From a virus, in the IMG/VR virus record IMGVR_UViG_3300035670_000008, positions 152,564 through 216,563 of that record: a DNA stretch of 64,000 nucleotides; one strand, 5' to 3'. Shown piece by piece: positions 1 to 64,000 of this stretch. The translations under genes and the position numbers were made by a program. The notes under the pieces were generated by a model. The model was not told where the DNA came from and ran no database searches. It worked only from the letters and a program-made list of their open reading frames with translations. Positions within the stretch are counted from its first letter, which is position 1. Each line of letters starts with the position of its first letter.

Positions 1-152
1 TCGAGCCCGCTCGGTGTCCTGATTATCGTCTACCTTCTATCGGGGAAAACCTCTCTATTGAGAACAGTCCGGTAGCTGACACTAATCCGCCTCCCCCACC
101 GCTTTATAGTCCCCCTCTAATAGACCCACCGCCCAACGACTTCATCAATTGA
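1..152 (+). CDS. 3' end of an unknown protein, proline-rich C-terminus
   Basis: An open frame runs from the left edge (first full codon at base 3) to TGA at 150-152. About 49 residues are visible and the last 20 or so are rich in proline (PPPPP and PPP runs). The start lies outside the window. Its position just ahead of the tail sheath on the same strand suggests a virion or neck-region gene, but nothing in the visible part identifies a family. Confidence 0.6.
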   Translation, partial: EPARCPDYRLPSIGENLSIENSPVADTNPPPPPLYSPPLIDPPPNDFIN

Positions 153-258
153 TTTGTTTTCTCCTGTTCCTTCTATGGTCTATGTGTAAGGTAGTCAATA
201 TGAATAGTATGGTTGCCGTACAGAACAGGCTTTATGTGTTTGTAGTATAGGTAAAAAG

Positions 259-3200
259 ATGGTAGATTACACGTTCCCTAACATTTCCTTTAACACCAGT
301 ATTATCGGCCCTGCACCGGCGCGTCCTGGTTGGCGCGACAAGTATGCCGTAATCGGTGAATTCAACCGCGGGCCTGTTGTCCCCGTTAACTCTTCTAACC
401 GCGCTGTATTAGCCTCTCTGTACGGAGAAGACACTAGCTCTGGGTCTATTGCCCTGCAGCAAGCGTTCCGTCAAGGTGCTACTAACGCGGTCGTTGCCCG
501 AGCTGTGCCGGATAGTTTGGCTAGCCAACTATACTTTGAGCTGTCTGGTCAAAGTACCTTCATCCAACCCAGCACCGGCTACGAAAGCTCTGTAGCTAAC
601 ACTGGTGTTCTAGACAGCTTCAACTCCACGACTGGGTTTAAGCTCACTCTAGACTACATCGGACGCCCCAAGTTTAACCGCACTAACTACGGTGGGGTTG
701 AGTCGAAGAACACACCGGTAGACCACCCCACTTTTGCGGGTCGTGCTCAAATGACCTATATGGTCACCCGTGTTCAGTCTGCTGACTCCGCCCAGCGTGT
801 TGTCTACGAAGACGATAACGAAGAACTTGAAATTACCCTACATAACAGCACTCGGGATGACTACCAACTCGTTACTTACGAAGAAGGTAACAACGAATAT
901 GTTGAGCAGTACATCAAGCCTGGTTTTACCATCCGCTCTTCCACCAGCGCTCAACAAGAAGGTTTAGTCATTGCGTCTAACCCGTTCACCTACGGCGAAG
1001 GTGTTAAAGCTGTTCTTGTTAAAGGACACTACAGCCCTGATGTTGCCTACACTGCTAACATCGTTTCTGCTAGCGGTCTTTACACCCTAACGGTTAGCGA
1101 CTTCCAGAAAGGTTCGGCTGCTGAGTCCCCCTCTCTGCCTATTCTGGCTGAAAGCGTTGCTTTAGTCGCTGGTACTGCTTACAAAGTAGATGCCACTGCT
1201 AGCAACGGGCCTAACATTGATGTGACGTTAGCCTCTAATGTTACCGCAGCTGCTAGCAGCGGTGCCCCTGTTTCTTTCGTCCCCCGCGTGAGCGCTGTTG
1301 CTCTCAACGGTGGTAATACCGAGATTACTTTAACAGGTGTGTTGGCTAACACCGATGTAGTCGTTGGCAGCAAAGTGAGCTTCTCCTCTAAAGAAAATGC
1401 TTACGAAGTAGCTACGATTCCGACTGTTTGGTCTAGTGGCAGTCAAGTAATCAGCATTACTGGTGATGTTCGCGCTACCGCTAAAGTGGGTGACTACGTG
1501 TTGGTGACCAGTGCTGACGCTACTGCGCAGATTGACACCTTCAAAGTTCACTTCCCCGCTAAAACCCAATACATCCTTGGCTACAACTTCCGTCCTTTGG
1601 ACAGCGGTTCTTTGGCTTCTAAGTTTGCAGACTACCGCTACTTCACGGTTGGCACTGCTTCCGCTCCAGTTCAATTCTACGATGGTTTCGTTAACTACCC
1701 TGTAGACAGCTATCTGGTTATCGAAGAAGGCAAAGGTGGGTCTTACCTCAAGATTCCTTACCAAACAGCTTTGGCTAACGTTCAAGAAGCTCAGCTTCTG
1801 AAGAGCGAGTACTTCGGCTTGGAGCTCCGCTTTGGTAAAGTTAACGATACTAAAGTCTACCTCGTCGAAAACAACATCTTCAACGTCTCGTTCGTTAAGA
1901 CCGAAGTGGTTGTTGGAGGTAAAGCTGGTTCTGAGACCGCTTACCCGAAAGGTACCGTCGGTACGACCATTCTCCGTGACCTGGAGTACGCCATCTACAG
2001 CGATGCCGCGTTCTCTTCGATGATTGCCGACGTGAAGACGGACATCTCCTTGGTGCCTTATAAGTTCACGGTTAACGCCGGTTTCGTTGGTGTAGACTCT
2101 AATCGTCTTCGCTGGAATCTAGAGCGCTATGTCGCTGGCCCTACAGGTGTGTTCTCTAGCAAAGCGTCTAACGTCGTTACCTTGGATGCTGTTCCCGATG
2201 TAGTATTAGCCAACCCGACCGACTACAAAGTCGTCATCGCTGATGTTGAGTACCCTGTAGCTAGCGCGACTTCTACTACGGTGACCTTAACTCTGACTGA
2301 CGTAGCGGTGCTGGATGCTTATGCCGCCGGCGACACTGTCCAGTTTGCGTCCCAGGAGCAAACCAAAGACATCCTCATCCGTCGTGGTACGACTGGTGAC
2401 TTTGATGTTACAGACTACGGAACGGATAAATTCTATGCCTTCACTGGCGGTCGGGATACTGCCTCCCACGCCTACGCCGATTTCTACGCCCTCAATGGTA
2501 AGTCCCTCCTCCGGGTGGTGGCTCTAAACCCTGGCGTCTACGGTAACAACCTGAAGGTCACGATTATCCCTGACCAAATCTCTGCCGACAGCGCCAAGTT
2601 CTATCTCCAAGTAGAAGACGTTAATCCTAACGTTACTTTGGGCGGGCCTAAAACCGAGCTGTGGTACCTCGACAACAAACAGGTTGATGCCAACACCGGG
2701 GTCTACCAAACAACCAAGGATTCCAACCTGATTCGCGCTTACTTCTTACCTGCGGTAGAGCCTATCAACATCACCAACCTCTTCAATATTATTGATGAAG
2801 GTTTGTTCAAAGCCCTGCCTCTCCGCATTGCACCTCCCTTGGAGTCTCAAGACAGCGTCTATGCCTCCGGGGCTACTAAAGTCAGCGCTCAAGGTTCTGC
2901 TTACATCAGCAGCGTTAAGCTGAGCGGCGGTACCGAGTTTGTTGACCCCGACCCCGCTGGTGCTGTGAAAGCTCGTAAAGATGGCTACCTAGCTGCCCTG
3001 CGCGCGATTGAGAAAGAAGATGTTGCTTGGGTGGTTATCGCTGGTATCTACTACGGCGACAACGACTACCGAGAAGTCTTTGAAGAACTCAAAGCTCAAT
3101 GCGAGCGTTCCACTACCCTGAACGGTCTCCGTCGTGGCGTAGTCAACCTCGCACCTAACGTGGCTCCCCGTCAAGCCTCTGTCCTGCGCGACCTTATCGC

Positions 3201-3846
3201 TAGCGATAAAATCGTTCAGGTGGCTGGCTCCATTCAAGGGGTTAACCTCAACGGTCAGGTTTACCAAAACCAAGGCTCGGCAGGTATCTACGTTGGACTT
3301 CGTTGCGCTCGTCCTCCTCATATTTCAACGCCGTCTACCTACGCTAGCGGGTCTGCTTACAACGTTACTTTCAGTAACATCAACAGCTCCCCCGATGTGT
3401 TAGATGCCTTCACCCGCGCCGGCACCGAAGTTATCTTCTATGATTCTGGTCTGAAGCTCTATAAGTTCTTGAACGGGGTTACCACCAGCAAAGACCCCAA
3501 CAAGAAATACGTCTGCGTCCTAGAAGTGTGGGATCAGATGAAGTCTGACCTGTACGACTACCTGCAGTGGGTGCGCTCTGAGCCTAACACCCGTGACCTG
3601 CAGCGGCGCGTATCTTCCTCTGTAGACGCTTACCTCCAAGATAAGTTCCGTAGCGACTGGTTCATCCGCATCGCTCCGACTATCTGCGGTCCTGAAAACA
3701 ATAGTGAAGCAGACATGATTCGCGGTCAGCTCAACATTACTGTTCGTGCGACGCCCACCTTCCCCGCTGACTTCATTAAAGTCAACGCGATTATGGATCT
3801 CTCCGAGACCTTCTCGCTCGACACCCAACCCATCAGTTCTTTCTAG
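259..3846 (+). CDS. Tail sheath protein
   Basis: This 1195-residue protein is read as the contractile tail sheath subunit, which polymerises around the tail tube and shortens to drive injection. The N-terminus (residues 1-75) has the sheath-type start, with an early segment on a pathogen-facing edge (VDYTFPNISF) and AVIGEFNRGP followed by a loop preceding an alanine-rich helix. The C-terminal 300 residues (about 890-1190) carry the conserved sheath core, ending in a GQLNITVRATPTFPADFIKV-like strand typical of the family. It is much longer than common sheaths (T4 gp18 has 659 residues); the middle (about 100-700) is beta-rich and probably forms extra outward domains. The tail tube gene follows directly, which supports the call. 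It has only a weak Shine-Dalgarno site (AGGT, 6 nt before ATG). Confidence 0.85.
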   Translation: MVDYTFPNISFNTSIIGPAPARPGWRDKYAVIGEFNRGPVVPVNSSNRAVLASLYGEDTSSGSIALQQAFRQGATNAVVARAVPDSLASQLYFELSGQSTFIQPSTGYESSVANTGVLDSFNSTTGFKLTLDYIGRPKFNRTNYGGVESKNTPVDHPTFAGRAQMTYMVTRVQSADSAQRVVYEDDNEELEITLHNSTRDDYQLVTYEEGNNEYVEQYIKPGFTIRSSTSAQQEGLVIASNPFTYGEGVKAVLVKGHYSPDVAYTANIVSASGLYTLTVSDFQKGSAAESPSLPILAESVALVAGTAYKVDATASNGPNIDVTLASNVTAAASSGAPVSFVPRVSAVALNGGNTEITLTGVLANTDVVVGSKVSFSSKENAYEVATIPTVWSSGSQVISITGDVRATAKVGDYVLVTSADATAQIDTFKVHFPAKTQYILGYNFRPLDSGSLASKFADYRYFTVGTASAPVQFYDGFVNYPVDSYLVIEEGKGGSYLKIPYQTALANVQEAQLLKSEYFGLELRFGKVNDTKVYLVENNIFNVSFVKTEVVVGGKAGSETAYPKGTVGTTILRDLEYAIYSDAAFSSMIADVKTDISLVPYKFTVNAGFVGVDSNRLRWNLERYVAGPTGVFSSKASNVVTLDAVPDVVLANPTDYKVVIADVEYPVASATSTTVTLTLTDVAVLDAYAAGDTVQFASQEQTKDILIRRGTTGDFDVTDYGTDKFYAFTGGRDTASHAYADFYALNGKSLLRVVALNPGVYGNNLKVTIIPDQISADSAKFYLQVEDVNPNVTLGGPKTELWYLDNKQVDANTGVYQTTKDSNLIRAYFLPAVEPINITNLFNIIDEGLFKALPLRIAPPLESQDSVYASGATKVSAQGSAYISSVKLSGGTEFVDPDPAGAVKARKDGYLAALRAIEKEDVAWVVIAGIYYGDNDYREVFEELKAQCERSTTLNGLRRGVVNLAPNVAPRQASVLRDLIASDKIVQVAGSIQGVNLNGQVYQNQGSAGIYVGLRCARPPHISTPSTYASGSAYNVTFSNINSSPDVLDAFTRAGTEVIFYDSGLKLYKFLNGVTTSKDPNKKYVCVLEVWDQMKSDLYDYLQWVRSEPNTRDLQRRVSSSVDAYLQDKFRSDWFIRIAPTICGPENNSEADMIRGQLNITVRATPTFPADFIKVNAIMDLSETFSLDTQPISSF

Positions 3847-3859
3847 AGCTTAATCTAGC

Positions 3860-3883
3860 GAGCGGTCGTAGCTACGACCGCTC
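3860..3883 (+). other. 24-bp perfect palindrome between sheath and tube genes
   Basis: GAGCGGTCGTAG is followed at once by its exact reverse complement, so the transcript can form a 10-bp stem with an AGCU loop. It sits 14 nt after the sheath stop and 36 nt before the tube start. No real T-run follows (ATTTTC only), so it may be a weak terminator, an RNA-processing or stability hairpin, or a protein-binding site. Its centre is the octamer GTAGCTAC. Confidence 0.7.
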
Positions 3884-3918
3884 ATAGACATTTTCAGAAA
3901 TCTATGGAGTAAGAAGAT

Positions 3919-4686
3919 ATGCCTTCATTCATTACTAAAGCCGCTGTAAACAACGCGATTCTCGACCCTCTGCAGGGTTTTGACTGCGACGTATATATTC
4001 AAGACCAAGCTACTGGTAAACAGCTAGTTATCGGGCGTTTCACCAACTTCCAGTTCACGGTACGGAACACCACCGAGCCTTACATGGAGTTTAACCAACG
4101 GGTACCTCGTCTGCTGGATGGGGAGTTCCAATTTGGTTGGGTGCTAGAACGGGGTCTGATTGACGTCCGCTTCCTAGAAGATACCTTTGGTATGGTGTCT
4201 CTATCCCGGGAAATGCGTATCTCTCGTAGCCCCCGGTTCCAAATCACTGTGGAACTCAATGCCCCCGAGCTAGAGAACCCCAAAGAAGGTTCTGCCGACC
4301 AAAGCTCCCAAGAACTCCAAACCACTAGTGCTGTAACTAACCGGGTTACTCGGAAAGCCTCCGGTAAATACCGTCTGATTTACGCTAAAACAGACTCCTT
4401 TACCTTCGGCGCTATGGCTGGTCGGAACGTTATTGCTACCCGCTGGGAGGGCCTCTGTGAGGGTCTCTACTACAGTAACCAAGCCGATATCTGGCCTGGC
4501 GTTAACCTCGGCCCTGGCGTCGGTGTTAACTCCAACGGTGAGAAAAAGGTCATTACTGACGTTGAGCTTAAAGATCAGCCAGGCAGTAAAAAAGCGCCTA
4601 CTTGGGATGTCTTTGGTGCTCAAACAGGTGATGTAGCCATTGTAAACAATAGCAACCTAGGTCAAGAAGGAAATACCTTCGGCTAG
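3919..4686 (+). CDS. Tail tube protein
   Basis: This 255-residue protein follows the sheath, the usual place for the inner tube subunit of a contractile tail. It is compact and beta-rich, with the tube-type segment FDCDVYIQDQATGKQLVIGR near residues 21-40 and a later GEFQFGWVLERGLIDVRFLED stretch cut here to its idea: two antiparallel strands before a helix. The start ATG follows GGAGTAAGAAG, one of the better Shine-Dalgarno sites in the block, fitting a high-copy structural protein. A strong hairpin follows the gene. The call rests on size, fold type and neighbours rather than on a catalytic motif. Confidence 0.75.
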   Translation: MPSFITKAAVNNAILDPLQGFDCDVYIQDQATGKQLVIGRFTNFQFTVRNTTEPYMEFNQRVPRLLDGEFQFGWVLERGLIDVRFLEDTFGMVSLSREMRISRSPRFQITVELNAPELENPKEGSADQSSQELQTTSAVTNRVTRKASGKYRLIYAKTDSFTFGAMAGRNVIATRWEGLCEGLYYSNQADIWPGVNLGPGVGVNSNGEKKVITDVELKDQPGSKKAPTWDVFGAQTGDVAIVNNSNLGQEGNTFG

Positions 4687-4705
4687 ACCCCCGATAAGAA
4701 GGATT

Positions 4706-4739
4706 GAACGCTCTATGCTAGAAATAGTATAGAGCGTTC
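4706..4739 (+). other. 15-bp RNA hairpin with GAAA tetraloop between tube and hub genes
   Basis: The + strand reads GAACGCTCTATGCTA, GAAA, TAGTATAGAGCGTTC. All 15 positions pair, one as a G-U wobble that would be a mismatch on the other strand, so the structure is selected in + strand RNA. GAAA is a GNRA tetraloop. No T-run follows, so this looks like a 3'-end stabiliser, a processing site or a weak terminator that separates the high-copy tube message from the downstream baseplate genes. Confidence 0.75.
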
Positions 4740-4756
4740 TACTATATAGAGGCCTT

Positions 4757-7700
4757 ATGTCCGAACGTGTCCAAGCTAAGCTAGAGCCAACTTTTGGGCT
4801 TGACCTTGGCGCCGCCTGCCATCAACAACAGCAAGCCCAATACCCAGTCTTTGTTGTTACCGACTTAGAGAACAAAATCATCTTCTCCAACGCAACGCTG
4901 TGGAAGCTGACGAAGGCGCGGACGAACATCAATCGCTATTGGCAGGCCAGCACAGCCTTCTTTCAATGCACAATCGAGCTGACGGACTTATCTCAACTCG
5001 TACCTTCCTGGCTAGCGCCTGGGTATAGACACCCCACCGTCGCGCGGACTAATATCCTGCCGTCACCTGAGAAGCCCGAAGAAGAAGAAGGAACGGAGGT
5101 GACGCCCACTCCAGTTACCCAACCTACACCTACTGGGTCGGGTACGATGCTGGGGTTTTATGAAGAAAGAAGAAAAGCTATAGCTGAGCTCCAGAGCGCT
5201 GGGGAGACCGCTGCCCCGTTAAAGGTAGAACCACATCCCGATGTACCTGAGGTTAAAGAGATTGTACAAACCCTCCAGGCTGAGTACTCGGCAGCTAATG
5301 GAGACTCAGCTAAGAAAGCCGCAGCGGCAACTAAGTACTACGGTGCCGTTCTAAAAGCCTACGACGCTGAGATTAGTAAGATTAAAGCGAATCAGCAGGG
5401 TACCGAAGCACCTACTTCTACTACGCCGGCTGCGTCCACTAATCAGTCAAGCACTTTGGTTCCTCCCATGAGCCAGAAAATAAAAGACGAGATTAGAAAA
5501 AATAAAGAGGAGTGGGATAGTAGAGTAGGTCCTGGTAAGGCGGTAGAGCTCTTTGATATAGAGGCCGTAAGAGAGGACATGCTTGCTAAAATAAGCCCGG
5601 AGTTAAAAGCGTATGGAGAGTCCCTACCCGACGTTGAACCTTACAAAAGTTTTACTTTTCTCGGAAAACTCTGGGAGGCACTTGAGTTATCAGAAGCAGG
5701 CGCTAGTGGCTCTCAACAGCAAACTAGCTCGATTCCATCCCAACAGGCTATTTCTGATGCTGTCGCTGAGTTTCCTCTAGCTCCCTACGATGAGATTTGC
5801 CTCTACGGTGGTTATCTAGACCGTCTCCGCGAGGCTACGACAACTGACATTGACCAGAACCGGCTGCTTCGCAAAGGCGTCTGGACAGTGGATACCATTA
5901 CCGTCAGTGGCAGTACCCCAACTGGGATTATCATTACGGTACAGTGCCGCGACCGGCTGAAGTATTTAATGGACACCTTCGGTAGCTACAATACCGCTGA
6001 GAGTTCAGAGTTCCTAACCCGAGACAGTAAGGAGTGGTATGCTTCAGCTAGAACTAATGTGATTCTAAACATCGCCCGCCGGGGCATAGGACATCTTACC
6101 TTTAATGGGCAAGAGCAGACCCTAGGGGGCCGGTTCATCCAGCAAGGGACTATTCTAGACATCCCTACAGCTGTAGATGGTCAGACTAGGATAGAAGGCT
6201 TTGACCCTTACTTCATGTATAAGAATGGAGAGACGTTATTTTTAGCGACGGGGTCACCTACAGCAAACCCAGATGGAAGCGCCTCGGTAACCACAGCAGG
6301 GCCCGCCGAATCCATTGACCTTAGTACTCCTGAAGGGGTGAAAAAGGCAGAGGAGAAGCTACAAGAGGTTAAGGAAAAAGCCCGCGCTCAATTAGAGACG
6401 ATTACTGACGAGGCTGAGAAAAAGGCAGCTCAAGAAGTCTTTGACCGAATAAACGCTTTACAGACAGGGCAAGACCTTCTTAATTACATAAAGAACTCCC
6501 CCAACCAGAATAGTGTCTTAGGCACTGATTTATCTAACAACCAGACGACTACTGCACAGCTCGGTGGCTCCCTGCGGGGCTCCGTAGTTAATGGCCCTCT
6601 GGCTAAAGAGATGAAGTTTAACATCGTTTCTGGCCGAGTTCCTTATGCAACAGGAGCAGACAGTTACTTCGGGTCGAACTTCATCGTAGCTGACCGGGTT
6701 CCTCTAGACTACATCAAGTTCTTATCACAACAGGAGCCCTGGCCAACGGAAGTGTTCCAAGACAGCCGCACTGGTGAGTTCTGGTACGCTCCTAGAGGAC
6801 TAGACCTCAGCGGGCTTTCAGACCGGAATCGGTTTTACCGGACATATTACTTCCGTAACTGGCCTAGTGATCTGGTGGCTAAGTCTGATGCCGCTCAGGC
6901 AAGTAAGAAAGCGTTGGCTGCCGTTCAAGCTCAAGGTGCCGAACTCGCTACCTACGACGATTTAATCAGTAAGATTACTAAGGCTTCAGCGGAGATAAAA
7001 CAATACGAGGACTGGCTTAACCAACCGTTTGGAGAAGACGCTGCTGAGATGACCCAACTCTACACCAACATGGGTAATATCATCTCAACCACTAAGTCCT
7101 TTGTTTATGAGAACAGTGTAGAAGACAGCGAACCCAGAAAGAAAATGGATCAGGCGGTTGCAGAGTGGATTGCATTAGCTCCTGTCCAAGATAAAGGCGT
7201 ATTTGTGTCTAAATCCCAAGCCATCCGAGGGATATTAACAGAACTACAAGACCTTTATAAACAAGAAGCCGAGGCACAAAGACAAACCGTTAGTGAACAA
7301 AAAAATGAGCTGACGGCGGCTACGGGGGCTGCTCCTGGTTTTACCAGCTCGGCTCCCCACCTAGCGCAGATGATTCATACCTTCCGGGAGGAAGTTTCTA
7401 ATGTGTCGGTACGAACTAATATCATCGTCCAAACCCACTCGCCTGCCTCTCCCGAAAACATCCAGCAGATTCTACATCTAACCGTTCAGCCTTGGTTTAT
7501 GCGGGGCAGGGCCTACCCAACTTCGTTCTTTACAGTGACAGACGACACCGCTGGGACTGTAGGGGGTGGGGGTAAGTCAGGTGCGTTGATTGCCTTGGCG
7601 ATGGCTTACGCCCGGGTTATTGCCAAGGAACTCCGCGTAGCCGCGGCAACTATCCTAGGAGATCCATCTTTCGTACCAGGGGAGGTCATCCAAGTTATTG

Positions 7701-8092
7701 GTTCCCCAATGAACCCCGATGCGCTAAAGCCAGAAAGTGCCTACTCTTGGGACAAAGACCGGGTAACGATTGTAGATATGAACCGGCAGTATGAAATTCT
7801 AGGCAACGAGCTGGCGGTGGTGGCTCAGAATGACAAGAATGATTGGATACCTACTGTAGACGTTGTGGAAAGCGGTGACGGGGCTTCTACGCCAAAACTC
7901 GTAGCTACACAGGCTGCGGAGAACGGCAAGGTGGATTTAAACACGGCTATCTCTAATGTGGAGAAAGGGATTAATTATATTACCTTTAAGCGGGAGCCTC
8001 CTTCTATCTGGCGGGTAGAAGGTGTCGTCGACCGCTTTATGGACGGCGTGCCAGGATACTATACCGAACTAGCTTTACTTAGTTGCTTTTAA
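4757..8092 (+). CDS. Putative baseplate hub protein (gp27/gpD-like)
   Basis: This 1111-residue protein lies between the tail tube and an OB-fold spike gene, the normal place of the hub that joins tube to spike. Residues about 343-405 contain ICLYGGYLDRLREATT followed by a beta hairpin and VQCRDRLKYL, which resembles the hub pattern GYID...G.V..D of gp27/gpD/XkdQ proteins. A second ordered block lies at about 863-1030. Between them are low-complexity, Ala/Glu/Lys-rich helices (residues 105-330, 515-560, 710-850), so the hub core seems to be interrupted by long inserted coiled segments. ATG follows GAGG by 5 nt. No enzyme motif is seen. The hub role is an inference from position and one motif. 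Confidence 0.5.
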   Translation: MSERVQAKLEPTFGLDLGAACHQQQQAQYPVFVVTDLENKIIFSNATLWKLTKARTNINRYWQASTAFFQCTIELTDLSQLVPSWLAPGYRHPTVARTNILPSPEKPEEEEGTEVTPTPVTQPTPTGSGTMLGFYEERRKAIAELQSAGETAAPLKVEPHPDVPEVKEIVQTLQAEYSAANGDSAKKAAAATKYYGAVLKAYDAEISKIKANQQGTEAPTSTTPAASTNQSSTLVPPMSQKIKDEIRKNKEEWDSRVGPGKAVELFDIEAVREDMLAKISPELKAYGESLPDVEPYKSFTFLGKLWEALELSEAGASGSQQQTSSIPSQQAISDAVAEFPLAPYDEICLYGGYLDRLREATTTDIDQNRLLRKGVWTVDTITVSGSTPTGIIITVQCRDRLKYLMDTFGSYNTAESSEFLTRDSKEWYASARTNVILNIARRGIGHLTFNGQEQTLGGRFIQQGTILDIPTAVDGQTRIEGFDPYFMYKNGETLFLATGSPTANPDGSASVTTAGPAESIDLSTPEGVKKAEEKLQEVKEKARAQLETITDEAEKKAAQEVFDRINALQTGQDLLNYIKNSPNQNSVLGTDLSNNQTTTAQLGGSLRGSVVNGPLAKEMKFNIVSGRVPYATGADSYFGSNFIVADRVPLDYIKFLSQQEPWPTEVFQDSRTGEFWYAPRGLDLSGLSDRNRFYRTYYFRNWPSDLVAKSDAAQASKKALAAVQAQGAELATYDDLISKITKASAEIKQYEDWLNQPFGEDAAEMTQLYTNMGNIISTTKSFVYENSVEDSEPRKKMDQAVAEWIALAPVQDKGVFVSKSQAIRGILTELQDLYKQEAEAQRQTVSEQKNELTAATGAAPGFTSSAPHLAQMIHTFREEVSNVSVRTNIIVQTHSPASPENIQQILHLTVQPWFMRGRAYPTSFFTVTDDTAGTVGGGGKSGALIALAMAYARVIAKELRVAAATILGDPSFVPGEVIQVIGSPMNPDALKPESAYSWDKDRVTIVDMNRQYEILGNELAVVAQNDKNDWIPTVDVVESGDGASTPKLVATQAAENGKVDLNTAISNVEKGINYITFKREPPSIWRVEGVVDRFMDGVPGYYTELALLSCF

Positions 8093-8095
8093 TTC

Positions 8096-9988
8096 ATGCT
8101 TAACACTGCTGACTCTTTCTATTTCTCCAACAAGCCGACCGACCAAGAGCGTTGGGTTAACAGTAACGACCAGAAGAACAACATCCAATACGAAGGGGTG
8201 GTTCAATCCATCACACCGCTAGGTTATTTAAATGGTACCTGCACGGTGTATATCCCTAACCTACGGATGTACGTTAAGTGCCAAACTAACTTTGGCTACA
8301 ACTCCTTCTACAGCGGTCAGACAGTCGCCTATAAACCAGGGGACTTCGTTCGAGTTAGCTTTGTTAATGGTAAGACCGAGCGTCCAACGATTATCGGAAG
8401 TCTTAGTAACCACCGCTCGGAGCGGTATATGTTGGGGGAAGGTAACCCAATCCCCAAGCATTGGACGTTTCAAGAAGACGGCGCATCAGCTACAGTCACC
8501 CCTAACGCTTATATCCCTGAGCTAGCCCGCTGGGGGTACCGGGCCACGGGGCAGGTCTTTGACTTCCCTGGGTTAATTAACCAGAACGTGCAGGGAAGTA
8601 ACTTCTACACGGAGATTCCTGGCTCAGCCGTCTGGGATTTACATGGTAGCTACCATATCTATCCGCTCGGGGAGCTAAACATCGCGGCGACCAAGCTAAA
8701 CATTAAAATCACCGCTCCAAGGGTAGACCCCGCGCTGTTCCCCTTAGAAGTACTGCAACATCGCATGAAGTACTTCCAGGACTTTGAAGGGAAGAACAAC
8801 CGATATTTCCTAGACAACACAGGTAACAAACTAACTCGCTATAACCTGGACGAACACTTCATCCCTATCTCCGCTGATATGGAGCTACAGCCAGGCCCTG
8901 ATATTAAGAAGGGCCTGATTGAAGAGGCGAAGAACGAAGTTAAGTCTGTTACGCACATGGAGAAGTGCATCGACCAGAACCGCTCCCAAGCTGAGTCCAT
9001 GTTCCAGCGAATATTCGGAGCGGTAGCTGGAGGTCTTTTAGGTAGCTTCGGCGGCGGGCTGGGCAACATCATTGATGTCGGAGACGATATTCTAAACGAT
9101 ATTCTGAATGCAGGTCTAGGGTGGGCTATCCAGCAAGTCAATGGAGCTCTACCAGACTGGATGCAGATTGGACTCAGTAATGGTGGTATTAGCGTTGGTC
9201 CAATTGGGATAGACCCTAAGACAGGTAATATTAGCCTAAACGGTCAGATATTCAGTTCCTTTATCAATGATGGGTTGGACTCGTTGAATAAAGTCTTCCC
9301 CAGTTGGTTAGGTATCAAGATATCAGCGGAGACCCTACAGATTGGTGGGCAGGATATCCCTTTAAGCGAGCTAGGTAAAGACGGCGGTAGTTTTACCGTC
9401 GGAGCCTTGGTTATCTCTAATCAAGGTGGGTCAGTAACCGTATCAGTCGATGGAGAGGTAGTCGCAGATATTACCCAAGCCGTTGGGACAATGGTTATGC
9501 AGGCAGGCACCGGTATTATTAACGGCGGGCTACGGCAATTAAACCAGAATTTACCGGCTGGCTTCCAGATGGGGGCTTCCTTAGGCAGTAACGGAATGCC
9601 GACCTTTAACCTTGGCCCTCTGAAAATGACACCTTTCGGCCCTAACGCAGGTATCTCTTTGGATAAGGCTGCCTTAGGTAAAGCGCTGGAGGGGCTGCTC
9701 GGAGGGTTGCTAGAGAAGTTCTTATCTCAACTGCCCTTACCGCTCCAGCTATTAGGTCGTGCGTTGTGGAACGAGATTAACTTTGGGGCTTTATTCTTAG
9801 ACGCTCCTAAAGAACCCGACGGCGCAGCTAACTCAGTAGAAGGGATTATCCGTTCTGGGCGCTATACTTGTGTTAGCGGGCCTATTGATTTTATCAACGT
9901 GCCCGTTACTATATCCCCACTTCCGCCGCCTTCCGCCTTTGACGTGGAGGAAGCTGGGATAGGTAATGACGCCAGCAACACCGCTTAA
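8096..9988 (+). CDS. Baseplate spike protein with N-terminal OB fold (gp5/gpV/VgrG-like)
   Basis: The 630-residue product begins, at residues about 30-105, with a segment that matches the OB fold of baseplate spike proteins: a strand ending in CTVYIP, then PGDFVRVSFVNGKTERPTI and a closing IIGSL strand. Glycine-rich, weakly repetitive stretches follow (about 300-560), with alternating GGI/GPI patterns that could form an extended beta structure. A lysozyme domain as in T4 gp5 is not apparent. It starts 3 nt after the hub stop with no clear Shine-Dalgarno site and overlaps the next frame by 23 nt, which indicates coupled translation within the baseplate operon. Confidence 0.6.
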   Translation: MLNTADSFYFSNKPTDQERWVNSNDQKNNIQYEGVVQSITPLGYLNGTCTVYIPNLRMYVKCQTNFGYNSFYSGQTVAYKPGDFVRVSFVNGKTERPTIIGSLSNHRSERYMLGEGNPIPKHWTFQEDGASATVTPNAYIPELARWGYRATGQVFDFPGLINQNVQGSNFYTEIPGSAVWDLHGSYHIYPLGELNIAATKLNIKITAPRVDPALFPLEVLQHRMKYFQDFEGKNNRYFLDNTGNKLTRYNLDEHFIPISADMELQPGPDIKKGLIEEAKNEVKSVTHMEKCIDQNRSQAESMFQRIFGAVAGGLLGSFGGGLGNIIDVGDDILNDILNAGLGWAIQQVNGALPDWMQIGLSNGGISVGPIGIDPKTGNISLNGQIFSSFINDGLDSLNKVFPSWLGIKISAETLQIGGQDIPLSELGKDGGSFTVGALVISNQGGSVTVSVDGEVVADITQAVGTMVMQAGTGIINGGLRQLNQNLPAGFQMGASLGSNGMPTFNLGPLKMTPFGPNAGISLDKAALGKALEGLLGGLLEKFLSQLPLPLQLLGRALWNEINFGALFLDAPKEPDGAANSVEGIIRSGRYTCVSGPIDFINVPVTISPLPPPSAFDVEEAGIGNDASNTA

Positions 9989-10616
9989 GCCTATGCCCCT
10001 CACAGCGTTTACTAAGCCTTTAGAGTCTCACGTCTTAGCTCCGACTGGTACCATCTTGGAGGTCGTGCAGACCCCAGAGGATTTAGAGTTTTATATTGGT
10101 AATTTGCTGACTATCTACGGTGCTAGGCACGCAATGAAAGTTAGCTATACATTAAGTGAGTTTCATCAAACCTCCAGTCTGTACAGCTTCTTTGACTTAG
10201 TTAAGCTGGCTACCAACTTTGGCATGGCTTATACGATTACAGCTATTGGTATAGCTCTTGGAAGAGCTTTGGACGATGAGTTAGCTACGTTAGAGTTACT
10301 GTACCCAACTCAAACTTACGCGTATCAAGACATCCCGTCATTATCTGAGGTCAAGTTGGTCAGCTACAACGGTCAAGCCGATGGACTAGGTGAGATTCTA
10401 GAGTGGTTCGATTACGATAATATTCATCTGCCGGGGGCAGTCAACGATTTTAGTTATCTACTCAATTGGGTTGGCAAGCAAGAGCCCCTCTACAGCGCGT
10501 TCTTCCCTACGCCTTTTAGCCCCATCACTTTTACAATCGAGTTTTTGCACCTCACCTGTAAATTTCCTGTCACTCCTGAACTCACCGCTTACCTTAAGAA
10601 ACTCTACAATGCCTAA
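9966..10616 (+). CDS. Unknown baseplate/tail protein
   Basis: I do not recognise this 216-residue protein. It is mixed alpha/beta, has no membrane segment or signal peptide, and is rich in Tyr, Leu and Phe. It lies between the spike protein and another unknown tail gene, so a baseplate role is likely. Two starts are possible: ATG at 9966, which overlaps the previous gene by 23 nt, or ATG at 9993, which lies 4 nt after that gene's stop. Neither has a good Shine-Dalgarno site. Its stop overlaps the start of the next gene (AATGCCTAA). Confidence 0.65.
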   Translation: MTPATPLKPMPLTAFTKPLESHVLAPTGTILEVVQTPEDLEFYIGNLLTIYGARHAMKVSYTLSEFHQTSSLYSFFDLVKLATNFGMAYTITAIGIALGRALDDELATLELLYPTQTYAYQDIPSLSEVKLVSYNGQADGLGEILEWFDYDNIHLPGAVNDFSYLLNWVGKQEPLYSAFFPTPFSPITFTIEFLHLTCKFPVTPELTAYLKKLYNA

Positions 10617-11721
10617 GTTCACCGAGATTCAAGAAAGAACACTCTACAGTATGGCGCCGTTGCCAGTGTCTCCCTTTGCTCAGCGGGCTGGCTACACAAA
10701 CCAGAGTCGGTATAAGACTGATCGAGACCGGGTACTGAGTATTACTTTAGGTCAACTAGAGTTGGTCGGGCTGCAAGAGCGGTACTTGGATAGCTATAAC
10801 GAGACAGACCAACCCTCAGTGCTACAATATCGAGACTTGATGCTAGCGAAGGCAATTGAGGCCTCTCTGTATAACACGCAGTTTGTGAATGGGGTCAACG
10901 GGGAGCTGACCTGGCACGCAAAGAAGACCTGGAACTACTACAGCTACAATGACATCTGGGAATACATTATGCCTGGGGAGATAGTAGACTACCCCTATCT
11001 GTGGGCGGGGTTAGGGTGTCCAGCTTACTACTTCTACTACTCCAAACCCAACCCAGAAGAAGGTCTAATTCGCTCCTACGAACGGCTGCTCACTTTCTTC
11101 TGGGCGACCTTTGCTTGTAGCCACAACACTCAAACTCCCCGCCAACGACTCCAGTATTTAATCGATTCGATTGGTCTAACTTCAGTATTTCTTAAAGAGC
11201 TTAATCTTTATAACGACCGGCTGGTGCCAACCGCTTATATGAAACGGAATAACCTGCCGAAGTTAACCCAACTAAAGCCCGCGTTGTTATTAAATCAATA
11301 CGAGTCAGAATACTTCGCTATCGTCTTAGAAGATGTTGAATCTGACTTTAAAGACCAGTTCAGTAAAGCTACCAAAGCTATTCTCTCGATGGCAAAGCCA
11401 GGAGGCTTAAGCTATATAGCTCAATTCTTTATCGTGGAGGCATATCTCAAGATAGCCAAACTTCTAACCTTAGACCGTAGCTACGGTCAGCTCCCTTTAA
11501 CCACCTACCTAAACTTAAACACTTTAGACGTTATCTCTAACTGTCAGGCTGTCGTTAGGTTGTTGAGCTTAGCTAACGACGCCTATACCATTCTGAATTG
11601 GTACGATAACAAGAAGAACGAGTTTCTAGAAAAGAACTTGTTGTTGTGGTTAGCTAATACCCCCGACCAAACCTTAGCCTACGACTCCGAATACAGACTG
11701 ACTAACTTTGATGGCAACTAA
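10609..11721 (+). CDS. Unknown baseplate/tail protein
   Basis: A 370-residue protein of unknown family, with many aromatic residues (Tyr and Trp pairs such as WNYYSYNDIW near residue 105). The frame is open further upstream, but ATG at 10609 overlaps the preceding stop by 8 nt, which is the usual spacing here, and the upstream codons read through the end of another real gene. The stop overlaps the next start by 11 nt. A virion role is inferred only from the operon, which also encodes spike, gp25-like and J-like proteins. Confidence 0.7.
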   Translation: MPKFTEIQERTLYSMAPLPVSPFAQRAGYTNQSRYKTDRDRVLSITLGQLELVGLQERYLDSYNETDQPSVLQYRDLMLAKAIEASLYNTQFVNGVNGELTWHAKKTWNYYSYNDIWEYIMPGEIVDYPYLWAGLGCPAYYFYYSKPNPEEGLIRSYERLLTFFWATFACSHNTQTPRQRLQYLIDSIGLTSVFLKELNLYNDRLVPTAYMKRNNLPKLTQLKPALLLNQYESEYFAIVLEDVESDFKDQFSKATKAILSMAKPGGLSYIAQFFIVEAYLKIAKLLTLDRSYGQLPLTTYLNLNTLDVISNCQAVVRLLSLANDAYTILNWYDNKKNEFLEKNLLLWLANTPDQTLAYDSEYRLTNFDGN

Positions 11722-14110
11722 ATTTACCGACTACTCCGTCCAAAGCCTCACCAAAACAAAGCCAACGATTAGTGGCAGCTCCTACGACACGACGTATGTG
11801 CTAGAGACCAGCGCGGCGACAACGCCAGGCAGTCCGGTAACCGTGACTGTCAGGGCCTACCCGCCGGTCAGCGACCTTAGTCAGCTTAAACTCGAGGCAG
11901 CAAACCCAACACTACAAGCAGCCATGGTGGCTACTAAATTCGTTCAGACAGAGAAGCCTGGGGTTTATCAGGCATCTGTCACAGTCAGTAAAGCACTGGA
12001 GCAAGGGTTAGAGCTATACGTTAGAGACACTAAAGGAAACCTAAGTAACGGTTCAGTGGTGTCTACGGTAAGCGCGCCAAAAGCAGAGGCCTCAAACTAC
12101 AACAATCAAGTGGTGAGCACCCTAAACCAAACCTCTGCGATGTCAGACGCGTCAGAGTCAAACAAGGCAAAAGCGGGCACCTACGATGCGGCTCTGAAAA
12201 AGTTAGGGATGAGTGAGCCGACTAGCCGGAGCACCCAGACGACTAAAGGGAGAACTGGCGGGGCGGTGGAAACCGCGGTAGCTGGATACCGATCGCTAGC
12301 AGAGGCCCTCGCAGCCAACCATAAGTATGATGAGTTCAGCAAGCTCCGGGTGTGGGTAAACCTTTCTAAACCGAAGAACTACCGGATTAAACGGCTTAAC
12401 GAGTATCGAACCGCTCTAGATAACTGTATGGAGCGACTAGCCGTAGTGATGCAGAACTACGACTACGTCGAGGTGGGGAGTAGCGTCAAAGACCATACCA
12501 ACGCGGAGAACTCCAACGCGCTGTCGTTTCGCTTCAATGCTGGTACGTTCTTTGATGTGTATTCACCTGCGTCAGTCTTTAACACGGAGTATCTGATTCA
12601 ATACTCCACGCGGGGCACCTTTCGCCAAACTGCCATCGACCAGCTCAGCAGTTTCTATACCTGGCATCGGGCTCAGAACAATATGGTTCACCAGGCTCGA
12701 GATTACTTCAACTACTCAACTCAGCACTCCTTTCTGGGCGGCAATATCAACACGACTATCTACCGAGATAAGAAGGAGCGGTACGAGTATCTAGTGACCC
12801 AGATCGGGCAAGTTAAAGGCGGCGAGAAAGTAGAGGGTAAACTGAGAAGCGCTTCTAAGAAGACGGCTGAATTTAACGGGCAGTCCGCCCAGCTACCTAG
12901 TATGGGAGGAAGCGAAAGCGGTGGTATGGGCGGCGGGGGTTTTACAGTTGAGGGAGCTTCAGACGTAGCTACAGATACGACACTACCCACCAGCTCTGCG
13001 ACTGAAGCAGCTGAGCCTACTGACGGCGTAAAAGGAAGTGCTTCCGGTGAAGCCGAGACAGTTGCTCCTGATAAAGTCTCGAACTGGGACATCAGCGTTA
13101 AGAACGACTTTAATCTCCAGTCTGTAGTTGGAGGAATTATCCAGCAAGCGAAGGATTTATTCTTCCAGCAAGCCAAGGCAATTATTCTCAAAGCCTCCGA
13201 GAGCTTATTCTTAAAGTCCTCTAAGCATGTCTGCATAGAGGCTAAACAAGACCTATACCTGAAAGCCGGCGGCACTCTTTACATCAACGCTGACAACTTA
13301 GTTATCCGTACCGTCAGCGGTAACATCCAACGGCTGGTGGGCTACGCTGGCATCGATGAATACGTAGAGAAGAACGGCATAGACCTGCTCAAGAATGAGG
13401 ACGGCGACCCTTATAAAGACGAGAACGGGGACTATATTACGATGGCTGGAGATGAAGCCGTCTCCGTTAAAATGCCTACTCCACAGAAAGGGACTATCGT
13501 TGAGTTTCTGAAGCCAGGCCCTATCTATGTACCGACGCCCAAATTAGTGGAGGGAGACAATAGCCTCTTTACAGACTTCCTTAAAGACATGAATCTAGAC
13601 CCCATTACTAACCTCACAGACATCCTAGACGGCAGTGCGCTAAGCGATGCGTTAGGGGACTCTCTGCTGAGCACTTTTGGGGAAGGAGACCTTGGTAAGT
13701 TTATTACTGACGTAGCCACCAGCGGGCTAGAGCAAATGCTGGACGCAGGGTTAGACGCACTACCTGGCGCAGGAGAGTTGTTAGATACCGTAGGTGACAT
13801 TAACGACCAGCTCAATGCCTTCGTCGATGAACTAATCGAGATTAAGAAGAGTTCGGTGGAGGTCGTAGGGCCTGACCTTAGCTACATCGTCACCTATAAG
13901 CTTCCAGAAGCGCCAGCTACTGCTGTAATAACTTACCCTACGGAGCTACTGGACTACCCGAAAGTTTCAGTACCTAAGCCTGCTTCTACTGGCAGTAACG
14001 ACCTTAGAAATATGCCCGTGTTACCTAAGGCTCGAATCGAACCCCTCTGGCAGAACGGGGTAGATATGAACACACCAACTACCCCAGCAGAGGGAACTCA
14101 AGATGCCTAA
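11711..14110 (+). CDS. Large spike-like baseplate protein
   Basis: This 799-residue protein begins with about 100 residues of Ig-like or fibronectin-like beta structure (TTYVLET, PVTVTVRAYPPV, GVYQASVTVS). It then has a helical middle and, at about 460-545, a run of short alternating strands (ISVKNDF, LFFQQAKAIILKA, SLFLKSSKHVCIEAKQDLYL cut here at 20, then LYINADNLVI) that looks like the intertwined beta helix of cell-puncturing spikes. A Gly/Ser linker lies at about 395-420. The upstream in-frame TTG at 11708 is less likely than ATG at 11711. The role is inferred from the repeat pattern and from its place between the hub region and wedge genes; there is no enzyme motif. Confidence 0.55.
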   Translation: MATKFTDYSVQSLTKTKPTISGSSYDTTYVLETSAATTPGSPVTVTVRAYPPVSDLSQLKLEAANPTLQAAMVATKFVQTEKPGVYQASVTVSKALEQGLELYVRDTKGNLSNGSVVSTVSAPKAEASNYNNQVVSTLNQTSAMSDASESNKAKAGTYDAALKKLGMSEPTSRSTQTTKGRTGGAVETAVAGYRSLAEALAANHKYDEFSKLRVWVNLSKPKNYRIKRLNEYRTALDNCMERLAVVMQNYDYVEVGSSVKDHTNAENSNALSFRFNAGTFFDVYSPASVFNTEYLIQYSTRGTFRQTAIDQLSSFYTWHRAQNNMVHQARDYFNYSTQHSFLGGNINTTIYRDKKERYEYLVTQIGQVKGGEKVEGKLRSASKKTAEFNGQSAQLPSMGGSESGGMGGGGFTVEGASDVATDTTLPTSSATEAAEPTDGVKGSASGEAETVAPDKVSNWDISVKNDFNLQSVVGGIIQQAKDLFFQQAKAIILKASESLFLKSSKHVCIEAKQDLYLKAGGTLYINADNLVIRTVSGNIQRLVGYAGIDEYVEKNGIDLLKNEDGDPYKDENGDYITMAGDEAVSVKMPTPQKGTIVEFLKPGPIYVPTPKLVEGDNSLFTDFLKDMNLDPITNLTDILDGSALSDALGDSLLSTFGEGDLGKFITDVATSGLEQMLDAGLDALPGAGELLDTVGDINDQLNAFVDELIEIKKSSVEVVGPDLSYIVTYKLPEAPATAVITYPTELLDYPKVSVPKPASTGSNDLRNMPVLPKARIEPLWQNGVDMNTPTTPAEGTQDA

Positions 14111-14372
14111 CGACCTACCTTATTCTGAATTAGCAGCCAACTCAGCTAAGCCTCTATCAACCGAGTACAAAGTCATTAAGCAAGACCGGAGTGTTGTTAC
14201 GGTAGTTCCACTGCGACCTCCTGCTGCTCAACTAACAGAGGGTCAGATTCTACAGTTCACGGATGAACTATCTGGGGTTGTGAAAAGACAGACTGCTACT
14301 AATACTTATGAAGTTCTACTACCCTTAGAAAGACCCGTCGTTACAGGGTCTCTGAAACGTCTAAGTTTGTAG
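14103..14372 (+). CDS. Small unknown baseplate-region protein
   Basis: An 89-residue protein with no family I recognise. The C-terminal half (residues about 45-85) reads like a small beta barrel: TEGQILQFTDEL, VKRQTATNTYEVLLPL. It starts within the end of the preceding spike-like gene (8-nt overlap) and is followed after 25 nt by the gp25-like gene, so it is likely a minor baseplate component or an assembly factor. Confidence 0.6.
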   Translation: MPNDLPYSELAANSAKPLSTEYKVIKQDRSVVTVVPLRPPAAQLTEGQILQFTDELSGVVKRQTATNTYEVLLPLERPVVTGSLKRLSL

Positions 14373-14397
14373 TAGAACCTTAGAGCTAATTGAGTGT

Positions 14398-14913
14398 ATG
14401 ACCGCCTTAAAGAAGAGACTAGACTTATACGATGACGCGATTGGGGCGGACGTAGTTATAAGTTCAAACCGAGACTTACTCTTAGACGCCCAGGATGGTG
14501 ACTTAGCAACCGTAACTGGCTCGGCTGTCTTGGATATGGCTTTAAGGCGGCGGCTGTCCACTCCACTTAATGGGTACGCCCGGGTCGTCAAAACCAGTCG
14601 AGGATACGAGTATTTAGATGCTAGCTACGGCAGCCGTCTCTCTAACTTCCTTTCCGCCCCACTAACTGACCTCTCTCTACAAGAAGCAGTAGCCGCAGTC
14701 GAACAAGACGTAGTCAAAGATAATCGAGTCGCTGTCGCCCGTGGGGATGTGAATGAAGTCCAGCAGAATGGTTACACTATCGAGCTGTACTTCGCACCAA
14801 AGTCAATTAACGAAATTAAAGCTCAAGACAACACCGCTGGTAGCTACGCTCAGGACTCTGTATTCAATGCTCAAGTAGCAACTAATTATTCTTTAATCAT
14901 TCCTTTGTATTAA
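14398..14913 (+). CDS. Baseplate wedge protein, gp25/gpW-like
   Basis: This 171-residue protein matches the gp25-like baseplate wedge family. It has an N-terminal strand, then DLATVTGSAVLDMALRRRLS (residues about 35-54), where a conserved stretch sets up the helix, followed by PLNGYA, YGSRLSNFL and an invariant-style LTDLSLQEAVAAVE helix. In T4-like tails gp25 nucleates sheath assembly and joins the wedge to gp6. The next gene is the J/gp6-like wedge protein, one base away, and this gp25-J pairing is a hallmark of contractile tails. ATG follows GAGTGT with a weak Shine-Dalgarno site. Confidence 0.8.
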   Translation: MTALKKRLDLYDDAIGADVVISSNRDLLLDAQDGDLATVTGSAVLDMALRRRLSTPLNGYARVVKTSRGYEYLDASYGSRLSNFLSAPLTDLSLQEAVAAVEQDVVKDNRVAVARGDVNEVQQNGYTIELYFAPKSINEIKAQDNTAGSYAQDSVFNAQVATNYSLIIPLY

Positions 14914-14914
14914 G

Positions 14915-15991
14915 ATGGCCTACACCCCTAAGACCATAGATGATGTTCAACAAGCCTACTTCCAAGCGTTAGCCGACGCCAACAGTCAGATTAGGATTGA
15001 TAAAACTCAGGGGTCGGTAGCCTATACCCTGGGACGGGCCTCCGCGGCAATCGCAGTACTTCAAGACCTAGAGCTTAAGCGGTTAGCAGACTCAATTAAT
15101 CTCTCAACTGCAGCGGGAGACCAGCTAGACTCTTTTAGCAGTTTTGGTATACGTCGGCTGCCTGCACAGTTCGCAACTGGGACAGTGTTGTGTCTATCCG
15201 AAGAAGAGCCGGCGGTCTTACAACCTAGAACGATTCTGACAGACATCTCGACCGGGTCTCAGTTTGTCACTAAGAACACTACCCCAATTATCGTCAGTTA
15301 CCTAGAAGTCTCCATTGCAATCACAGCGGTATCTACCGGGGCTGCCTATAACCTTTCGGCGGGCACGGTACTTTATGCAGCTGGACTGCCATATTTAAAG
15401 GCAACCGTGGGTACGATTCATACCCAGGAGAACGAGTATCTAGGTAGCTTGACGGGCGGCTCTTCTAGAGAAGACGACGATGCTTTCCGAAATCGGATTG
15501 CCAGTTGGCTGCTTAGCCACACTACAGCCAGTAAAGGCGTGGTTATTAACCGGCTGCTGTCCTTCCCTGGGGTTACCAGAGCCTATAGCTATACCAAAGC
15601 AGGTGGTGTTATTGAAATCTGGGTCGACTCGATTCAAACACTCAACGCTTCCCAGAAGTTGGAGCTGGTGAATTATCTCAAGCCTTATATCTCAGACGGG
15701 ATTATTGTTGCGCTCTCGCAGCTAACAACTGTCCCCGCCAATCTGGAGATAGACTTGATTCCGTTTTCAGCCGCGGATATGGCTGTGGTAGCCGCCCGGG
15801 TGCGTCAAGTAATTACTCAAGTAATCAGTCAACTAGAGGTCGGACAGACGCTGGCGCTTTCTGTCATCAATGAAGTTATTAAACCACTGGCGGCTAAAGC
15901 CATTGTTACCCAACCTAAGGCTGACATCATCTGTGGGTTGGGAGAAATACTAATCCCAGGCGAGATTATTGTCCGATACCCCATTAACTAA
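14915..15991 (+). CDS. Baseplate J-like (gp6-like) wedge protein
   Basis: A 358-residue protein with the baseplate J layout. The N-terminal helix has the pattern GSVAYTLGRASAAIAVLQ and then AAGDQLDSFSSFGIRR (about 60-80). A central domain ends in YLGSLTGGSSREDDDAFRNR (about 173-192), where the E/D-D-D-F-R-x-R signature is typical of the family. After it come KGVVINRLLSFPGV and a beta domain (YTKAGGVIEIWV). J/gp6 proteins form the wedge ring that dilates when the tail contracts. It begins 1 nt after the gp25-like gene and is followed 1 nt later by the next gene, so the group is one operon. Confidence 0.85.
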   Translation: MAYTPKTIDDVQQAYFQALADANSQIRIDKTQGSVAYTLGRASAAIAVLQDLELKRLADSINLSTAAGDQLDSFSSFGIRRLPAQFATGTVLCLSEEEPAVLQPRTILTDISTGSQFVTKNTTPIIVSYLEVSIAITAVSTGAAYNLSAGTVLYAAGLPYLKATVGTIHTQENEYLGSLTGGSSREDDDAFRNRIASWLLSHTTASKGVVINRLLSFPGVTRAYSYTKAGGVIEIWVDSIQTLNASQKLELVNYLKPYISDGIIVALSQLTTVPANLEIDLIPFSAADMAVVAARVRQVITQVISQLEVGQTLALSVINEVIKPLAAKAIVTQPKADIICGLGEILIPGEIIVRYPIN

Positions 15992-15992
15992 A

Positions 15993-18569
15993 ATGTTTGA
16001 CTTAGATAATCGAAAGTTTCTAGAACTATCGCCCCTGTCCTACCATGAGGTGCTGTTAACCCACGCTGGGCAGATGGATTTATCTATAGCGGACTGCCTG
16101 TTCTTGGATTGGGACTTAACCACATTTGACCCTGACCTACCAGCTCGTTCAGTTACCTACGCTTACTTTAAGCAGCCCAACCAAGCAATCAAAATAGATT
16201 ATGCACCCTACAAAACAAACCTACGTTTGTCTCAGCCCGTTCGTCTATCCAGCAAAGCTCGGTTAAGCTCCTCTGTAGCCGCAGAGAACTATATTGTCGT
16301 CACGAACGCCGATGAGTCAGAGGTAGAGACCCGCTACGCTGTCTACCGTGAGCCAGAAGACTATAATCTCTTTACCTACAGCCGTCGTACCTCAATCGCC
16401 AGCGGGGTAGCTGAGTACATCTATCGAGATACTCAGACTGCTGAGGGTTTATTAACCTTAAAGACGATTAATAAGTTGCCCATCAGCAAAGCCTACACTT
16501 ACCTACTTAATGACGTTACAGCAGCAACTTATACTCAAGGCGCGCGGTACCAGGCATTATCTAAGCTTTACCAATCTGACGTTAGAGATGGGTTAGTCCC
16601 CAGCAGCAAAGTCCATGTTGATATGGGCTACAAGAACCCAGCTAACGTCGCCTGGGCGCTCTTCTACGCCTGCGCGGCTCAAGCAGACTTATATGTCCTT
16701 TTAATCCTACGGGGTTTGGTGGAAGAAGCTTTTCGGCGTGGCTACATCATTCGATTGGCAGAAGGGGAAATCGATATTAACCCAAACGCCTACTGGGGCT
16801 TTGAGCCTAGTTTTCTGCCCGGAGCCGCACAAGATGACTCTTTAAGAATCATCTCTGATAACGCCCTCCTAGGTTGGTCAGTCTGTTGCGCCATCCGTTA
16901 TCTACAAGACCGGCGACCGTTAGATTCAAATTTAATCATCGGGAAATATACAGACTTTGACGTGGCTTTAAAACAGTTCGTAAAGTCCATTGGCTTTCTT
17001 TGTGCCTACGCGGTATCCCCCGTTATCTGGTGGTCTTGCGAGCGATTTGAGTCCGGTGCTTTTAACTACGAGGCGGTCTCTCTTAAGGCGTCTTATTTAA
17101 CTGATATCTTCCTTAACGAGCTGCTTCAGATAACCTACGAGCCATTTATTCACAGCCAAGCCGCCCGGCTGCACGAAACGATTAGCTACAGCCCGGATGA
17201 CTTAACAAACGGCTTTTATACTGGGTTTGTAGACAACTCTCCTGATGCCCAAGTCTATCGTCTGTATTGGTATTGGAAGTATAACGAGCAGGTTCTGTCA
17301 GACCTTCTTGCTGAGTATATTCCCGGCGGGGTTAATGACTCCTACATTGCTTATTTATATTTAGCCACAGGGGAGACCCTCCCAGATTGGTTAGAGACTT
17401 TCTTAGATAGTAAACAGGATGTTATCTCCCCTGAGGAAGTAGACTCCCTTTACGACCTAGACTCACTTAGTTACCTGCCACTCTGTACTGGTGTGAGGGA
17501 GTATGCGATTAAAAGCTCTACTAACTTCTACTACTATGCTCACGAAGCTTCAGCCAAGGTTAGTTATTTACTGAGCGAGCTACGGCGGCTTTGGCCGGTA
17601 GGTTCTCAGTGGACTAACCTAGAGACGCTAATGACGGTCACCAGCGTCTTAGGGTCGATGCTCTACGCTGAAGCTAGTCTTTACTACGACTTCTACCTTC
17701 TGTATTTTCTAATCCGAGACGGATTATCGTTAGACCGTGCTCAAGGTGATCAAGCCTACGCGTGGGTGGACTTATTCCTAAGACCCAAGTCGATGACGAC
17801 AGATAAGTTCATTGCCGCCTTGGTATACGACTACTTAAATCGAGAGATTAATACCCACTCAGACCTGGAAGTGTTCCTGAGGGAATTCTTTAACCGACCG
17901 GAGTTAACGCTTAGCCATCCAACACCAAAACCCTACTCAGTCCTTAAAGACCCTTATCTAGTAGAGGATGACTTCTGGAACTACACTGCCGAGGTTAATG
18001 AGTTTAATACCTCGTACTTTACCGAGGTTGAAAACCGCTCTATTATTCACAAGCCCGGCTCGATTGTAGACACCTCAGAACTTTATACAATCGATACAGA
18101 CGACCGAGTGAATGCCTATGGTGGTTATGTCGAGCGGGTCGTCCCAGGCTTTCCCTACCGTAATTGCTTAGTGAGCTTCAATACCTTTAACTGCTCTGAT
18201 ACCATCCCGGTTAACTCTGAGTATTACGATATGCCGGTAACGGAGCGGCTTATGTACCGACCTTACCTATCAATCTCTGACCCAGACGCGCCTGAATGTA
18301 GCTACGACTATTGGTACAACCCAGACCTGTATGTTCTAGACGGGCCTTCAATGCTGAAGCCGTTAGACCTGTACGTCCCCAAATCCACCATCGACCTTAA
18401 TGGCCCTCTCTGTCCGTATTTAACAGAGGTGCTCCATAGCACAATGCCCGCCGGGCTTAGCTATAAAGTCTTAGCGACTAATTACTATATTGAAGTTAGG
18501 AACAAAGTCGTTACCGACATCTGGTTCTTTGACGACGCCGACGTATTGGAAAACACCGTCTTTACATAA
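15993..18569 (+). CDS. Large unknown baseplate/tail protein following J
   Basis: This 858-residue protein is very rich in Tyr, Leu and Asp and has no motif I can name. In P2-like and many other contractile tails the gene after J (gpI and relatives) links the wedge to tail fibres, and the gene after this one is a fibre, so that role fits; the large size would be unusual for gpI (about 180 residues). The frame is open to a TTG at 15969, but ATG at 15993, 1 nt after the J stop (AAAATG), is the likely start. Hydrophobic segments such as AYAVSPVIWWS look like buried helices rather than membrane spans. Confidence 0.6.
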   Translation: MFDLDNRKFLELSPLSYHEVLLTHAGQMDLSIADCLFLDWDLTTFDPDLPARSVTYAYFKQPNQAIKIDYAPYKTNLRLSQPVRLSSKARLSSSVAAENYIVVTNADESEVETRYAVYREPEDYNLFTYSRRTSIASGVAEYIYRDTQTAEGLLTLKTINKLPISKAYTYLLNDVTAATYTQGARYQALSKLYQSDVRDGLVPSSKVHVDMGYKNPANVAWALFYACAAQADLYVLLILRGLVEEAFRRGYIIRLAEGEIDINPNAYWGFEPSFLPGAAQDDSLRIISDNALLGWSVCCAIRYLQDRRPLDSNLIIGKYTDFDVALKQFVKSIGFLCAYAVSPVIWWSCERFESGAFNYEAVSLKASYLTDIFLNELLQITYEPFIHSQAARLHETISYSPDDLTNGFYTGFVDNSPDAQVYRLYWYWKYNEQVLSDLLAEYIPGGVNDSYIAYLYLATGETLPDWLETFLDSKQDVISPEEVDSLYDLDSLSYLPLCTGVREYAIKSSTNFYYYAHEASAKVSYLLSELRRLWPVGSQWTNLETLMTVTSVLGSMLYAEASLYYDFYLLYFLIRDGLSLDRAQGDQAYAWVDLFLRPKSMTTDKFIAALVYDYLNREINTHSDLEVFLREFFNRPELTLSHPTPKPYSVLKDPYLVEDDFWNYTAEVNEFNTSYFTEVENRSIIHKPGSIVDTSELYTIDTDDRVNAYGGYVERVVPGFPYRNCLVSFNTFNCSDTIPVNSEYYDMPVTERLMYRPYLSISDPDAPECSYDYWYNPDLYVLDGPSMLKPLDLYVPKSTIDLNGPLCPYLTEVLHSTMPAGLSYKVLATNYYIEVRNKVVTDIWFFDDADVLENTVFT

Positions 18570-18572
18570 ACT

Positions 18573-21500
18573 ATGACTGTATCAGAAGACTACGAAGCGT
18601 TAAGAATACCAGTATTAGAAGGTATTAACGATGACCCCCAAGAGCCTAACTATTTAGACAACGGGCGGGGGTGTAATGGTTCTTACTATGTGCAACGCTA
18701 CAACGCACTGATTGATATTCTTAAGACGATTCCTGAAGGCCCTCCAGGTATCCAAGGGGAGCAGGGTATCCAAGGGGAGCAGGGTATCCAAGGTATTCAA
18801 GGTGAAGTTGGGCCAGAAGGCCCGCAAGGGGAGCAGGGTATAGCCGGTATTACTTGGCGAACCGGAGATGGTGCCCCGGATGACTCCTTGGGAGTAGACA
18901 ACGACTTGTATTTAGACTTGTTAACTGGGGATGTTTACAAGCGAATTAGCGGGGTTTACTACATCGTTCTTAATCTTATCGGGCCGGCTGGCCCAGAAGG
19001 GCCCCAAGGCGACCCTGGGTTAGACGGCTTGGATGGGATTGATGGCGCCACCATTCGCGTGGGTACCACCACTCCCGATAATGCTTTAGGGGAGAACGGG
19101 GATTACTATATTGTTTCTACGTCAGGTGACTTACATTTTAAGGACGGGGGTGCTTACTCAGTTGTAGCTAATCTGAGGGGGCCTCAAGGCGTTCAAGGTA
19201 TCCAAGGGGAGCAGGGTGTCCAAGGCGAGCCTGGAACTTCTATTACGGTCGTCGGAACGCTTACGGACGTAGGCGACCTTCCAGTAAGCTCTACGATCGG
19301 CAGCACCTACTTAGTTGGTGGAGAAGGCGGCGACCTTTATGTCTGGAGTGAAAACAGCACTTGGGTAAACCTAGGCCCGTTCCAAGGACCGCAAGGTATA
19401 CAAGGTGAGCAGGGTATACAAGGTATACAAGGTGAGCAGGGTATACAAGGTGAGCAGGGTATACAAGGTGAGCAAGGTCCTTCTGGAAACGTTTGGCGAA
19501 GCGGGCCTACCAACCCCTCTAATGACACTGGAGTAGATAACGACTACTACGTTAATACCACCAGCGGGGACGTCTTTAAGCGTATTGCTGGCACCTACGT
19601 TCTACAAGGCAACATTAAAGGGCCTATTGGCGACCCTGGCCCCCAAGGTGACCCTGGCGACCAAGGACCCCAAGGCCCCATCGGGGTAGCAGGAACTGTT
19701 TGGCGGAGTGCGGCTGGCGCTCCTAGTAATACCTTAGGAGTTGATGGCGACTACTATTTGAATACTTCTACCGGAGAAGTTTTAAGACGAACATCCGGTG
19801 TTTATGTATCACAAGGTAACATTAAAGGCCCTGTCGGCGACCAGGGTGTTCAAGGGCCTGAAGGTGTCGCTGGCCCTCAAGGCAACACTGGTATTCAAGG
19901 GCCAACCGGGCCTGCCGGGGATAAAGCCGGGGTCAAATATTACTACTCGTCTACCACAACAGATGCAGACCCCGGAAACGGAACGTTTCGCTTTAGCTCT
20001 ACTACCTTAGGAGCAATTACCTACCTTTATATTGACAACGCAGACTTTAATAATACTAACCAGACGCCTTGGTACAACGCCTGGGACGACTCTACCTCTA
20101 CTATCAAAGGCCAGCTTTATATTACAGGTAACACTGGCGGTAGCGCGGCAATGGCAGTGTTTAATATCACTGGGGATGTTATTATCTCCTCTGGTTACTA
20201 CAAAGTTCCAGTTTTAAACGTCACCGGTACTCTACCCGCTAATGGGGAGGTCTGCACGATTACTTTTGTACCTGCAGGCTACAAAGGCGACCAAGGTATT
20301 CAAGGTATTCAAGGTATTCAGGGAGAGACAGGCACTCAAGGGCTCCAAGGTAATCCGGGGGATAACGGAGCTACCGGCCCAGCTGGCCCAACAGGAGATA
20401 AAGGGGGTATTAAATATGTCTACTCCACGACGACCACAGACGCTGACCCTGGCAGTGGAATATTCCGGCTGAACAATTCGACGGTGAGTAGCGTCACCTT
20501 TATTTATATTGATAACGTTGACTCAGGTGGGGTCTCCCGAACAAACTGGTATGACACCTGGGACGACTCAACTTCCACAACCAAAGGGCAGCTCTACATT
20601 GCGGCTAACTCATCTAGTAACGCAACTCAATTGGTCTATAACGTTACTGCGATTACTGTAGCTAGTGGTTACTACAAGATAGCCGTCAGCTACGTTAGTG
20701 GGGTTAACACTTTATCGAATAGCGACGCTTGTACTTTAACCTTTGTGCCTACTGGAGCAAAAGGAGACCCGGGCCCCCAAGGGACTCAAGGGATTGACGG
20801 CCCTCCTGGTGACGGCGGTTACCGAGTTGGTCTACGGTATAACTTTTCTACTACGACTAACGCGACCGGAATCGCAGCGGGAACGATTCGGTACAACAGC
20901 TCAACAGTAAGCTCTGTAACAGTACTGTTCATTGCTAATACCGACGTTATGGGGCTTACCCAGAATACTTGGTTAGCGGGGTTAGACGACTCTACAAACA
21001 CTGGGAACCGGGGTCTCATCACCATCATGGGAGCCGACCCGACTAGCGCTACCGCGACGGTTTTCAAGGTAACAGGTTCAGCTACTGTTTTCTCTACCTA
21101 CACTTCTGTCGTAGTTACTTACGTTTCTGGAACTCGACCGGCGGACTCGCATGCTTTAGCCGTTCAGTTCAGCCCCTCTGGGGATCTTGGTCCGGTGGGC
21201 CCAGCTGGTGACGACGGAGCTACTGGCCCTGAGGGCCCTGCCGGCCCGGCAGGAACTACTGGCGCCACCGGGGCTGACGGCGGCTGGCAGAGTGCTCAAA
21301 CGATAACTACCTTCACAGCTAGCGGTAACTTAACATCTTCCCACGTTGGGCATTTAGTAAGAAGTAACACGGCTTCAAACATTACATTAACCATTACTCA
21401 ATTCACCCCAACTACAGGGGTTCATATTGACTTAATGCGTTATGGCACCGGCGGGCTGACGATTGCAGCTGCGTCCGGGGTAACAATTCGGAGTGTAGCT

Positions 21501-21593
21501 AGCTATAGAGGACTTAACTTCCAGTATTCCTGTGCGTCTTTAGTCCACTTAGGAAGTAACGAATGGTTATTGGCGGGAGACCTTAAAGCGTAG
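18573..21593 (+). CDS. Collagen-like modular tail fibre
   Basis: The 1006-residue product alternates collagen-type Gly-X-Y stretches with two families of repeated globular modules. Gly-X-Y runs lie near residues 53-90, 135-155, 205-220, 272-308, 349-373, 413-447, 570-605, 730-745 and 870-903; glutamine-rich triplets such as GIQGEQ dominate. Family one is about 45 residues with WRxG..P...GVD.DYYL..TGDV.KR..G.Y, seen four or five times. Family two is about 120 residues, seen three times (near 450, 610 and 750), with [23 protein letters not shown] and SGYYK motifs. The last 90 residues form a separate beta domain. Phage collagen-like fibres form trimeric rods, and this is likely a receptor-binding fibre or its shaft. 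Start follows TAAACT. Confidence 0.85.
18747..18803 (+). repeat. 18-bp tandem repeats in the fibre collagen region
   Basis: The unit GGTATCCAAGGGGAGCAG occurs twice in perfect tandem (18747-18764 and 18765-18782), followed by a diverged partial copy. It encodes GIQGEQ. Near-identical DNA copies imply recent expansion or ongoing homogenisation, a route by which fibre length can change. Confidence 0.85.
19395..19475 (+). repeat. 18-bp tandem repeats in the fibre collagen region
   Basis: The unit GGTATACAAGGTGAGCAG is present four times (19395, 19422, 19440, 19458; the last has one changed base), with one 9-bp half unit inserted at 19413. The codons differ from the copy at 18747 (TATACA against TATCCA), so the two arrays expanded independently. 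Confidence 0.85.
20295..20321 (+). repeat. 9-bp tandem repeats in the fibre collagen region
   Basis: GGTATTCAA is repeated three times (last copy with one change) and encodes GIQ triplets. This is a third array with its own codon spelling. Confidence 0.8.
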
Positions 21594-21596
21594 ACT

Positions 21597-22520
21597 ATGC
21601 CGTACTCTATCGGGTTTCACAAATTTAATCCCCCTTACTGGACACCACAAGGTGTTTACAGTGAATCGGGAGCTATCAGTCTGTGGTTGTCTGGAAATAC
21701 AGCTGACAACTATCAGGGAGCGTTGCCAACGACCATTACTAAAGATGGGGCCAATTATGTTTCTGCTTGGTCGAGTAGCTGGGGTGCAGCATTAACAAAT
21801 GCAGGCGGGACTTCTGTAAAACCATACGTTGTAGGCGGCAATAAATATATAACTTTTCCTAACAACACATTCCTAAACGTAGGGCAGGAGATAGTTATTA
21901 ACCCCTTGACGACGTCTAGCCCAGCGAATGATATCGTCGCCTTCTTTTTAGTAATTAGCATAAACGCGGCGTACTTTGGATACAACAAAAGTTGGTCGTT
22001 GCTTACTTCGTATAACCCTGCCGACCCGAATTACTTCCATTCATTTGTGTACCTACAATCCGACTCGACCGACCGGTTCTGGTTTGGTCAACGGGCTCAG
22101 ACATCGACAGCCTCTGGGCAGAATATTCAGAGTCAGATGTATAGTTCTTCTTTGATATTCAATGACAAATACACTCTTATTACCGGCTTTATTAATAACG
22201 ATAGCTCTACTTTCCAAGCGTCATCCTATTTCTATAACGTTGACGGCTATGGAAATCTAGTAAGTCAGACTACCAACATTACAGGAATATCTTCAGCTAA
22301 CTACAGTAACCTGACTGCTACTACTTTAAACACCATTCCTGGTGGGGACGCAACCACGCTGGGGTTAACTGGCTACTTTAACTGCCACGAACTATTACTG
22401 GCTGACCTAACCTACTCCTCTAATTTATTCACAAAGATAGAAGGGTCTATGGCTTGGAAGTACGGTATTCCTTTACCTAATACTCACCCCTACTATAGCT
22501 CTGCTCCTTTACTTGTTTAA
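21597..22520 (+). CDS. LamG/concanavalin-like tail adhesin
   Basis: A 307-residue beta-rich protein next to the fibre. The C-terminus (residues about 255-307) has the ending found in many phage and bacterial LamG-like adhesins: NCHELLLAD, then LFTKIEGSMAWKYGIPLP and NTHPYYSSAP, equivalent to the familiar EGYLAxKWGL...LPxxHPY motif. The N-terminal part (LWLSGNTADNY, NKYITFPNNTF) fits the first strands of the same jelly roll. Such domains bind sugars, so it probably recognises host surface polysaccharide at a fibre tip. Start is GACTATGCC, 3 nt after the fibre stop. Confidence 0.65.
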   Translation: MPYSIGFHKFNPPYWTPQGVYSESGAISLWLSGNTADNYQGALPTTITKDGANYVSAWSSSWGAALTNAGGTSVKPYVVGGNKYITFPNNTFLNVGQEIVINPLTTSSPANDIVAFFLVISINAAYFGYNKSWSLLTSYNPADPNYFHSFVYLQSDSTDRFWFGQRAQTSTASGQNIQSQMYSSSLIFNDKYTLITGFINNDSSTFQASSYFYNVDGYGNLVSQTTNITGISSANYSNLTATTLNTIPGGDATTLGLTGYFNCHELLLADLTYSSNLFTKIEGSMAWKYGIPLPNTHPYYSSAPLLV

Positions 22521-22525
22521 TTATT

Positions 22526-23332
22526 ATGACTGTATCTCCGATTGTTATACTAGGTGACCAATTTACAGGGAGTGGCTCCGACGACACCACCCAAAGCTTC
22601 CGTAAGTATAATAGCCATATACACTCCGTCGTCCGGGTGCCAGACTTTTTAGCCTACGACGTGGCTTTAGGAGATGAGGTATACCTCTATGATGTTAACG
22701 ACAGATTAGTTGTAGATGAGATTACCGCCCCCACAATTAGTTATCTATCTTCGTCGGAGCTGCGCATCTCAACGACGTTTAATCAGTCGTTGTCTAACAC
22801 GGTTCTTTATGTTAAAGCGCCTAAGGAAGAACCTCAGAATGCTGTGTTAATCACCGGAGTTGATATTGAGCAAGGCTCGAATCTAATTCGATTTAACCCC
22901 GCGTCAGCTAATGGTTTTGCCAGCACTGCACAGATAATCAGTCTATCCACCGACCAACACAACCACGTTTTTGCTATTCCTTCTGGTGTTGTGAATTATG
23001 AATATCCAGTGGTCTTTCCTTCTGCCAACAAGAGCTGGGTTAAGTCTTTATCTATCTCGCTTCACCATGGCACAGGTACTTTCCATTTGATAGCTAAGCG
23101 AGGAAGCACGGAACAGATACTAGCTAACATTGGAATCAACGACCCAGGCATTGTTTATAAGACCGACCTAACTGAGGACGAAATAGCTGACTCCTCTTTG
23201 GTATACCCTTCTGGATTGATGACAAAGGCCTTAGACGCCGATACTTATCTGAATTTCAAGGTTATTAGGACTGAACCTACCATGAGCTATGTTGTAGTTA
23301 GCATGTCCTTGGAAATACAGAAAGTAATATAA
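22526..23332 (+). CDS. Unknown fibre-associated structural protein
   Basis: This 268-residue protein is beta-rich and has no family I recognise. Histidine pairs in HNHVFAIPSG and LSISLHHGTG lie in probable strand ends and could bind metal in a trimer, as in some fibre tips. It sits between the LamG-like adhesin and the terminase, 5 nt after the former, so a fibre or attachment role is a reasonable inference. The following terminase start overlaps nothing but begins directly after its TAA. Confidence 0.55.
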   Translation: MTVSPIVILGDQFTGSGSDDTTQSFRKYNSHIHSVVRVPDFLAYDVALGDEVYLYDVNDRLVVDEITAPTISYLSSSELRISTTFNQSLSNTVLYVKAPKEEPQNAVLITGVDIEQGSNLIRFNPASANGFASTAQIISLSTDQHNHVFAIPSGVVNYEYPVVFPSANKSWVKSLSISLHHGTGTFHLIAKRGSTEQILANIGINDPGIVYKTDLTEDEIADSSLVYPSGLMTKALDADTYLNFKVIRTEPTMSYVVVSMSLEIQKVI

Positions 23333-25114
23333 GTGGCTTTAGCTGACGGCAATTTAGATTTCGAGGGGTTCTTTACAGGTCTAGCCCAAGACTTGGAGAT
23401 GCAATTCTCTTCAAGTCTTGCGGCTACGAATATCATCGACTTCCTAGAGAACGAAGTGGATCAGGTCAGTTGGTTAGGTGAAGGTGGTAGTTTAACCCCG
23501 CAACAAATCACACTACTGAAGATATACGACGGGCTGGAGCTAGATGAAGAGGAGTTAGCTTTAGTTGAGGCTTGGAAAGCGCTAGACCGCACGACCTACG
23601 ATTTTGAACTAGGCCCTCGCAGACGACAAGCCTTCGTTATGGAAGCAGGTAGAAATGCGTCTAAGACGTTTATAGGTTCTATCATTTTAGGATACGAGTG
23701 GTACAAGCTTTGTATGATGTCAAATCCCCAGGCGTTCTTCAGGATTGCGGCGTCCACTCTTATCTCCATTTACTGTTTAGCCCCGGCAGCTACCCAAACG
23801 AAGAAGACTATCTTTGGTCAATCGAGAGCCTTCCTTAATTACATCCCCAAGATTAAACGTTTAATAGACAATAAGAGTATTATCGTCGGGGAAGAAGAAA
23901 TCAAATATCCAGAGAAGCTACTGTACGTCTATGCCGGGAACAGTAAAGGTAGCACTCAGGTGGGAAGCCGTGTGATCCTAATGGTAATGGACGAGGTCGC
24001 CCGCTTTGAGTCTAAAGACGGAGACTCCAACGCATTAGAACTGTGGTCTAACGTGGGTGTGTCCGGGATTACCTTTGGTGAGCACGCCCGGCGGGTGGCC
24101 ATCTCGTCTGCTTGGGAAGAAGGGGATGCTATCCAGAAGCTATGGAATGCTTCTAAGCTAGAGGATTCTTGGATCGGCTTCCGCTTCCGTACTTGGGATG
24201 TTAACCCCAAGATGGACAGGGATAACCCTATTATTGCAGCGGAGTATAACCTAGACGCTGCCCACGCCAAGCTTGAGTTTGAGGGTGACCGGTCGGCGAA
24301 CGCCTACTCATTCTTCCACGAAACGGAGGTTCACCGGGCCTTCAGAGGTAGAGTTGAGTGCGACATCCAAAGGGTTGATTATGGGGATGACCTCATCCGG
24401 CTGAAGGTCAACTCGGTGGTACCCGCTACCTATTTAACGTATATGCACCTCGACCCTGCTGTGGTGAGAGATGCCTATGCGATGGCGTTTGGCCATGGGA
24501 CTACAGACTCAGATGGACGTAAGGTCGTTGTGATTGACGGACTGGCCGCTTGGGAGCCGAAGCCTGGCCAAGCAGTAAGCTTACTCAACGTCTACGACAT
24601 CATCTATGGGGTTCACACCCAACGTCCGCTGTATAAGGTTACTACAGACCATGCACAACAAGCTGAGACGATTCAACGGCTGCGGATGAATGGGTTGAAC
24701 GCGAGTAGCATTTTCTTCTCCAATCGTATGCAGGTGGAGATATACGACGCTACTAGGAAGCTACTTCATGAGAACCGATTGATTTTACCTAAAGACTCTC
24801 CCTGGACGAACCTCCTTAAGCTAGAGATGATGACGGTTCAGTATGACCAACAAAAAGGTAAGATTTACCATAATGCGGACAGCTCGAAGGATTTAATTGA
24901 CTGCGTATGTTCTGTGGTCTGGCATATTGCAGGCAACCAAACAGGCACAGGTAACTCCGTTGTGGTCAACCGGAAGTCTAGACTAGGCAACAATCCTATT
25001 GACCGGTTTAGCCGTATAGAAGACGAAGACAGCTTCCAGACGAGCCGCCGAGAGTTGGTGTCTTCACTACGGAGCGGAGCGTCAGCCTCGTTGTTTGAAG
25101 AGTACGACTTCTAG
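23333..25114 (+). CDS. terL: Terminase large subunit (DNA-packaging ATPase/nuclease)
   Basis: This 593-residue protein has the two-domain terminase plan. The ATPase has a Walker A-like loop G106-R-N-A-S-K-T112 after a hydrophobic strand, and Walker B ending VILMVMDE with D220 and E221; an arginine-rich adenine-side segment (GPRRRQA) precedes it. The C-terminal half (about 365-545) reads as the RNase H-fold nuclease, with an early acidic strand (TYMHLDPAVV), KVTTDHAQQAETIQRLR, and a late D in SSKDLIDCVC. It packages the genome through the portal. GTG at 23333 directly follows the previous stop and is used as start because the frame has no nearby upstream alternative. A small subunit is not recognised nearby. 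Finding terL inside the tail gene block, before the tape measure, is unusual. Confidence 0.85.
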   Translation: MALADGNLDFEGFFTGLAQDLEMQFSSSLAATNIIDFLENEVDQVSWLGEGGSLTPQQITLLKIYDGLELDEEELALVEAWKALDRTTYDFELGPRRRQAFVMEAGRNASKTFIGSIILGYEWYKLCMMSNPQAFFRIAASTLISIYCLAPAATQTKKTIFGQSRAFLNYIPKIKRLIDNKSIIVGEEEIKYPEKLLYVYAGNSKGSTQVGSRVILMVMDEVARFESKDGDSNALELWSNVGVSGITFGEHARRVAISSAWEEGDAIQKLWNASKLEDSWIGFRFRTWDVNPKMDRDNPIIAAEYNLDAAHAKLEFEGDRSANAYSFFHETEVHRAFRGRVECDIQRVDYGDDLIRLKVNSVVPATYLTYMHLDPAVVRDAYAMAFGHGTTDSDGRKVVVIDGLAAWEPKPGQAVSLLNVYDIIYGVHTQRPLYKVTTDHAQQAETIQRLRMNGLNASSIFFSNRMQVEIYDATRKLLHENRLILPKDSPWTNLLKLEMMTVQYDQQKGKIYHNADSSKDLIDCVCSVVWHIAGNQTGTGNSVVVNRKSRLGNNPIDRFSRIEDEDSFQTSRRELVSSLRSGASASLFEEYDF

Positions 25115-25125
25115 CCACTAGGTTA

Positions 25126-25139
25126 GAGGTAGCTACCTC
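25126..25139 (+). other. 14-bp palindrome between terL and the next gene
   Basis: GAGGTAGCTACCTC is a perfect palindrome in the 36-nt gap after terL. Like the palindrome after the sheath gene, its centre is GTAGCTAC. It is too short and lacks a T-run for a good terminator. Confidence 0.5.
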
Positions 25140-25150
25140 AGTACTAGACT

Positions 25151-25807
25151 ATGCCTAACGAGTCCAACCCTTATAGCCCTATACTACCGCCGCCGCAACC
25201 AAGTATTTGGCCTGCTACCTCTGAGGCTGAGATTCTTCAGACTGTCGAGACTCGATTAACCTATACACCGATTATTGTTCAGTTTGTACCCCCAATTCTT
25301 GACGCTGACAGTTCACCTTATACGGACAAACAACGTAAGCGTCGCTACGCCCTTAGAATTACTACGCCACCTAGCAACCGACCAGGAGAGTGGCAGTATA
25401 TCCCTGACAGCTACTACTATGAAATCCCAGAGGACGGGCTGCTTAGATTGCAGCTGGTGCCTTCCGACCGGTATCTACCAATCGGGCGTTACGTTGTAGA
25501 ATACTTCCGTATAGGTAAGCGGCTGCCCGTGTTGACCCAGCGGTGGATTGTTCCGAAGCCGCCGCCACTAGGCACCTTTGCATTTAACTACGAACTTCAA
25601 CCACCGGTGTTACCAATAGATGTCTGGAAAGTCACTAGCGTCTCCGCAGGTACGGAGTGGGTATCTAACTACAATTCCCTGACTTGGGGTACACCTCCTG
25701 CTGTAGGAGAAGTTGTTAATGTCAAATATCAGCGAGCTCTCACTTTAGATAAACTTATAGACTACGGTATCAATAACTTTAAAGAAACGGATCGGGTGCG
25801 CTATTAA
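25151..25807 (+). CDS. Unknown structural protein before the tape measure
   Basis: A 218-residue protein with a proline-rich N-terminus (PILPPPQPSIWP) and a beta-rich body. I do not recognise its family. It ends 2 nt before the giant gene, so it is co-transcribed with it and may be a tail-completion, tape-measure chaperone or tail-tip protein. The start ATG follows TAGACT, the same context as several other genes here. Confidence 0.6.
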   Translation: MPNESNPYSPILPPPQPSIWPATSEAEILQTVETRLTYTPIIVQFVPPILDADSSPYTDKQRKRRYALRITTPPSNRPGEWQYIPDSYYYEIPEDGLLRLQLVPSDRYLPIGRYVVEYFRIGKRLPVLTQRWIVPKPPPLGTFAFNYELQPPVLPIDVWKVTSVSAGTEWVSNYNSLTWGTPPAVGEVVNVKYQRALTLDKLIDYGINNFKETDRVRY

Positions 25808-25809
25808 AC

Positions 25810-28800
25810 ATGGCTATCGATTACATCGACGCGGTTGGCGGTAGACTCTCTGTTAAGCTTGAGAGCTCGCACCTAAACGAGTCTGCCGGTAATATGTCTA
25901 TCGGCGGTCAAGTCGAGCGCACTAAGGAAGACCCGTATGGTGTCGTTTCCTACATGCACGATACGAACAGGCTGGCTCGCTTTGTAGACGGCCTGCGGGA
26001 TATTGAAGTCATTCAGTTCGCAGCTCCGTTCAACAACATCCAACGTTCCGTTAGCCCCTCCCCAAATCCTTTAAGCAATATGCTGGAGGGGGCATACAAC
26101 AGCGCGAAATGGATGCAGGCACTGTTCCCTTCAGAAGTCAGTATGTTAATGAAGACTAAACAACTGAAGTCTTTGGAGACTGACCTCACTAACTTTGACA
26201 GTACTGTCCAGAATCCTATTAAACTATACGAAGCGAGAGAAGCATTACTTAACAACCAGATTCAAGCCAAGTACCATAAGAACAAGGATGGATCTTTCCC
26301 GGAAGTTACCGGGGCACAACTAGACCGTCTGCAGCACTCGAAGTTGTTAGAAGGTTTATACTCTAAGGAGAAACAAGCCCAACTACAAGCGGAGTTCAAA
26401 GAAAAAGGGTTTAACGTACAGGCCCCTACTGGAAAAGTACAAACAACCACAGCAATGTTTACCGATACCTCCTTTCTAGGGATATCGATTACAGGTTCTG
26501 GTGGAGCTTTAGGTAGCTACGAAGACTACACCTTAGGGTTTGAGAATCCGAATATCATTCGAGACTTAGCCTACTTTAGAGAAAACAAATCGACCATTGA
26601 TTACTACGAGCGAGAGCCCGTCCCCGGCGTTACGATTACAGGTAACCTCTCTATTTATAAGAAGCGGGTTGAAGCTTTAAGAGAAGCTAATGAGATTCAG
26701 CGCATCTTGGGGAAAGGTAAAGATGGATTGTTTGTCTACGTCGCCTCCCCTTCTATGGACTGGAATGAGCAACCACGGGAGCATAACTACCGGGACACTA
26801 TCCAGAGGAAGAACGTAGGTGCCTACATTAAGGAGCTGCAGAAAACTGGAACCCAGGGCATCTTAAGTTTAGGGATTGACAAGAAGCGGATTAACATCCC
26901 TGCTGGAGAGAAGACTAAACTTCTACAGAACGCTTACATTGGTGACTCTAGGTCTGGCCGGCGAGACCACGGAAACATGCAGTATATTAACTTGCGAGGT
27001 ACACCGAAAGACCGGATTAGCAAAGAGGCTCAAGAGGAGCTAGCCCGTAAAGGTCTACTGGACAAGGCGGTCAAAGGTATCTCTACTTTATCCATCGGAC
27101 AGTACCGGATTGTTGGGGACGAGTCGATTAACCAAGAGACGACCATCGATTTAAACAAAGTTAGTCCCGCGTATAGGGAGGCAGCAGAAGGTATTGCTCA
27201 AGGCAGCATCGGCGGGAAGAACTTCTACCAACTTAGGAAGGACGTAGCTAAGGAAGGTATTGCCGGCGCGCTGCTCCAAGAGTTTTACACTCCTACGTTT
27301 AGCGACCGGCAGAAGCGGGGCTGGGAGCAAGAAGGGTTGCTACCTAATATGCCGCTGTCTATGCCCGCCTCGTTCTTTAGATACTTCGAGCCGGGAACCA
27401 AAACCCGTATCTACACAGACCGCTTTAAAGCGCTAACCGGTTACCGCCCAGAAGGTGCTCAGGGCTACGTTCTTCGTACTTTAGATGAAAAACTTAGCGA
27501 CCCTGGGTTGGGCAACCAAATCAACTATATGTTCCGCCAGCGGGACTTGTACGAGGTGGGTAAAGGCGCGGTAGGAACATTAGCCGCGGGTGTAGGCCGG
27601 TTTATAGACACAGCCACTGGCTTCTACACTATGCAGACTATTAAGGCTCGGGAGTCTGGGCAACTTAGCGGCTCGTTACGCAAGCTGTATGAATCTAGAC
27701 AGCGAGACCCTTATGAACAGACTGAGAAGAGAGGCTTTTTCGAGAATCTTACTACTAAAGCTGTGGCTATCACTGGCTCTACTGCTACAGCTATGGCGTC
27801 TTACTTTGGGGTGACTCATGCTTATACGATGGCAAAAGCGGCGGTAGAGCAGGTTGGTGTGGACTATGTGCTTGACTCCATCGCCTCCGGGAAGGTCGGC
27901 GGAGCCAGTAAGTTATTTCTAGAACAACTCTTGGATGAATCTCATAGTAATTTGATTACCGGAGCTAACATCATTTATAACGCGGAGTCCGGTGCCCTCC
28001 GCACTATTGAGAACACAGGGAAGGCACTAGACGAGTACTTTGACTTGTCGACTCGGTCTAGTCTAAAAGCGCTTCAATTAGACGACGAGCTGGTCGATGA
28101 AGTCGTTAAGGAGTCTGATTTCATTGGTGGGATTAGAGGAAAAGGGATAGCCGCGCCGACGGAGCAGCAAGCTGTGCTTAATCTCATTGGCGAGCTAGAC
28201 ACCTCTGCCGCAGCTAGAGATAACACCGTAGCCGGGTTGGTTACTAAGAAACTAGAAGCTCGGTTAGCTGAGTTTGCTAAGAGACCTGGCACTGCGACTG
28301 GGGCGAAGCCACCAGCAGGTGAAATCAGGGGTTGGGTAACCGAAATCTATAAAGAGCTAGGAATCCACCGCGATGCTGGAACTATTGACTTAGGGCGTGG
28401 GGTAGACCACCCAACCATTGCCGCTAGAGTCCAGCAACCAGCGGGCTTCGTCAACATCGCCTCTGTCCGCCGTATGGATACTGGCAACCTCCATAATATG
28501 TTTATCCCTCTTCTGGACGAGGTTGTATTTGACAAAAATAACCAGCAGTACCGAACAGCAAAAGAGAACTTACTCCGGCTGGCTAAGGCCTCACCGATAC
28601 TGTCTTATAAACAAACCGCAAATAACTTATCAGCTGCTTCTGACCTTAAAATCTACAACTACGGCTACGAACGTATCCGACAACTAGCCGAGGTGTTTGA
28701 CGAACTAGCAGAACAACTCCCGGCTAACCCGTTGATGTGGATTAAGCCTATTCGTCAAGTCTTCATGGCTAATCCACTAACTGGAGGTCAAACCCGACAC

Positions 28801-31800
28801 AGCATCGAGGGTGGGGCGGAGACAACCTTAAGGTACACCTTTAAAGATTTGATTGGTCCTGGCTTCACTGGGTTAATTAACCTCCAAGGACAGATTACCC
28901 GGGAGCTCGTTAATATTAACAAGGTAGGGTTAGGGAAGCACCTGGAAGGTGGGTTCGACCTTATTAAACAAAGCAAGGAGCTTGTTCAGTCACAGAGTCA
29001 GTTAGTCGCTATCATCCAACAGTCCAACTCTGCTCAACAAGCAGTAGAGATGCTGGAAGGTTTTAACATAGGCGGCAATCTTACGGAACTTGGCGCCCGC
29101 AAAGAGTTTATCAGGAAGCAGAGTCGGTATGATGTCCTTCTCAGAGACCGCCGCCGGGACTACGAGGAGCTGTTAAAACAAGAGGGCGGCAATCCAGCCT
29201 TCAGTGGTTTAAGGAAAGGGTTGTTAGGTATCGGGACGGTACTGTTAGTAGACCGGCTGTTTGACACGTTCGTAATGCGTCCACAGGGGGTAGACCTCTT
29301 TGACAGTATTCTGTCGGATGTAATTGGCAGCCGCTCACCTGCAGTAGAAGGGCGAGAAGGAGACGCGGCCTTCCAATCGCTGTACGACACGGAATATAGT
29401 AACGCGTTGCCTAACATCGTTAAGTACCCGTCAGCTGCCGCAGGGTTCTTCATCGGTGGCCATATGTTCCCTAGCTACGAAGTAGCAGAGAGCAGTATCT
29501 ACACAGCGATGCGCTCCAAGTATGGTGAGCTAGGTGAGGCAGCTCTGTCTGGTACTAAGTTCACGCTGCAAGCTGAGGGTGACCGGGCTATAGCACTAGG
29601 TATTAATAAGCAGATTATCAAAACTAAGTTCGGTACGGCTGGGGCACTTCTAGGGGCCAGTGCTGCCTTGATTGGGTCTCAGTTATTAGCTAACTACGTG
29701 GCAGATGTAGCTAAGCCCGCAGTCAGAGGGTTTGATAATCTAGCCAGTTTAGCTACAGGTGTTTTCACTGGGCAATGGGGACGCTGGAGAGAGCCAGAAA
29801 GCGGGTTGGACGTTGACCCAGTGAAGGGCAGCGCCGCATCTGTGTTAGCTAAGTTAGTTCACTACAGTGTTCGAGGCCAAGCCAAAGGTTATAGAAAAGG
29901 CGGGCTTGTTACTGCGGAGCAGAAGACAGATACCTACTTGTTAGGGCTAACTGCTCAAAGCATGATGCAGTCAGACAGTAAGCCTCCTCAACTGTTTTAC
30001 TCTTTTGCTACCCAGATTGCTTCTCCCTTCTTCCAGTTCGCTTCGGTAGGTAAAGTAGACCCGGCCAAGAACACTATCAATCTCAACGCGGGGCTTCAGT
30101 TATTCCCGTTGTTGGGCGCTGGTTTAATGCTCCCGTCTCCACTAACACCAAAGGTAACTTATACCTCAGCGTTACCGACGAGGATGGTTGCCAACTACCT
30201 CAAGAAGTACCACGAAGGCGTTCGTTATCGATACGAACCGAACACCCTTGGGGAGATTCAAGAGCGGGAAGCTTTCCACCGGATGGAGGAGATTAATAAG
30301 CTGTCCTCAATGATGCTTGGTGGTGGAGTCAATCTTTCATTAGATACAAAGCCCTTAGTCTACCTAGCTATGTTAGGTGGGCTGCGAGACTTATCTGAAT
30401 CCAGTCTCGCCGCGTTTGAGCAAATGCAGGTAAATAACCGTGACCTGTCCCCAGATAAAGCGACTAAACTTTATAAAGAGTTGTCGAACTACGAGACATT
30501 ATTCCATGCCGGCAGAACTGGGTTTAACGTATTAGACACGATGTCTCGGGCGGCTTACTCCCTCCCGATGGTGATGCCGAACTACCTAGTTAAGTCGGCG
30601 ACTACACTACTTGGTGGCGCAGGACGTACCCAACATATCCTCGGCCCTATGGCCCGCCGAGCTAGCCCTTACCTCTTGGCTTTCGGTATCTTGGGGGCTT
30701 CGTTCCGCTTCAACGATAAAGCAATGGAATCGGAGCTGGTAACCTACGCAGACCTCCAGAAGCTCTTCAAGACGGGACAGTACGAAGGGCTCAACCAAAA
30801 ACTGATTGAGTCTCAAGGCATTAATCTTACCCAGACCGTAATTGGTTCTGCTTTATTAGGAGCTGCTATTTCCTCCTCTGGAGCCTTTGAGTCTGTCAGG
30901 AACTTTGGAGCTGCCTACGACCGGGTTCAGAAAATAACTGAGCAAGGAGGCCGGGCAGGATACATTGACCGCCAGAAACATAAGCTGTATAGCATGTGGA
31001 TGGAACACCTAGCTGAGAAGGGCACCGTTGGGCTACCCCTCGAGAGCGGGGTGGATTTAGTTATTGAGAGTATCAACACCCCATCGAAAGCTAGTGAGGC
31101 CTACGAGCAGATTTCTCGTAGACTGGTCGAGCCTGCCGAAGCAACCTTACAAACGCGACTCAGAGACCGTCAGTTAATTGAAGCCGCCCGGGAGATTGAT
31201 ATTCCTTTGGTTCGGACGATGCCAACTCGGTTAGGAATGTTAGCTCGACGAGTAGCTCCACTTGTGGTGGGCGCGATGGTAGTTAGCCAGATGTTGGCTA
31301 CGACGGATGGGTTTAAGCAGTCGCCTTGGATGTCTCTCATAAGAAACTTGACTGATACTGGTGCTGGTGATTTGTCAGCTGAGCAACGAGCGATGCTTAC
31401 TAAGCTAGGTATTAAGGAGCCGAAGTACCGACCCAAAGATTTAGGTCAAAGCTTCCGTAACATAGCGGATTATCTGGTCGGTGCTGCGATGACCCCCTTT
31501 GGAGGTAACACCTTTGGGCTCTACCAAGACAATCCAAACCCATTCAGCCCTATCCTAGGCCCGCTCGGGGTGTCTCTTGGTAGCCAGGATGACGTCCGTC
31601 CTTACCTTCAGTCTCAGTCGGTAGCCGCGGATATTAGTGGTTCGCTTTATCTCTTACCTGCAATGAGCGCTGGCATCTCAGAGGCGATGAACTTAGGGCC
31701 TCTGCTTAAGTATGCAGGTCAGCTAGAAACCCATCCAAAGGGGTCTCAGATTGCGAGAGCCCTTATTCGTGGTGCTGGATTAAGGACGAGAGCAGCTAAG

Positions 31801-34800
31801 TTCAAGGGCGGGCCTAGTCAACGGGAGATGCGAGCTGCGTCTAGTCCTGAGCTGCAAATGGCTTTGGTAAGGCGCTACGACCGACTGCGTCAACTCAGCT
31901 GGCAGACGGCTGGAGAACATCAATGGGATGTTCTAGCTGAGTTCCATCGGGCAGGTCGGATACTAGGCAATAATCAGAGGGGGACGATTCCAGGTGCTGA
32001 GATGAATGCGACTCGCCCGGCAACGACTATGATTTACGACACGCTGGGTAAACTTCATCTGATACCGGTACTGAATGACGGCACCTTCATTACACCAAGA
32101 AAGAACACGGAAACAGAGCTGCTGAAGTTCTTTAGGAACCTGATGTCTAGTGGCGCTGGTTATGGCCAAGGAGCAGCTGCGGACTTCTCTGCTGACGTGA
32201 CAGACACCCTCATCCGCCGCAGTCAAGACCGTGGCGGCGTGCCTGTACTAAGTTTCTTTAGTGGGCTATTCCAATATGCCTTTAATAGCTTCTATGATAA
32301 GAATACTGAAGAGATAGCGGCAGACTCTAATAACGTTATCGGGGCGGGCCTCATGGCCGGGGCGGCAATTGCCTTAGGTGCTTCGTTTGTTGGTACGACG
32401 TTCGCTACAGGTATACAACTTGTCGGTGCGTTAGCGGCGTTATCAGACCAAGGAAATATTAGTGACGTTCGCTCCAGCATTCGAGACCTCCGCCAAGGTG
32501 TTAAGAAGCGCCTCCGAAGAAGTACATTCTACATTGACCAAACAAACGACCGACTGGTTAGACCAGACGGGCATAATCGCATTCGTGCTTTGAAAGACCA
32601 CAATCTAACCGACGAGGCAGTAGAGCAGATTAACCAAGCACTGACCGGGCAAGGTCGCTACGGCGGTTACAGCCCGGGTAACGCTTTAGAGACTATTATC
32701 GACGCAGACTTACGTACGACGGCTAGCAAACTCGTTAACACTTATCATACAGGCGGCGGGCAGACCATCTCTACCACAGTGGTAGAAGAGGTTGACGCTC
32801 TAATTAAATCTCTAGATACTCAACTGACAGTGGTTGTTGGAGGGCAGCAAATTCATGTCGGAGATTTGCTAACCCCGACTGTAGCCGCGGAGGGAGCTAC
32901 AGAAGCCGTCGTGGCTCACTCGGTTGTTAAAGATAAAGCTCGGTTGAGCACCGAAATCTATGAGGTACTCACCAGTGGTAAATTCAAGGACACCCAACAA
33001 CTAGAGATAGAACGTATTCTCCTCGACCATATCGATCGGGGTCTCGCTGTGACGACCGCAGATGGTCGTTTTGAAGCCGCTCAAGCTACACCCAATGCGT
33101 ATCAACCGGAGGCTGCAGTTAGAGCTGAACAACAAGCCGCGGCCAAGAAAGCTGCGGAACAAGGCGTTCAAACTGTAGAAGCTTATGACCCCTCCGTTGG
33201 TTATTTACGCTCGAAGATACAAGCCAAGGGTTATAGCGGATTAATGGCTGAAGGGGCAGCTGGGGCTATGCGGGCAGCTGGGGAACTAATTAACCTTAAA
33301 GCTTACTACGAAATATTATCCTACACAGCTGCTATGGGCTCGTCTGACGTCTTCGACCGCAGACGATCGACTCAGGCAGCAGCCCAGAACACGATTCAAG
33401 CTTTTGGGATGATTATCCCAATGCAGTATGCTCTTAAAGCCGCTCAAGCAAGTCCTGGGGTGGCTATCACAGCTGCGCTAACCGCTGCGGTAATTGGTGG
33501 GGCTGCTTTAGGGAATAAGCAGGTAAGAGATACTTTAGGGAATATATTCAAGCCGGTCTTTAGCTTCGGGGATAAGTATGTTTATAAGCCAGCGGTTCAA
33601 GGTTTAGCTGGTATATACGACGCGGTAACCACAGCAGCGCCTTTCATCCCTCAAGTCTTGAGACCTATCGCGGCGGTCTTCGATCCTATCTTCAGCAATA
33701 TGCGGTCGGCTGCTGGTAACGACCCAGCCTTAAGTATGTTGGCTAACTTCTTTGTGCCTGAGGGTGTCGAGCAGTTCTACCAGCGTAATGCTGAAATAAA
33801 AGGTCGAACTACGCCGTGGGGAGAAGCGCAGGAGTTTTATTCCAATAAAGAGCTCGGTCAATACTACTTGTCTAAAATGGCGTCTAGGCGGCGGAGAGGG
33901 CGTTCTATTAATGCAGGTATAGACAGCGACCTACTCCACCCCTTCATGCAAGGTAAGCAGGTAGATATTCAGTATATGAATATCTTTGCTGACCGGTATC
34001 TCGGCGGTGATGGCCGAATTATGGAGCAGTTCCAAACCGACCGCCAGATGAGCAACCTACTGTTAATGGCGATCCAACGGCGTCAAGGAATGATCGACCA
34101 GTATGCTGAAGGCTCTTATATGCGGAAGCCTTACACCAAAGAGAATGTTCATCATTACTTCTCTACTGCTTTAGCTTTGTCCAAGTTTAGCTACGCTCAG
34201 ACGGGAAGCTTTATTGAAGCTCCAATTAACCAAGCGGCACGAGGTATAGGTACAACTCTCGGAGCACTCCAGTATGTTAGCGAGTTAATCCCATCAGAGG
34301 TTGGCACAAAGATTAAGCAGGGTACTGTTGGGGCAGGTATCGGCTTTATGGTAGGTGCGCAGTTGAGCCATCTTGGTAAGGACGAGGGTGAGCGCCGTCA
34401 GTACGCAGCAATTGGAGGTTCTGTTGGCGCCACAGTCGGAGGAGCCGGTTCTGTTATCTTGGCACCATCTGCCCAACATCTTGCTCGTCGGGCTTTCGTC
34501 GCGCTTAAGAAAGACAAGACTGTTAGAGCGATCGCTGGTGGTGTAGCGACAGGCGCTAAGTATCTAACTAAGCAAGCTGGTAACGCATTAGGTATGGCAG
34601 GGAGATGGTTAAATAAAGCTGCTCCTTACCTTACGTTTGGTGCGTTGACAACAGCGGCTGTGTACACCAACTATGACTTCCTAGCCAATCTGGTGGATGG
34701 GGATGACCGACATAAAAAAGGTCCACTTTATAATCCTCTACTGAAGATGGGTGTATCTGCCGGCGTAGGCGCTACAACTACCTTACTCGGATTTACCGCA

Positions 34801-37800
34801 GTACTTGGTAAGAACAGTAATATCTTAGCTAGCCGGTTAGGTAAAGCTACCGGTGGGGTCTTCCGAGCCGGCGGCAAAGGCGCTAACGTTTTGCTTCTAA
34901 CGGGTCTAACTAACTTCTTACTGACAAATAACGTTACTGGCGCGTTACCTAAAACGGCTCTCCGGTCAGCTTACACCGCTTTGAACATTGGAAGAGAAGA
35001 AGACTTTGAGAACTACTACTCTAGCGGGGCTGCTGCCGCTTCTTTGGTTACTGGTGTAGTTACGCCCCCGGTCACTAATTGGATACATGGAAATTATAAG
35101 AGACAACTAACCGGTCTTTTAACGCCGGAGCTCAACACGATAGGCCCAGCTTCAGCTATACCAGTAGATGAGTCTCAACGAGCTATGGCATTGGTAACTA
35201 AACTTCAAGGAGACTTAGACTTCGTTGAAGGGCGAACCTCCATGAAACCGGTGAACACCACGGCTAAGATGGCGCGGTTGTTGGGCATTGCGGAAGACGC
35301 AGTTGTACAGACTAATTTAGAGGAAGAGTATCTTAACGTTTTAAGTAATAAACAGTTAGCACTACGCCATGCTAGAAGTTTAGTAGACGCCAATCTCCAA
35401 CATGGTTTTATCCACGAGGGACTGCGCTCTATTCGCGCGGTGGCTAGAGTATCTGGGCACATCGGAACCTTAGGGTTAGGTTACTTCCTTAAAGGGTTGT
35501 CTTCATCTAACTCAGTGCCTCTTTCTGTATTGGCGATGATTATGGGGGGTCTTGGTGGATTTGGATATCAGCATGTTAACGCCAAGACTGCTAATGACCG
35601 TAGTTGGGTAAATTACATGGGCGCCGGTCTAGCCGGCGGCTACGCGGCGGGGACCGCAGCTGGTTTAGTAACTAGTTTTGGTTCTGGTAATCTACCTAGC
35701 GTGCCGTTATCGAAATATCCGCAACGCTTGATGAACCTGTTCGCTCGGATAGTTAAAGCGATAGATAAGGGCGACGTGGATGACGCTATCTCTACAAAGG
35801 CTCTACCTAAGTGGCTTGACGACATTCAGGGTTTCTCCCAGAAGCTTCTACAAGACCCCAGAAGTGCCGGGCTTAGTGAGTCCGTGAACCTGAAGAGCGT
35901 CGGGACTAAAGTCGATTGGTTCAAACTAAGCAATAAAGTCTTGCCGGTAGCCGCGTTCTCTATAGACGTATTGAACCTTTACACCAGCGTTAACCAAATT
36001 AACAACCTTCAATATGGTAGGTCGCAGGCTCAATTCCAGCAGGCTTACAGCTCGTATCAATCTACAATATCCACTATTGCCTTTAGCGCTCTAATGGGTA
36101 TTGCGGCAAGGAACACTTCCTTCAGCCGGATTCTTGGCGGTACTCTCCAAGCCGGGCAGTTGGGGTATAAACGAGGATTGGATGAGTCAGATAACGCCTA
36201 CGCTGACGCAATGGTGGACAACGTTGCTTATCAAACCAGTAAGCGTAAGCAGACTATGCTAGCGCTTGGAGCAGGAGGATTATCCGCCCTTTCAGTAAGC
36301 ATCAGCGCTTTAAGAGCTAACCCTTCATTTGCGCAACGGGTGTTGCCCAAATCGTTAGTGGCTTTAGGTAGCCGTCCGCTGGCTCAATCTGCAGCTCAGC
36401 AGATAGATGACTTTGGTATGCCTGTTGTACAGACGGCCTTTACTGCTTACGGGCTGCACCGGGTCGCTAAACCCTATGAGCAGCGGTATGAGCACAGCTC
36501 GAACGTTAGCTACCAGATGGCGCAACGTCGGGGTGAGTTGATGTCTTTAGTGTTGTTCGCTACTGGCAGTGCGTTATTGGCTAGGAAGCCGTCTACGAAG
36601 CTTGGCGCGGCGGTTACGAAATACATCCCAGGTTTAGGAGCTATCGGGGCAGGGGCTCTAAAAGACCTCTATACGAAGGACTCGTTCTACCAGTACGAAG
36701 CAATGTTCTTGAAGTCTGGTATTACTAATGACTATGCCAAGAACATCATTGCTACGAAGGCGGCTGAAAGTACTGACGACAACCTAGGCATCACGCTTGG
36801 ATTAACCACTCTTGCATCGATTGGCTTATTGGTAGCTACTAAAGGTAAATATAAAGGCCCTATACTAGCAGCGCCGGCGGTTGTGGCGTCTGGTTTGGGC
36901 TACTACAACTACAGCAGCACCATACATGGAGAGATTAACGAGCGGAAGCAGTATGAAGAAACAGGCGGCTTAAAACCAGAAGAGGTAGCTGAGTACCAAG
37001 AGTGGCGGAGCAGTGGGGAGCTATACCCTTCCCGCTGGAAGAACACCCGCCAGGGCGTCAACTACCAGAAGTATAAGGAGGCTGAAAGACGCCGTATTAC
37101 TAACTTTAACCTTAACTACAACGCGCCAGTGAGACGTGGCTACGGCTTTACTCCAGCGCCGGTAGACGCCAAATCCATCCCTGACTTCGTCCTACGAGCA
37201 GCAGCGATGGAGTCCCACGCTAAAGCAATTGAAAACCACAAGGCAAACCCCGTGGTTCTCGGAGCTAGCGCGGCTGGATTAGGTTTAGCTACCTGGATTG
37301 TTGGTACCTCTCGGATACCCACCTTAAACGTAATCCCGGCGGCTGGGAAGCATTATCTATCTAGCTGGAAGACCGCCGTTCCGTTTGGCACCCACGTCGG
37401 TACCAATCTAATTGAACCAGTTATTACAGGAGTAGCAATTGCGGCAGAGCAGCGTAAGATTAACGACCTCTCGAAGGTACCGATTAGTGTAGGTATTGCT
37501 GGGGAGATGCAAGCGGTTAGACAGTCTGTGGACATCACGACGGCTCAAGATAAGATGACCTTCCTAGCTTTGATGTCCCAGCTACCGCTTAGCGGGGAGA
37601 CGACTCTAGGTAGTATCGTCCGGGGCGGTTTAGTCCACGGGATTGGACATGCAATCTTCGAGTCGAATATCGGCATGGTTAGAGAGCGGGAGTTTAAACA
37701 GCGGGTCAAAGTGCTAGCTGAAGCCCGGGCTAAAGGTGTCAAAGTTAATAGTGCTCTGCTCAGTAAAGCTGTTAAAGCCCAGGCTACCACGGATGAGGGG

Positions 37801-40800
37801 CACGCGATAGCTGCGACTTTAGGAATTGGACAGACGGCGACCAAGCTATTCATGGGCGGTAATGTCAACGCGGCTTCCTCTATTAATGCTTCGGTAGAGG
37901 GCGCGGTATCCTTCCTTGGAATTAAAGCAGTCATCAACCGAGCGATTGGTAAGCGTCGGTTTGATAACGTCGTACTGAACCGGTCTACTAGAGATGACGG
38001 GAGAGTTCTAGATTCAGAGCCCGTGGCTAACGTCGTTAAACAATCAGCAGGCCCGACTGGCTCGAAGAGTAGCTTCGAGGATGATTACTTAACCAACCCA
38101 TATATGTTGGAAGCCGGCGCTACGATTGGTGCCTACGCGCTTATCACTTTGGGTTCTAGTTACCTGGCGGCTAGAGCTACGAAGAAGGCAGCCTCTATTG
38201 CTTTAAACAAAGCCAAGCAACTGCTAGAAGAAAGGAAGCTCGCGGCTGAGCCTTCTGTTACGACGACAGCGGCGGAGCCAGCTGTTGCTGAGCCGTCTCC
38301 TTTGGCGTCTCCCGAACCCGCGGTTAGCGCAGATACCTCGGCTAAGGGAGTTTCTACAGTAATGGACTTATATGAGGAGACCGCTCCAAGTCCCCTTGCC
38401 TCAGCTGAACCACCAGTCGGTAAGCCTAGTTACAGCGCGGACACCTCAGGACAGGGTGTGTCGGCTGTGCTTGACCTGTATGAGTCTATTACTCCACAGA
38501 CTCCTGCTCCAGAGACAGTAGCTAAACCGATCGTTACTGCAGAGCCGCCGTCTACTTCTAGTCAGGACGTTATTAATAAGGTGACTAATCCCGAGCCGCC
38601 TACTCCTACACCAACTGTTACAGCTCCTCCATCTCCTGAACCGACAGGGCCTAGTAAGCTTGAGTCACGCAAACCACGCTTTGGTCAAATTGACCCTAAC
38701 TTAAAAGGTAATATATCAACTGGTAAGAAGCAGGCATTAACCGCCGGTAAATTCCTGTTAGGGACTTCAACTGATGACCATCTATCTAGTAGTCTTGTTT
38801 CATTGAATAGAGCTATTAACCAAGTTCAAAATGCTGGCTTTGCTAGTTTAGGCCCTGCAGGAGCCAGTCGTTACGGACAGTTAATGGGTGAGCGGCAGGC
38901 TATCTTATTGGAGCAGCGCCGTCGGCAGCAACAAGCTAGCCAACAGGTCATTGAAACTGTTGCTGCCGAACCAGAGATTACACCTAAACCTTTAGAGCAG
39001 CCTGCTCCGCCGCAGCCGACCAAGCCTATTCCTACTACTCCTAAAGAGCCAACTGTCGAGCCATCTTTGTTGGACACGACTAAAGCAGCTGACTATTTAC
39101 CAGTACCTATCTATGAATCGTTTACTGACACATCTTTCTTAAGTAGAACTTCTGGTAAACAAACTACTTTAGGCAGACAGAAGTTCCTTATGGCGGGTGG
39201 GTACATGAGTACGAATAGTTACTCTAATGTACCGGAGTTAGAGCGGGCTGGCGGAAAGGATAGTGCTGATATTAATAAAGGTGACCTAAGTATTAGAGTT
39301 AGTATAAAGGCACAGACTGTAAAAGACGGTAAACGTGTTGATATAGACAATCCTTATATCAACATACAACATATATGGAATATAGCCAACGATGAATACG
39401 GACGGGGTGGGGTCATTACCCGTGACTACATATTAGAAATAAACTCTTTTCCTGGGGCAACGGTAGAAGAGAAAGCTAAAAGTGCTTACGCTTACTTCGA
39501 GCAGCAGTACGCGCGCCGGATGCAGGAACTTCGTAGCTCCAATCCAGCAGCTATCGATAAATACATGGCGGATGCCGGCCACGGCGATTATCTTTCTTGG
39601 GATTATAACAACCGGCAGGGTGATGAAGGGTTCTTGTTTAAACATGAAATTAATCCTACAGGAGCAGTTGGTAAAGTTACACCTCCGGTAGAAAACCCTA
39701 CTCTACCTAAACCCCCACAACCACAACCAACAAAAACGTCGGATAGGACGGCATTACTAAATATATATGAAACATCCACTAGTGGTGTAGAAGGTTCTGG
39801 TAGTAGAGATTACGATTATACTCTCCCACGCGGTTATGGGATTACGTATGGTAATAAACCTAGTGGACTAGACAAGGACAAGTTTGTTGAACGTTTAGAT
39901 GTAGATTTTAAAGAAAGAGAAGGTGGTTATAGAAAAATAGACCTTTTAGGAACTAAGGTTGAGGCTAGAACTGCGGCTTTAGCATTAAAACCTATGGAGG
40001 TGTTTAATACTTCTGGTATTTACACACAAACCAAAAATGGTAAACAGCTTAAAGTTGCTTATGTCTCTACTATGTTAGGGATGGCTTCTGATGTCAGCGA
40101 AAAGGACGCTCGGAAGATGGTTTATCATAGGGATTATTTTGCTGAAATCAAGCCCGAACAAGATGAGCAAGTTGTTTTACGGCAACTGCAAGCTCAATAT
40201 GTTGAAGCAGTTGAGTGGGCTAAGATTAACGCTCCTGACCAAATTAAAGATGGGCATCTAGTCCCACGTCCTGAAGGGAAATTTGTTCCTATTGATTTAA
40301 GTAATGTAGGAGGTTTGCATACTACAATCCCACAGCAAGATGGTGGTTTCATCAAACCTGTTCCGTTACCAACTAGTGCGGAGCGTCAGGTCTTAAGTCA
40401 ACAGCGCGCCGACCGGGTGCGCCGTGGGCAAGCTAAAGGCATTGATTACCAAATGATGCTGATGGACATGGTCTATGGCAAGGCTAAAGAAAGTGTCACC
40501 GGCGTCATTAGCAAAGCTAAGGAGATTAGTCAATCCTTCGTATCTGGAGTCGGTCGAGCCGTCCGGGGTACAGCTAACCAAGCCTGGGACGGTTGGAGTA
40601 TCTTCGACCGATTAGAAGGCCTCGACGCTCGCTTTGGCAACCAAGGTATGGGTGGTGGGGCTGGATTCTGGACTCGCTTTGGTCAAAGCGCTAAGTACGA
40701 ACTTAGCGGCAGGGGGATCGTTGAAGGGGGTTTTGGTATCGGTCGAAATGCTCAAACCGGCAAGGTTGGTATCCAAGGTAAAGGCGGCGCGATGGCCCTT

Positions 40801-43800
40801 GCTGGCATGGGGCTACAACTAGCTGACGATATCCTGACGTTAGACTGGAGCCGCAAGAACTTTGCTAAGTCGTTAGGTACGGTAGCGAAGAATCAAGCCA
40901 CGTCGTTAGCTGCTGGGGTAGCCTTCGGGTTGGTGACAGCTGGGCTGGGGGCCCTAGCGTTGTCTTCTGTACCGGCGTTAGCTGCGCTGGGGATTGTGGG
41001 TAGCGCTGTGTTGATGGGCTATGGAATCTACTCGCTAGCTGACCAAGGCTTCAAGGTTGGTGGTAAAGCCTGGGAGAAATTCGTCCTGAAGCGGAAGCGC
41101 ACAGCAGAAGAGCAGAAGGTTTACGAGCAACAGAGCCAAGTTCTATCGATGGGCTTTGGAGTTGGGACTTTTGTTTACGCAGGCTACAACCAAATTAAGA
41201 GTCTTCAGGGCGCCCGTCGGGCGGCTAGCGTAGTCAACCAAGCACCGGTCGTTCCGACTGTTCCCGTTCGCCAGGCAGTAGATGTAATAGACGACGTAGC
41301 TCCGAGAACTCCTGTCAACCCAACTAGAAGCGGGTCGGTGCTGAAGACCGCGGGTAAAGCCGTCAAGGTAGCCAGCACAATGTACAGTGTCTATCAGATT
41401 GGTACCGGGCTACACCAAGCTTTCACTGGTAAGACTGAACAAGCAAAAGACCAAGGTCGTCGTCAAGCCGTTCGGGAAATCGGTGGATTGATTGGGATGC
41501 GAGCTGGTGCCAAGGTCGGGGGCTACGTCGGTCGTGCTGGCGGCACGGCTGTGACAGCTAACCCCACCGGGGCTATCGTTGGTGACGTCGCTGGCCAAGC
41601 GGTCGGTGGATATATTGGCTACCAAGGCGGCTCTAACATCGCTGAGCAGATGTACGACAACGCGATGGAGATGATGTATGGCAAGATGAACCAACGCCAG
41701 CGTCAAGAGGCAGTTGATAAGGAAGTCAAGCGCCGCTCAGCTGGCAGTCAATATAACTTGGAGGCTATCCAAGGTAAAGAACAGAAGGTCGCTAAACAGA
41801 TAGAACGCCCGCGGGCTTGGTGGCGGTCGGACGAGGAAGATACTCCCTGGTGGAAGAAACTACTGCAAACCATTGGCAAGGGTGTAGAAGCGTTAGGTAA
41901 CTTTCTAACTAGGACTAAGAACGCTGCCTTAGACGCTGCTGATGCTTTAAGTAATTGGGCAACAGGCGGCGTTCCACTTAGTTCTGACGCTTTAATCAGT
42001 GGTAATTTAAGAGCGGCTAACAGTCGGGGTACATCTATTATCCAGGCTGCTCAAATATTAGGCATTAATCCCTTAGACTTGGCCACTATTGTTGAATTTG
42101 AGTCAGACGGAAACCCCCATATTCGGGGAGGGGCTGGCGGTAACTATATTGGGTTGATACAGTTTGGACCTAACGAACGTAAGAAATATGGTTATCACTC
42201 CAAGATGACTTTTGAAGAGCAAATGTTAGGGCCCGTCGTTAACTACTTTAAAGACCGCTTTAAATCGGCTGGGATGTCGACGGAAGGGGCTTCGTTAGAG
42301 GATTTATATACCACAGTGTTAGCAGGTAATCCTAAGGCTAACCGAGGTTCTAGGGATGCTTTTGGTACTAGTCCGCGCTCAGGTGTTCGTAAGATGACGG
42401 CTCCGGGGGCCGACCGGGATATCGCTCTACAGAAGTACTTTATTGTTGATGGTACACTTAACGCCCCTACAGGGTTCCAAGTTCCTAGTGGTGCTCGTTG
42501 GGCTAGTTCGATGGGCGTAAGAGATGCCAAGACATTGGCTCAATTACCTCAACGAACGGGAGGTAATGCTTATGGAATGAGAATTCATCCTACTCAAGGT
42601 AGACGTAAACTTCACGCTGGGGAAGACTACGCATTTCCGATTGGAACTCCGTTATCGACAGCGACGCCGGCTGTGGTTGTGTTTGCTGGTATGTTAGGTA
42701 ATGCAGGCAACACTGTTGTTCTTAGACACTCAAACGGCACCTACACTCGTTCGTTACACATGGATAAGATTTCGGTCAAGGCAGGTGACGTCTTGATGCC
42801 CAACCAAATGTACGGCACGGTTGGCACTACTGGGGATTCAACAGGCCCTCACCTCCACTTTGAGGAAGGGTCGTGGGATAGTAAAACCAATAGGTTTAAA
42901 GCCAAGCCCCCAACTGACTTAGGCCGTAAGTCAATTCAGGTTGGAGGTAAAACAGTTAAGGTTCAGGCAACACCGCCGACTAGCCCACAGGATTACTTCA
43001 ACAAGGTTGCTCCTATTCAGTCTGGTCAAACCCAATCTCAACAGATTATTACCCGTACTGAGCGGAAGTCTACTAAAGTAGGCGGGGTTACTCACTATGC
43101 CTACACCAACACCACCCAGAAGCTAGTGACAATAGCTGACAGTCAAGTGATCGGTAAGCAAAAACAACAGCTGAACGAAACAACAGCTAAACAAGTCAAT
43201 AAGATGCTAGCTGAGTTGAAGGCTGCAACCGGCGTTGACCTTTGGATCCTCTCTGGATATCGCAGCGTTGAGTATCAGCAAGAGCTATGGAATAAGAAGA
43301 AAAGAGAAGGTAAGAGCGACGCGGTTATTGCTAAGTCATTAGCTATACCTGGCTTTAGTGAACACCATACTGGAGACGCTTTTGATATTTCGCTGCAGGG
43401 CCAAGCGAACCTAACTGCTGAGCAGTGGGCCAGTAATCCAAAGTTAAGGGAAGCGCGCGCTTGGTTAGATAAGAACCAATCTAAGTACGGATTTGAAACT
43501 TCTTTCTTACCAGGCAATAAAGAGAACGTTGTGTCTGAGCCTTGGCATTTACGGTATGTAGGCCCTGGCTCTGAGTACGCCCGTCAAATCAAAACTAACG
43601 TAACGACGAGTCAGCAGGTTATTAATCAAGTCCAAGGCGGAACGACCACCCAGCAGGTTGCGTTAAACCAACAGCAACTCACCCAAGGTATTGAAGCCAT
43701 CCGTAAAAAATACGGTCTACAGTCTATCTATGCCCAAACTAAAGGTGGGGTAACTGTAGGTACAGTTGATAAGAATAAACCAGCGGTGGTTTCTAGCGCT

Positions 43801-46641
43801 TCAATGGGTAAACTTCCCATTGCTTTGTTGGTTCCATTGGTGAATCAACGGCTTAAGTCGGGTGGTCAAGAACTTGATCGATTGATTAAGATCGACACTA
43901 AGTTGGTGTATGAACATGATGGAGTTCGTTCGGACAACGAGCTAGCCAAACTGACCGTCAAGAGAGGCTATACTTCTATCCGTCGGTTGACCCAGACGAT
44001 GTTAAAAGATTCCAGCAACACCGCCGCTAACATTTTAATTAAGGAAGTGTTGGGTGGGGATAAAGCGGCGACGCAGCTAGCTAAGCAGTACTACAAAGAT
44101 AACCAAATACAGATTGGTTACTACGGTGGTGACACTCGTAAGCGGATGGGCGGTACGTCAGCGGCTAAAGCCACCACCAAGTCTTTGTTCCAAGCTTGGA
44201 CAGAAATTCGACGGGGTAAAGGTGCTTACTTTGATGTAGCTAACCAAGCGCTGTCTGACCCTGGTCGTTTTAAACTACTAGGCGATACTTCCACAGCGTC
44301 TAAGATTGGAGTTACTTCCTCGGTATTAGGTAACGCCGGGACTTACTCCGGTGGTGAAATTTTAGTCTTTGACTTCGGCAGTAATAAAGACCACCGTGAC
44401 CCTAATAATCAGCGTCGTTTAGCTCAGGCAGCAGCTGAGGTCAACGCTTTGTTGGGTAAACGAACGACGGTGCAAGTAGCCAATCCATCTGCCCAGTATC
44501 AACAACAGCAGGCTCAACGGAATGTTAGCTACATTCCAGGGGTTGGCGCGGGTCGGTCGAGAATTGTAACCAGCCCCGCAAGTGGTGTAGTTACTAATAG
44601 AAATGACCCGGACAGCCGCGAGTTCGTAACGGGGAGTGATATTCAAATAGGCGGTATCCGTAACGGCGTGCCAATTTGGAATCCCATCCAAGGATTGACC
44701 CAGGTTAAGCCTAATAGCTTCCAAGGTCGAGGCAGAGGTAGAAGCGGAAAAGGTTGGGGTAACTTGACTCGCTACCGGATTGACTTAGGTAACAACCGAG
44801 TCGTAGAGATGTTGCTCGGTCACGGTGATCGCCCCTTTGAGGATTATATGGGTCAAGGCGGTATTGTACCATTCGCCTTACTTGGTTACCAAGGGGATAC
44901 AGGGCACGCAACAGGACCCCACGCTACTACTTCTTATAAACCGGTTAAGGGAACTAACGCGACTGCGGCTGACGCAAGATTAGTTGAACGCATGGTTCAG
45001 AATGCGTGGACCAGTAGAGGGTCTTGGGTTCGTGTCAACGGCGAGTGGCGTTTGGTTAAGTTGAACCAGGCCCAGCAGATGGGGTTACTTAATGGTACTC
45101 AACCTTCAGTTCAACCAAGTCAAACGGTTAAACCCCAACCAGTTAGTCAACCTGCTCGTAGCCAACAACAACTCAAGCAATCGTACCAACCTGCTGGTGA
45201 CTTCAAGCGAGTCAAAGCTAGTTACTACGGCGGTACCCAATTCCATGGTAAGCGAACGGCTTCAGGGGAAATCTACAACCAAAACGCGTTGACGGTAGCG
45301 GTTCCCCGGGATAAGCGGAATAGACCCATCATACCGTTTGGAACCGTCTTAGAAGTTATTAACCCAGCTAATGGCAAACGAGTCTTAGTTAAGGTTACTG
45401 ATACTGGTTCGTTTGGCAGTATGGGAAGAGGGTTAGACTTAAGCGTAGCCGCGGCTACAGCACTAGGTACGATTAAAGCTGGGGTGGCTAATGTTCAGTA
45501 TCGGATTGTCAAGCCTGTGGCTAACGCTAAACCACAAGAGCCAAAACTAGAGCTGCCTACTACTAAACCAAGTGATTGGGCTCCTCTTGTACCAAAGGCT
45601 GCGCCGCCGCCTGCTCCCAAACCTAAACCCAAGTTCAATATCTTTGACCCTAGAACCTGGCTAAGAAGCGAAGGGGTAAGACCTCAACAGACTTCTAACC
45701 CCGTAGCTACGATTAAATCTCCTGTCATAGAGGAACAGCAAAAAGGGGGTGATAACATGGTTCCTAGACAACGAATGGAGCCGGTGCTGGTCGCTGGGGA
45801 TTTATCTAAGCTTTCTGGTATTTTGCCTCCGGCAGATAAACTGCCTACGGCTAGTAACGTCTGGGGGATGCCTGGTCATCGGCCTGCGCCGACGGGTAAC
45901 TATCATGACTACGGCAAGCGCCCGCCGCAAAGAGAGGGCCCCATTTGGGGTCAGGCTGGTAGCAGACCGGAGCAGACCGGTAGCTACCAAGATTGGGAGC
46001 GGATACCCCAGCGTGACCGGACTACGCCGCCAGTACCTACGGTGCCGGGGCATCGTCCAGAGATATGGGATATTCTTCCCCCATTGGGGAATATTCCTGG
46101 AACGGTGGATATTCGTAACCCTAAAGCTAAGCCGACGATTCCGCCCAGTGAATGGGGAGTCGTTAAACCTAAGGCAAAGCCGAAAGTAAAAGCGACCCCC
46201 ACGCCTAGCCCGGCTCGTATTGAAGTGCCTATCGGAATGCCCAAAGCGGTGCTTGGACTAGCCGGTGTGCTAGCTAACGCAGTCGGGAAGAACTTTAACG
46301 CCGAGTTGGTGACGGAAGCCCAGGAGCTTTTGAATGATGCGGCGCAGGCAGCTGTGAGTTATGTAGAGCAAATTAAGGAGGCTAAGGCGGCGGCGATTCT
46401 TTCTTTAGAGCACCCACAGACGTTAGCTGGAGTTCGTCCGAGTAATCAACGTGGGCAGGAGGTTCGCACTAAGAAACAAGAGATAGTTGCTAGCTACGAA
46501 GACGGGAAGATTTATATTGGTCAGCAGATTCCTACTGAAGCAGTGCAGGCTCAGTTAGCCAACCGGGATATTAAGGTTCCGGTTCGTCCCGAGCACGAGC
46601 GAGCTGCCGCTCCACGGATGATGAATACGAAAGCAGACTAG
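25810..46641 (+). CDS. Giant tape-measure protein with multiple C-terminal peptidoglycan-hydrolase domains
   Basis: A 6943-residue product from one unbroken frame. Residues 1 to about 4150 and 4860 to 5380 are helical with many glycine/alanine-rich hydrophobic segments, the pattern of tape-measure proteins. Residues 4150-4860 are a Pro/Glu linker with repeated DLYE motifs and two related AT-rich modules. The C-terminus holds: SLT-like lysozyme (about 5400-5545; ES with E5431); M23 endopeptidase (about 5584-5705; H5602, D5606, H5681, H5683); VanY-type M15 peptidase (about 5783-5935; H5852, D5859, H5913); class-A beta-lactamase/DD-peptidase fold (about 5956-6223; S5998-x-x-K6001, S6068-S-N6070, K6165-I-G6167); a decayed M23-like domain (about 6245-6395; GHGD and GPHATTS but no HxH); RlpA-like domain (about 6464-6571); and a proline-rich tail. 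It probably sets tail length and opens the cell wall during injection. Confidence 0.85.
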   Translation: MAIDYIDAVGGRLSVKLESSHLNESAGNMSIGGQVERTKEDPYGVVSYMHDTNRLARFVDGLRDIEVIQFAAPFNNIQRSVSPSPNPLSNMLEGAYNSAKWMQALFPSEVSMLMKTKQLKSLETDLTNFDSTVQNPIKLYEAREALLNNQIQAKYHKNKDGSFPEVTGAQLDRLQHSKLLEGLYSKEKQAQLQAEFKEKGFNVQAPTGKVQTTTAMFTDTSFLGISITGSGGALGSYEDYTLGFENPNIIRDLAYFRENKSTIDYYEREPVPGVTITGNLSIYKKRVEALREANEIQRILGKGKDGLFVYVASPSMDWNEQPREHNYRDTIQRKNVGAYIKELQKTGTQGILSLGIDKKRINIPAGEKTKLLQNAYIGDSRSGRRDHGNMQYINLRGTPKDRISKEAQEELARKGLLDKAVKGISTLSIGQYRIVGDESINQETTIDLNKVSPAYREAAEGIAQGSIGGKNFYQLRKDVAKEGIAGALLQEFYTPTFSDRQKRGWEQEGLLPNMPLSMPASFFRYFEPGTKTRIYTDRFKALTGYRPEGAQGYVLRTLDEKLSDPGLGNQINYMFRQRDLYEVGKGAVGTLAAGVGRFIDTATGFYTMQTIKARESGQLSGSLRKLYESRQRDPYEQTEKRGFFENLTTKAVAITGSTATAMASYFGVTHAYTMAKAAVEQVGVDYVLDSIASGKVGGASKLFLEQLLDESHSNLITGANIIYNAESGALRTIENTGKALDEYFDLSTRSSLKALQLDDELVDEVVKESDFIGGIRGKGIAAPTEQQAVLNLIGELDTSAAARDNTVAGLVTKKLEARLAEFAKRPGTATGAKPPAGEIRGWVTEIYKELGIHRDAGTIDLGRGVDHPTIAARVQQPAGFVNIASVRRMDTGNLHNMFIPLLDEVVFDKNNQQYRTAKENLLRLAKASPILSYKQTANNLSAASDLKIYNYGYERIRQLAEVFDELAEQLPANPLMWIKPIRQVFMANPLTGGQTRHSIEGGAETTLRYTFKDLIGPGFTGLINLQGQITRELVNINKVGLGKHLEGGFDLIKQSKELVQSQSQLVAIIQQSNSAQQAVEMLEGFNIGGNLTELGARKEFIRKQSRYDVLLRDRRRDYEELLKQEGGNPAFSGLRKGLLGIGTVLLVDRLFDTFVMRPQGVDLFDSILSDVIGSRSPAVEGREGDAAFQSLYDTEYSNALPNIVKYPSAAAGFFIGGHMFPSYEVAESSIYTAMRSKYGELGEAALSGTKFTLQAEGDRAIALGINKQIIKTKFGTAGALLGASAALIGSQLLANYVADVAKPAVRGFDNLASLATGVFTGQWGRWREPESGLDVDPVKGSAASVLAKLVHYSVRGQAKGYRKGGLVTAEQKTDTYLLGLTAQSMMQSDSKPPQLFYSFATQIASPFFQFASVGKVDPAKNTINLNAGLQLFPLLGAGLMLPSPLTPKVTYTSALPTRMVANYLKKYHEGVRYRYEPNTLGEIQEREAFHRMEEINKLSSMMLGGGVNLSLDTKPLVYLAMLGGLRDLSESSLAAFEQMQVNNRDLSPDKATKLYKELSNYETLFHAGRTGFNVLDTMSRAAYSLPMVMPNYLVKSATTLLGGAGRTQHILGPMARRASPYLLAFGILGASFRFNDKAMESELVTYADLQKLFKTGQYEGLNQKLIESQGINLTQTVIGSALLGAAISSSGAFESVRNFGAAYDRVQKITEQGGRAGYIDRQKHKLYSMWMEHLAEKGTVGLPLESGVDLVIESINTPSKASEAYEQISRRLVEPAEATLQTRLRDRQLIEAAREIDIPLVRTMPTRLGMLARRVAPLVVGAMVVSQMLATTDGFKQSPWMSLIRNLTDTGAGDLSAEQRAMLTKLGIKEPKYRPKDLGQSFRNIADYLVGAAMTPFGGNTFGLYQDNPNPFSPILGPLGVSLGSQDDVRPYLQSQSVAADISGSLYLLPAMSAGISEAMNLGPLLKYAGQLETHPKGSQIARALIRGAGLRTRAAKFKGGPSQREMRAASSPELQMALVRRYDRLRQLSWQTAGEHQWDVLAEFHRAGRILGNNQRGTIPGAEMNATRPATTMIYDTLGKLHLIPVLNDGTFITPRKNTETELLKFFRNLMSSGAGYGQGAAADFSADVTDTLIRRSQDRGGVPVLSFFSGLFQYAFNSFYDKNTEEIAADSNNVIGAGLMAGAAIALGASFVGTTFATGIQLVGALAALSDQGNISDVRSSIRDLRQGVKKRLRRSTFYIDQTNDRLVRPDGHNRIRALKDHNLTDEAVEQINQALTGQGRYGGYSPGNALETIIDADLRTTASKLVNTYHTGGGQTISTTVVEEVDALIKSLDTQLTVVVGGQQIHVGDLLTPTVAAEGATEAVVAHSVVKDKARLSTEIYEVLTSGKFKDTQQLEIERILLDHIDRGLAVTTADGRFEAAQATPNAYQPEAAVRAEQQAAAKKAAEQGVQTVEAYDPSVGYLRSKIQAKGYSGLMAEGAAGAMRAAGELINLKAYYEILSYTAAMGSSDVFDRRRSTQAAAQNTIQAFGMIIPMQYALKAAQASPGVAITAALTAAVIGGAALGNKQVRDTLGNIFKPVFSFGDKYVYKPAVQGLAGIYDAVTTAAPFIPQVLRPIAAVFDPIFSNMRSAAGNDPALSMLANFFVPEGVEQFYQRNAEIKGRTTPWGEAQEFYSNKELGQYYLSKMASRRRRGRSINAGIDSDLLHPFMQGKQVDIQYMNIFADRYLGGDGRIMEQFQTDRQMSNLLLMAIQRRQGMIDQYAEGSYMRKPYTKENVHHYFSTALALSKFSYAQTGSFIEAPINQAARGIGTTLGALQYVSELIPSEVGTKIKQGTVGAGIGFMVGAQLSHLGKDEGERRQYAAIGGSVGATVGGAGSVILAPSAQHLARRAFVALKKDKTVRAIAGGVATGAKYLTKQAGNALGMAGRWLNKAAPYLTFGALTTAAVYTNYDFLANLVDGDDRHKKGPLYNPLLKMGVSAGVGATTTLLGFTAVLGKNSNILASRLGKATGGVFRAGGKGANVLLLTGLTNFLLTNNVTGALPKTALRSAYTALNIGREEDFENYYSSGAAAASLVTGVVTPPVTNWIHGNYKRQLTGLLTPELNTIGPASAIPVDESQRAMALVTKLQGDLDFVEGRTSMKPVNTTAKMARLLGIAEDAVVQTNLEEEYLNVLSNKQLALRHARSLVDANLQHGFIHEGLRSIRAVARVSGHIGTLGLGYFLKGLSSSNSVPLSVLAMIMGGLGGFGYQHVNAKTANDRSWVNYMGAGLAGGYAAGTAAGLVTSFGSGNLPSVPLSKYPQRLMNLFARIVKAIDKGDVDDAISTKALPKWLDDIQGFSQKLLQDPRSAGLSESVNLKSVGTKVDWFKLSNKVLPVAAFSIDVLNLYTSVNQINNLQYGRSQAQFQQAYSSYQSTISTIAFSALMGIAARNTSFSRILGGTLQAGQLGYKRGLDESDNAYADAMVDNVAYQTSKRKQTMLALGAGGLSALSVSISALRANPSFAQRVLPKSLVALGSRPLAQSAAQQIDDFGMPVVQTAFTAYGLHRVAKPYEQRYEHSSNVSYQMAQRRGELMSLVLFATGSALLARKPSTKLGAAVTKYIPGLGAIGAGALKDLYTKDSFYQYEAMFLKSGITNDYAKNIIATKAAESTDDNLGITLGLTTLASIGLLVATKGKYKGPILAAPAVVASGLGYYNYSSTIHGEINERKQYEETGGLKPEEVAEYQEWRSSGELYPSRWKNTRQGVNYQKYKEAERRRITNFNLNYNAPVRRGYGFTPAPVDAKSIPDFVLRAAAMESHAKAIENHKANPVVLGASAAGLGLATWIVGTSRIPTLNVIPAAGKHYLSSWKTAVPFGTHVGTNLIEPVITGVAIAAEQRKINDLSKVPISVGIAGEMQAVRQSVDITTAQDKMTFLALMSQLPLSGETTLGSIVRGGLVHGIGHAIFESNIGMVREREFKQRVKVLAEARAKGVKVNSALLSKAVKAQATTDEGHAIAATLGIGQTATKLFMGGNVNAASSINASVEGAVSFLGIKAVINRAIGKRRFDNVVLNRSTRDDGRVLDSEPVANVVKQSAGPTGSKSSFEDDYLTNPYMLEAGATIGAYALITLGSSYLAARATKKAASIALNKAKQLLEERKLAAEPSVTTTAAEPAVAEPSPLASPEPAVSADTSAKGVSTVMDLYEETAPSPLASAEPPVGKPSYSADTSGQGVSAVLDLYESITPQTPAPETVAKPIVTAEPPSTSSQDVINKVTNPEPPTPTPTVTAPPSPEPTGPSKLESRKPRFGQIDPNLKGNISTGKKQALTAGKFLLGTSTDDHLSSSLVSLNRAINQVQNAGFASLGPAGASRYGQLMGERQAILLEQRRRQQQASQQVIETVAAEPEITPKPLEQPAPPQPTKPIPTTPKEPTVEPSLLDTTKAADYLPVPIYESFTDTSFLSRTSGKQTTLGRQKFLMAGGYMSTNSYSNVPELERAGGKDSADINKGDLSIRVSIKAQTVKDGKRVDIDNPYINIQHIWNIANDEYGRGGVITRDYILEINSFPGATVEEKAKSAYAYFEQQYARRMQELRSSNPAAIDKYMADAGHGDYLSWDYNNRQGDEGFLFKHEINPTGAVGKVTPPVENPTLPKPPQPQPTKTSDRTALLNIYETSTSGVEGSGSRDYDYTLPRGYGITYGNKPSGLDKDKFVERLDVDFKEREGGYRKIDLLGTKVEARTAALALKPMEVFNTSGIYTQTKNGKQLKVAYVSTMLGMASDVSEKDARKMVYHRDYFAEIKPEQDEQVVLRQLQAQYVEAVEWAKINAPDQIKDGHLVPRPEGKFVPIDLSNVGGLHTTIPQQDGGFIKPVPLPTSAERQVLSQQRADRVRRGQAKGIDYQMMLMDMVYGKAKESVTGVISKAKEISQSFVSGVGRAVRGTANQAWDGWSIFDRLEGLDARFGNQGMGGGAGFWTRFGQSAKYELSGRGIVEGGFGIGRNAQTGKVGIQGKGGAMALAGMGLQLADDILTLDWSRKNFAKSLGTVAKNQATSLAAGVAFGLVTAGLGALALSSVPALAALGIVGSAVLMGYGIYSLADQGFKVGGKAWEKFVLKRKRTAEEQKVYEQQSQVLSMGFGVGTFVYAGYNQIKSLQGARRAASVVNQAPVVPTVPVRQAVDVIDDVAPRTPVNPTRSGSVLKTAGKAVKVASTMYSVYQIGTGLHQAFTGKTEQAKDQGRRQAVREIGGLIGMRAGAKVGGYVGRAGGTAVTANPTGAIVGDVAGQAVGGYIGYQGGSNIAEQMYDNAMEMMYGKMNQRQRQEAVDKEVKRRSAGSQYNLEAIQGKEQKVAKQIERPRAWWRSDEEDTPWWKKLLQTIGKGVEALGNFLTRTKNAALDAADALSNWATGGVPLSSDALISGNLRAANSRGTSIIQAAQILGINPLDLATIVEFESDGNPHIRGGAGGNYIGLIQFGPNERKKYGYHSKMTFEEQMLGPVVNYFKDRFKSAGMSTEGASLEDLYTTVLAGNPKANRGSRDAFGTSPRSGVRKMTAPGADRDIALQKYFIVDGTLNAPTGFQVPSGARWASSMGVRDAKTLAQLPQRTGGNAYGMRIHPTQGRRKLHAGEDYAFPIGTPLSTATPAVVVFAGMLGNAGNTVVLRHSNGTYTRSLHMDKISVKAGDVLMPNQMYGTVGTTGDSTGPHLHFEEGSWDSKTNRFKAKPPTDLGRKSIQVGGKTVKVQATPPTSPQDYFNKVAPIQSGQTQSQQIITRTERKSTKVGGVTHYAYTNTTQKLVTIADSQVIGKQKQQLNETTAKQVNKMLAELKAATGVDLWILSGYRSVEYQQELWNKKKREGKSDAVIAKSLAIPGFSEHHTGDAFDISLQGQANLTAEQWASNPKLREARAWLDKNQSKYGFETSFLPGNKENVVSEPWHLRYVGPGSEYARQIKTNVTTSQQVINQVQGGTTTQQVALNQQQLTQGIEAIRKKYGLQSIYAQTKGGVTVGTVDKNKPAVVSSASMGKLPIALLVPLVNQRLKSGGQELDRLIKIDTKLVYEHDGVRSDNELAKLTVKRGYTSIRRLTQTMLKDSSNTAANILIKEVLGGDKAATQLAKQYYKDNQIQIGYYGGDTRKRMGGTSAAKATTKSLFQAWTEIRRGKGAYFDVANQALSDPGRFKLLGDTSTASKIGVTSSVLGNAGTYSGGEILVFDFGSNKDHRDPNNQRRLAQAAAEVNALLGKRTTVQVANPSAQYQQQQAQRNVSYIPGVGAGRSRIVTSPASGVVTNRNDPDSREFVTGSDIQIGGIRNGVPIWNPIQGLTQVKPNSFQGRGRGRSGKGWGNLTRYRIDLGNNRVVEMLLGHGDRPFEDYMGQGGIVPFALLGYQGDTGHATGPHATTSYKPVKGTNATAADARLVERMVQNAWTSRGSWVRVNGEWRLVKLNQAQQMGLLNGTQPSVQPSQTVKPQPVSQPARSQQQLKQSYQPAGDFKRVKASYYGGTQFHGKRTASGEIYNQNALTVAVPRDKRNRPIIPFGTVLEVINPANGKRVLVKVTDTGSFGSMGRGLDLSVAAATALGTIKAGVANVQYRIVKPVANAKPQEPKLELPTTKPSDWAPLVPKAAPPPAPKPKPKFNIFDPRTWLRSEGVRPQQTSNPVATIKSPVIEEQQKGGDNMVPRQRMEPVLVAGDLSKLSGILPPADKLPTASNVWGMPGHRPAPTGNYHDYGKRPPQREGPIWGQAGSRPEQTGSYQDWERIPQRDRTTPPVPTVPGHRPEIWDILPPLGNIPGTVDIRNPKAKPTIPPSEWGVVKPKAKPKVKATPTPSPARIEVPIGMPKAVLGLAGVLANAVGKNFNAELVTEAQELLNDAAQAAVSYVEQIKEAKAAAILSLEHPQTLAGVRPSNQRGQEVRTKKQEIVASYEDGKIYIGQQIPTEAVQAQLANRDIKVPVRPEHERAAAPRMMNTKAD
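39091..40340 (+). other. AT-rich duplicated module inside the giant gene
   Basis: Residues about 4428-4844 of the giant protein consist of two related domains. Both contain a strand ending R-D-Y followed by a long helix that starts near an E and ends at AIDK or QIKD (YILEINSFPG against YFAEIKPEQD). Codon use shifts towards A/T: the 60 bases at 39901-39960 contain 18 G+C, while 41581-41640 contain 35. The segment is flanked by Pro/Thr-rich linkers, as expected of an inserted cassette. Confidence 0.6.
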
Positions 46642-47105
46642 ACTTTAGTCTTTGTCTTCTTAGTAGTAGCGCCGGCCATGAACTTAGCGGCTCGGTCAGA
46701 TATACCCAACTGCTCGGGAGTCAGATTACCTCTAGTAAGTGCGTCGGCAATGTTCTGCTCGCGGGGAATCCATTGCATACTCCAACTCTCGAAGCAACTA
46801 AGTAGGTCTTTTGCGTAGGTGAGGGCAATATACAGATGAGCTTGTTTGGTATTCCAGTCACCGTTGGTGCATTTAACCACTAAGTCGCTATCTCCGTAGA
46901 TTTCGATGTCTCGAACGCCATGCTCGATAGCTTTGGTTAGCCCTAGGATTAGCCCACCGAACTCAGCGCTGTTGTTGGTGCCTGTGCCCATGAACTGGGA
47001 GTATTCGTGTTTTGTATCGTCTGGGGTAATTAAGACAGCGCCCGCGGTGCAATGGCCCGGGTTACTCGGTGCGGCGCTGCCATCAAAGAATAGAATTGCT
47101 TTCAT
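46638..47105 (-). CDS. Ribonuclease HI family protein
   Basis: A 155-residue protein with the RNase HI core: LFFDGSAAPSNPG with D8, TNNSAEFGGLILGL with E48, EIYGDSDLVV with D72, and PREQNIADALTRG near the C-terminus for the last acidic residue. RNase HI cuts RNA in RNA-DNA hybrids; in a phage it would remove primers or R-loops. It is short and lacks an N-terminal hybrid-binding domain. It is convergent with the giant gene and overlaps its stop by 4 bases. ATG follows AGAGGTAT (good Shine-Dalgarno). The lysine/threonine-rich tail (TTKKTKTKV) is extra to the fold. Confidence 0.85.
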   Translation of the reverse strand: MKAILFFDGSAAPSNPGHCTAGAVLITPDDTKHEYSQFMGTGTNNSAEFGGLILGLTKAIEHGVRDIEIYGDSDLVVKCTNGDWNTKQAHLYIALTYAKDLLSCFESWSMQWIPREQNIADALTRGNLTPEQLGISDRAAKFMAGATTKKTKTKV

Positions 47106-47115
47106 ATACCTCTAG

Positions 47116-47158
47116 AAAAAAAGATGATAAACCTGTTTTGTATAATGCACAAAACAGG
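47116..47158 (-). terminator. Intrinsic terminator after the 379-residue gene
   Basis: On the - strand CCTGTTTTGT, a 7-nt loop and ACAAAACAGG form a perfect 10-bp stem (47132-47158). A TTTATCATC spacer and seven Ts follow. The spacer makes it weaker than a textbook terminator. The loop contains TATAAT on the + strand, which is probably chance. Confidence 0.55.
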
Positions 47159-47177
47159 CTTGATGTGGCTAACTAAG

Positions 47178-48317
47178 TTAGGCTGTTTGTAGGATGTTGT
47201 CGAACTTAACTGGGATTTCATCGACGTGGCAGTCGTCTGCAATTAACGCTTTAATTCCTTTAGCTAAACCTTCAGCAGCTTCGACAGACTCAAATAGAAT
47301 CGCGTCGTCAATGTCTTGACTGAAACTCAGCTTTAACGACTTGTCTAAAGCTGTCTTGAGAACTTTGGCGTTAAGATACCAAGTTTTACTCTGACGGTCG
47401 CAGAGGATTGTGTGCCCGGTACGATTCACCTCGAAACTAGTTCCGTCGGCATTAGCGTACTGAGATAAGAAGTCTTTAAGTTGCTTAGCTTCGTTATAGG
47501 GCATCAAAAACCGTTTCTGCCAATCGTCATCAAACACAATGCCGCTATCTGTCATAGACATCCAGCTCCAGGATTGGTTCTTCACCCGAGCTACCGTGAA
47601 TTGAGATTGATTAAACGCTTTGGTCGGTAGTTTATCGTCAGCCGGTAAGCTCTCTACCTGCGTAGCGTTTAGCTCTGAGCCACCTTTGATTAGTCCAAAG
47701 TCATACCCTAACCGGGCGGCTAATGCTTTAACGCCGCTACGCATCTGGTTATCGGTTAAGTTTACAGACCCCCGCCGCCGCTTAGCTAGCTCTAACTGAA
47801 CGATCAAGTTCCACTCTTCACAGGTATAGTGTGGGTTCTTTTTCGGCGCTCCGTTTACAGCTCCAGTACTTAAGCATAAAGTAATGCCATAGAGACCTGT
47901 AGTTGTATAGTATTTGATCGGGCGCGACTCACCTTTTGAGCTAACCCAGATGGACTCAGCCAGGAAATCGTAGGCTTTGATTAGATCTTCTGGTAGGTAC
48001 CCGTAACCCTCTTCTATGGTTCCGGTGATATAGTCTTTGTACCGCTGGCAGACGGAGTTCACTCGCACTTGCAGAAGAGTGCTTACTTTTTTATCAGTCG
48101 ATAGACGCAAGCCTAATAGGTCTAACCACTCTGTTTTAGTGAAAGGCCCTTGTCCAGCAATAGTGGAGAGAGGGTCAATTTCTAAGTTTTTAACGGTAGT
48201 GTAGGTTAGCCGCAGCTGCTCTACAGTCATTTCATTTAGAGTAATTCCCTTTCTTCCTCTGTAGGGAATCCACTTAATCTGTCCGGTTAGTTCTTTTAAT
48301 TTTTCGATGGATAACAC
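47178..48317 (-). CDS. Unknown 379-residue protein
   Basis: I do not recognise this protein. It is soluble, mixed alpha/beta and Lys-rich, with no signal peptide or membrane span. Residues about 95-230 contain a helical region with RRRGSVNLTDNQMRSGVKAL, which could contact nucleic acid; the rest gives no motif. It starts at GTG (48317) behind a perfect AGGAGG, the strongest Shine-Dalgarno site in the region, and is followed by a terminator. It lies between RNase HI and the Ubl-conjugation genes but is separated from the latter by an opposite-strand gene and a bidirectional terminator, so it is not clearly part of that cassette. Confidence 0.75.
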   Translation of the reverse strand: MLSIEKLKELTGQIKWIPYRGRKGITLNEMTVEQLRLTYTTVKNLEIDPLSTIAGQGPFTKTEWLDLLGLRLSTDKKVSTLLQVRVNSVCQRYKDYITGTIEEGYGYLPEDLIKAYDFLAESIWVSSKGESRPIKYYTTTGLYGITLCLSTGAVNGAPKKNPHYTCEEWNLIVQLELAKRRRGSVNLTDNQMRSGVKALAARLGYDFGLIKGGSELNATQVESLPADDKLPTKAFNQSQFTVARVKNQSWSWMSMTDSGIVFDDDWQKRFLMPYNEAKQLKDFLSQYANADGTSFEVNRTGHTILCDRQSKTWYLNAKVLKTALDKSLKLSFSQDIDDAILFESVEAAEGLAKGIKALIADDCHVDEIPVKFDNILQTA

Positions 48318-48322
48318 AGTGA

Positions 48323-48328
48323 CCTCCT
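48323..48328 (-). promoter_or_regulatory. Strong Shine-Dalgarno site that fixes a GTG start
   Basis: AGGAGG lies 5 nt before GTG at 48317 on the - strand. Most genes in this window have weak or no such site, so this one marks a gene with efficient initiation and decides the unusual start codon. Confidence 0.8.
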
Positions 48329-48384
48329 ATGCGTATAGGTAACTAAATCTGAACTAATTGTGTATTGTACTTATCTTTTTTTGT

Positions 48385-48654
48385 ATGACTACGTCCCCGA
48401 TTCCCTTACCTTCCGGCACAATTACGGTTGACCCTGCTTTGTTGACTATCCTGTCTCAAATGGGGCCTTTACCTGCGCCTTATACGTCTACCACAACTAC
48501 AACTACGATCACTACAAGCACCACCAGCCCGTTGATGGCTCAACTGTTACTACAACAGCAGCTACAACAACAGTCTCAGCAACTTGCTCAGTCTACCCAG
48601 TATGTAACCCCGACTACTACAACTGAGCCTACGCCCGTTAATCCAGTTCCCTAG
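48385..48654 (+). CDS. Small Thr/Gln-rich low-complexity protein
   Basis: An 89-residue frame (ATG at 48385) that is divergent from the 379-residue gene. After a Pro-rich start it contains TSTTTTTTITTSTTS, then a glutamine-rich helix (QLLLQQQLQQQSQQLAQS) and a Thr/Pro tail. No fold is predicted and no family is recognised. A clear terminator follows 60 nt later, which supports transcription. It could be a small virion or disordered accessory protein. The call as a real gene is moderate because low-complexity frames arise easily. Confidence 0.45.
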   Translation: MTTSPIPLPSGTITVDPALLTILSQMGPLPAPYTSTTTTTTITTSTTSPLMAQLLLQQQLQQQSQQLAQSTQYVTPTTTTEPTPVNPVP

Positions 48655-48713
48655 GTTAACAAGCTAAATTAGTAGTAGTCCCCGTCAAGACAAGACAGCG
48701 ATTAGAGAACAGG

Positions 48714-48751
48714 AAAAAGACCTTGGGTAGAGAAGCCACCAAGGTCTTTTT
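48714..48751. terminator. Bidirectional intrinsic terminator
   Basis: AAAAAGACCTTGG and CCAAGGTCTTTTT form a perfect 13-bp stem around a 12-nt loop. Each strand has a T-run at its 3' side, so it ends both the + strand Thr/Gln-rich gene and the - strand ThiF-like gene, whose stop codon begins 3 nt away. It marks the downstream edge of the Ubl-conjugation operon. Confidence 0.9.
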
Positions 48752-48753
48752 GT

Positions 48754-49461
48754 TTAAAGGAACCGACCTTCAGTCGCCAGGGTTAATTGAGCGCCGTTAT
48801 AGTTGAGCCTAAATGGCAACGGCTTGTTTTCTAGCAGCGCGTAGACAACTTCATTAGTCATTAATGCACTGGCAAAGTTGGCGTTGATTAATTGAGGGCT
48901 GGACACGGCTTCGTAGCCGCAGCTACCACGGGGCTGGTCGCTAGGGCGCTCGTAGTTGGTAGCTACGTCAAAGGGGTGAACCGGACGAAGTTTACCCTCC
49001 ACGCGGGAGTACCATAAGCAGGTAGCAGTATGGAAGTCGTTACCTGGTAGGACGCAGGCGAAGTCCAATACTGGGTCGAGGTCGTCTAGGTCTTTGATAA
49101 CTTCGTTACGGGCGGACTCAGAGTCAACGGCTAAGACTACCAGCACCGCGCCGGGTTCGTCGCAGTGAGTAGTGTACTCTTCCAGCTGGGTACGGAACTT
49201 GTGCCGCCTTACGAAGTCTGGTACCGCGCTAATATTACAGACGGACTCCAGTCTTTTAGCAGCAGCGGCAGCTTTGTTTATACCTACGAAGGCAGGGTCG
49301 AATAATTGCCTTACACTATTAGACGATTCATACTCGTCGCCGTCATACACACAGACGTTCTTGGTGCCTTCCTTGTGATAGGCTAACAGCCGGACTAAAG
49401 GCTCTAATAGAATCGAACCGGTTCCACCGGCGCCGATGACATGACAGCTAGAAAATTTCAT
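48754..49461 (-). CDS. ThiF/E1-like Ubl-activating enzyme (PRTRC ThiF type)
   Basis: A 235-residue E1-type adenylation domain. It has the nucleotide loop G10-A-G-G-T-G-S16, acidic D40 and D42, the family pattern SNSVRQ (N48, R51, Q52), VGINKA with K63, and the Mg-binding D113 in VLAVDS. C181 in RGSCGYEAVSSPQ is a candidate catalytic cysteine. E1/ThiF enzymes adenylate the C-terminus of a ubiquitin-like protein and pass it to a thiol. It is a single-domain, short E1 with no UFD-type extension, as in the PRTRC ThiF family. It overlaps the upstream E2-like gene by 14 nt and is the last gene of the operon before a strong terminator. ATG follows AGGAG. Confidence 0.85.
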   Translation of the reverse strand: MKFSSCHVIGAGGTGSILLEPLVRLLAYHKEGTKNVCVYDGDEYESSNSVRQLFDPAFVGINKAAAAAKRLESVCNISAVPDFVRRHKFRTQLEEYTTHCDEPGAVLVVLAVDSESARNEVIKDLDDLDPVLDFACVLPGNDFHTATCLWYSRVEGKLRPVHPFDVATNYERPSDQPRGSCGYEAVSSPQLINANFASALMTNEVVYALLENKPLPFRLNYNGAQLTLATEGRFL

Positions 49462-50392
49462 TCTTGGCTCCTAAGATTTCAAATTTGGATTTAGTGGATA
49501 AGGTTTTTGAGTAAAGCACCAAGTCGCGGCAGGTCGTTAAGTACCCGCTGGGAGTTTTCTTTATCCAGCCGACCACGTAGGTTTTATCTGGTTTAGGCCG
49601 GTAGTGGTAACTTAAAGGGACTGTCTCGAACAGTTTCCCACGGTCAGCGACCACCATCGCTTGTGGTCTTTTGGTAGCGACTTTCAGAGTTAGGTCTGGA
49701 GCCCGGAAGGAAGTGGCTTCTTCTAGACTAAGGTGCGGCGGGGTGGGACTGGTTCGCTGGGCATACTCTTCATGGTCGTAGCTACTAAGTAGAAGTTCCG
49801 TGCTGCGGTCGTTTGTCCCCTGGGCCAGGTCTCGGTTAAAGTTGCTGGTGAAGAACGTATTGAACGCTTCCAGGTGGTCACGCGGCCGTTCTGCCCTACC
49901 CCAACAAATTTCACCATCGCGGTAAACGTTAGCTAACCGGTAGGGCACGTAGGTGCCGTCTTTGGTAACCGCAAATAGTTTCCAGCTTCCATGGTATATA
50001 GACATCAAAGACTTCGGAACGTGGATAGTCTTTGTGCCGTATAAGTGCTCTTCAACTGTGCATCCCAACCTGCATTTGTTGTCAAATACGCGGAGTGTGC
50101 CACCATCGCAAAGCTCACACTCGTCCATGAAGGCTCTCCTATGTGTCTGCAGTACGGAGAATTTGTAATCGGCCCGCTCGAAGCCAGTTGTCTTGATAAA
50201 CAACTTAGTAATGTCATCTATAGGTTTGTAATAGAAACAACCTTTGCAGGTCTCTTCAAACGAGTCTTGGCTGTTATAGCGGATGTCAATGCTGAAGGGG
50301 TCAAACAAGCAGGAGATTTTTATCCTGTTGCTTTTGTTGATACTAAGAATGGCCCCCGCCGCGATGGACGGGAACCGAAGCACTTTGAACAT
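49448..50392 (-). CDS. E2-like protein A (PRTRC protein B / Prok-E2_D type)
   Basis: A 314-residue protein whose residues about 123-190 form an E2-like core, with VPYRLANVYRDGEICWG and C163 as the likely catalytic cysteine, followed by a helix and FFTSNFNRDL. This is the CWG signature of the E2-like PRTRC B family. N-terminal CxxC pairs (C49-x-x-C52, C92-x-x-C95, with C107 and C111) suggest a bound zinc. The core aligns with the larger E2-like protein at 51601-53166, so the two are paralogues. E2s receive the Ubl from E1 by a thioester. It starts 1 nt after the JAB gene's stop and overlaps the E1 gene by 14 nt, so expression is coupled. Confidence 0.75.
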   Translation of the reverse strand: MFKVLRFPSIAAGAILSINKSNRIKISCLFDPFSIDIRYNSQDSFEETCKGCFYYKPIDDITKLFIKTTGFERADYKFSVLQTHRRAFMDECELCDGGTLRVFDNKCRLGCTVEEHLYGTKTIHVPKSLMSIYHGSWKLFAVTKDGTYVPYRLANVYRDGEICWGRAERPRDHLEAFNTFFTSNFNRDLAQGTNDRSTELLLSSYDHEEYAQRTSPTPPHLSLEEATSFRAPDLTLKVATKRPQAMVVADRGKLFETVPLSYHYRPKPDKTYVVGWIKKTPSGYLTTCRDLVLYSKTLSTKSKFEILGAKNEIF

Positions 50393-50393
50393 A

Positions 50394-51584
50394 TCAGTAT
50401 AGGCAGGTGTTGATGATGTCTTCAGCTACAGGCATATAGACGTTCAAGTCTAGCTTCTGTGCTAACAGCGCAGCTAGCAACTCTTGACCGCGGGGACAAG
50501 CCATTAGAGCGTCGGCGTAGATATCCAAGTTGGTTAGAATATCTTTCAGTGTTTCCTTCTCTTCACCGTTCAGGTCAACGGTTCGCTGGTCACGGAAGTT
50601 CTTGAACTCAACTTCGTGCTTGAGTTCATGTTTGATGTCCTTCTCGTAATCGCGGAACTTATTAGCCTGGTTGGTGTAGGTATAGTTCCCGTACCAGCCG
50701 GCATTGTAGTAGGTGTCGTCCCAATCATCCCACTCGTCGATACCATAGAGCTGGTCGCGGGGCATGAGGGTAACATTCTTCGGGCCTTTGTACTTGGTAA
50801 CCCAGGAGTTAGCGCCGACGCCACGATAAGAGTAAGCAGTAGCTCTGGTAACGTAGGTGCTGGCTAACGAAGAAATCTCTGCTACCTTGCTGTCGTAAAT
50901 AGTCATCACCTTGCATTTGTCGTTCGAGCCGACGGTGGCTACGCCATCCAGGTTTAACAACAAGTCAGGCCGGAAGATATACCGCTTTTTGTTTAAGACG
51001 ATGGAGCAGCAGATGTCGAACGAATGCGGGGTAATCATTCCGATGGTGCAGTGCATCCCCGGTACGCCCAGTTCGCCTTGGTCATCCCGCCCGCTCCAAA
51101 AGGCGCTCATTGAGTTGTGAGAATGGATCGACCCGGAATGACAGTAGCCTTCCGGTGGAAATACCGTGTATTCTTCCCCTGTAAATAAGTCGCAGCTGTG
51201 GGTCGTAACGGCGTCTACAGTGACGCTAGTCACCGACTGCATCGGCACGACGACTTTCCACTGGCTGGGGTCATCTACTCCGCGCAGCAGGCACACTTGC
51301 ACTTCGGTGCTCCCGACGACGTAGGCGGAGCCATTGGTCGACATGTAGCTACGGAAGAAGGTGACAATGCCCTGGAGTAAGTGGAAAGGTAGACGGTCGA
51401 ACTGTTCTTTTAGCCACATGTAATCGACTTCGGCGGGCTTGTCGACTCCTTTCGGGTCTTTGATAGGCACGTAGTATTCACCCCAGTAGTTACTCTTCTG
51501 GAGTTTGAAGCAGCCGTCCTTCGTCCGAATGAACGGGGCTTTCTCTGTTTCTTTCACCGGTGCGGTGGTTAATGTTTGAGTCAT
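50394..51584 (-). CDS. JAB/JAMM-domain isopeptidase (PRTRC protein A-like)
   Basis: A 396-residue protein with an intact JAMM zinc-protease motif: H154-S-H156, seven residues, S164, two residues, D167 (SIHSHNSMSAFWSGRD). The required upstream Glu is probably E94 in GSTEVQVCLL. The JAB fold would span about residues 75-225. JAMM proteases cut isopeptide bonds after ubiquitin-like proteins or trim Ubl precursors, so this is the deconjugating or maturing enzyme of the cassette. A C-terminal extension of about 170 residues, rich in Tyr/Trp/Asp (DEWDDWDDTYYNAGWYGNYT), is not part of known JAB cores. It lies between the two E2-like genes (gaps of 16 nt and 1 nt). Confidence 0.85.
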   Translation of the reverse strand: MTQTLTTAPVKETEKAPFIRTKDGCFKLQKSNYWGEYYVPIKDPKGVDKPAEVDYMWLKEQFDRLPFHLLQGIVTFFRSYMSTNGSAYVVGSTEVQVCLLRGVDDPSQWKVVVPMQSVTSVTVDAVTTHSCDLFTGEEYTVFPPEGYCHSGSIHSHNSMSAFWSGRDDQGELGVPGMHCTIGMITPHSFDICCSIVLNKKRYIFRPDLLLNLDGVATVGSNDKCKVMTIYDSKVAEISSLASTYVTRATAYSYRGVGANSWVTKYKGPKNVTLMPRDQLYGIDEWDDWDDTYYNAGWYGNYTYTNQANKFRDYEKDIKHELKHEVEFKNFRDQRTVDLNGEEKETLKDILTNLDIYADALMACPRGQELLAALLAQKLDLNVYMPVAEDIINTCLY

Positions 51585-51600
51585 AGTTTAGTAGGCTCCG

Positions 51601-53166
51601 TTAGAAGGTTGCTAGTTGCTCTTGCTGCTCTTGCTGCTGCCGCTCTCTCATCAACTGTTTTAGTTCAGCCATGGTGAAATACCCCAGTCCGCTTACAGAG
51701 TTGATTTCATTAGCTTCTAGACCAGTCTCTTCTTGAATTAGTTGGCAGTACATCAAGGCCTGCTCTAAGATGTAATGCTGTTTTTCTCTTGACGACCATT
51801 CCTCAGATACTTCAGAGTCCACAGTTGGAACCTCAGCGGCTTCTAGTTTTTTCTGTAGCCGCTCCTGGATTTTGTCAGTCTTTGCTGCGTTTGCTTTAAG
51901 TTTGTTGAGGTCGATAACCTTTAGGTCACTCAACTTACCATCAGCTAAGAAACGAACCAATGCTTTCCCCGTTGAGTTATTCACTTTGTACACAAACGCC
52001 AGGCTGAAGCTAATGTAGTTTGTGAAAGAGAATCTAACAGAGCAGTCGTAGACTGGGTACGGTCGGAACTTTAAGGACATTTCGTTCTTTAAAGAGCCGG
52101 TTACAGGTAACAAAGGAGACTGGCACATCAATAGCCCAATTACGTCGTTGTCGGCGTAGTCACAGTCGTATGAGCCGTCGTAAAGAGTAAAGCCTTTTTC
52201 CAGGTGGTTTAGGAAACTCTCGTTGGCGGTGAAGCGGTAGTAGTGTTCGACCTTGGGGTGACGGTCGTCGTCGCTCGGGTTATACACCAAAGACGGGGTT
52301 CCTTCATCGTCGTCTTCGTCTTCGTACTCCCGGTTTTCGGAGTCGTACGGCGCGTACGAATCGTTGTACTCATGGGGAACCAAGTCGTAGTTGAAGGAGC
52401 TACTGAAGTAAGTAGCGTAGGCACCGCGGGGGTCGTAGGGACGTCCCTGCTCACCCCAGCAGACGTCTCCATCGCCGTATACGTTACCCAACAAGTAAGG
52501 TACCCCGATAGCTGTGACAGTCTTTACTTCTTGGTCGTTGAAGGTCTTTACTTTTTCCTCTATGTCCCGTATGGCGAAGACCTTAAAGTTACCACAACCA
52601 ACTTCTTCGGCGTTGATACGTCTTAAATCTACTGTGCTCTGCCACAGTAAGTTAGGTACTCTTAGATTCACGGCGGCAGAGAAGGTCTCTCCAGCCCGGC
52701 ATGGCTTACCATCTCTCAGGCTTTGCTCTTCTTCTATGCCGAGTAGGTGGCTATTCGACAGACCTGGGCAAGCGTTGGGTAACTTACGGAAGTATTCTTG
52801 GTAATAGGGGGTGAAGTCTACCCAACCCAACATTGCCCTGATTTGGTCTTCTTTTGAGCGGTTGAGCAGGTAAGTTCTGCGGGAATAGAAGCTGCCAGTT
52901 GTGCTGCGAAGGGTTCTATTAAAGAACGCTTCATCGTCGTTGAGTTTCTTTGTTAAATGGGTTTTGATGGCGTCCGCTGCTTTGCTACGAGCGTTCTGGC
53001 TGCACTGTCTACAGCGGTTTGCAGTGATATCACAGAGGAGTTCGTCGTCTAGCAGGATTTCTTTCTCTTCTGCTTCAGTGACGTTATAAACCACCAGCGA
53101 GCTGTTATTCGCTAGCACGTTAACAAAGACAGTCTTAGTGCCTTTCGGGAAATAGAAAACTTTCAT
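51601..53166 (-). CDS. E2-like protein B (PRTRC protein B / Prok-E2_D type), extended
   Basis: A 521-residue protein. Residues about 165-262 carry the E2-like core with YLLGNVYGDGDVCWG, C236 as the likely thioester cysteine, and YFSSSFNYDL after it, clearly related to the 314-residue E2-like protein. N-terminal cysteines (C45, C52, C55) may bind zinc. A second beta domain follows at about 300-420, then a charged helical C-terminus (about 425-521; ERLQKKLEAAEV, glutamine-rich end) likely to be a coiled coil. The added domains could select targets, as an E3 would. It is the first gene after the Ubl terminator, starts at TTCTAAACTATG with no Shine-Dalgarno site, and heads the enzyme operon. Confidence 0.75.
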   Translation of the reverse strand: MKVFYFPKGTKTVFVNVLANNSSLVVYNVTEAEEKEILLDDELLCDITANRCRQCSQNARSKAADAIKTHLTKKLNDDEAFFNRTLRSTTGSFYSRRTYLLNRSKEDQIRAMLGWVDFTPYYQEYFRKLPNACPGLSNSHLLGIEEEQSLRDGKPCRAGETFSAAVNLRVPNLLWQSTVDLRRINAEEVGCGNFKVFAIRDIEEKVKTFNDQEVKTVTAIGVPYLLGNVYGDGDVCWGEQGRPYDPRGAYATYFSSSFNYDLVPHEYNDSYAPYDSENREYEDEDDDEGTPSLVYNPSDDDRHPKVEHYYRFTANESFLNHLEKGFTLYDGSYDCDYADNDVIGLLMCQSPLLPVTGSLKNEMSLKFRPYPVYDCSVRFSFTNYISFSLAFVYKVNNSTGKALVRFLADGKLSDLKVIDLNKLKANAAKTDKIQERLQKKLEAAEVPTVDSEVSEEWSSREKQHYILEQALMYCQLIQEETGLEANEINSVSGLGYFTMAELKQLMRERQQQEQQEQLATF

Positions 53167-53182
53167 AGTTTAGAAAGGAAGT

Positions 53183-53218
53183 AAAAAAAGAGAAGACCCC
53201 GCGTTAGCAGGGCCCTCT
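53183..53218 (-). terminator. Intrinsic terminator between the Ubl gene and the conjugation enzymes
   Basis: On the - strand AGAGGGCCCTGC, TAAC, GCGGGGTCTTCT form a 12-bp stem (three G-U wobbles, which pair only in this strand's RNA) followed by CTTTTTTT. It lies 21 nt after the Ubl stop. It would let the Ubl message accumulate above the level of the enzyme genes, which need read-through or their own promoter. Confidence 0.85.
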
Positions 53219-53239
53219 CAGTAGTAACAACTCTTTTGA

Positions 53240-53584
53240 CTACGCGCCTTTGGTGTCCGCGCTGGCAGAGGCGGTGACTAGTTCACCCGGTTTGGGGACG
53301 TAGTCTTTGGAGACGTAGGTGGTCTGAATCTTGAAGTTCAGCCGGCTGACGTCGCTGACGCCAATGGAGCCACGGTACTCCTGCACGATTTGCTGCAGGG
53401 TTTTGGTGCCGTCCACCGTAGCCACGAACTCTTCGGTTCCGTAGCGGACGATGATTTGGGACTCAGGATTGAACTGCTCTTCAGTGAACTCACCTTCGTC
53501 GAAATCGGGCTCGAAGTCCGCGAAGAGTTCTTCTTCGGGAGCTTCGGTGGAGTTAACGGGAGCGTTGGTTTCGTAATCAGACAT
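53240..53584 (-). CDS. Ubiquitin-like protein (PRTRC protein C-like)
   Basis: A 114-residue protein. Residues 1-42 are an acidic, probably disordered leader (EEELFADFEPDFDEGEF). Residues 43-108 read as a beta-grasp fold: IIVRYGTEEFVATV hairpin, KTLQQIVQEYRG helix, LNFKIQTTYV strand, then PKPGELVTAS, which matches the PGD-type turn of MoaD/ThiS and PRTRC C proteins. It ends TKGA; PRTRC C proteins usually end near a TKG, so G113 would become C-terminal if the last Ala were removed. It would be adenylated by the ThiF-like protein and conjugated by the E2-like proteins. ATG follows TTGAGGATTTCCC (good Shine-Dalgarno). It has its own 168-nt upstream region and terminator. Confidence 0.75.
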   Translation of the reverse strand: MSDYETNAPVNSTEAPEEELFADFEPDFDEGEFTEEQFNPESQIIVRYGTEEFVATVDGTKTLQQIVQEYRGSIGVSDVSRLNFKIQTTYVSKDYVPKPGELVTASASADTKGA

Positions 53585-53752
53585 GGGAAATCCTCAATGT
53601 TGGTAATGGACAGAATGTTTCTAGCACTTCTAATGCTTAAGCTTCGGCAATAAAATTAGGGCATACAGTTATTGCATTCTTGTTTCTTCTTGCTTTCTAT
53701 TCGCTCTTTTCCGTGGCTTCGTGTGTAAGCTCTGAGAAACCCCAGAGAACTC
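53585..53752 (-). promoter_or_regulatory. Leader/promoter region of the Ubl gene
   Basis: This 168-nt gap is one of the few non-coding stretches in the - strand block and, with the terminator behind the Ubl gene, makes the Ubl a separate transcription unit. It contains AT-rich patches on the - strand (CTAATTTTATTGCC, GCTAGAAACATTC), but no -35/-10 pair close to consensus that I would defend. A short inverted repeat (CTCTG...CAGAG) lies near 53733-53750, just after the upstream gene's stop. Confidence 0.4.
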
Positions 53753-54055
53753 TTAGAATTCTAGCACAAACTCGCAAGCTAGTCCGCTAGTCTGGAAAAG
53801 CACATGCCATTTGACGGTGTCGTTTAGCTCCTCTATGTCCCAGTAGTAGGACAGGTCTAGCATTAGATGCTTGTATTCCTGCCGGCTACCATCTGGGGCT
53901 TTGTGGAAACACCTTAAGCAGGTGTATAACGTCTTGTTGACATCCAAGCGGTCTAGCAGTTCCTCGGTAGTTAGATACTCAGGTTCTAACGTTGTTAAGA
54001 GGATGTAGCTACGCACGAAGGAGGTAACAACGTCTTGTGGGGTTATAGTTGGCAT
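53753..54055 (-). CDS. Unknown 100-residue protein
   Basis: No family is recognised. It is a small acidic protein with an N-terminal helix (PQDVVTSFVRSYILLTT) and a C-x2-C pair (YTCLRCFHKAP) in the middle. The preferred start is ATG at 54055 behind GAGGT at 5-nt spacing; a GTG at 54088 overlaps the stop of the upstream gene and would add 11 residues. It lies upstream of the Ubl gene in the same direction, so it could be co-transcribed with the unit that ends before the Ubl promoter region. Confidence 0.65.
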   Translation of the reverse strand: MPTITPQDVVTSFVRSYILLTTLEPEYLTTEELLDRLDVNKTLYTCLRCFHKAPDGSRQEYKHLMLDLSYYWDIEELNDTVKWHVLFQTSGLACEFVLEF

Positions 54056-54084
54056 TGGTACCTCGTATGTTGACGAACCGTTCG

Positions 54085-54330
54085 TCACTCTGAGAAGAAC
54101 TCTTTGTAATACATCAACCCGTTGATAACACCATTGACGCCAATCTTCCCAGTCGGGCTGATGTAGATTTGAAGCAACCGGTCAAGTACTTCGATGTACT
54201 CTAAGGCTTTGTTGGCTGGCTCAGTGTTCAACCCTACCAAGTAAAGCAACTTCGATTTGGTCTGCTGGCTTTTGGCTTTTTTCTGTAGCTTCTGGAAGTA
54301 ATCTTGGAGGGCGTCGAATGTACTCGGCAT
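54085..54330 (-). CDS. Unknown 81-residue helical protein
   Basis: A Lys-rich, mostly helical protein (QDYFQKLQKKAKSQQTKSK near the N-terminus, then ALEYIEVLDRLLQIY). ATG at 54330 behind TAGAAGAACT is preferred to an upstream TTG at 54348. It is followed directly by the 100-residue gene. The stretch upstream (54349-54403) is AT-rich and is shared with a + strand small gene, so a divergent promoter is likely there. Function unknown. Confidence 0.6.
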   Translation of the reverse strand: MPSTFDALQDYFQKLQKKAKSQQTKSKLLYLVGLNTEPANKALEYIEVLDRLLQIYISPTGKIGVNGVINGLMYYKEFFSE

Positions 54331-54372
54331 AGTTCTTCTAGGTCTCAAGTAAACGGTATATTTCGCTACATT

Positions 54373-54378
54373 TATAAT
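54373..54378 (+). promoter_or_regulatory. Possible -10 box in a divergent intergenic region
   Basis: TATAAT occurs in the AT-rich 54349-54403 gap ahead of a 40-residue + strand frame, and the reverse strand of the same patch is AT-rich ahead of the - strand gene at 54330. No matching -35 is seen at 17 bp, so this is only a candidate. Confidence 0.3.
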
Positions 54379-54403
54379 AGGTATTCCTCAATGGTAGGTG
54401 GGT

Positions 54404-54526
54404 ATGAATATTAAGGTAGACAGCCGCTTGAGAAAGCAGAATGCTGAATCGCTTCGTCGCAAGGAAGCGGCTCTAGAACGGCTACGGGTGCGGGTCAAGC
54501 AGGACTTTTCTACGAGCCGCGGATAG
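54404..54526 (+). CDS. Small basic peptide, 40 residues
   Basis: ATG at 54404 to TAG at 54526. The peptide is strongly basic and helical (SRLRKQNAESLRRKEAALER, then LRVRVKQDF). It is the only + strand frame between 48.7 and 60.7 kb with a plausible Shine-Dalgarno (AGGTGGGT) and an upstream TATAAT. It could be a small nucleic-acid-binding or regulatory protein. It overlaps the 53-residue - strand frame tail to tail by 17 nt. Short length limits confidence. Confidence 0.4.
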   Translation: MNIKVDSRLRKQNAESLRRKEAALERLRVRVKQDFSTSRG

Positions 54527-54671
54527 CTTTAACCGGGGAGTCGACGCTTAACCCAAGCTTCTGTCGGTTCTCGGTGTAGCGTTTGATAGCTCCATCTTCA
54601 TCGTCGGCTTGGACAAAACTCAAAATGGTAGGTGGGTCAACTTGGGCGTCGATGATTTTGTAGAAGGGCAT
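54510..54671 (-). CDS. Small unknown protein, 53 residues
   Basis: ATG at 54671 to TAG at 54510. The sequence looks like a real small domain: MPFYKIIDAQVDPPTILSF, then QADDEDGAIKRYTENRQKLG, a strand-helix pattern. The start context GTTTAAACTATG is the same as that of the 521-residue E2-like gene and the JAB gene. It lies just after the tmRNA terminator. Function unknown. Confidence 0.55.
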   Translation of the reverse strand: MPFYKIIDAQVDPPTILSFVQADDEDGAIKRYTENRQKLGLSVDSPVKAIRGS

Positions 54672-54719
54672 AGTTTAAACAGCTAAGTGTGTCACCTTAG
54701 TACTATGGCACATTTCTTA

Positions 54720-54751
54720 AGAAAAAGTGAAGGGGGCGCATAGGCACCCCC
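54720..54751 (-). terminator. Terminator of the tmRNA/tRNA transcript
   Basis: GGGGGTGC, CTAT, GCGCCCCC form an 8-bp stem (one wobble) followed by TTCACTTTTTCTT on the - strand. It ends the RNA array 40 nt after the tag stop codon. Confidence 0.85.
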
Positions 54752-54910
54752 GGTGACCTAGTTGGGTAACAAGGTTAGGTCAGACCCCGTCATTCATACC
54801 GCAACAGCGGTACGTTTGAAAGCAACCACTTGGTTGGCATTTGTTGTTTGCTCATCCGAGCAGGCTTCATCGTAGTGCCATCCTTTACCAATCGAAACCG
54901 TTGCATCCCC
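54752..54910 (-). ncRNA. ssrA: Permuted tmRNA, coding piece
   Basis: On the - strand this begins GGGGATGCAACGGTTTCGAT, the tmRNA 5' end with its D-loop-like region. GGGGATG pairs over 7 bp with CATCTCC of the acceptor piece at 55068-55074. TTGGTAA pairs with TTGCCAA and CTACGA (54870-54875) with TCGTAG (55109-55114) of the acceptor piece to make helix P2. A TGCTC/GAGCA hairpin follows as part of pseudoknot 1. The tag frame starts at GCC (54838) and ends at TGA (54794): ANQVVAFKRTAVAV, like cyanobacterial tags of the ANNIVxFxR type but ending AV rather than AA. A 7-bp hairpin (54754-54760 with 54776-54782) closes the piece. tmRNA rescues stalled ribosomes and tags the nascent chain for proteolysis. 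The 3' end is approximate. Confidence 0.93.
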
Positions 54911-54911
54911 G

Positions 54912-54987
54912 TGGTACAGGGTACAGGAGTTGAACCTGTCTAAGCGGAATTATGAGTTCCGTGCCTAAACCGCTCGGCCAACCCTGC
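54912..54987 (-). tRNA. tRNA-Met or tRNA-Ile2 (anticodon CAT)
   Basis: A 76-nt cloverleaf with encoded CCA: acceptor GCAGGGT/ACCCTGT, anticodon stem CGGAA/TTCCG with loop CTCATAA, T-arm ACAGG-TTCAACT-CCTGT, discriminator A. The anticodon stem lacks the three G-C pairs of initiator tRNA. CAT serves AUG, or AUA if the host lysidine synthase modifies C34; the sequence alone does not settle this. It ends 1 nt before the tmRNA coding piece. Confidence 0.93.
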
Positions 54988-54988
54988 A

Positions 54989-55062
54989 AGGCACCTCCTG
55001 AAGGAATCGAACCCTCGTATTCGGTTTTGGAGACCGACGTTCTACCACTGAACTAAGGAGAT
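54989..55062 (-). tRNA. tRNA-Trp (anticodon CCA)
   Basis: Acceptor ATCTCCT/AGGAGGT, anticodon stem TCGGT/ACCGA with loop CTCCAAA (anticodon CCA), T-arm GAGGG-TTCGATT-CCTTC with one wobble, discriminator G (54992). The 3' end reads CCT rather than CCA, so the terminal A must be added by the host. It begins 1 nt after the CCA of the tmRNA acceptor piece. Confidence 0.93.
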
Positions 55063-55063
55063 T

Positions 55064-55128
55064 TGGTGGAGATGGGGAGAGTCGAACTCCCGTCTTGGCA
55101 ACCAGCCGCTACGACTATCCCAGTTTAA
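55064..55128 (-). ncRNA. ssrA: Permuted tmRNA, acceptor piece
   Basis: On the - strand TCGTAGCGGCTGGTTGCCAA (P2 3' strand) leads into AGAC, T-arm GGGAG-TTCGACT-CTCCC, acceptor strand CATCTCC, discriminator A and encoded CCA (55066-55064). Taken alone it looks like half a tRNA, but its acceptor and P2 strands pair with the coding piece 150 nt downstream. Order acceptor piece first, coding piece second, is that of permuted two-piece tmRNA genes known in some cyanobacteria and alphaproteobacteria. The 5' end is estimated. Confidence 0.92.
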
Positions 55129-55160
55129 AGACGTATGGAAGGTCTATTGTTATTTTAGCT

Positions 55161-55559
55161 TTAATTAGATTTAGCTTCTAGTATTTTAGTGGCTTTTGCA
55201 GCTAGCTTCTCAAAGACCTCCGCGGGGAGACTTTCTTGGCAGACAATCATAAAGACTTTACGGAACTCTTTAGTGCTGCTGTAAATAGCTGCGTTGGACC
55301 TTTTTCTTTCTCTTAGCCGTCTTTCCTTTTCGAGTTGCACCCGCTTAAGGCTGGAAATCCGGTAGCGTTTCGCTGACTTTGCTCGGGCTTCCCATTCTTT
55401 GTCGTTCTGCCCTCTTACTTCAGCGTATTCCAGGTGTGTATTGATGGTAGCTATCTCTTCGTGTAGCTGCAGTTCTAAGTCCTCCAGCTCCTCTTCTGAT
55501 AGCTCTTGAGTGTTTAATGTGTTAGGGGGCTGTTTTGACAGTCCACTTAAGTTATCCAT
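55161..55559 (-). CDS. Coiled-coil protein of unknown function
   Basis: A 132-residue protein that is almost all helix, with heptad-like charged repeats (ELSEEELEDLELQLHEEIA, then KRVQLEKERRLRERKRS) and a short globular end (KEFRKVFMIVCQESLPAEVF). No family is recognised. It starts 8 nt inside the end of the Api92-like gene, so the two are coupled, and it is the last protein gene before the tmRNA array, which may share its transcript. Confidence 0.7.
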   Translation of the reverse strand: MDNLSGLSKQPPNTLNTQELSEEELEDLELQLHEEIATINTHLEYAEVRGQNDKEWEARAKSAKRYRISSLKRVQLEKERRLRERKRSNAAIYSSTKEFRKVFMIVCQESLPAEVFEKLAAKATKILEAKSN

Positions 55560-56160
55560 GGGTTTTAAGGTGGTCTAAGAACAAAGCTAAGCAGCTAACT
55601 AAGTCTTCTAGTCCCTTAGCAAGCTTACTGTCTAACGCCTCTTCGATGGCTTCTCTTTCAACTTCACACCACAAGTCTTCTACCTGACGGTACAACTTAT
55701 CATCGTCAGATACTATGTAGGACTCGTATAATTTTGGATGGTTACTCTTTAACCACTCGTCCTTGATAGTTGAGTATTCTTCTTCTACTTCTTTAACGAG
55801 TCCGTTTCTATACACTGCTTTGCCGGTGAAGTCGCATCCAGGTTCGTCGTAGGTGAGTACAATAACAGCGTCAGGGAATTGTTTAGAGATAGCGTTAAAC
55901 CCTGCTGAAGGAGGCGACCAGGGAGTCCAACAGGATATCTCTACACAGTCGTCGCTGCTGGAGTAAGTGGGTTCTTGCAAGTCCCATTTAGTCCCCCAAT
56001 TATCATAACGCCAGTCGACAGTATCTTCTCTGGGCGGCGGCACGAAGATGCTTAGTAACCCAAAATCTTCTTTATAGTTTTTGAGGATGCTATCAAACGT
56101 GCGTTTCTGCTCGGCAGTTAGGTTGTAGATGCGGATGGAGTTGTTGCAATAGTTAGGCAT
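55552..56160 (-). CDS. Api92-like (DUF1281-type) phage protein
   Basis: A 202-residue protein that starts with MPNYCNNSIRIYNL and continues with FGLLSIFVPPPRE, DNWGTKWDLQEPTY, EISCWTPWSPPSAGFNAIS and YDEPGCDFTGKAVYRNG. This is the ferredoxin-like domain of Api92/DUF1281 proteins, common in phages and plasmids, in which NWGTKWD and TxWSPP are the most conserved parts. Its molecular role is not established. The C-terminal 70 residues are a helical acidic extension. It has no Shine-Dalgarno site and is separated from the upstream gene by 4 nt. Confidence 0.8.
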   Translation of the reverse strand: MPNYCNNSIRIYNLTAEQKRTFDSILKNYKEDFGLLSIFVPPPREDTVDWRYDNWGTKWDLQEPTYSSSDDCVEISCWTPWSPPSAGFNAISKQFPDAVIVLTYDEPGCDFTGKAVYRNGLVKEVEEEYSTIKDEWLKSNHPKLYESYIVSDDDKLYRQVEDLWCEVEREAIEEALDSKLAKGLEDLVSCLALFLDHLKTHG

Positions 56161-56164
56161 TGCT

Positions 56165-56434
56165 CTAAGGTTTAATCACTTTATCTTTGTAAGTTTCCCA
56201 GTACTTTTTATCCATCTCTGAGTCGTTCAAAGCTGGGGGTTGGTAGAATCTAATGTCTTCCCCGCGGTCATTAGTAGTGTAGCCACCTAGGTGTGAAGTG
56301 TCCCTGGTCTTAACGTCTATTAAGTAAGGGCTACCGCAGCAGCCGCAGCCTTCAATAGCCACGCCATACTTTAGTGTCAGTTCCCGCAATCCTAATAGGA
56401 AGTTAATTTGATTTCGTTTTAGTTTTGAACTCAT
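56165..56434 (-). CDS. Small Cys-motif protein, 89 residues
   Basis: ATG at 56434 overlaps the upstream TGA (ATGA), which marks it as the start over longer open readings that run through the previous gene. The protein has a helix (LKRNQINFLLGLRELTLKYG) and then IEGCGCCGSPYL, a compact CxCC cluster that could bind a metal. Similar short phage proteins with a GxCGCCGSP motif exist, but I cannot assign a function. Confidence 0.65.
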   Translation of the reverse strand: MSSKLKRNQINFLLGLRELTLKYGVAIEGCGCCGSPYLIDVKTRDTSHLGGYTTNDRGEDIRFYQPPALNDSEMDKKYWETYKDKVIKP

Positions 56435-56883
56435 AGGTCGGTTAGCTCCAAAATGGCTTTGGCTATAGCCCGTGCGGTTTCGGTGTCCATTCCTATTAAC
56501 TTCTCTTTGGGGCGGTTTGGCTCGGCGTAGTAAATAGTAATTCCTTCTACTCCAACGTCTTGCCAAGCGTTGGTGATGATATGGCTCCACCCACGTTTGT
56601 TATTCAGCTCGATAGAGTGGGTGACCGTGATGTTATCGTTAGATTGTGACATAGGTTTAGGTTGGGTTAGCGTAGATAAGTTGGCTGGTTGGTAGCTACT
56701 GACTCCTTGGGAGTACCAGATGTACTTGGCATCTATCCACTGGTCGCCCAACTTGTAGCTAACTTTACCTTCGTAGTAGTCGTAGTCTATGTCCTGGATA
56801 GTGGCTATCTTGACGTAGTTTAAGTCGTCGGGGATTTGGTAGCACACAACCTCCCCGACTTTATATACAGGTGTTAGTTTCAT
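56431..56883 (-). CDS. Unknown protein, 150 residues
   Basis: ATG at 56883 overlaps the upstream TGA. The N-terminal half (about 1-70) looks like a small beta barrel (VYKVGEVVCYQIPDD, GKVSYKLGDQWIDAKYIWYS), the C-terminal half (from about 78) like a separate domain with HSIELNNKRGWSH and a final helix (ETARAIAKAILELTDL). An internal ATG at 56652 precedes that second domain, so a shorter product is possible. No family is recognised. Confidence 0.65.
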   Translation of the reverse strand: MKLTPVYKVGEVVCYQIPDDLNYVKIATIQDIDYDYYEGKVSYKLGDQWIDAKYIWYSQGVSSYQPANLSTLTQPKPMSQSNDNITVTHSIELNNKRGWSHIITNAWQDVGVEGITIYYAEPNRPKEKLIGMDTETARAIAKAILELTDL

Positions 56884-57092
56884 CTCTGTAGCTTCTGAAA
56901 GAGTTGCTTGAACTGGTCTGCAGTTAGAGTCAAAGGACTTATTGTCCCCTGTAGGTAAACGTTCCAAGTTTTGTCTAGGTTTCTTTTGGCACCGGCAAAC
57001 TTAAGCGCGTTGATAACACACACGACTTCGTTATCTTTGTCTGCTATAACAACCGGTACTACCAGCGGCTGGCTTTCTTCTATGGTAAACAT
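56880..57092 (-). CDS. Small unknown protein, 70 residues
   Basis: A compact alpha/beta protein (VVPVVIADKDNEVVCVINA, then a helix, ending in TADQFKQLFQKLQR). It stands between genes with a 4-nt overlap downstream and no gap upstream. Function unknown. Confidence 0.6.
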   Translation of the reverse strand: MFTIEESQPLVVPVVIADKDNEVVCVINALKFAGAKRNLDKTWNVYLQGTISPLTLTADQFKQLFQKLQR

Positions 57093-57317
57093 TTATGTCT
57101 CCTCGATAGCTACTAATACAGACGAGTTGAGCAGTTCGCACAGGGCCTCCAGCTCGTCATCCTGAGGGTTGGGGAAGGATTCAACCCACCATTCCCAATC
57201 AACGCTGGAGCGGTCGGCTTGGGCGTGGCGGAGCGCCGCTAACACAATAGCCACTTGGCGGTCGGTTAGCTGTGTAACCCAGGCTGTGTTGGAGATGGCG
57301 TTGATTTGGATTGGCAT
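57093..57317 (-). CDS. Small unknown protein, 74 residues
   Basis: Acidic and mostly helical (QLTDRQVAIVLAALRHAQ, DDELEALCELLNSS), with a Trp-rich middle (VDWEWWVESF). It begins inside the 3' end of the upstream gene with a 52-nt overlap in a different frame, longer than usual here, and ends next to the following gene. The helix pattern and codon use look real. Function unknown. Confidence 0.6.
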   Translation of the reverse strand: MPIQINAISNTAWVTQLTDRQVAIVLAALRHAQADRSSVDWEWWVESFPNPQDDELEALCELLNSSVLVAIEET

Positions 57318-57685
57318 GGTTGGTAGTGGTCAGTGAACACAACAGGACGTATCCATTCGACGTCGTTGGGTCGAAGGATAAAGTCTGGGTTCAATCCTAG
57401 CTTCTTAGCCATTGTTTTAGCATCGACAGTCAGCTGCTCGCTGTAGCTAAGGCTGTAGCCACTAATTTTGACGTGGGAGTACTGCGATTGAACGACTGCC
57501 TCTAATAACATCTTGGTCGTTCTGCCAGTGTTCCGCAGCAGATCTCTAATATCGCCGTACAGTATCTTTTCGGCTGCTTTAAGTGGGTTGGAGACATCTT
57601 GTATTTGTAGCTCCGCGTACTCGTCGAAAGGAAGTAACCCTAAACGCTCGCGGGCTTCGTCAAAGGTTAGAAGTTTACTATTCAT
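57266..57685 (-). CDS. Unknown protein with P-loop-like GRTTK segment
   Basis: A 139-residue protein; ATG at 57685 (8-nt overlap with the upstream gene) is preferred to a longer reading from 57730. Residues about 48-75 read DIRDLLRNTGRTTKMLLEAV followed by a hydrophobic strand (HVKISGY), which resembles the GxGRTT P-loop seen in some phage ATPases. No Walker B is evident in the short remainder, so ATP binding is uncertain. It may be a truncated or derived form. Confidence 0.6.
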   Translation of the reverse strand: MNSKLLTFDEARERLGLLPFDEYAELQIQDVSNPLKAAEKILYGDIRDLLRNTGRTTKMLLEAVVQSQYSHVKISGYSLSYSEQLTVDAKTMAKKLGLNPDFILRPNDVEWIRPVVFTDHYQPCQSKSTPSPTQPGLHS

Positions 57686-57938
57686 CGTTGTCTGACTCGT
57701 GGTAGGTAGGCCCGCTATCCGTGGCATCAAAGAATCTCTTAACGGCGTCTTCCATAAGTTCCGTCTTTGTGATTTCTATTTTTGGCATTACTTCAAATTC
57801 CAGCGCGGTCAGTATACAGGCTTCCGCTTCTTCCTGCAGCTCCGCTTGGTTTTCTTCTGTGTTAGAGAGATTACTTGGCATCAGGAACTTTAGGGTAACT
57901 GCGTGCTGGTATTTGTAGGCTTCTGCTAAAGGTTGCAT
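57678..57938 (-). CDS. Small acidic unknown protein, 86 residues
   Basis: Strongly acidic, with one probable strand (HAVTLKFLMP) followed by helices (NQAELQEEAEACILTALEFE, TELMEDAVKRFFDA) and an acidic tail. It follows the tandem paralogue pair after 4 nt and overlaps the next gene by 8 nt. Function unknown; an inhibitor or DNA-mimic role would be speculation. Confidence 0.6.
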   Translation of the reverse strand: MQPLAEAYKYQHAVTLKFLMPSNLSNTEENQAELQEEAEACILTALEFEVMPKIEITKTELMEDAVKRFFDATDSGPTYHESDNDE

Positions 57939-57942
57939 TGGT

Positions 57943-58173
57943 TTACTCCCGGTAGCCGTTAACGATTTCTAGGAATGCGTCGGCATCCCCACCTATTCTT
58001 TCCGAGTATAGAAGGTCTCCCCCCGTCGGTATGTAGATTTCTACTCCACATTCCGTTTTCTTGATAAAGGCGTGGAGCTCTTCCAAGGTCTTTAACTCAA
58101 TAACTTCCCCTTCGTTGGGTAGGTCAGGTTTTTTTGCAACACTTGTGTTTGTGTATTGGATTATGTACTTCAT
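57943..58173 (-). CDS. Small protein, copy 2 of a tandem paralogue pair
   Basis: A 76-residue protein (MKYIIQYTN...LPNEGEVIELKTLEELHAF...VNGYRE) that is a paralogue of the next gene upstream. Shared features are M+YxIxYxN at the start, LPxEG, LKTxE in the middle and NGYRE at the end. The alignment sets the start at ATG 58173, 4 nt after the neighbour's stop, rather than at ATGs further upstream. Function unknown. Confidence 0.7.
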   Translation of the reverse strand: MKYIIQYTNTSVAKKPDLPNEGEVIELKTLEELHAFIKKTECGVEIYIPTGGDLLYSERIGGDADAFLEIVNGYRE

Positions 58174-58177
58174 GCTG

Positions 58178-58459
58178 TTACTCTCGGTATCCATTGTAGA
58201 CTTCAATCCAAGGCATCGATTCCCATTCTTCGGGTAAGCGTATACGGTGGCAGTCTTCTAACTCTTCGTCTGTGTGTAGATCATAAAGTTCAGTCCAACT
58301 GGGTCGGTACCCTTCTTCGTGGAGAATGACTTCATCTCCTACCCTTTTGACTAGAGCTTGAAAATCTTCTGCGGTCTTTAAGTAAACCATGGAGCCCTCC
58401 GGCGGAAGGCCCTGCTTTCTAGCCTCGTAGTTGTTGCTGTAGGTAATTAGATATCTCAT
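58178..58459 (-). CDS. Small protein, copy 1 of a tandem paralogue pair
   Basis: A 93-residue protein (MRYLITYSN...LPPEGSMVYLKTAEDFQAL...VYNGYRE), longer than its tandem copy by an internal acidic insert (SWTELYDLHTDEELEDCHRI). The fold starts with a strand, then a helix after LKTAED, so the pair may be a small ferredoxin-like unit. ATG follows AGAGGTAGC. Function unknown. Confidence 0.7.
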   Translation of the reverse strand: MRYLITYSNNYEARKQGLPPEGSMVYLKTAEDFQALVKRVGDEVILHEEGYRPSWTELYDLHTDEELEDCHRIRLPEEWESMPWIEVYNGYRE

Positions 58460-58519
58460 GCTACCTCTAAAAGTGAGTCCATGTTTTTTTACAGTCGGGG
58501 CAGTAGAGCCGTTGGGTAA

Positions 58520-59203
58520 TCACCAATTTTGGCTCTTTAAATAATCAGCTACTTCCACCTTGCGGCTGTCAGGTTGTTCTTCCCTGACTGCTCCGCAGCG
58601 GTCACACTTATCTTCTGTGTTGGGGTGTATGTAATTATGCTCACACTCACAATCCCAGTATTGAGAAGTAGTTTCGCACAGCGGGTAGAGGTTAGGTCTG
58701 TTGACTTTAACCCACTGTTCTAAAGCTGTAGCTCCTACTTTCATTAGGATTTCAACATCGTTGCCATTTAAGCTTTGACATACCGCGTGTTTGTAAAGCG
58801 GCTGCAACTCTTCCAAATGGACGTCTTCGCCTTTGATGAAGTAGTTTACTAAGTCTTTGCTTGTACCATCGTTCAGTAACTTTAGGATGTCGCTGTCTGT
58901 AGCGGCGTATTCCAACCAAAGGTTAATACTAATGTAAGTTACCTTTTGAAGGTCGGAGGTGAAACAAGTAGCCATTACATTTGGAACAGTCTTAGGCTGC
59001 AGCGGTGGCGCCGGTAGTTTTGTGTGTTTTACTAGGCTGTCTACCAACACAGTCAGTACTTCAACTGCCTGAGTCAAGTCCGACAGTTTGTCTTCAATCC
59101 GACGTCGGTTGGTATCGTCAACCCAACTATTTTCGTCCTGCGCGTGTCGAAGTCGCCTTAACTCTCTTTCGAGTATATCTATAGGGTCTTGTATGTGGTT
59201 CAT
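58520..59203 (-). CDS. Unknown protein with C-terminal zinc ribbon
   Basis: A 227-residue protein: an N-terminal helical coiled part (ILERELRRLRHAQDENSW, KLSDLTQAVEVLTVLVDSL), a central helical domain, and a C-terminal ribbon WDCECEHNYIHPNTEDKC then DRCGAVRE with CxC and CxxC pairs (about residues 183-207). Such ribbons bind zinc and often contact nucleic acid or protein. It starts 1 nt before the next gene upstream ends its spacing. No family name can be given. Confidence 0.65.
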   Translation of the reverse strand: MNHIQDPIDILERELRRLRHAQDENSWVDDTNRRRIEDKLSDLTQAVEVLTVLVDSLVKHTKLPAPPLQPKTVPNVMATCFTSDLQKVTYISINLWLEYAATDSDILKLLNDGTSKDLVNYFIKGEDVHLEELQPLYKHAVCQSLNGNDVEILMKVGATALEQWVKVNRPNLYPLCETTSQYWDCECEHNYIHPNTEDKCDRCGAVREEQPDSRKVEVADYLKSQNW

Positions 59204-59204
59204 G

Positions 59205-59414
59205 TCAATCCTCGGAATAAACGATAGGTGGACGTAGTTCTAATTTGCGGATATGCCCGGTGATGCGCTTCGACGTAGGCCCTGTAGCTACAACGGTACC
59301 TGGGCTAATTCCAACCCAGAAAGCGTGGATGCTCCGCACTTCTTCCAGTGCTTCTTTGAGCGCAGGCTCTGGTAGATCTTCTAGCAACGCTAGGATTTGT
59401 TCTTTCACTGACAT
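59205..59414 (-). CDS. Small unknown protein, 69 residues
   Basis: N-terminal helix (VKEQILALLEDLPEPALKEA) followed by a beta segment (PGTVVATGPTSKRITGHIRK). It overlaps the upstream gene by 10 nt and ends 1 nt before the zinc-ribbon gene. Function unknown. Confidence 0.6.
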   Translation of the reverse strand: MSVKEQILALLEDLPEPALKEALEEVRSIHAFWVGISPGTVVATGPTSKRITGHIRKLELRPPIVYSED

Positions 59415-59788
59415 ACAGGTACCTGCTGATTCAGGAAGCAGTAGATAGCTTCCTCTAGGTACTCAATAAAGTCTTCGTCACCATCGGCTGTCCAGGGGTC
59501 AAGGACGTTAACTTCTAGGCCACAGATTAGACTTGCTGCTGCAGCTACGAAGTAGGTGTCTATCTTGGTGCTATCAGATTCTTCCACTATGACCTTTAAC
59601 GTTAGGCAAGTCAGGGTGGAGTCTTCAAACATTAGGTCAACGCTAAGGATGTCACCCCACCAGGGGCAGCTGTTGTTAAGCAGCTTGCTGATAGCTTCCC
59701 GGTGGGCGGCGACGGCGGTGTGGTCTTGGTCAATAGCAGCTACTTGAATAGCTTTCAAGCCAGCGGCCACTTTGGTATATAGCTTCAT
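59405..59788 (-). CDS. Unknown protein, 127 residues
   Basis: Alpha/beta protein with a long first helix (VAAGLKAIQVAAIDQDHTAV) and an alternating strand region (TLTCLTLKVIVEE, DTYFVAAAASLICG). It contains no recognisable motif. It begins 6 nt after the stop of the tandem pair and overlaps the downstream gene by 10 nt. Confidence 0.6.
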   Translation of the reverse strand: MKLYTKVAAGLKAIQVAAIDQDHTAVAAHREAISKLLNNSCPWWGDILSVDLMFEDSTLTCLTLKVIVEESDSTKIDTYFVAAAASLICGLEVNVLDPWTADGDEDFIEYLEEAIYCFLNQQVPVCQ

Positions 59789-59794
59789 TCTTAT

Positions 59795-60028
59795 CTAGAG
59801 CGTCCTTAAATCGAATTGTTGGGCTGGCTCGATTTTAACGTCTTCAAGCCCCAAGACGCGCCTAACAGCTTCTATTAGATAGTCTTCGTAATGCTCGGTT
59901 AACTTATCGTTGAGCTCCGAAGCAATCTGTTCAAACTGCTCGTCGGTGATTAGGCTGGGGTCGTAGTTAAACGATTTCAGCTCGTCGTCATCTAATAGGA
60001 TGACCTTGAATGACCGGAGTTCTTTCAT
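59795..60028 (-). CDS. Small acidic protein, copy 2 of a second tandem pair
   Basis: A 77-residue protein paralogous to the next gene upstream: LDDDELKSFNYDPSLITDEQFEQIA here, LEDEDLLMLGYNPWAITDTQFEEIA there, then a shared helix ending YLIEAV/YIIEAV. It overlaps the upstream stop by 4 nt (ATGA). Function unknown. Confidence 0.7.
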   Translation of the reverse strand: MKELRSFKVILLDDDELKSFNYDPSLITDEQFEQIASELNDKLTEHYEDYLIEAVRRVLGLEDVKIEPAQQFDLRTL

Positions 60029-60228
60029 AGGCTTCGGGTTTCGACACTGGTGGCGTGGTCGACCGCTTCGATGATATATTCACCTAACACAGTGTCTAGC
60101 GCCTCGCTGATGTAGCGCGCAATTTCTTCAAACTGTGTGTCAGTGATAGCCCAAGGATTGTAGCCTAACATCAATAGGTCTTCGTCTTCTAAGTGGACGA
60201 TTGCTTTTGAACGAGGTGTAGTTGTCAT
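60025..60228 (-). CDS. Small acidic protein, copy 1 of a second tandem pair
   Basis: A 67-residue paralogue of the preceding entry, with the same L(D/E)DxxL...Y(D/N)P..ITDxQFE core. Start context is ATACTAACTATG, 2 nt after the stop of the Rho_N-like gene. Function unknown. Confidence 0.7.
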   Translation of the reverse strand: MTTTPRSKAIVHLEDEDLLMLGYNPWAITDTQFEEIARYISEALDTVLGEYIIEAVDHATSVETRSL

Positions 60229-60230
60229 AG

Positions 60231-60512
60231 TTAGTATGCTGCTTTGATTTGCTGTAGTAGCTCGGCGCGGGTCATACGACCGTAGTACTTAATTTTAACT
60301 TCCCGAGCCTTGACGCGTAGCTGCCGGATTGTTAGTGAGTCCAACGCTACTGTTTCTTTTTTGGCTTTCGCTTTGCTTTTTTCAGTCGCTTCATTGGGTA
60401 CGCTGGTTCCCAGTTGTGGACTCCCAGCGAACGCGGCGGGTGCTTTGTAGTGCTCTAGGATAATACCAATCACTAGAGCATAGAGAAGAATAGATACGAT
60501 TAGTTCTTGCAT
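60231..60512 (-). CDS. Membrane-anchored Rho_N/SAP-like small protein
   Basis: A 93-residue protein. Residues 3-21 (ELIVSILLYALVIGIILEH) form one membrane span at the N-terminus. A Lys/Ala-rich linker follows, and residues about 58-93 match the Rho N-terminal/SAP-like helix pair: LTIRQLRVKAREVKIKYYGR then MTRAELLQQI. This fold binds nucleic acid, so the protein could tether DNA or RNA at the membrane. It heads the - strand operon of small genes. A terminator-like hairpin sits 16-49 nt before its start codon. Confidence 0.65.
   Translation of the reverse strand: MQELIVSILLYALVIGIILEHYKAPAAFAGSPQLGTSVPNEATEKSKAKAKKETVALDSLTIRQLRVKAREVKIKYYGRMTRAELLQQIKAAY
60374..60392. repeat. 19-bp direct repeat, copy A
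   Basis: TGCTTTTTTCAGTCGCTTC lies inside the Rho_N-like gene, where its complement encodes part of the EATEKSKAKAKK linker. An identical copy is at 60641-60659 in the upstream leader. Confidence 0.8.
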
Positions 60513-60527
60513 ACTTAGTTAATAGTT

Positions 60528-60561
60528 AAAAAAAGAAAGGCTGGAGGTTGGGATTCCAGCC
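60528..60561 (-). terminator. Leader terminator/attenuator-like hairpin
   Basis: On the - strand GGCTGGA, a loop and TCCAGCC form a 7-bp stem followed by TTTCTTTTTTT. It lies upstream, not downstream, of the gene at 60231-60512, leaving only 15 nt before the start. Transcripts for that gene must read through it or start right beside it. Confidence 0.65.
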
Positions 60562-60594
60562 CATCGAAAGGAGGAGAACAACTGAACCGCCGAT

Positions 60595-60600
60595 ATTATA
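60595..60600 (-). promoter_or_regulatory. Candidate -10 box of the leader
   Basis: TATAAT on the - strand, about 35 nt upstream of the hairpin. A transcript from here would carry CUCCUCCUUU, which resembles the anti-Shine-Dalgarno end of 16S rRNA, and then reach the terminator-like hairpin. No good -35 is seen at 17 bp. Confidence 0.35.
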
Positions 60601-60640
60601 AGCCTCGGACGCGGGCCTGCTTTTCTGCTTGCCTTCCCTC

Positions 60641-60659
60641 TGCTTTTTTCAGTCGCTTC
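60641..60659. repeat. 19-bp direct repeat, copy B
   Basis: Identical to 60374-60392. It is in the intergenic region and the neighbouring - strand sequence codes for a Lys/Arg/Ala-rich stretch without a start codon, so it may be the remnant of a duplicated gene end. Confidence 0.75.
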
Positions 60660-60712
60660 TTGGCCTACCTAGGCTAAATGTAGAGATAGGTTCTATATAA
60701 ATATTTATTTAG

Positions 60713-61705
60713 ATGTCTACAATCACTGCAGTCGCTAGCGACGGTATTAGCTTAATTCACTTAGAAGGCACTGGGGAAGGGACGGTTCAAAGTCCGTTTA
60801 AACCCAAACACACGCTGCCTGATGGCGCGGCTACGGCTGCTGGTCAGAATGACATTATCGCTCAACTAACTGACCTTAACGAAGCTCTGGGGGCTACCCT
60901 AACAGTTGACACTACGCTAGAGCCCCTTACTGATGCTCAACTCCGGGCACAGCCGGTTCCGGTCACAGGTACAGTTACCTTAGATTCTTCCAGTCTGACT
61001 GCTCTAGAAAACATTACTGTAACGGTCGGGGCAGCGGTTGAGATTAATAACGATGCTGGTAACCCTATCCCGGCTAGCGTGGCTACACTGCCGTTGCCGG
61101 ATGGTGCTGCTACCGCAGCTAACCAAGCTACTATCATTGGGCACATTGACGGTATTGAAACGCTGCTCGGTGGGACTTTAACAGTTTCTACTGGGCTGAC
61201 GCCTCTTACAGACGCACAGCTGCGGGCAGAGCCAGTTTCTGTTAGCGCTACGGTTGGACAGCTGCCGGCTTCCTTAGGACAAAAGGTTAAAGCTGAAAGC
61301 ACTTCAGTGGTGTTAGCTTCTGACAGCGACCTTAACTTAACCTTTGACTCTACAGCGTTTACGTTTAGAGATACGGGTCTATCCAATACAGCTGTTGCGA
61401 TTAAGTCCGCCGCTGGAGATATCTTAGGTTGGAATTTCATCAACCCCAATACTGTACCGGTCTATATCAAGTTCTATAACGTCGCCGCTGGCTCTGTAGT
61501 TGTAGGTACGACGGCTCCCTTTGCAGTTCTATTTGTGCCGAAAGGGGACGCTACATCCCCTGGAGTTGTATACGAAAAGGTGGATGTTACTTCTGCTGCT
61601 TATAAGCTAAGCACAGCAATCTCCGTAGCTGTGGTAACTGGGTTAGCTGATAACTCAACCACTGCACCAGCTACTGCTATTTATAGCGAGGTCTTCTACC
61701 GATGA
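60713..61705 (+). CDS. Virion-type repeat protein (LPDGAATAANQ repeats)
   Basis: A 330-residue protein with two copies of a motif common in phage virion proteins: LPDGAATAAGQNDIIAQL (about 36) and LPDGAATAANQATIIGHI (about 126), each followed by L(E/T)PLTDAQLRA.PV. The C-terminal half (about 200-330) is a beta domain (FRDTGLSNTAVAIKSAAG, GWNFINPNTVPVYIKFYNVA). Such proteins decorate capsids or tails or cap fibres. It opens a short + strand cassette inside the - strand region. The start is preceded by the AT-rich TATATAAATATTTATTTAG with no Shine-Dalgarno site. Confidence 0.65.
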   Translation: MSTITAVASDGISLIHLEGTGEGTVQSPFKPKHTLPDGAATAAGQNDIIAQLTDLNEALGATLTVDTTLEPLTDAQLRAQPVPVTGTVTLDSSSLTALENITVTVGAAVEINNDAGNPIPASVATLPLPDGAATAANQATIIGHIDGIETLLGGTLTVSTGLTPLTDAQLRAEPVSVSATVGQLPASLGQKVKAESTSVVLASDSDLNLTFDSTAFTFRDTGLSNTAVAIKSAAGDILGWNFINPNTVPVYIKFYNVAAGSVVVGTTAPFAVLFVPKGDATSPGVVYEKVDVTSAAYKLSTAISVAVVTGLADNSTTAPATAIYSEVFYR

Positions 61706-62280
61706 ACGTAATTATCCAACCGACATCCTATAATTTACCCAACGGGGCACGAATAAACGGGGTGGAGCATATCTATCAAACTTCTAAGCCTACTACACGG
61801 GTAGATGGTAGTGCCTTGGTTGCTAGTGATAGATGGTGGAAGACTAATGATGGAACTGAGTGGTTTTGGAATGGGACATATTGGTTGAGTTCTTTTCGTT
61901 TTCGTACCTGGACAGGTAGACTATCTGCTTCTGCAACTGCGGCGGTAAGTCTGACAGCTGGTAGCACACTGCCCGCAGATTTTTTTGTGCATTCGATTTC
62001 ATTGAGCACTTCCGGTGTACACACCTTGACAGATCATTATACTTTTGAGTTTGGGTACGGAGCACTAGCAAGCCCCGCTAGTTACTTTTCTAACTCTTTA
62101 ATATCAACCGAGTCTTTTCCAAATACGGCAGAATATGTCATCGCTATAAACCAATTTAATGGTGGGATAGTGGGGAATGGACGCAATCACCAAACGATGA
62201 GATTTAATATTGTAAAAGTAGGAACCCCTAGCACCCTGCTGTATTCTGTCGAATACCTTTACTCTCATGTATTTCTATGA
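61702..62280 (+). CDS. Putative fibre/surface protein
   Basis: A 192-residue beta-rich protein. Residues about 28-62 (SKPTTRVDGSALVASDRWW then TNDGTEWFWNGTYWLS) match a short module often seen at the ends of phage tail fibres, where a Trp-rich hairpin precedes the next domain. The rest is strand-rich with many aromatic residues. It overlaps both neighbours by 4 nt (ATGA), so the three genes are one unit. A receptor-binding or decoration role is inferred. Confidence 0.55.
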   Translation: MNVIIQPTSYNLPNGARINGVEHIYQTSKPTTRVDGSALVASDRWWKTNDGTEWFWNGTYWLSSFRFRTWTGRLSASATAAVSLTAGSTLPADFFVHSISLSTSGVHTLTDHYTFEFGYGALASPASYFSNSLISTESFPNTAEYVIAINQFNGGIVGNGRNHQTMRFNIVKVGTPSTLLYSVEYLYSHVFL

Positions 62281-62747
62281 AACGTAACTCTACCATTCTC
62301 TACTTAACCTCCCCCGGTGCAACAACCCCCCTCCCCTGGGTAAGCAACTCTCCCGACTTCACCGACTTCACCGAACCAACCCTCTCAGTCCTCCAACAAT
62401 CCTGGCAAGACTTTCTTGACAGTGGAGAAGAGTTAGAAGTCATCCCCGATCCTGAGCCGATACCAGAACCTGTTGTCCCTAACTGGGATGGATTCAATGC
62501 TTATATGCTGACCGACATCACGTTTAAGAGTTATCGTGATACGGTGAGAGCAATTGACGGTGATTTGAATGCCGCATTGTTCAACGCTTATGCTTTGATT
62601 GAACGTAATGGGGTGGGTGCATTTACTCTCGTTTGGGGCCAGTGGGTACAGCTGTCTAGTATTACAACACAACACAAAAACACAATTGCCGCCGTAGCAG
62701 AATCTTTTAACCTACCTATTGAGTTTGTTAATTTAATTAGAGCTTAA
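62277..62747 (+). CDS. Unknown protein of the virion-like cassette
   Basis: A 156-residue protein with a hydrophobic start (STILYLTSPGATTPLPWVS), a Pro/Glu linker (EVIPDPEPIPEPVVP) and a helical C-terminus (NWDGFNAYMLTD, AALFNAYALIERNG). The N-terminal plus linker plus helical layout resembles tail fibre assembly chaperones, but no specific motif confirms this. Confidence 0.5.
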   Translation: MKRNSTILYLTSPGATTPLPWVSNSPDFTDFTEPTLSVLQQSWQDFLDSGEELEVIPDPEPIPEPVVPNWDGFNAYMLTDITFKSYRDTVRAIDGDLNAALFNAYALIERNGVGAFTLVWGQWVQLSSITTQHKNTIAAVAESFNLPIEFVNLIRA

Positions 62748-62750
62748 TAT

Positions 62751-62903
62751 ATGTCTTTTATTTACTCGCCGCCACCAACAATCCCGCCCCAAACCGAAGA
62801 AGTAGTATTTGTCGTAGCTACGGCAGATAACGACGCCGCGGTCAAAGCTGGTATCCCGGGTATCCTAGCAATGCCTTACACGCTACAGCAGCAACTCGAA
62901 TAG
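62751..62903 (+). CDS. Small unknown protein, 50 residues
   Basis: ATG at 62751, 3 nt after the preceding stop, to TAG at 62903. The peptide starts MSFIYSPPPTIPPQTEEVVF and then has an alanine-rich part. It looks like the last gene of the + strand cassette and overlaps the convergent - strand gene by 21 nt. Confidence 0.5.
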   Translation: MSFIYSPPPTIPPQTEEVVFVVATADNDAAVKAGIPGILAMPYTLQQQLE

Positions 62904-63344
62904 AATGACTCTTAAAGTAGTAAGGTCTTTCTCCGGCAGCTTAGAGACGGCTTCACGTACAGTAATAGATGAGTCTTCACCTTTACCTACCAACTCGTTT
63001 TTTATATCCGCCCATGCCCATGCCGTAGGTGGGAGTTGGTGCTTTAGTGCTTTACTAGCTAAAGTAATACTCCCAGCTTCGAGGTCTTTCTTCATTAGAA
63101 AAATGCACCAAGCTTCGACTAAAGTAGCCGCTTCGTCAAAGGTCATCATATTCAATGGAATGTTTAGGAACTTATCCAGCGGGGTGACCTTAAGTTCTTC
63201 CGCAGGCAGTGGTTCTTCTAGGGCTGCTTTTTCCTTGTTTCGTAGGTAGTTAACCACACCCGTCAGTGCCCCTAAGACGTCTGGGTCTTGGTTACACCAC
63301 AGGTGTTCGTGGATAGTGTTTAAGTCTGCTTTGTGTAGTTCCAT
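62883..63344 (-). CDS. Unknown helical protein, 153 residues
   Basis: A largely helical protein (LNTIHEHLWCNQDPDVLGAL, DEAATLVEAWCIFLMKK, VREAVSKLPEKDLTTLRVIL) with no family I recognise. It is convergent with the + strand cassette and overlaps its last small gene. ATG at 63344 follows TTAACTC, so there is no Shine-Dalgarno site. Confidence 0.65.
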   Translation of the reverse strand: MELHKADLNTIHEHLWCNQDPDVLGALTGVVNYLRNKEKAALEEPLPAEELKVTPLDKFLNIPLNMMTFDEAATLVEAWCIFLMKKDLEAGSITLASKALKHQLPPTAWAWADIKNELVGKGEDSSITVREAVSKLPEKDLTTLRVILFELLL

Positions 63345-63347
63345 GAG

Positions 63348-63464
63348 TTAATTCCAAGTGACTCCAAGCATTAACATAGGGTTGAATTTCTTTTCTGGTG
63401 CTAGCTTGTAGAGCCTAATGATTAGCTCCTCTAACGCCCAGGTAACGTCCGGTTCATCTACCAT
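63348..63464 (-). CDS. Small frame, possibly the separated C-terminal part of the next gene
   Basis: ATG at 63464 to TAA at 63348, 38 residues (MVDEPDVTWALEELIIRLYK, then APEKKFNPMLMLGVTWN). It is in the same frame as the 61-residue gene upstream, separated from it by a TAG at 63486-63488 and seven sense codons. The sequence looks coding. It is either a tiny gene of its own or the tail of a protein interrupted by an amber codon. Confidence 0.4.
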   Translation of the reverse strand: MVDEPDVTWALEELIIRLYKLAPEKKFNPMLMLGVTWN

Positions 63465-63485
63465 ACGGTGTAGGCATAGGTCTTG

Positions 63486-63671
63486 CTAATGTACGTGGGC
63501 TAGTGTTAGCCCAATATGGGTGTAGCTGCATTTATGGCTTTCAGATGGGCCGTATACCTCTAGCTTTAAACTTTCAGCCGCTTCCCACATGGCTTCTTTA
63601 TTCATATCTTTGCTAAAGACTTCATTAATAGGCACTGCTACCATTAAGTAAGCTGTTGTGCTGTAGCTCAT
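63486..63671 (-). CDS. Small unknown protein, 61 residues
   Basis: The frame (MSYSTTAYLMVAVPINEVFS, then helix, then KCSYTHIGLTLAHVH) ends at TAG. It starts within the stop codon of the upstream gene (TAATG). The downstream in-frame extension is described in the entry at 63348. Function unknown. Confidence 0.55.
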   Translation of the reverse strand: MSYSTTAYLMVAVPINEVFSKDMNKEAMWEAAESLKLEVYGPSESHKCSYTHIGLTLAHVH

Positions 63672-64000
63672 TAATACCTCCGGTTGTATTGTCTTTCACG
63701 CCAGCAGTCAGACTGGAAGTCCGACTCGCGGTAGTAGGCGTCGGTGGGCTCCCCGTCTTCGTCCAGGTAACCTAGTTCTTTCAGCCGCGCCTGCTCGGTT
63801 TCGTAGGCAGCCACCTCCAGTAGCTTTTCTTCTTCAGGAGATAGCGGCTGCCATACATCGTCATCGATACCTAGCGGCGGGTCAGGCTCAGCAATAGCGT
63901 TGTAGAGTTCGTCCCAATGTTCATCGGCGAAGGTATACTTCAGCCCGCAGTTGCCGCAAACTTCTTCTTCATTTAGGACTATCCACTCGTCGTGTTTACA
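63671..64000 (-). CDS. Partial acidic protein with a zinc-ribbon-like motif
   Basis: The open frame enters from the right edge and ends at TAA (63673-63671); 109 residues are visible. Near the edge it reads CKHDEWIVLNEEEVCGNCGL, in which C-x-H and C-x-x-C could bind zinc. The rest is acidic and helical (SPEEEKLLEVAAYETEQARL) and ends basic (CWRERQYNRRY). The true start lies outside the window. Function unknown. Confidence 0.65.
   Translation of the reverse strand, partial: CKHDEWIVLNEEEVCGNCGLKYTFADEHWDELYNAIAEPDPPLGIDDDVWQPLSPEEEKLLEVAAYETEQARLKELGYLDEDGEPTDAYYRESDFQSDCWRERQYNRRY

Follow-up and report, generated by a model that had tools for sequence, protein, structure and literature searches.

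What can lie between the two pieces of a circularly permuted tmRNA gene? The spacer of such a split gene is normally discarded. Prochlorococcus tmRNA has been seen as two molecules on Northern blots (PMC1242208). We addressed this question at a locus in the last 64,000 nucleotides of a virus record (IMG/VR IMGVR_UViG_3300035670_000008; 216,563 bases), a stretch that is called the window here. The initial annotation had described a permuted two-piece tmRNA with two tRNAs intervening, and our analysis confirms the order to the base. On the minus strand, the tmRNA acceptor piece is followed by one nucleotide, tRNA-Trp(CCA), four nucleotides, a tRNA with anticodon CAU, one nucleotide, the tmRNA coding piece and a terminator, so that tRNA makes up 147 of the 153 nt of intervening sequence and the usual gene-free spacer is absent. 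The features, all on the minus strand, are as follows.

55064..55118, minus strand: tmRNA acceptor (3′ tRNA-like) piece, including a P2 strand; found by covariance model and ARAGORN, single copy in the phage record; its 5′ start varies by method (55116 with RF04321, 55156 with ARAGORN, listed here as 55118), and its 3′ terminal sequence is GGGAGTTCGACTCTCCCCATCTCCACCA, with last base 55064
55091-55075, minus strand: T-arm of the acceptor piece, GGGAG-TTCGACT-CTCCC
55074-55068, minus strand: acceptor strand CATCTCC, then A73 and an encoded CCA up to the end of the piece at 55064
55063, minus strand: one-nucleotide spacer, A (read from the sequence)
54992..55062, minus strand: tRNA-Trp(CCA), RF00005 65.8 bits, also called by ARAGORN
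54988..54991, minus strand: four-nucleotide spacer, CCTT (read from the sequence)
54912..54987, minus strand: tRNA with anticodon CAU and encoded CCA, RF00005 54.4 bits, also called by ARAGORN
54911, minus strand: one-nucleotide spacer, C (read from the sequence)
54732..54910, minus strand: tmRNA coding piece with the GGGGATG acceptor 5′ strand, P2 strands, tag reading frame and 3′ stem-loops (RF04321/RF01850)
54794..54838, minus strand: tag reading frame ANQVVAFKRTAVAV and stop codon, cyano-type with an AV end (ARAGORN)
54732..54751, minus strand: intrinsic-terminator-like hairpin GGGGGTGCCTATGCGCCCCC then TTCACTTTTT (terminator prediction)

The covariance model for permuted tmRNA (RF04321, tmRNA_permuted) accepted both pieces in a match at 55116-54794, scoring 86.8 bits (E 3e-15) against a gathering score of 47, with the tRNAs treated as an insert in the model. 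ARAGORN, which is independent of Rfam, called a permuted tmRNA and both tRNAs, and the beta-type model RF01850 aligned end to end with 63 bits (E 3.8e-18) against a cut-off of 84, which it does not reach. RF04321 can misfire above its cut-off on a one-piece tmRNA with a tRNA ahead of it, as we observed in two other contigs (L003, 3172-3354; L115, 3102-3298), and automated annotation can be misled in this way. This does not apply at the window locus, because the coding piece has no RF00023 match and no second acceptor piece follows it. Terminator prediction found two terminators compared with 1.4 expected in shuffled sequence, which is weak alone, and the position of the hairpin fits. No sigma-70-like promoter was found immediately upstream of the locus.

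The tag reading frame is complete, with a resume codon and a stop. Its product, ANQVVAFKRTAVAV, resembles the viral tmRNA tags ANKIVSFRRTAVAV and ANKIVKFERTAVAV and is kin to the ANKIV...TAVAV tags; its sequence marks it as a tag of the cyanobacterial/cyanophage type. In a tree built from the joined pieces, the window tmRNA falls, on a long branch, among viral tmRNAs with AVAV tags. LV, AV, TA and TV ends are found on many cyanophage tmRNA tags, and the picocyanobacterial chromosomal tags sampled end in AA. Tag ends other than AA might alter protease recognition, and the AV end makes the fate of proteins tagged by the window tmRNA unclear.

Three helices had been proposed to hold the pieces together, and all are present: the acceptor pairing GGGGATG/CATCTCC (54910-54904 with 55074-55068), TTGGTAA/TTGCCAA (54891-54885 with 55101-55095) and CTACGA/TCGTAG (54875-54870 with 55114-55109). 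The acceptor stem formed between the pieces contains a G3-U70 wobble pair and A73. When acceptor strands were taken by position alone, with no pairing criterion, they paired at 7/7 positions in 53/53 un-nested and 15/15 nested cyano-type loci. At pair 5:68 the 53 un-nested loci show G-C, A-T, T-A and C-G, and the nested ones show G-C and A-T. G3-U70 is present in every one of the un-nested 53 and also in the nested strands listed. The complete acceptor pairing, the variation of pair 5:68 and the invariance of G3-U70 argue that the pieces go on pairing across the insert. In ViennaRNA predictions for the whole precursor, the inter-piece helices were not favoured (probability 0.04 or less) and other pairings were preferred. 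Co-folding of the excised pieces gave −92.9 kcal/mol, versus −75.0 ± 4.9 kcal/mol for shuffled sequences (0/200 shuffles as low); the acceptor stem was recovered, and the P2 pairings were absent from the minimum-energy structure. We infer that folding and cutting of the tRNAs during transcription would sidestep the competing pairings of the precursor.

Both nested tRNAs form intact cloverleafs and exceed the RF00005 gathering score of 29. The tRNA-Trp has discriminator G73 and does not encode its CCA, CCTT coming next; in the RF00005 alignments it differs by one substitution from the copy in a sister contig described below. The second tRNA had been labelled tRNA-Met/Ile(CAT). Its CAU anticodon stands, and it is probably tRNA-Ile2 rather than tRNA-Met. 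The GGG/CCC pairs of initiators are missing from its anticodon stem (CGGAA/TTCCG), and the antisense strand matches the plastid trnI-CAU-like family RF04354 at 34.2 bits, under the family cut-off. AUA and UGG occur at 7.7 and 10.8 per thousand in the window ORFs, frequencies that on their own neither support nor exclude codon compensation.

The locus is unique within its record. The acceptor motif has one copy in the whole record, the start of the coding piece has one exact occurrence in the window, and the whole locus gives one match in the record. No standard one-piece tmRNA scored above cut-off anywhere in the record, the best match being 24.1 bits and falling only at the acceptor piece. 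The two outcomes that the initial annotation had named as contrary to its reading were both looked for, and what we found is a model that accepts both pieces and a record that holds no one-piece tmRNA. The record contains one tRNA besides the nested pair, a tRNA-Ala(TGC) at 68,485-68,557, making three in all, and no gene for SmpB. Its terminase and tail sheath are 30-32% and 27-29% identical, respectively, to those of Microcystis phage Ma-LMM01 and Microcoleus phage My-WqHQDG. Judged from these protein identities, the phage is a distant relative of Ma-LMM01 and My-WqHQDG, and this distant kinship with both phages makes a cyanobacterial host likely; it is probably a cyanophage of freshwater type. 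No permuted tmRNA was found in relatives at 54-69% terminase identity; BLAST of the full locus against named phages returned tRNA matches only, and the coding piece alone gave no good match there. Elsewhere in the window, a 6,943-aa ORF (25810-46641, plus strand) carries VanY, Peptidase_M23, DPBB_1 and Beta-lactamase2 domains in its last part, and probably encodes a giant virion or tape-measure-like protein with wall-degrading domains.

A sister contig of 79,810 bases in IMG/VR (IMGVR_UViG_3300047551_002099, hereafter G001; L296 in the coordinates below), with a terminase 80% identical to that of the window phage, carries the tmRNA in the same gene neighbourhood. It has the acceptor piece, one A and tRNA-Trp, and then the 3′ half of tRNA-Ile2, one C and the coding piece. 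Over its first 164 nt this coding piece matches that of the window phage exactly, in surroundings that are about 92% identical. Since G001 shows the same order, the nested order is older than the split between the two. Two RNA genes in G001 are interrupted, one insert splitting the acceptor piece at its T-stem and the other sitting in the anticodon loop of tRNA-Ile2, directly after the CAU anticodon. Each insert carries an HNH_3 endonuclease ORF on the opposite strand:

L296 13750-13213, minus strand (strand of the RNA genes): first insert
L296 about 13080-12530, minus strand (strand of the RNA genes): second insert
L296 13191-13745, plus strand: HNH_3 ORF
L296 12529-13083, plus strand: HNH_3 ORF

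A group I intron was considered for these inserts and found no support, with no intron family matching over them at E ≤ 10; they resemble homing elements aimed at both RNA genes. The second insert also contains a class II-like tRNA with a long variable arm and anticodon CAU (12388-12476, minus strand), which Rfam matches best to tRNA-Sec, at 41.4 bits and under cut-off. With both the acceptor piece and tRNA-Ile2 interrupted in G001, the tmRNA system may be dispensable.

The initial annotation had suggested searching related phages for the same order, and beyond G001 this search revealed a wider pattern. Pattern scans followed by ARAGORN identified at least 15 further IMG/VR contigs with a single complete tRNA between the pieces and just a few nucleotides of spacer. 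The nested gene is tRNA-Asn in L029, L070, L092, L105, L265, L277, L278 and L279, and tRNA-Tyr in L068, L093, L104, L110, L270, L283 and L284. Un-nested spacers, by comparison, are 4-29 nt long and gene-free in 72 cyano-type loci. Among the matches listed, two nested tRNAs occur only at the window locus and, interrupted, in G001: an IMG/VR scan for spacers of 145-175 nt with an encoded CCA gave 22 loci with tRNAs in none, and one for spacers of 217-247 nt gave two loci, again with no tRNAs. A pattern scan for a single nested tRNA in 84,980 prokaryote species genomes, blind to double nesting and to other acceptor sequences, returned 11 matches and no nested case. Ten of these were picocyanobacterial permuted tmRNAs with short spacers; the other was a run of tRNAs leading up to a tmRNA-like start, without a permuted-tmRNA call. 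Loci negative with ARAGORN proved, on re-examination with Rfam, to be mainly one-piece tmRNAs preceded by tRNAs, or permuted tmRNAs that were cut off. One contig, L108, has a Pistol ribozyme match (10932-11017, minus strand; 39.5 bits, cut-off 34.5) together with tRNAs and a standard tmRNA match.

Empty counterparts of the filled spacers exist in isolated phages. L110 and phage S-CAM1 share the same tmRNA and are about 95% identical outside the insert, S-CAM1 lacking the tRNA-Tyr; this filled and empty pair offers a natural test of permuted-tmRNA processing. L092/L277 and S-SSM7 are 85% identical, and S-SSM7 lacks the tRNA-Asn. The permuted tmRNAs of the two isolates, cyanophages published long ago, lie at:

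L360 685-999: S-CAM1 permuted tmRNA
L361 662-1013: S-SSM7 permuted tmRNA

Neither is annotated as tmRNA in its record, and that of S-SSM7 has a hypothetical protein annotated across the tmRNA; such genes are easily missed. On the tmRNA tree the nested state requires nine changes, at least seven of them forced by well-supported branches, a count to be read with the bootstrap values not settled and with some changes possibly being losses or horizontal exchange.

We consider it probable that the window locus is a phage ssrA gene of the circularly permuted cyanobacterial type, the intervening sequence of which is now occupied by two tRNA genes that are intact and probably functional. A single precursor would run from the acceptor piece through the terminator. 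RNase P would cut ahead of tRNA-Trp (55062), tRNA-Ile2 (54987) and the coding piece (54910), and 3′ trimming would finish the acceptor piece and both tRNAs, with CCA addition for tRNA-Trp. RNase Z need not be involved where the CCA is encoded (acceptor piece and tRNA-Ile2), exonucleolytic trimming being as likely there. All four RNAs would in this way likely be released by tRNA-processing enzymes. The tmRNA pieces would join via the acceptor stem and P2 and be charged with alanine, the G3-U70 pair being present; the paired tmRNA would act with host SmpB in trans-translation, and the nested tRNAs would serve phage translation. Because tRNA enzymes already excise the spacer of a permuted tmRNA, a tRNA gene fits there with no new processing step, which would explain repeated nesting in cyanophages that carry tmRNAs in tRNA arrays. 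More generally, we see an even chance that the permuted-tmRNA spacer is a recurrent slot for tRNA genes in cyanophages, these genes entering and leaving it, up to two at once, since the processing of tRNAs excises the spacer and at the same time matures what it carries, tying tmRNA and tRNA output to a single precursor with a shared set of cuts.

Other readings of the locus were weighed against this one. The phage tmRNA could act as a competitor instead of a rescue RNA, titrating host SmpB or skewing tagging, with the tRNAs as passengers. The AV tag end, where sampled picocyanobacterial chromosomal tags end in AA, would fit such a role, as would the lack of SmpB in the phage record, and a TLD-only phage tmRNA (DS6A) has been described as an inhibitor of endogenous tmRNA in E. 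coli (PMC11915505). The window tmRNA nevertheless retains a full tag reading frame with its stop and the alanine identity pair, and AV, LV, TA and TV ends are common in cyanophage tmRNAs; we regard a competitor as unlikely. Decay is a further reading, in which the tmRNA is non-functional and the tRNA genes arrived by drift within a tRNA cluster. It draws on the HNH-endonuclease inserts in the T-stem and anticodon loop of G001, which match no known intron family, and on the absence of the tmRNA from relatives at 54-69% terminase identity. Set against this are the intact pairings, G3-U70, T-loop, tag frame and both cloverleafs of the window locus, the 164 identical nucleotides at the start of the coding piece amid about 92% local identity, and the recurrence of the nested state elsewhere in phages with perfect acceptor pairing. 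Decay therefore seems to us distinctly improbable.

It could also be that nothing is permuted, and that the acceptor piece is a tRNA-like remnant upstream of a one-piece tmRNA. RF04321 does misfire in exactly this way above its cut-off, in L003 and L115. At the window locus the expectation fails on several counts: the 216-kb record has no standard tmRNA above cut-off (24.1 bits, at the acceptor piece only) and no other acceptor piece, the coding piece closes with its own terminator, and many cyanophages have two-piece relatives with 4-29 nt spacers. Within this record, the missing standard tmRNA and the single acceptor piece refute a one-piece reading, and a remnant is very hard to credit. The metagenomic origin of the contig raises the thought of an assembly artefact fusing tRNA and tmRNA fragments, but the same junctions appear in the separately assembled G001 and the design recurs in unrelated contigs, so that we judge the chance of an artefact to be negligible.

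The permuted tmRNA enclosing tRNA genes shows that other genes can be housed between the pieces of a split structural RNA gene, and a normally discarded tmRNA spacer has apparently been reused as a site for working tRNA genes. It also suggests why the permuted form tolerates inserts: the tRNA-processing machinery cuts regardless of the content between the pieces. The initial annotation was right that the intervening sequence of this permuted tmRNA is made of tRNA, two complete genes set off by 1-4 nt, and its proposal that processing of the tRNA ends would free the tmRNA ends is the pathway to be expected. It knew of no such nested arrangement; a single tRNA-Ala had already been reported (PMC11915505), and there are the 15 or more viral contigs with one nested tRNA. 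Our literature search found no phage example and no report of two nested tRNAs, which is weak evidence, as most subscription papers fell outside it; single nesting is already known, and for two nested tRNAs and recurrent phage use we found no precedent.

With the permuted tmRNAs of Cyanobacteria and cyanophages (RF04321, RF01851), the window locus shares the piece order, acceptor and P2 pairing, G3-U70, the tag type (ANNIV/ANKIV...) and the tRNA-like processing sites. It differs in its spacer, 153 nt made of two tRNAs in place of 4-29 gene-free nucleotides. The two-piece tmRNAs of phage Melnitz and other marine phages (PMC9004378) are likewise phage-borne and permuted, but that of Melnitz is of the alphaproteobacterial type and linked to a glutamine riboswitch, and the available text of that report describes no nested tRNA. 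In the rearranged LSU rRNA of Tetrahymena mitochondria, as cited in PMC10085705, a tRNA gene lies between swapped pieces, as in the window; according to that citation, the case concerns a ribosomal RNA, an organelle and one tRNA. The 2025 tmRNA database paper (PMC11915505) describes an intact tRNA-Ala in the intervening sequence of the permuted tmRNA of GCA-2688965__sp002688965.2, a metagenome bin that is nominally archaeal and perhaps mis-binned, and its authors called the nested tRNA unique. That locus and the window locus are alike in having an intact tRNA gene inside a permuted-tmRNA spacer; the former has one tRNA and comes from a bin, whereas the latter has two and belongs to a phage for which a sister genome and recurrent relatives exist.
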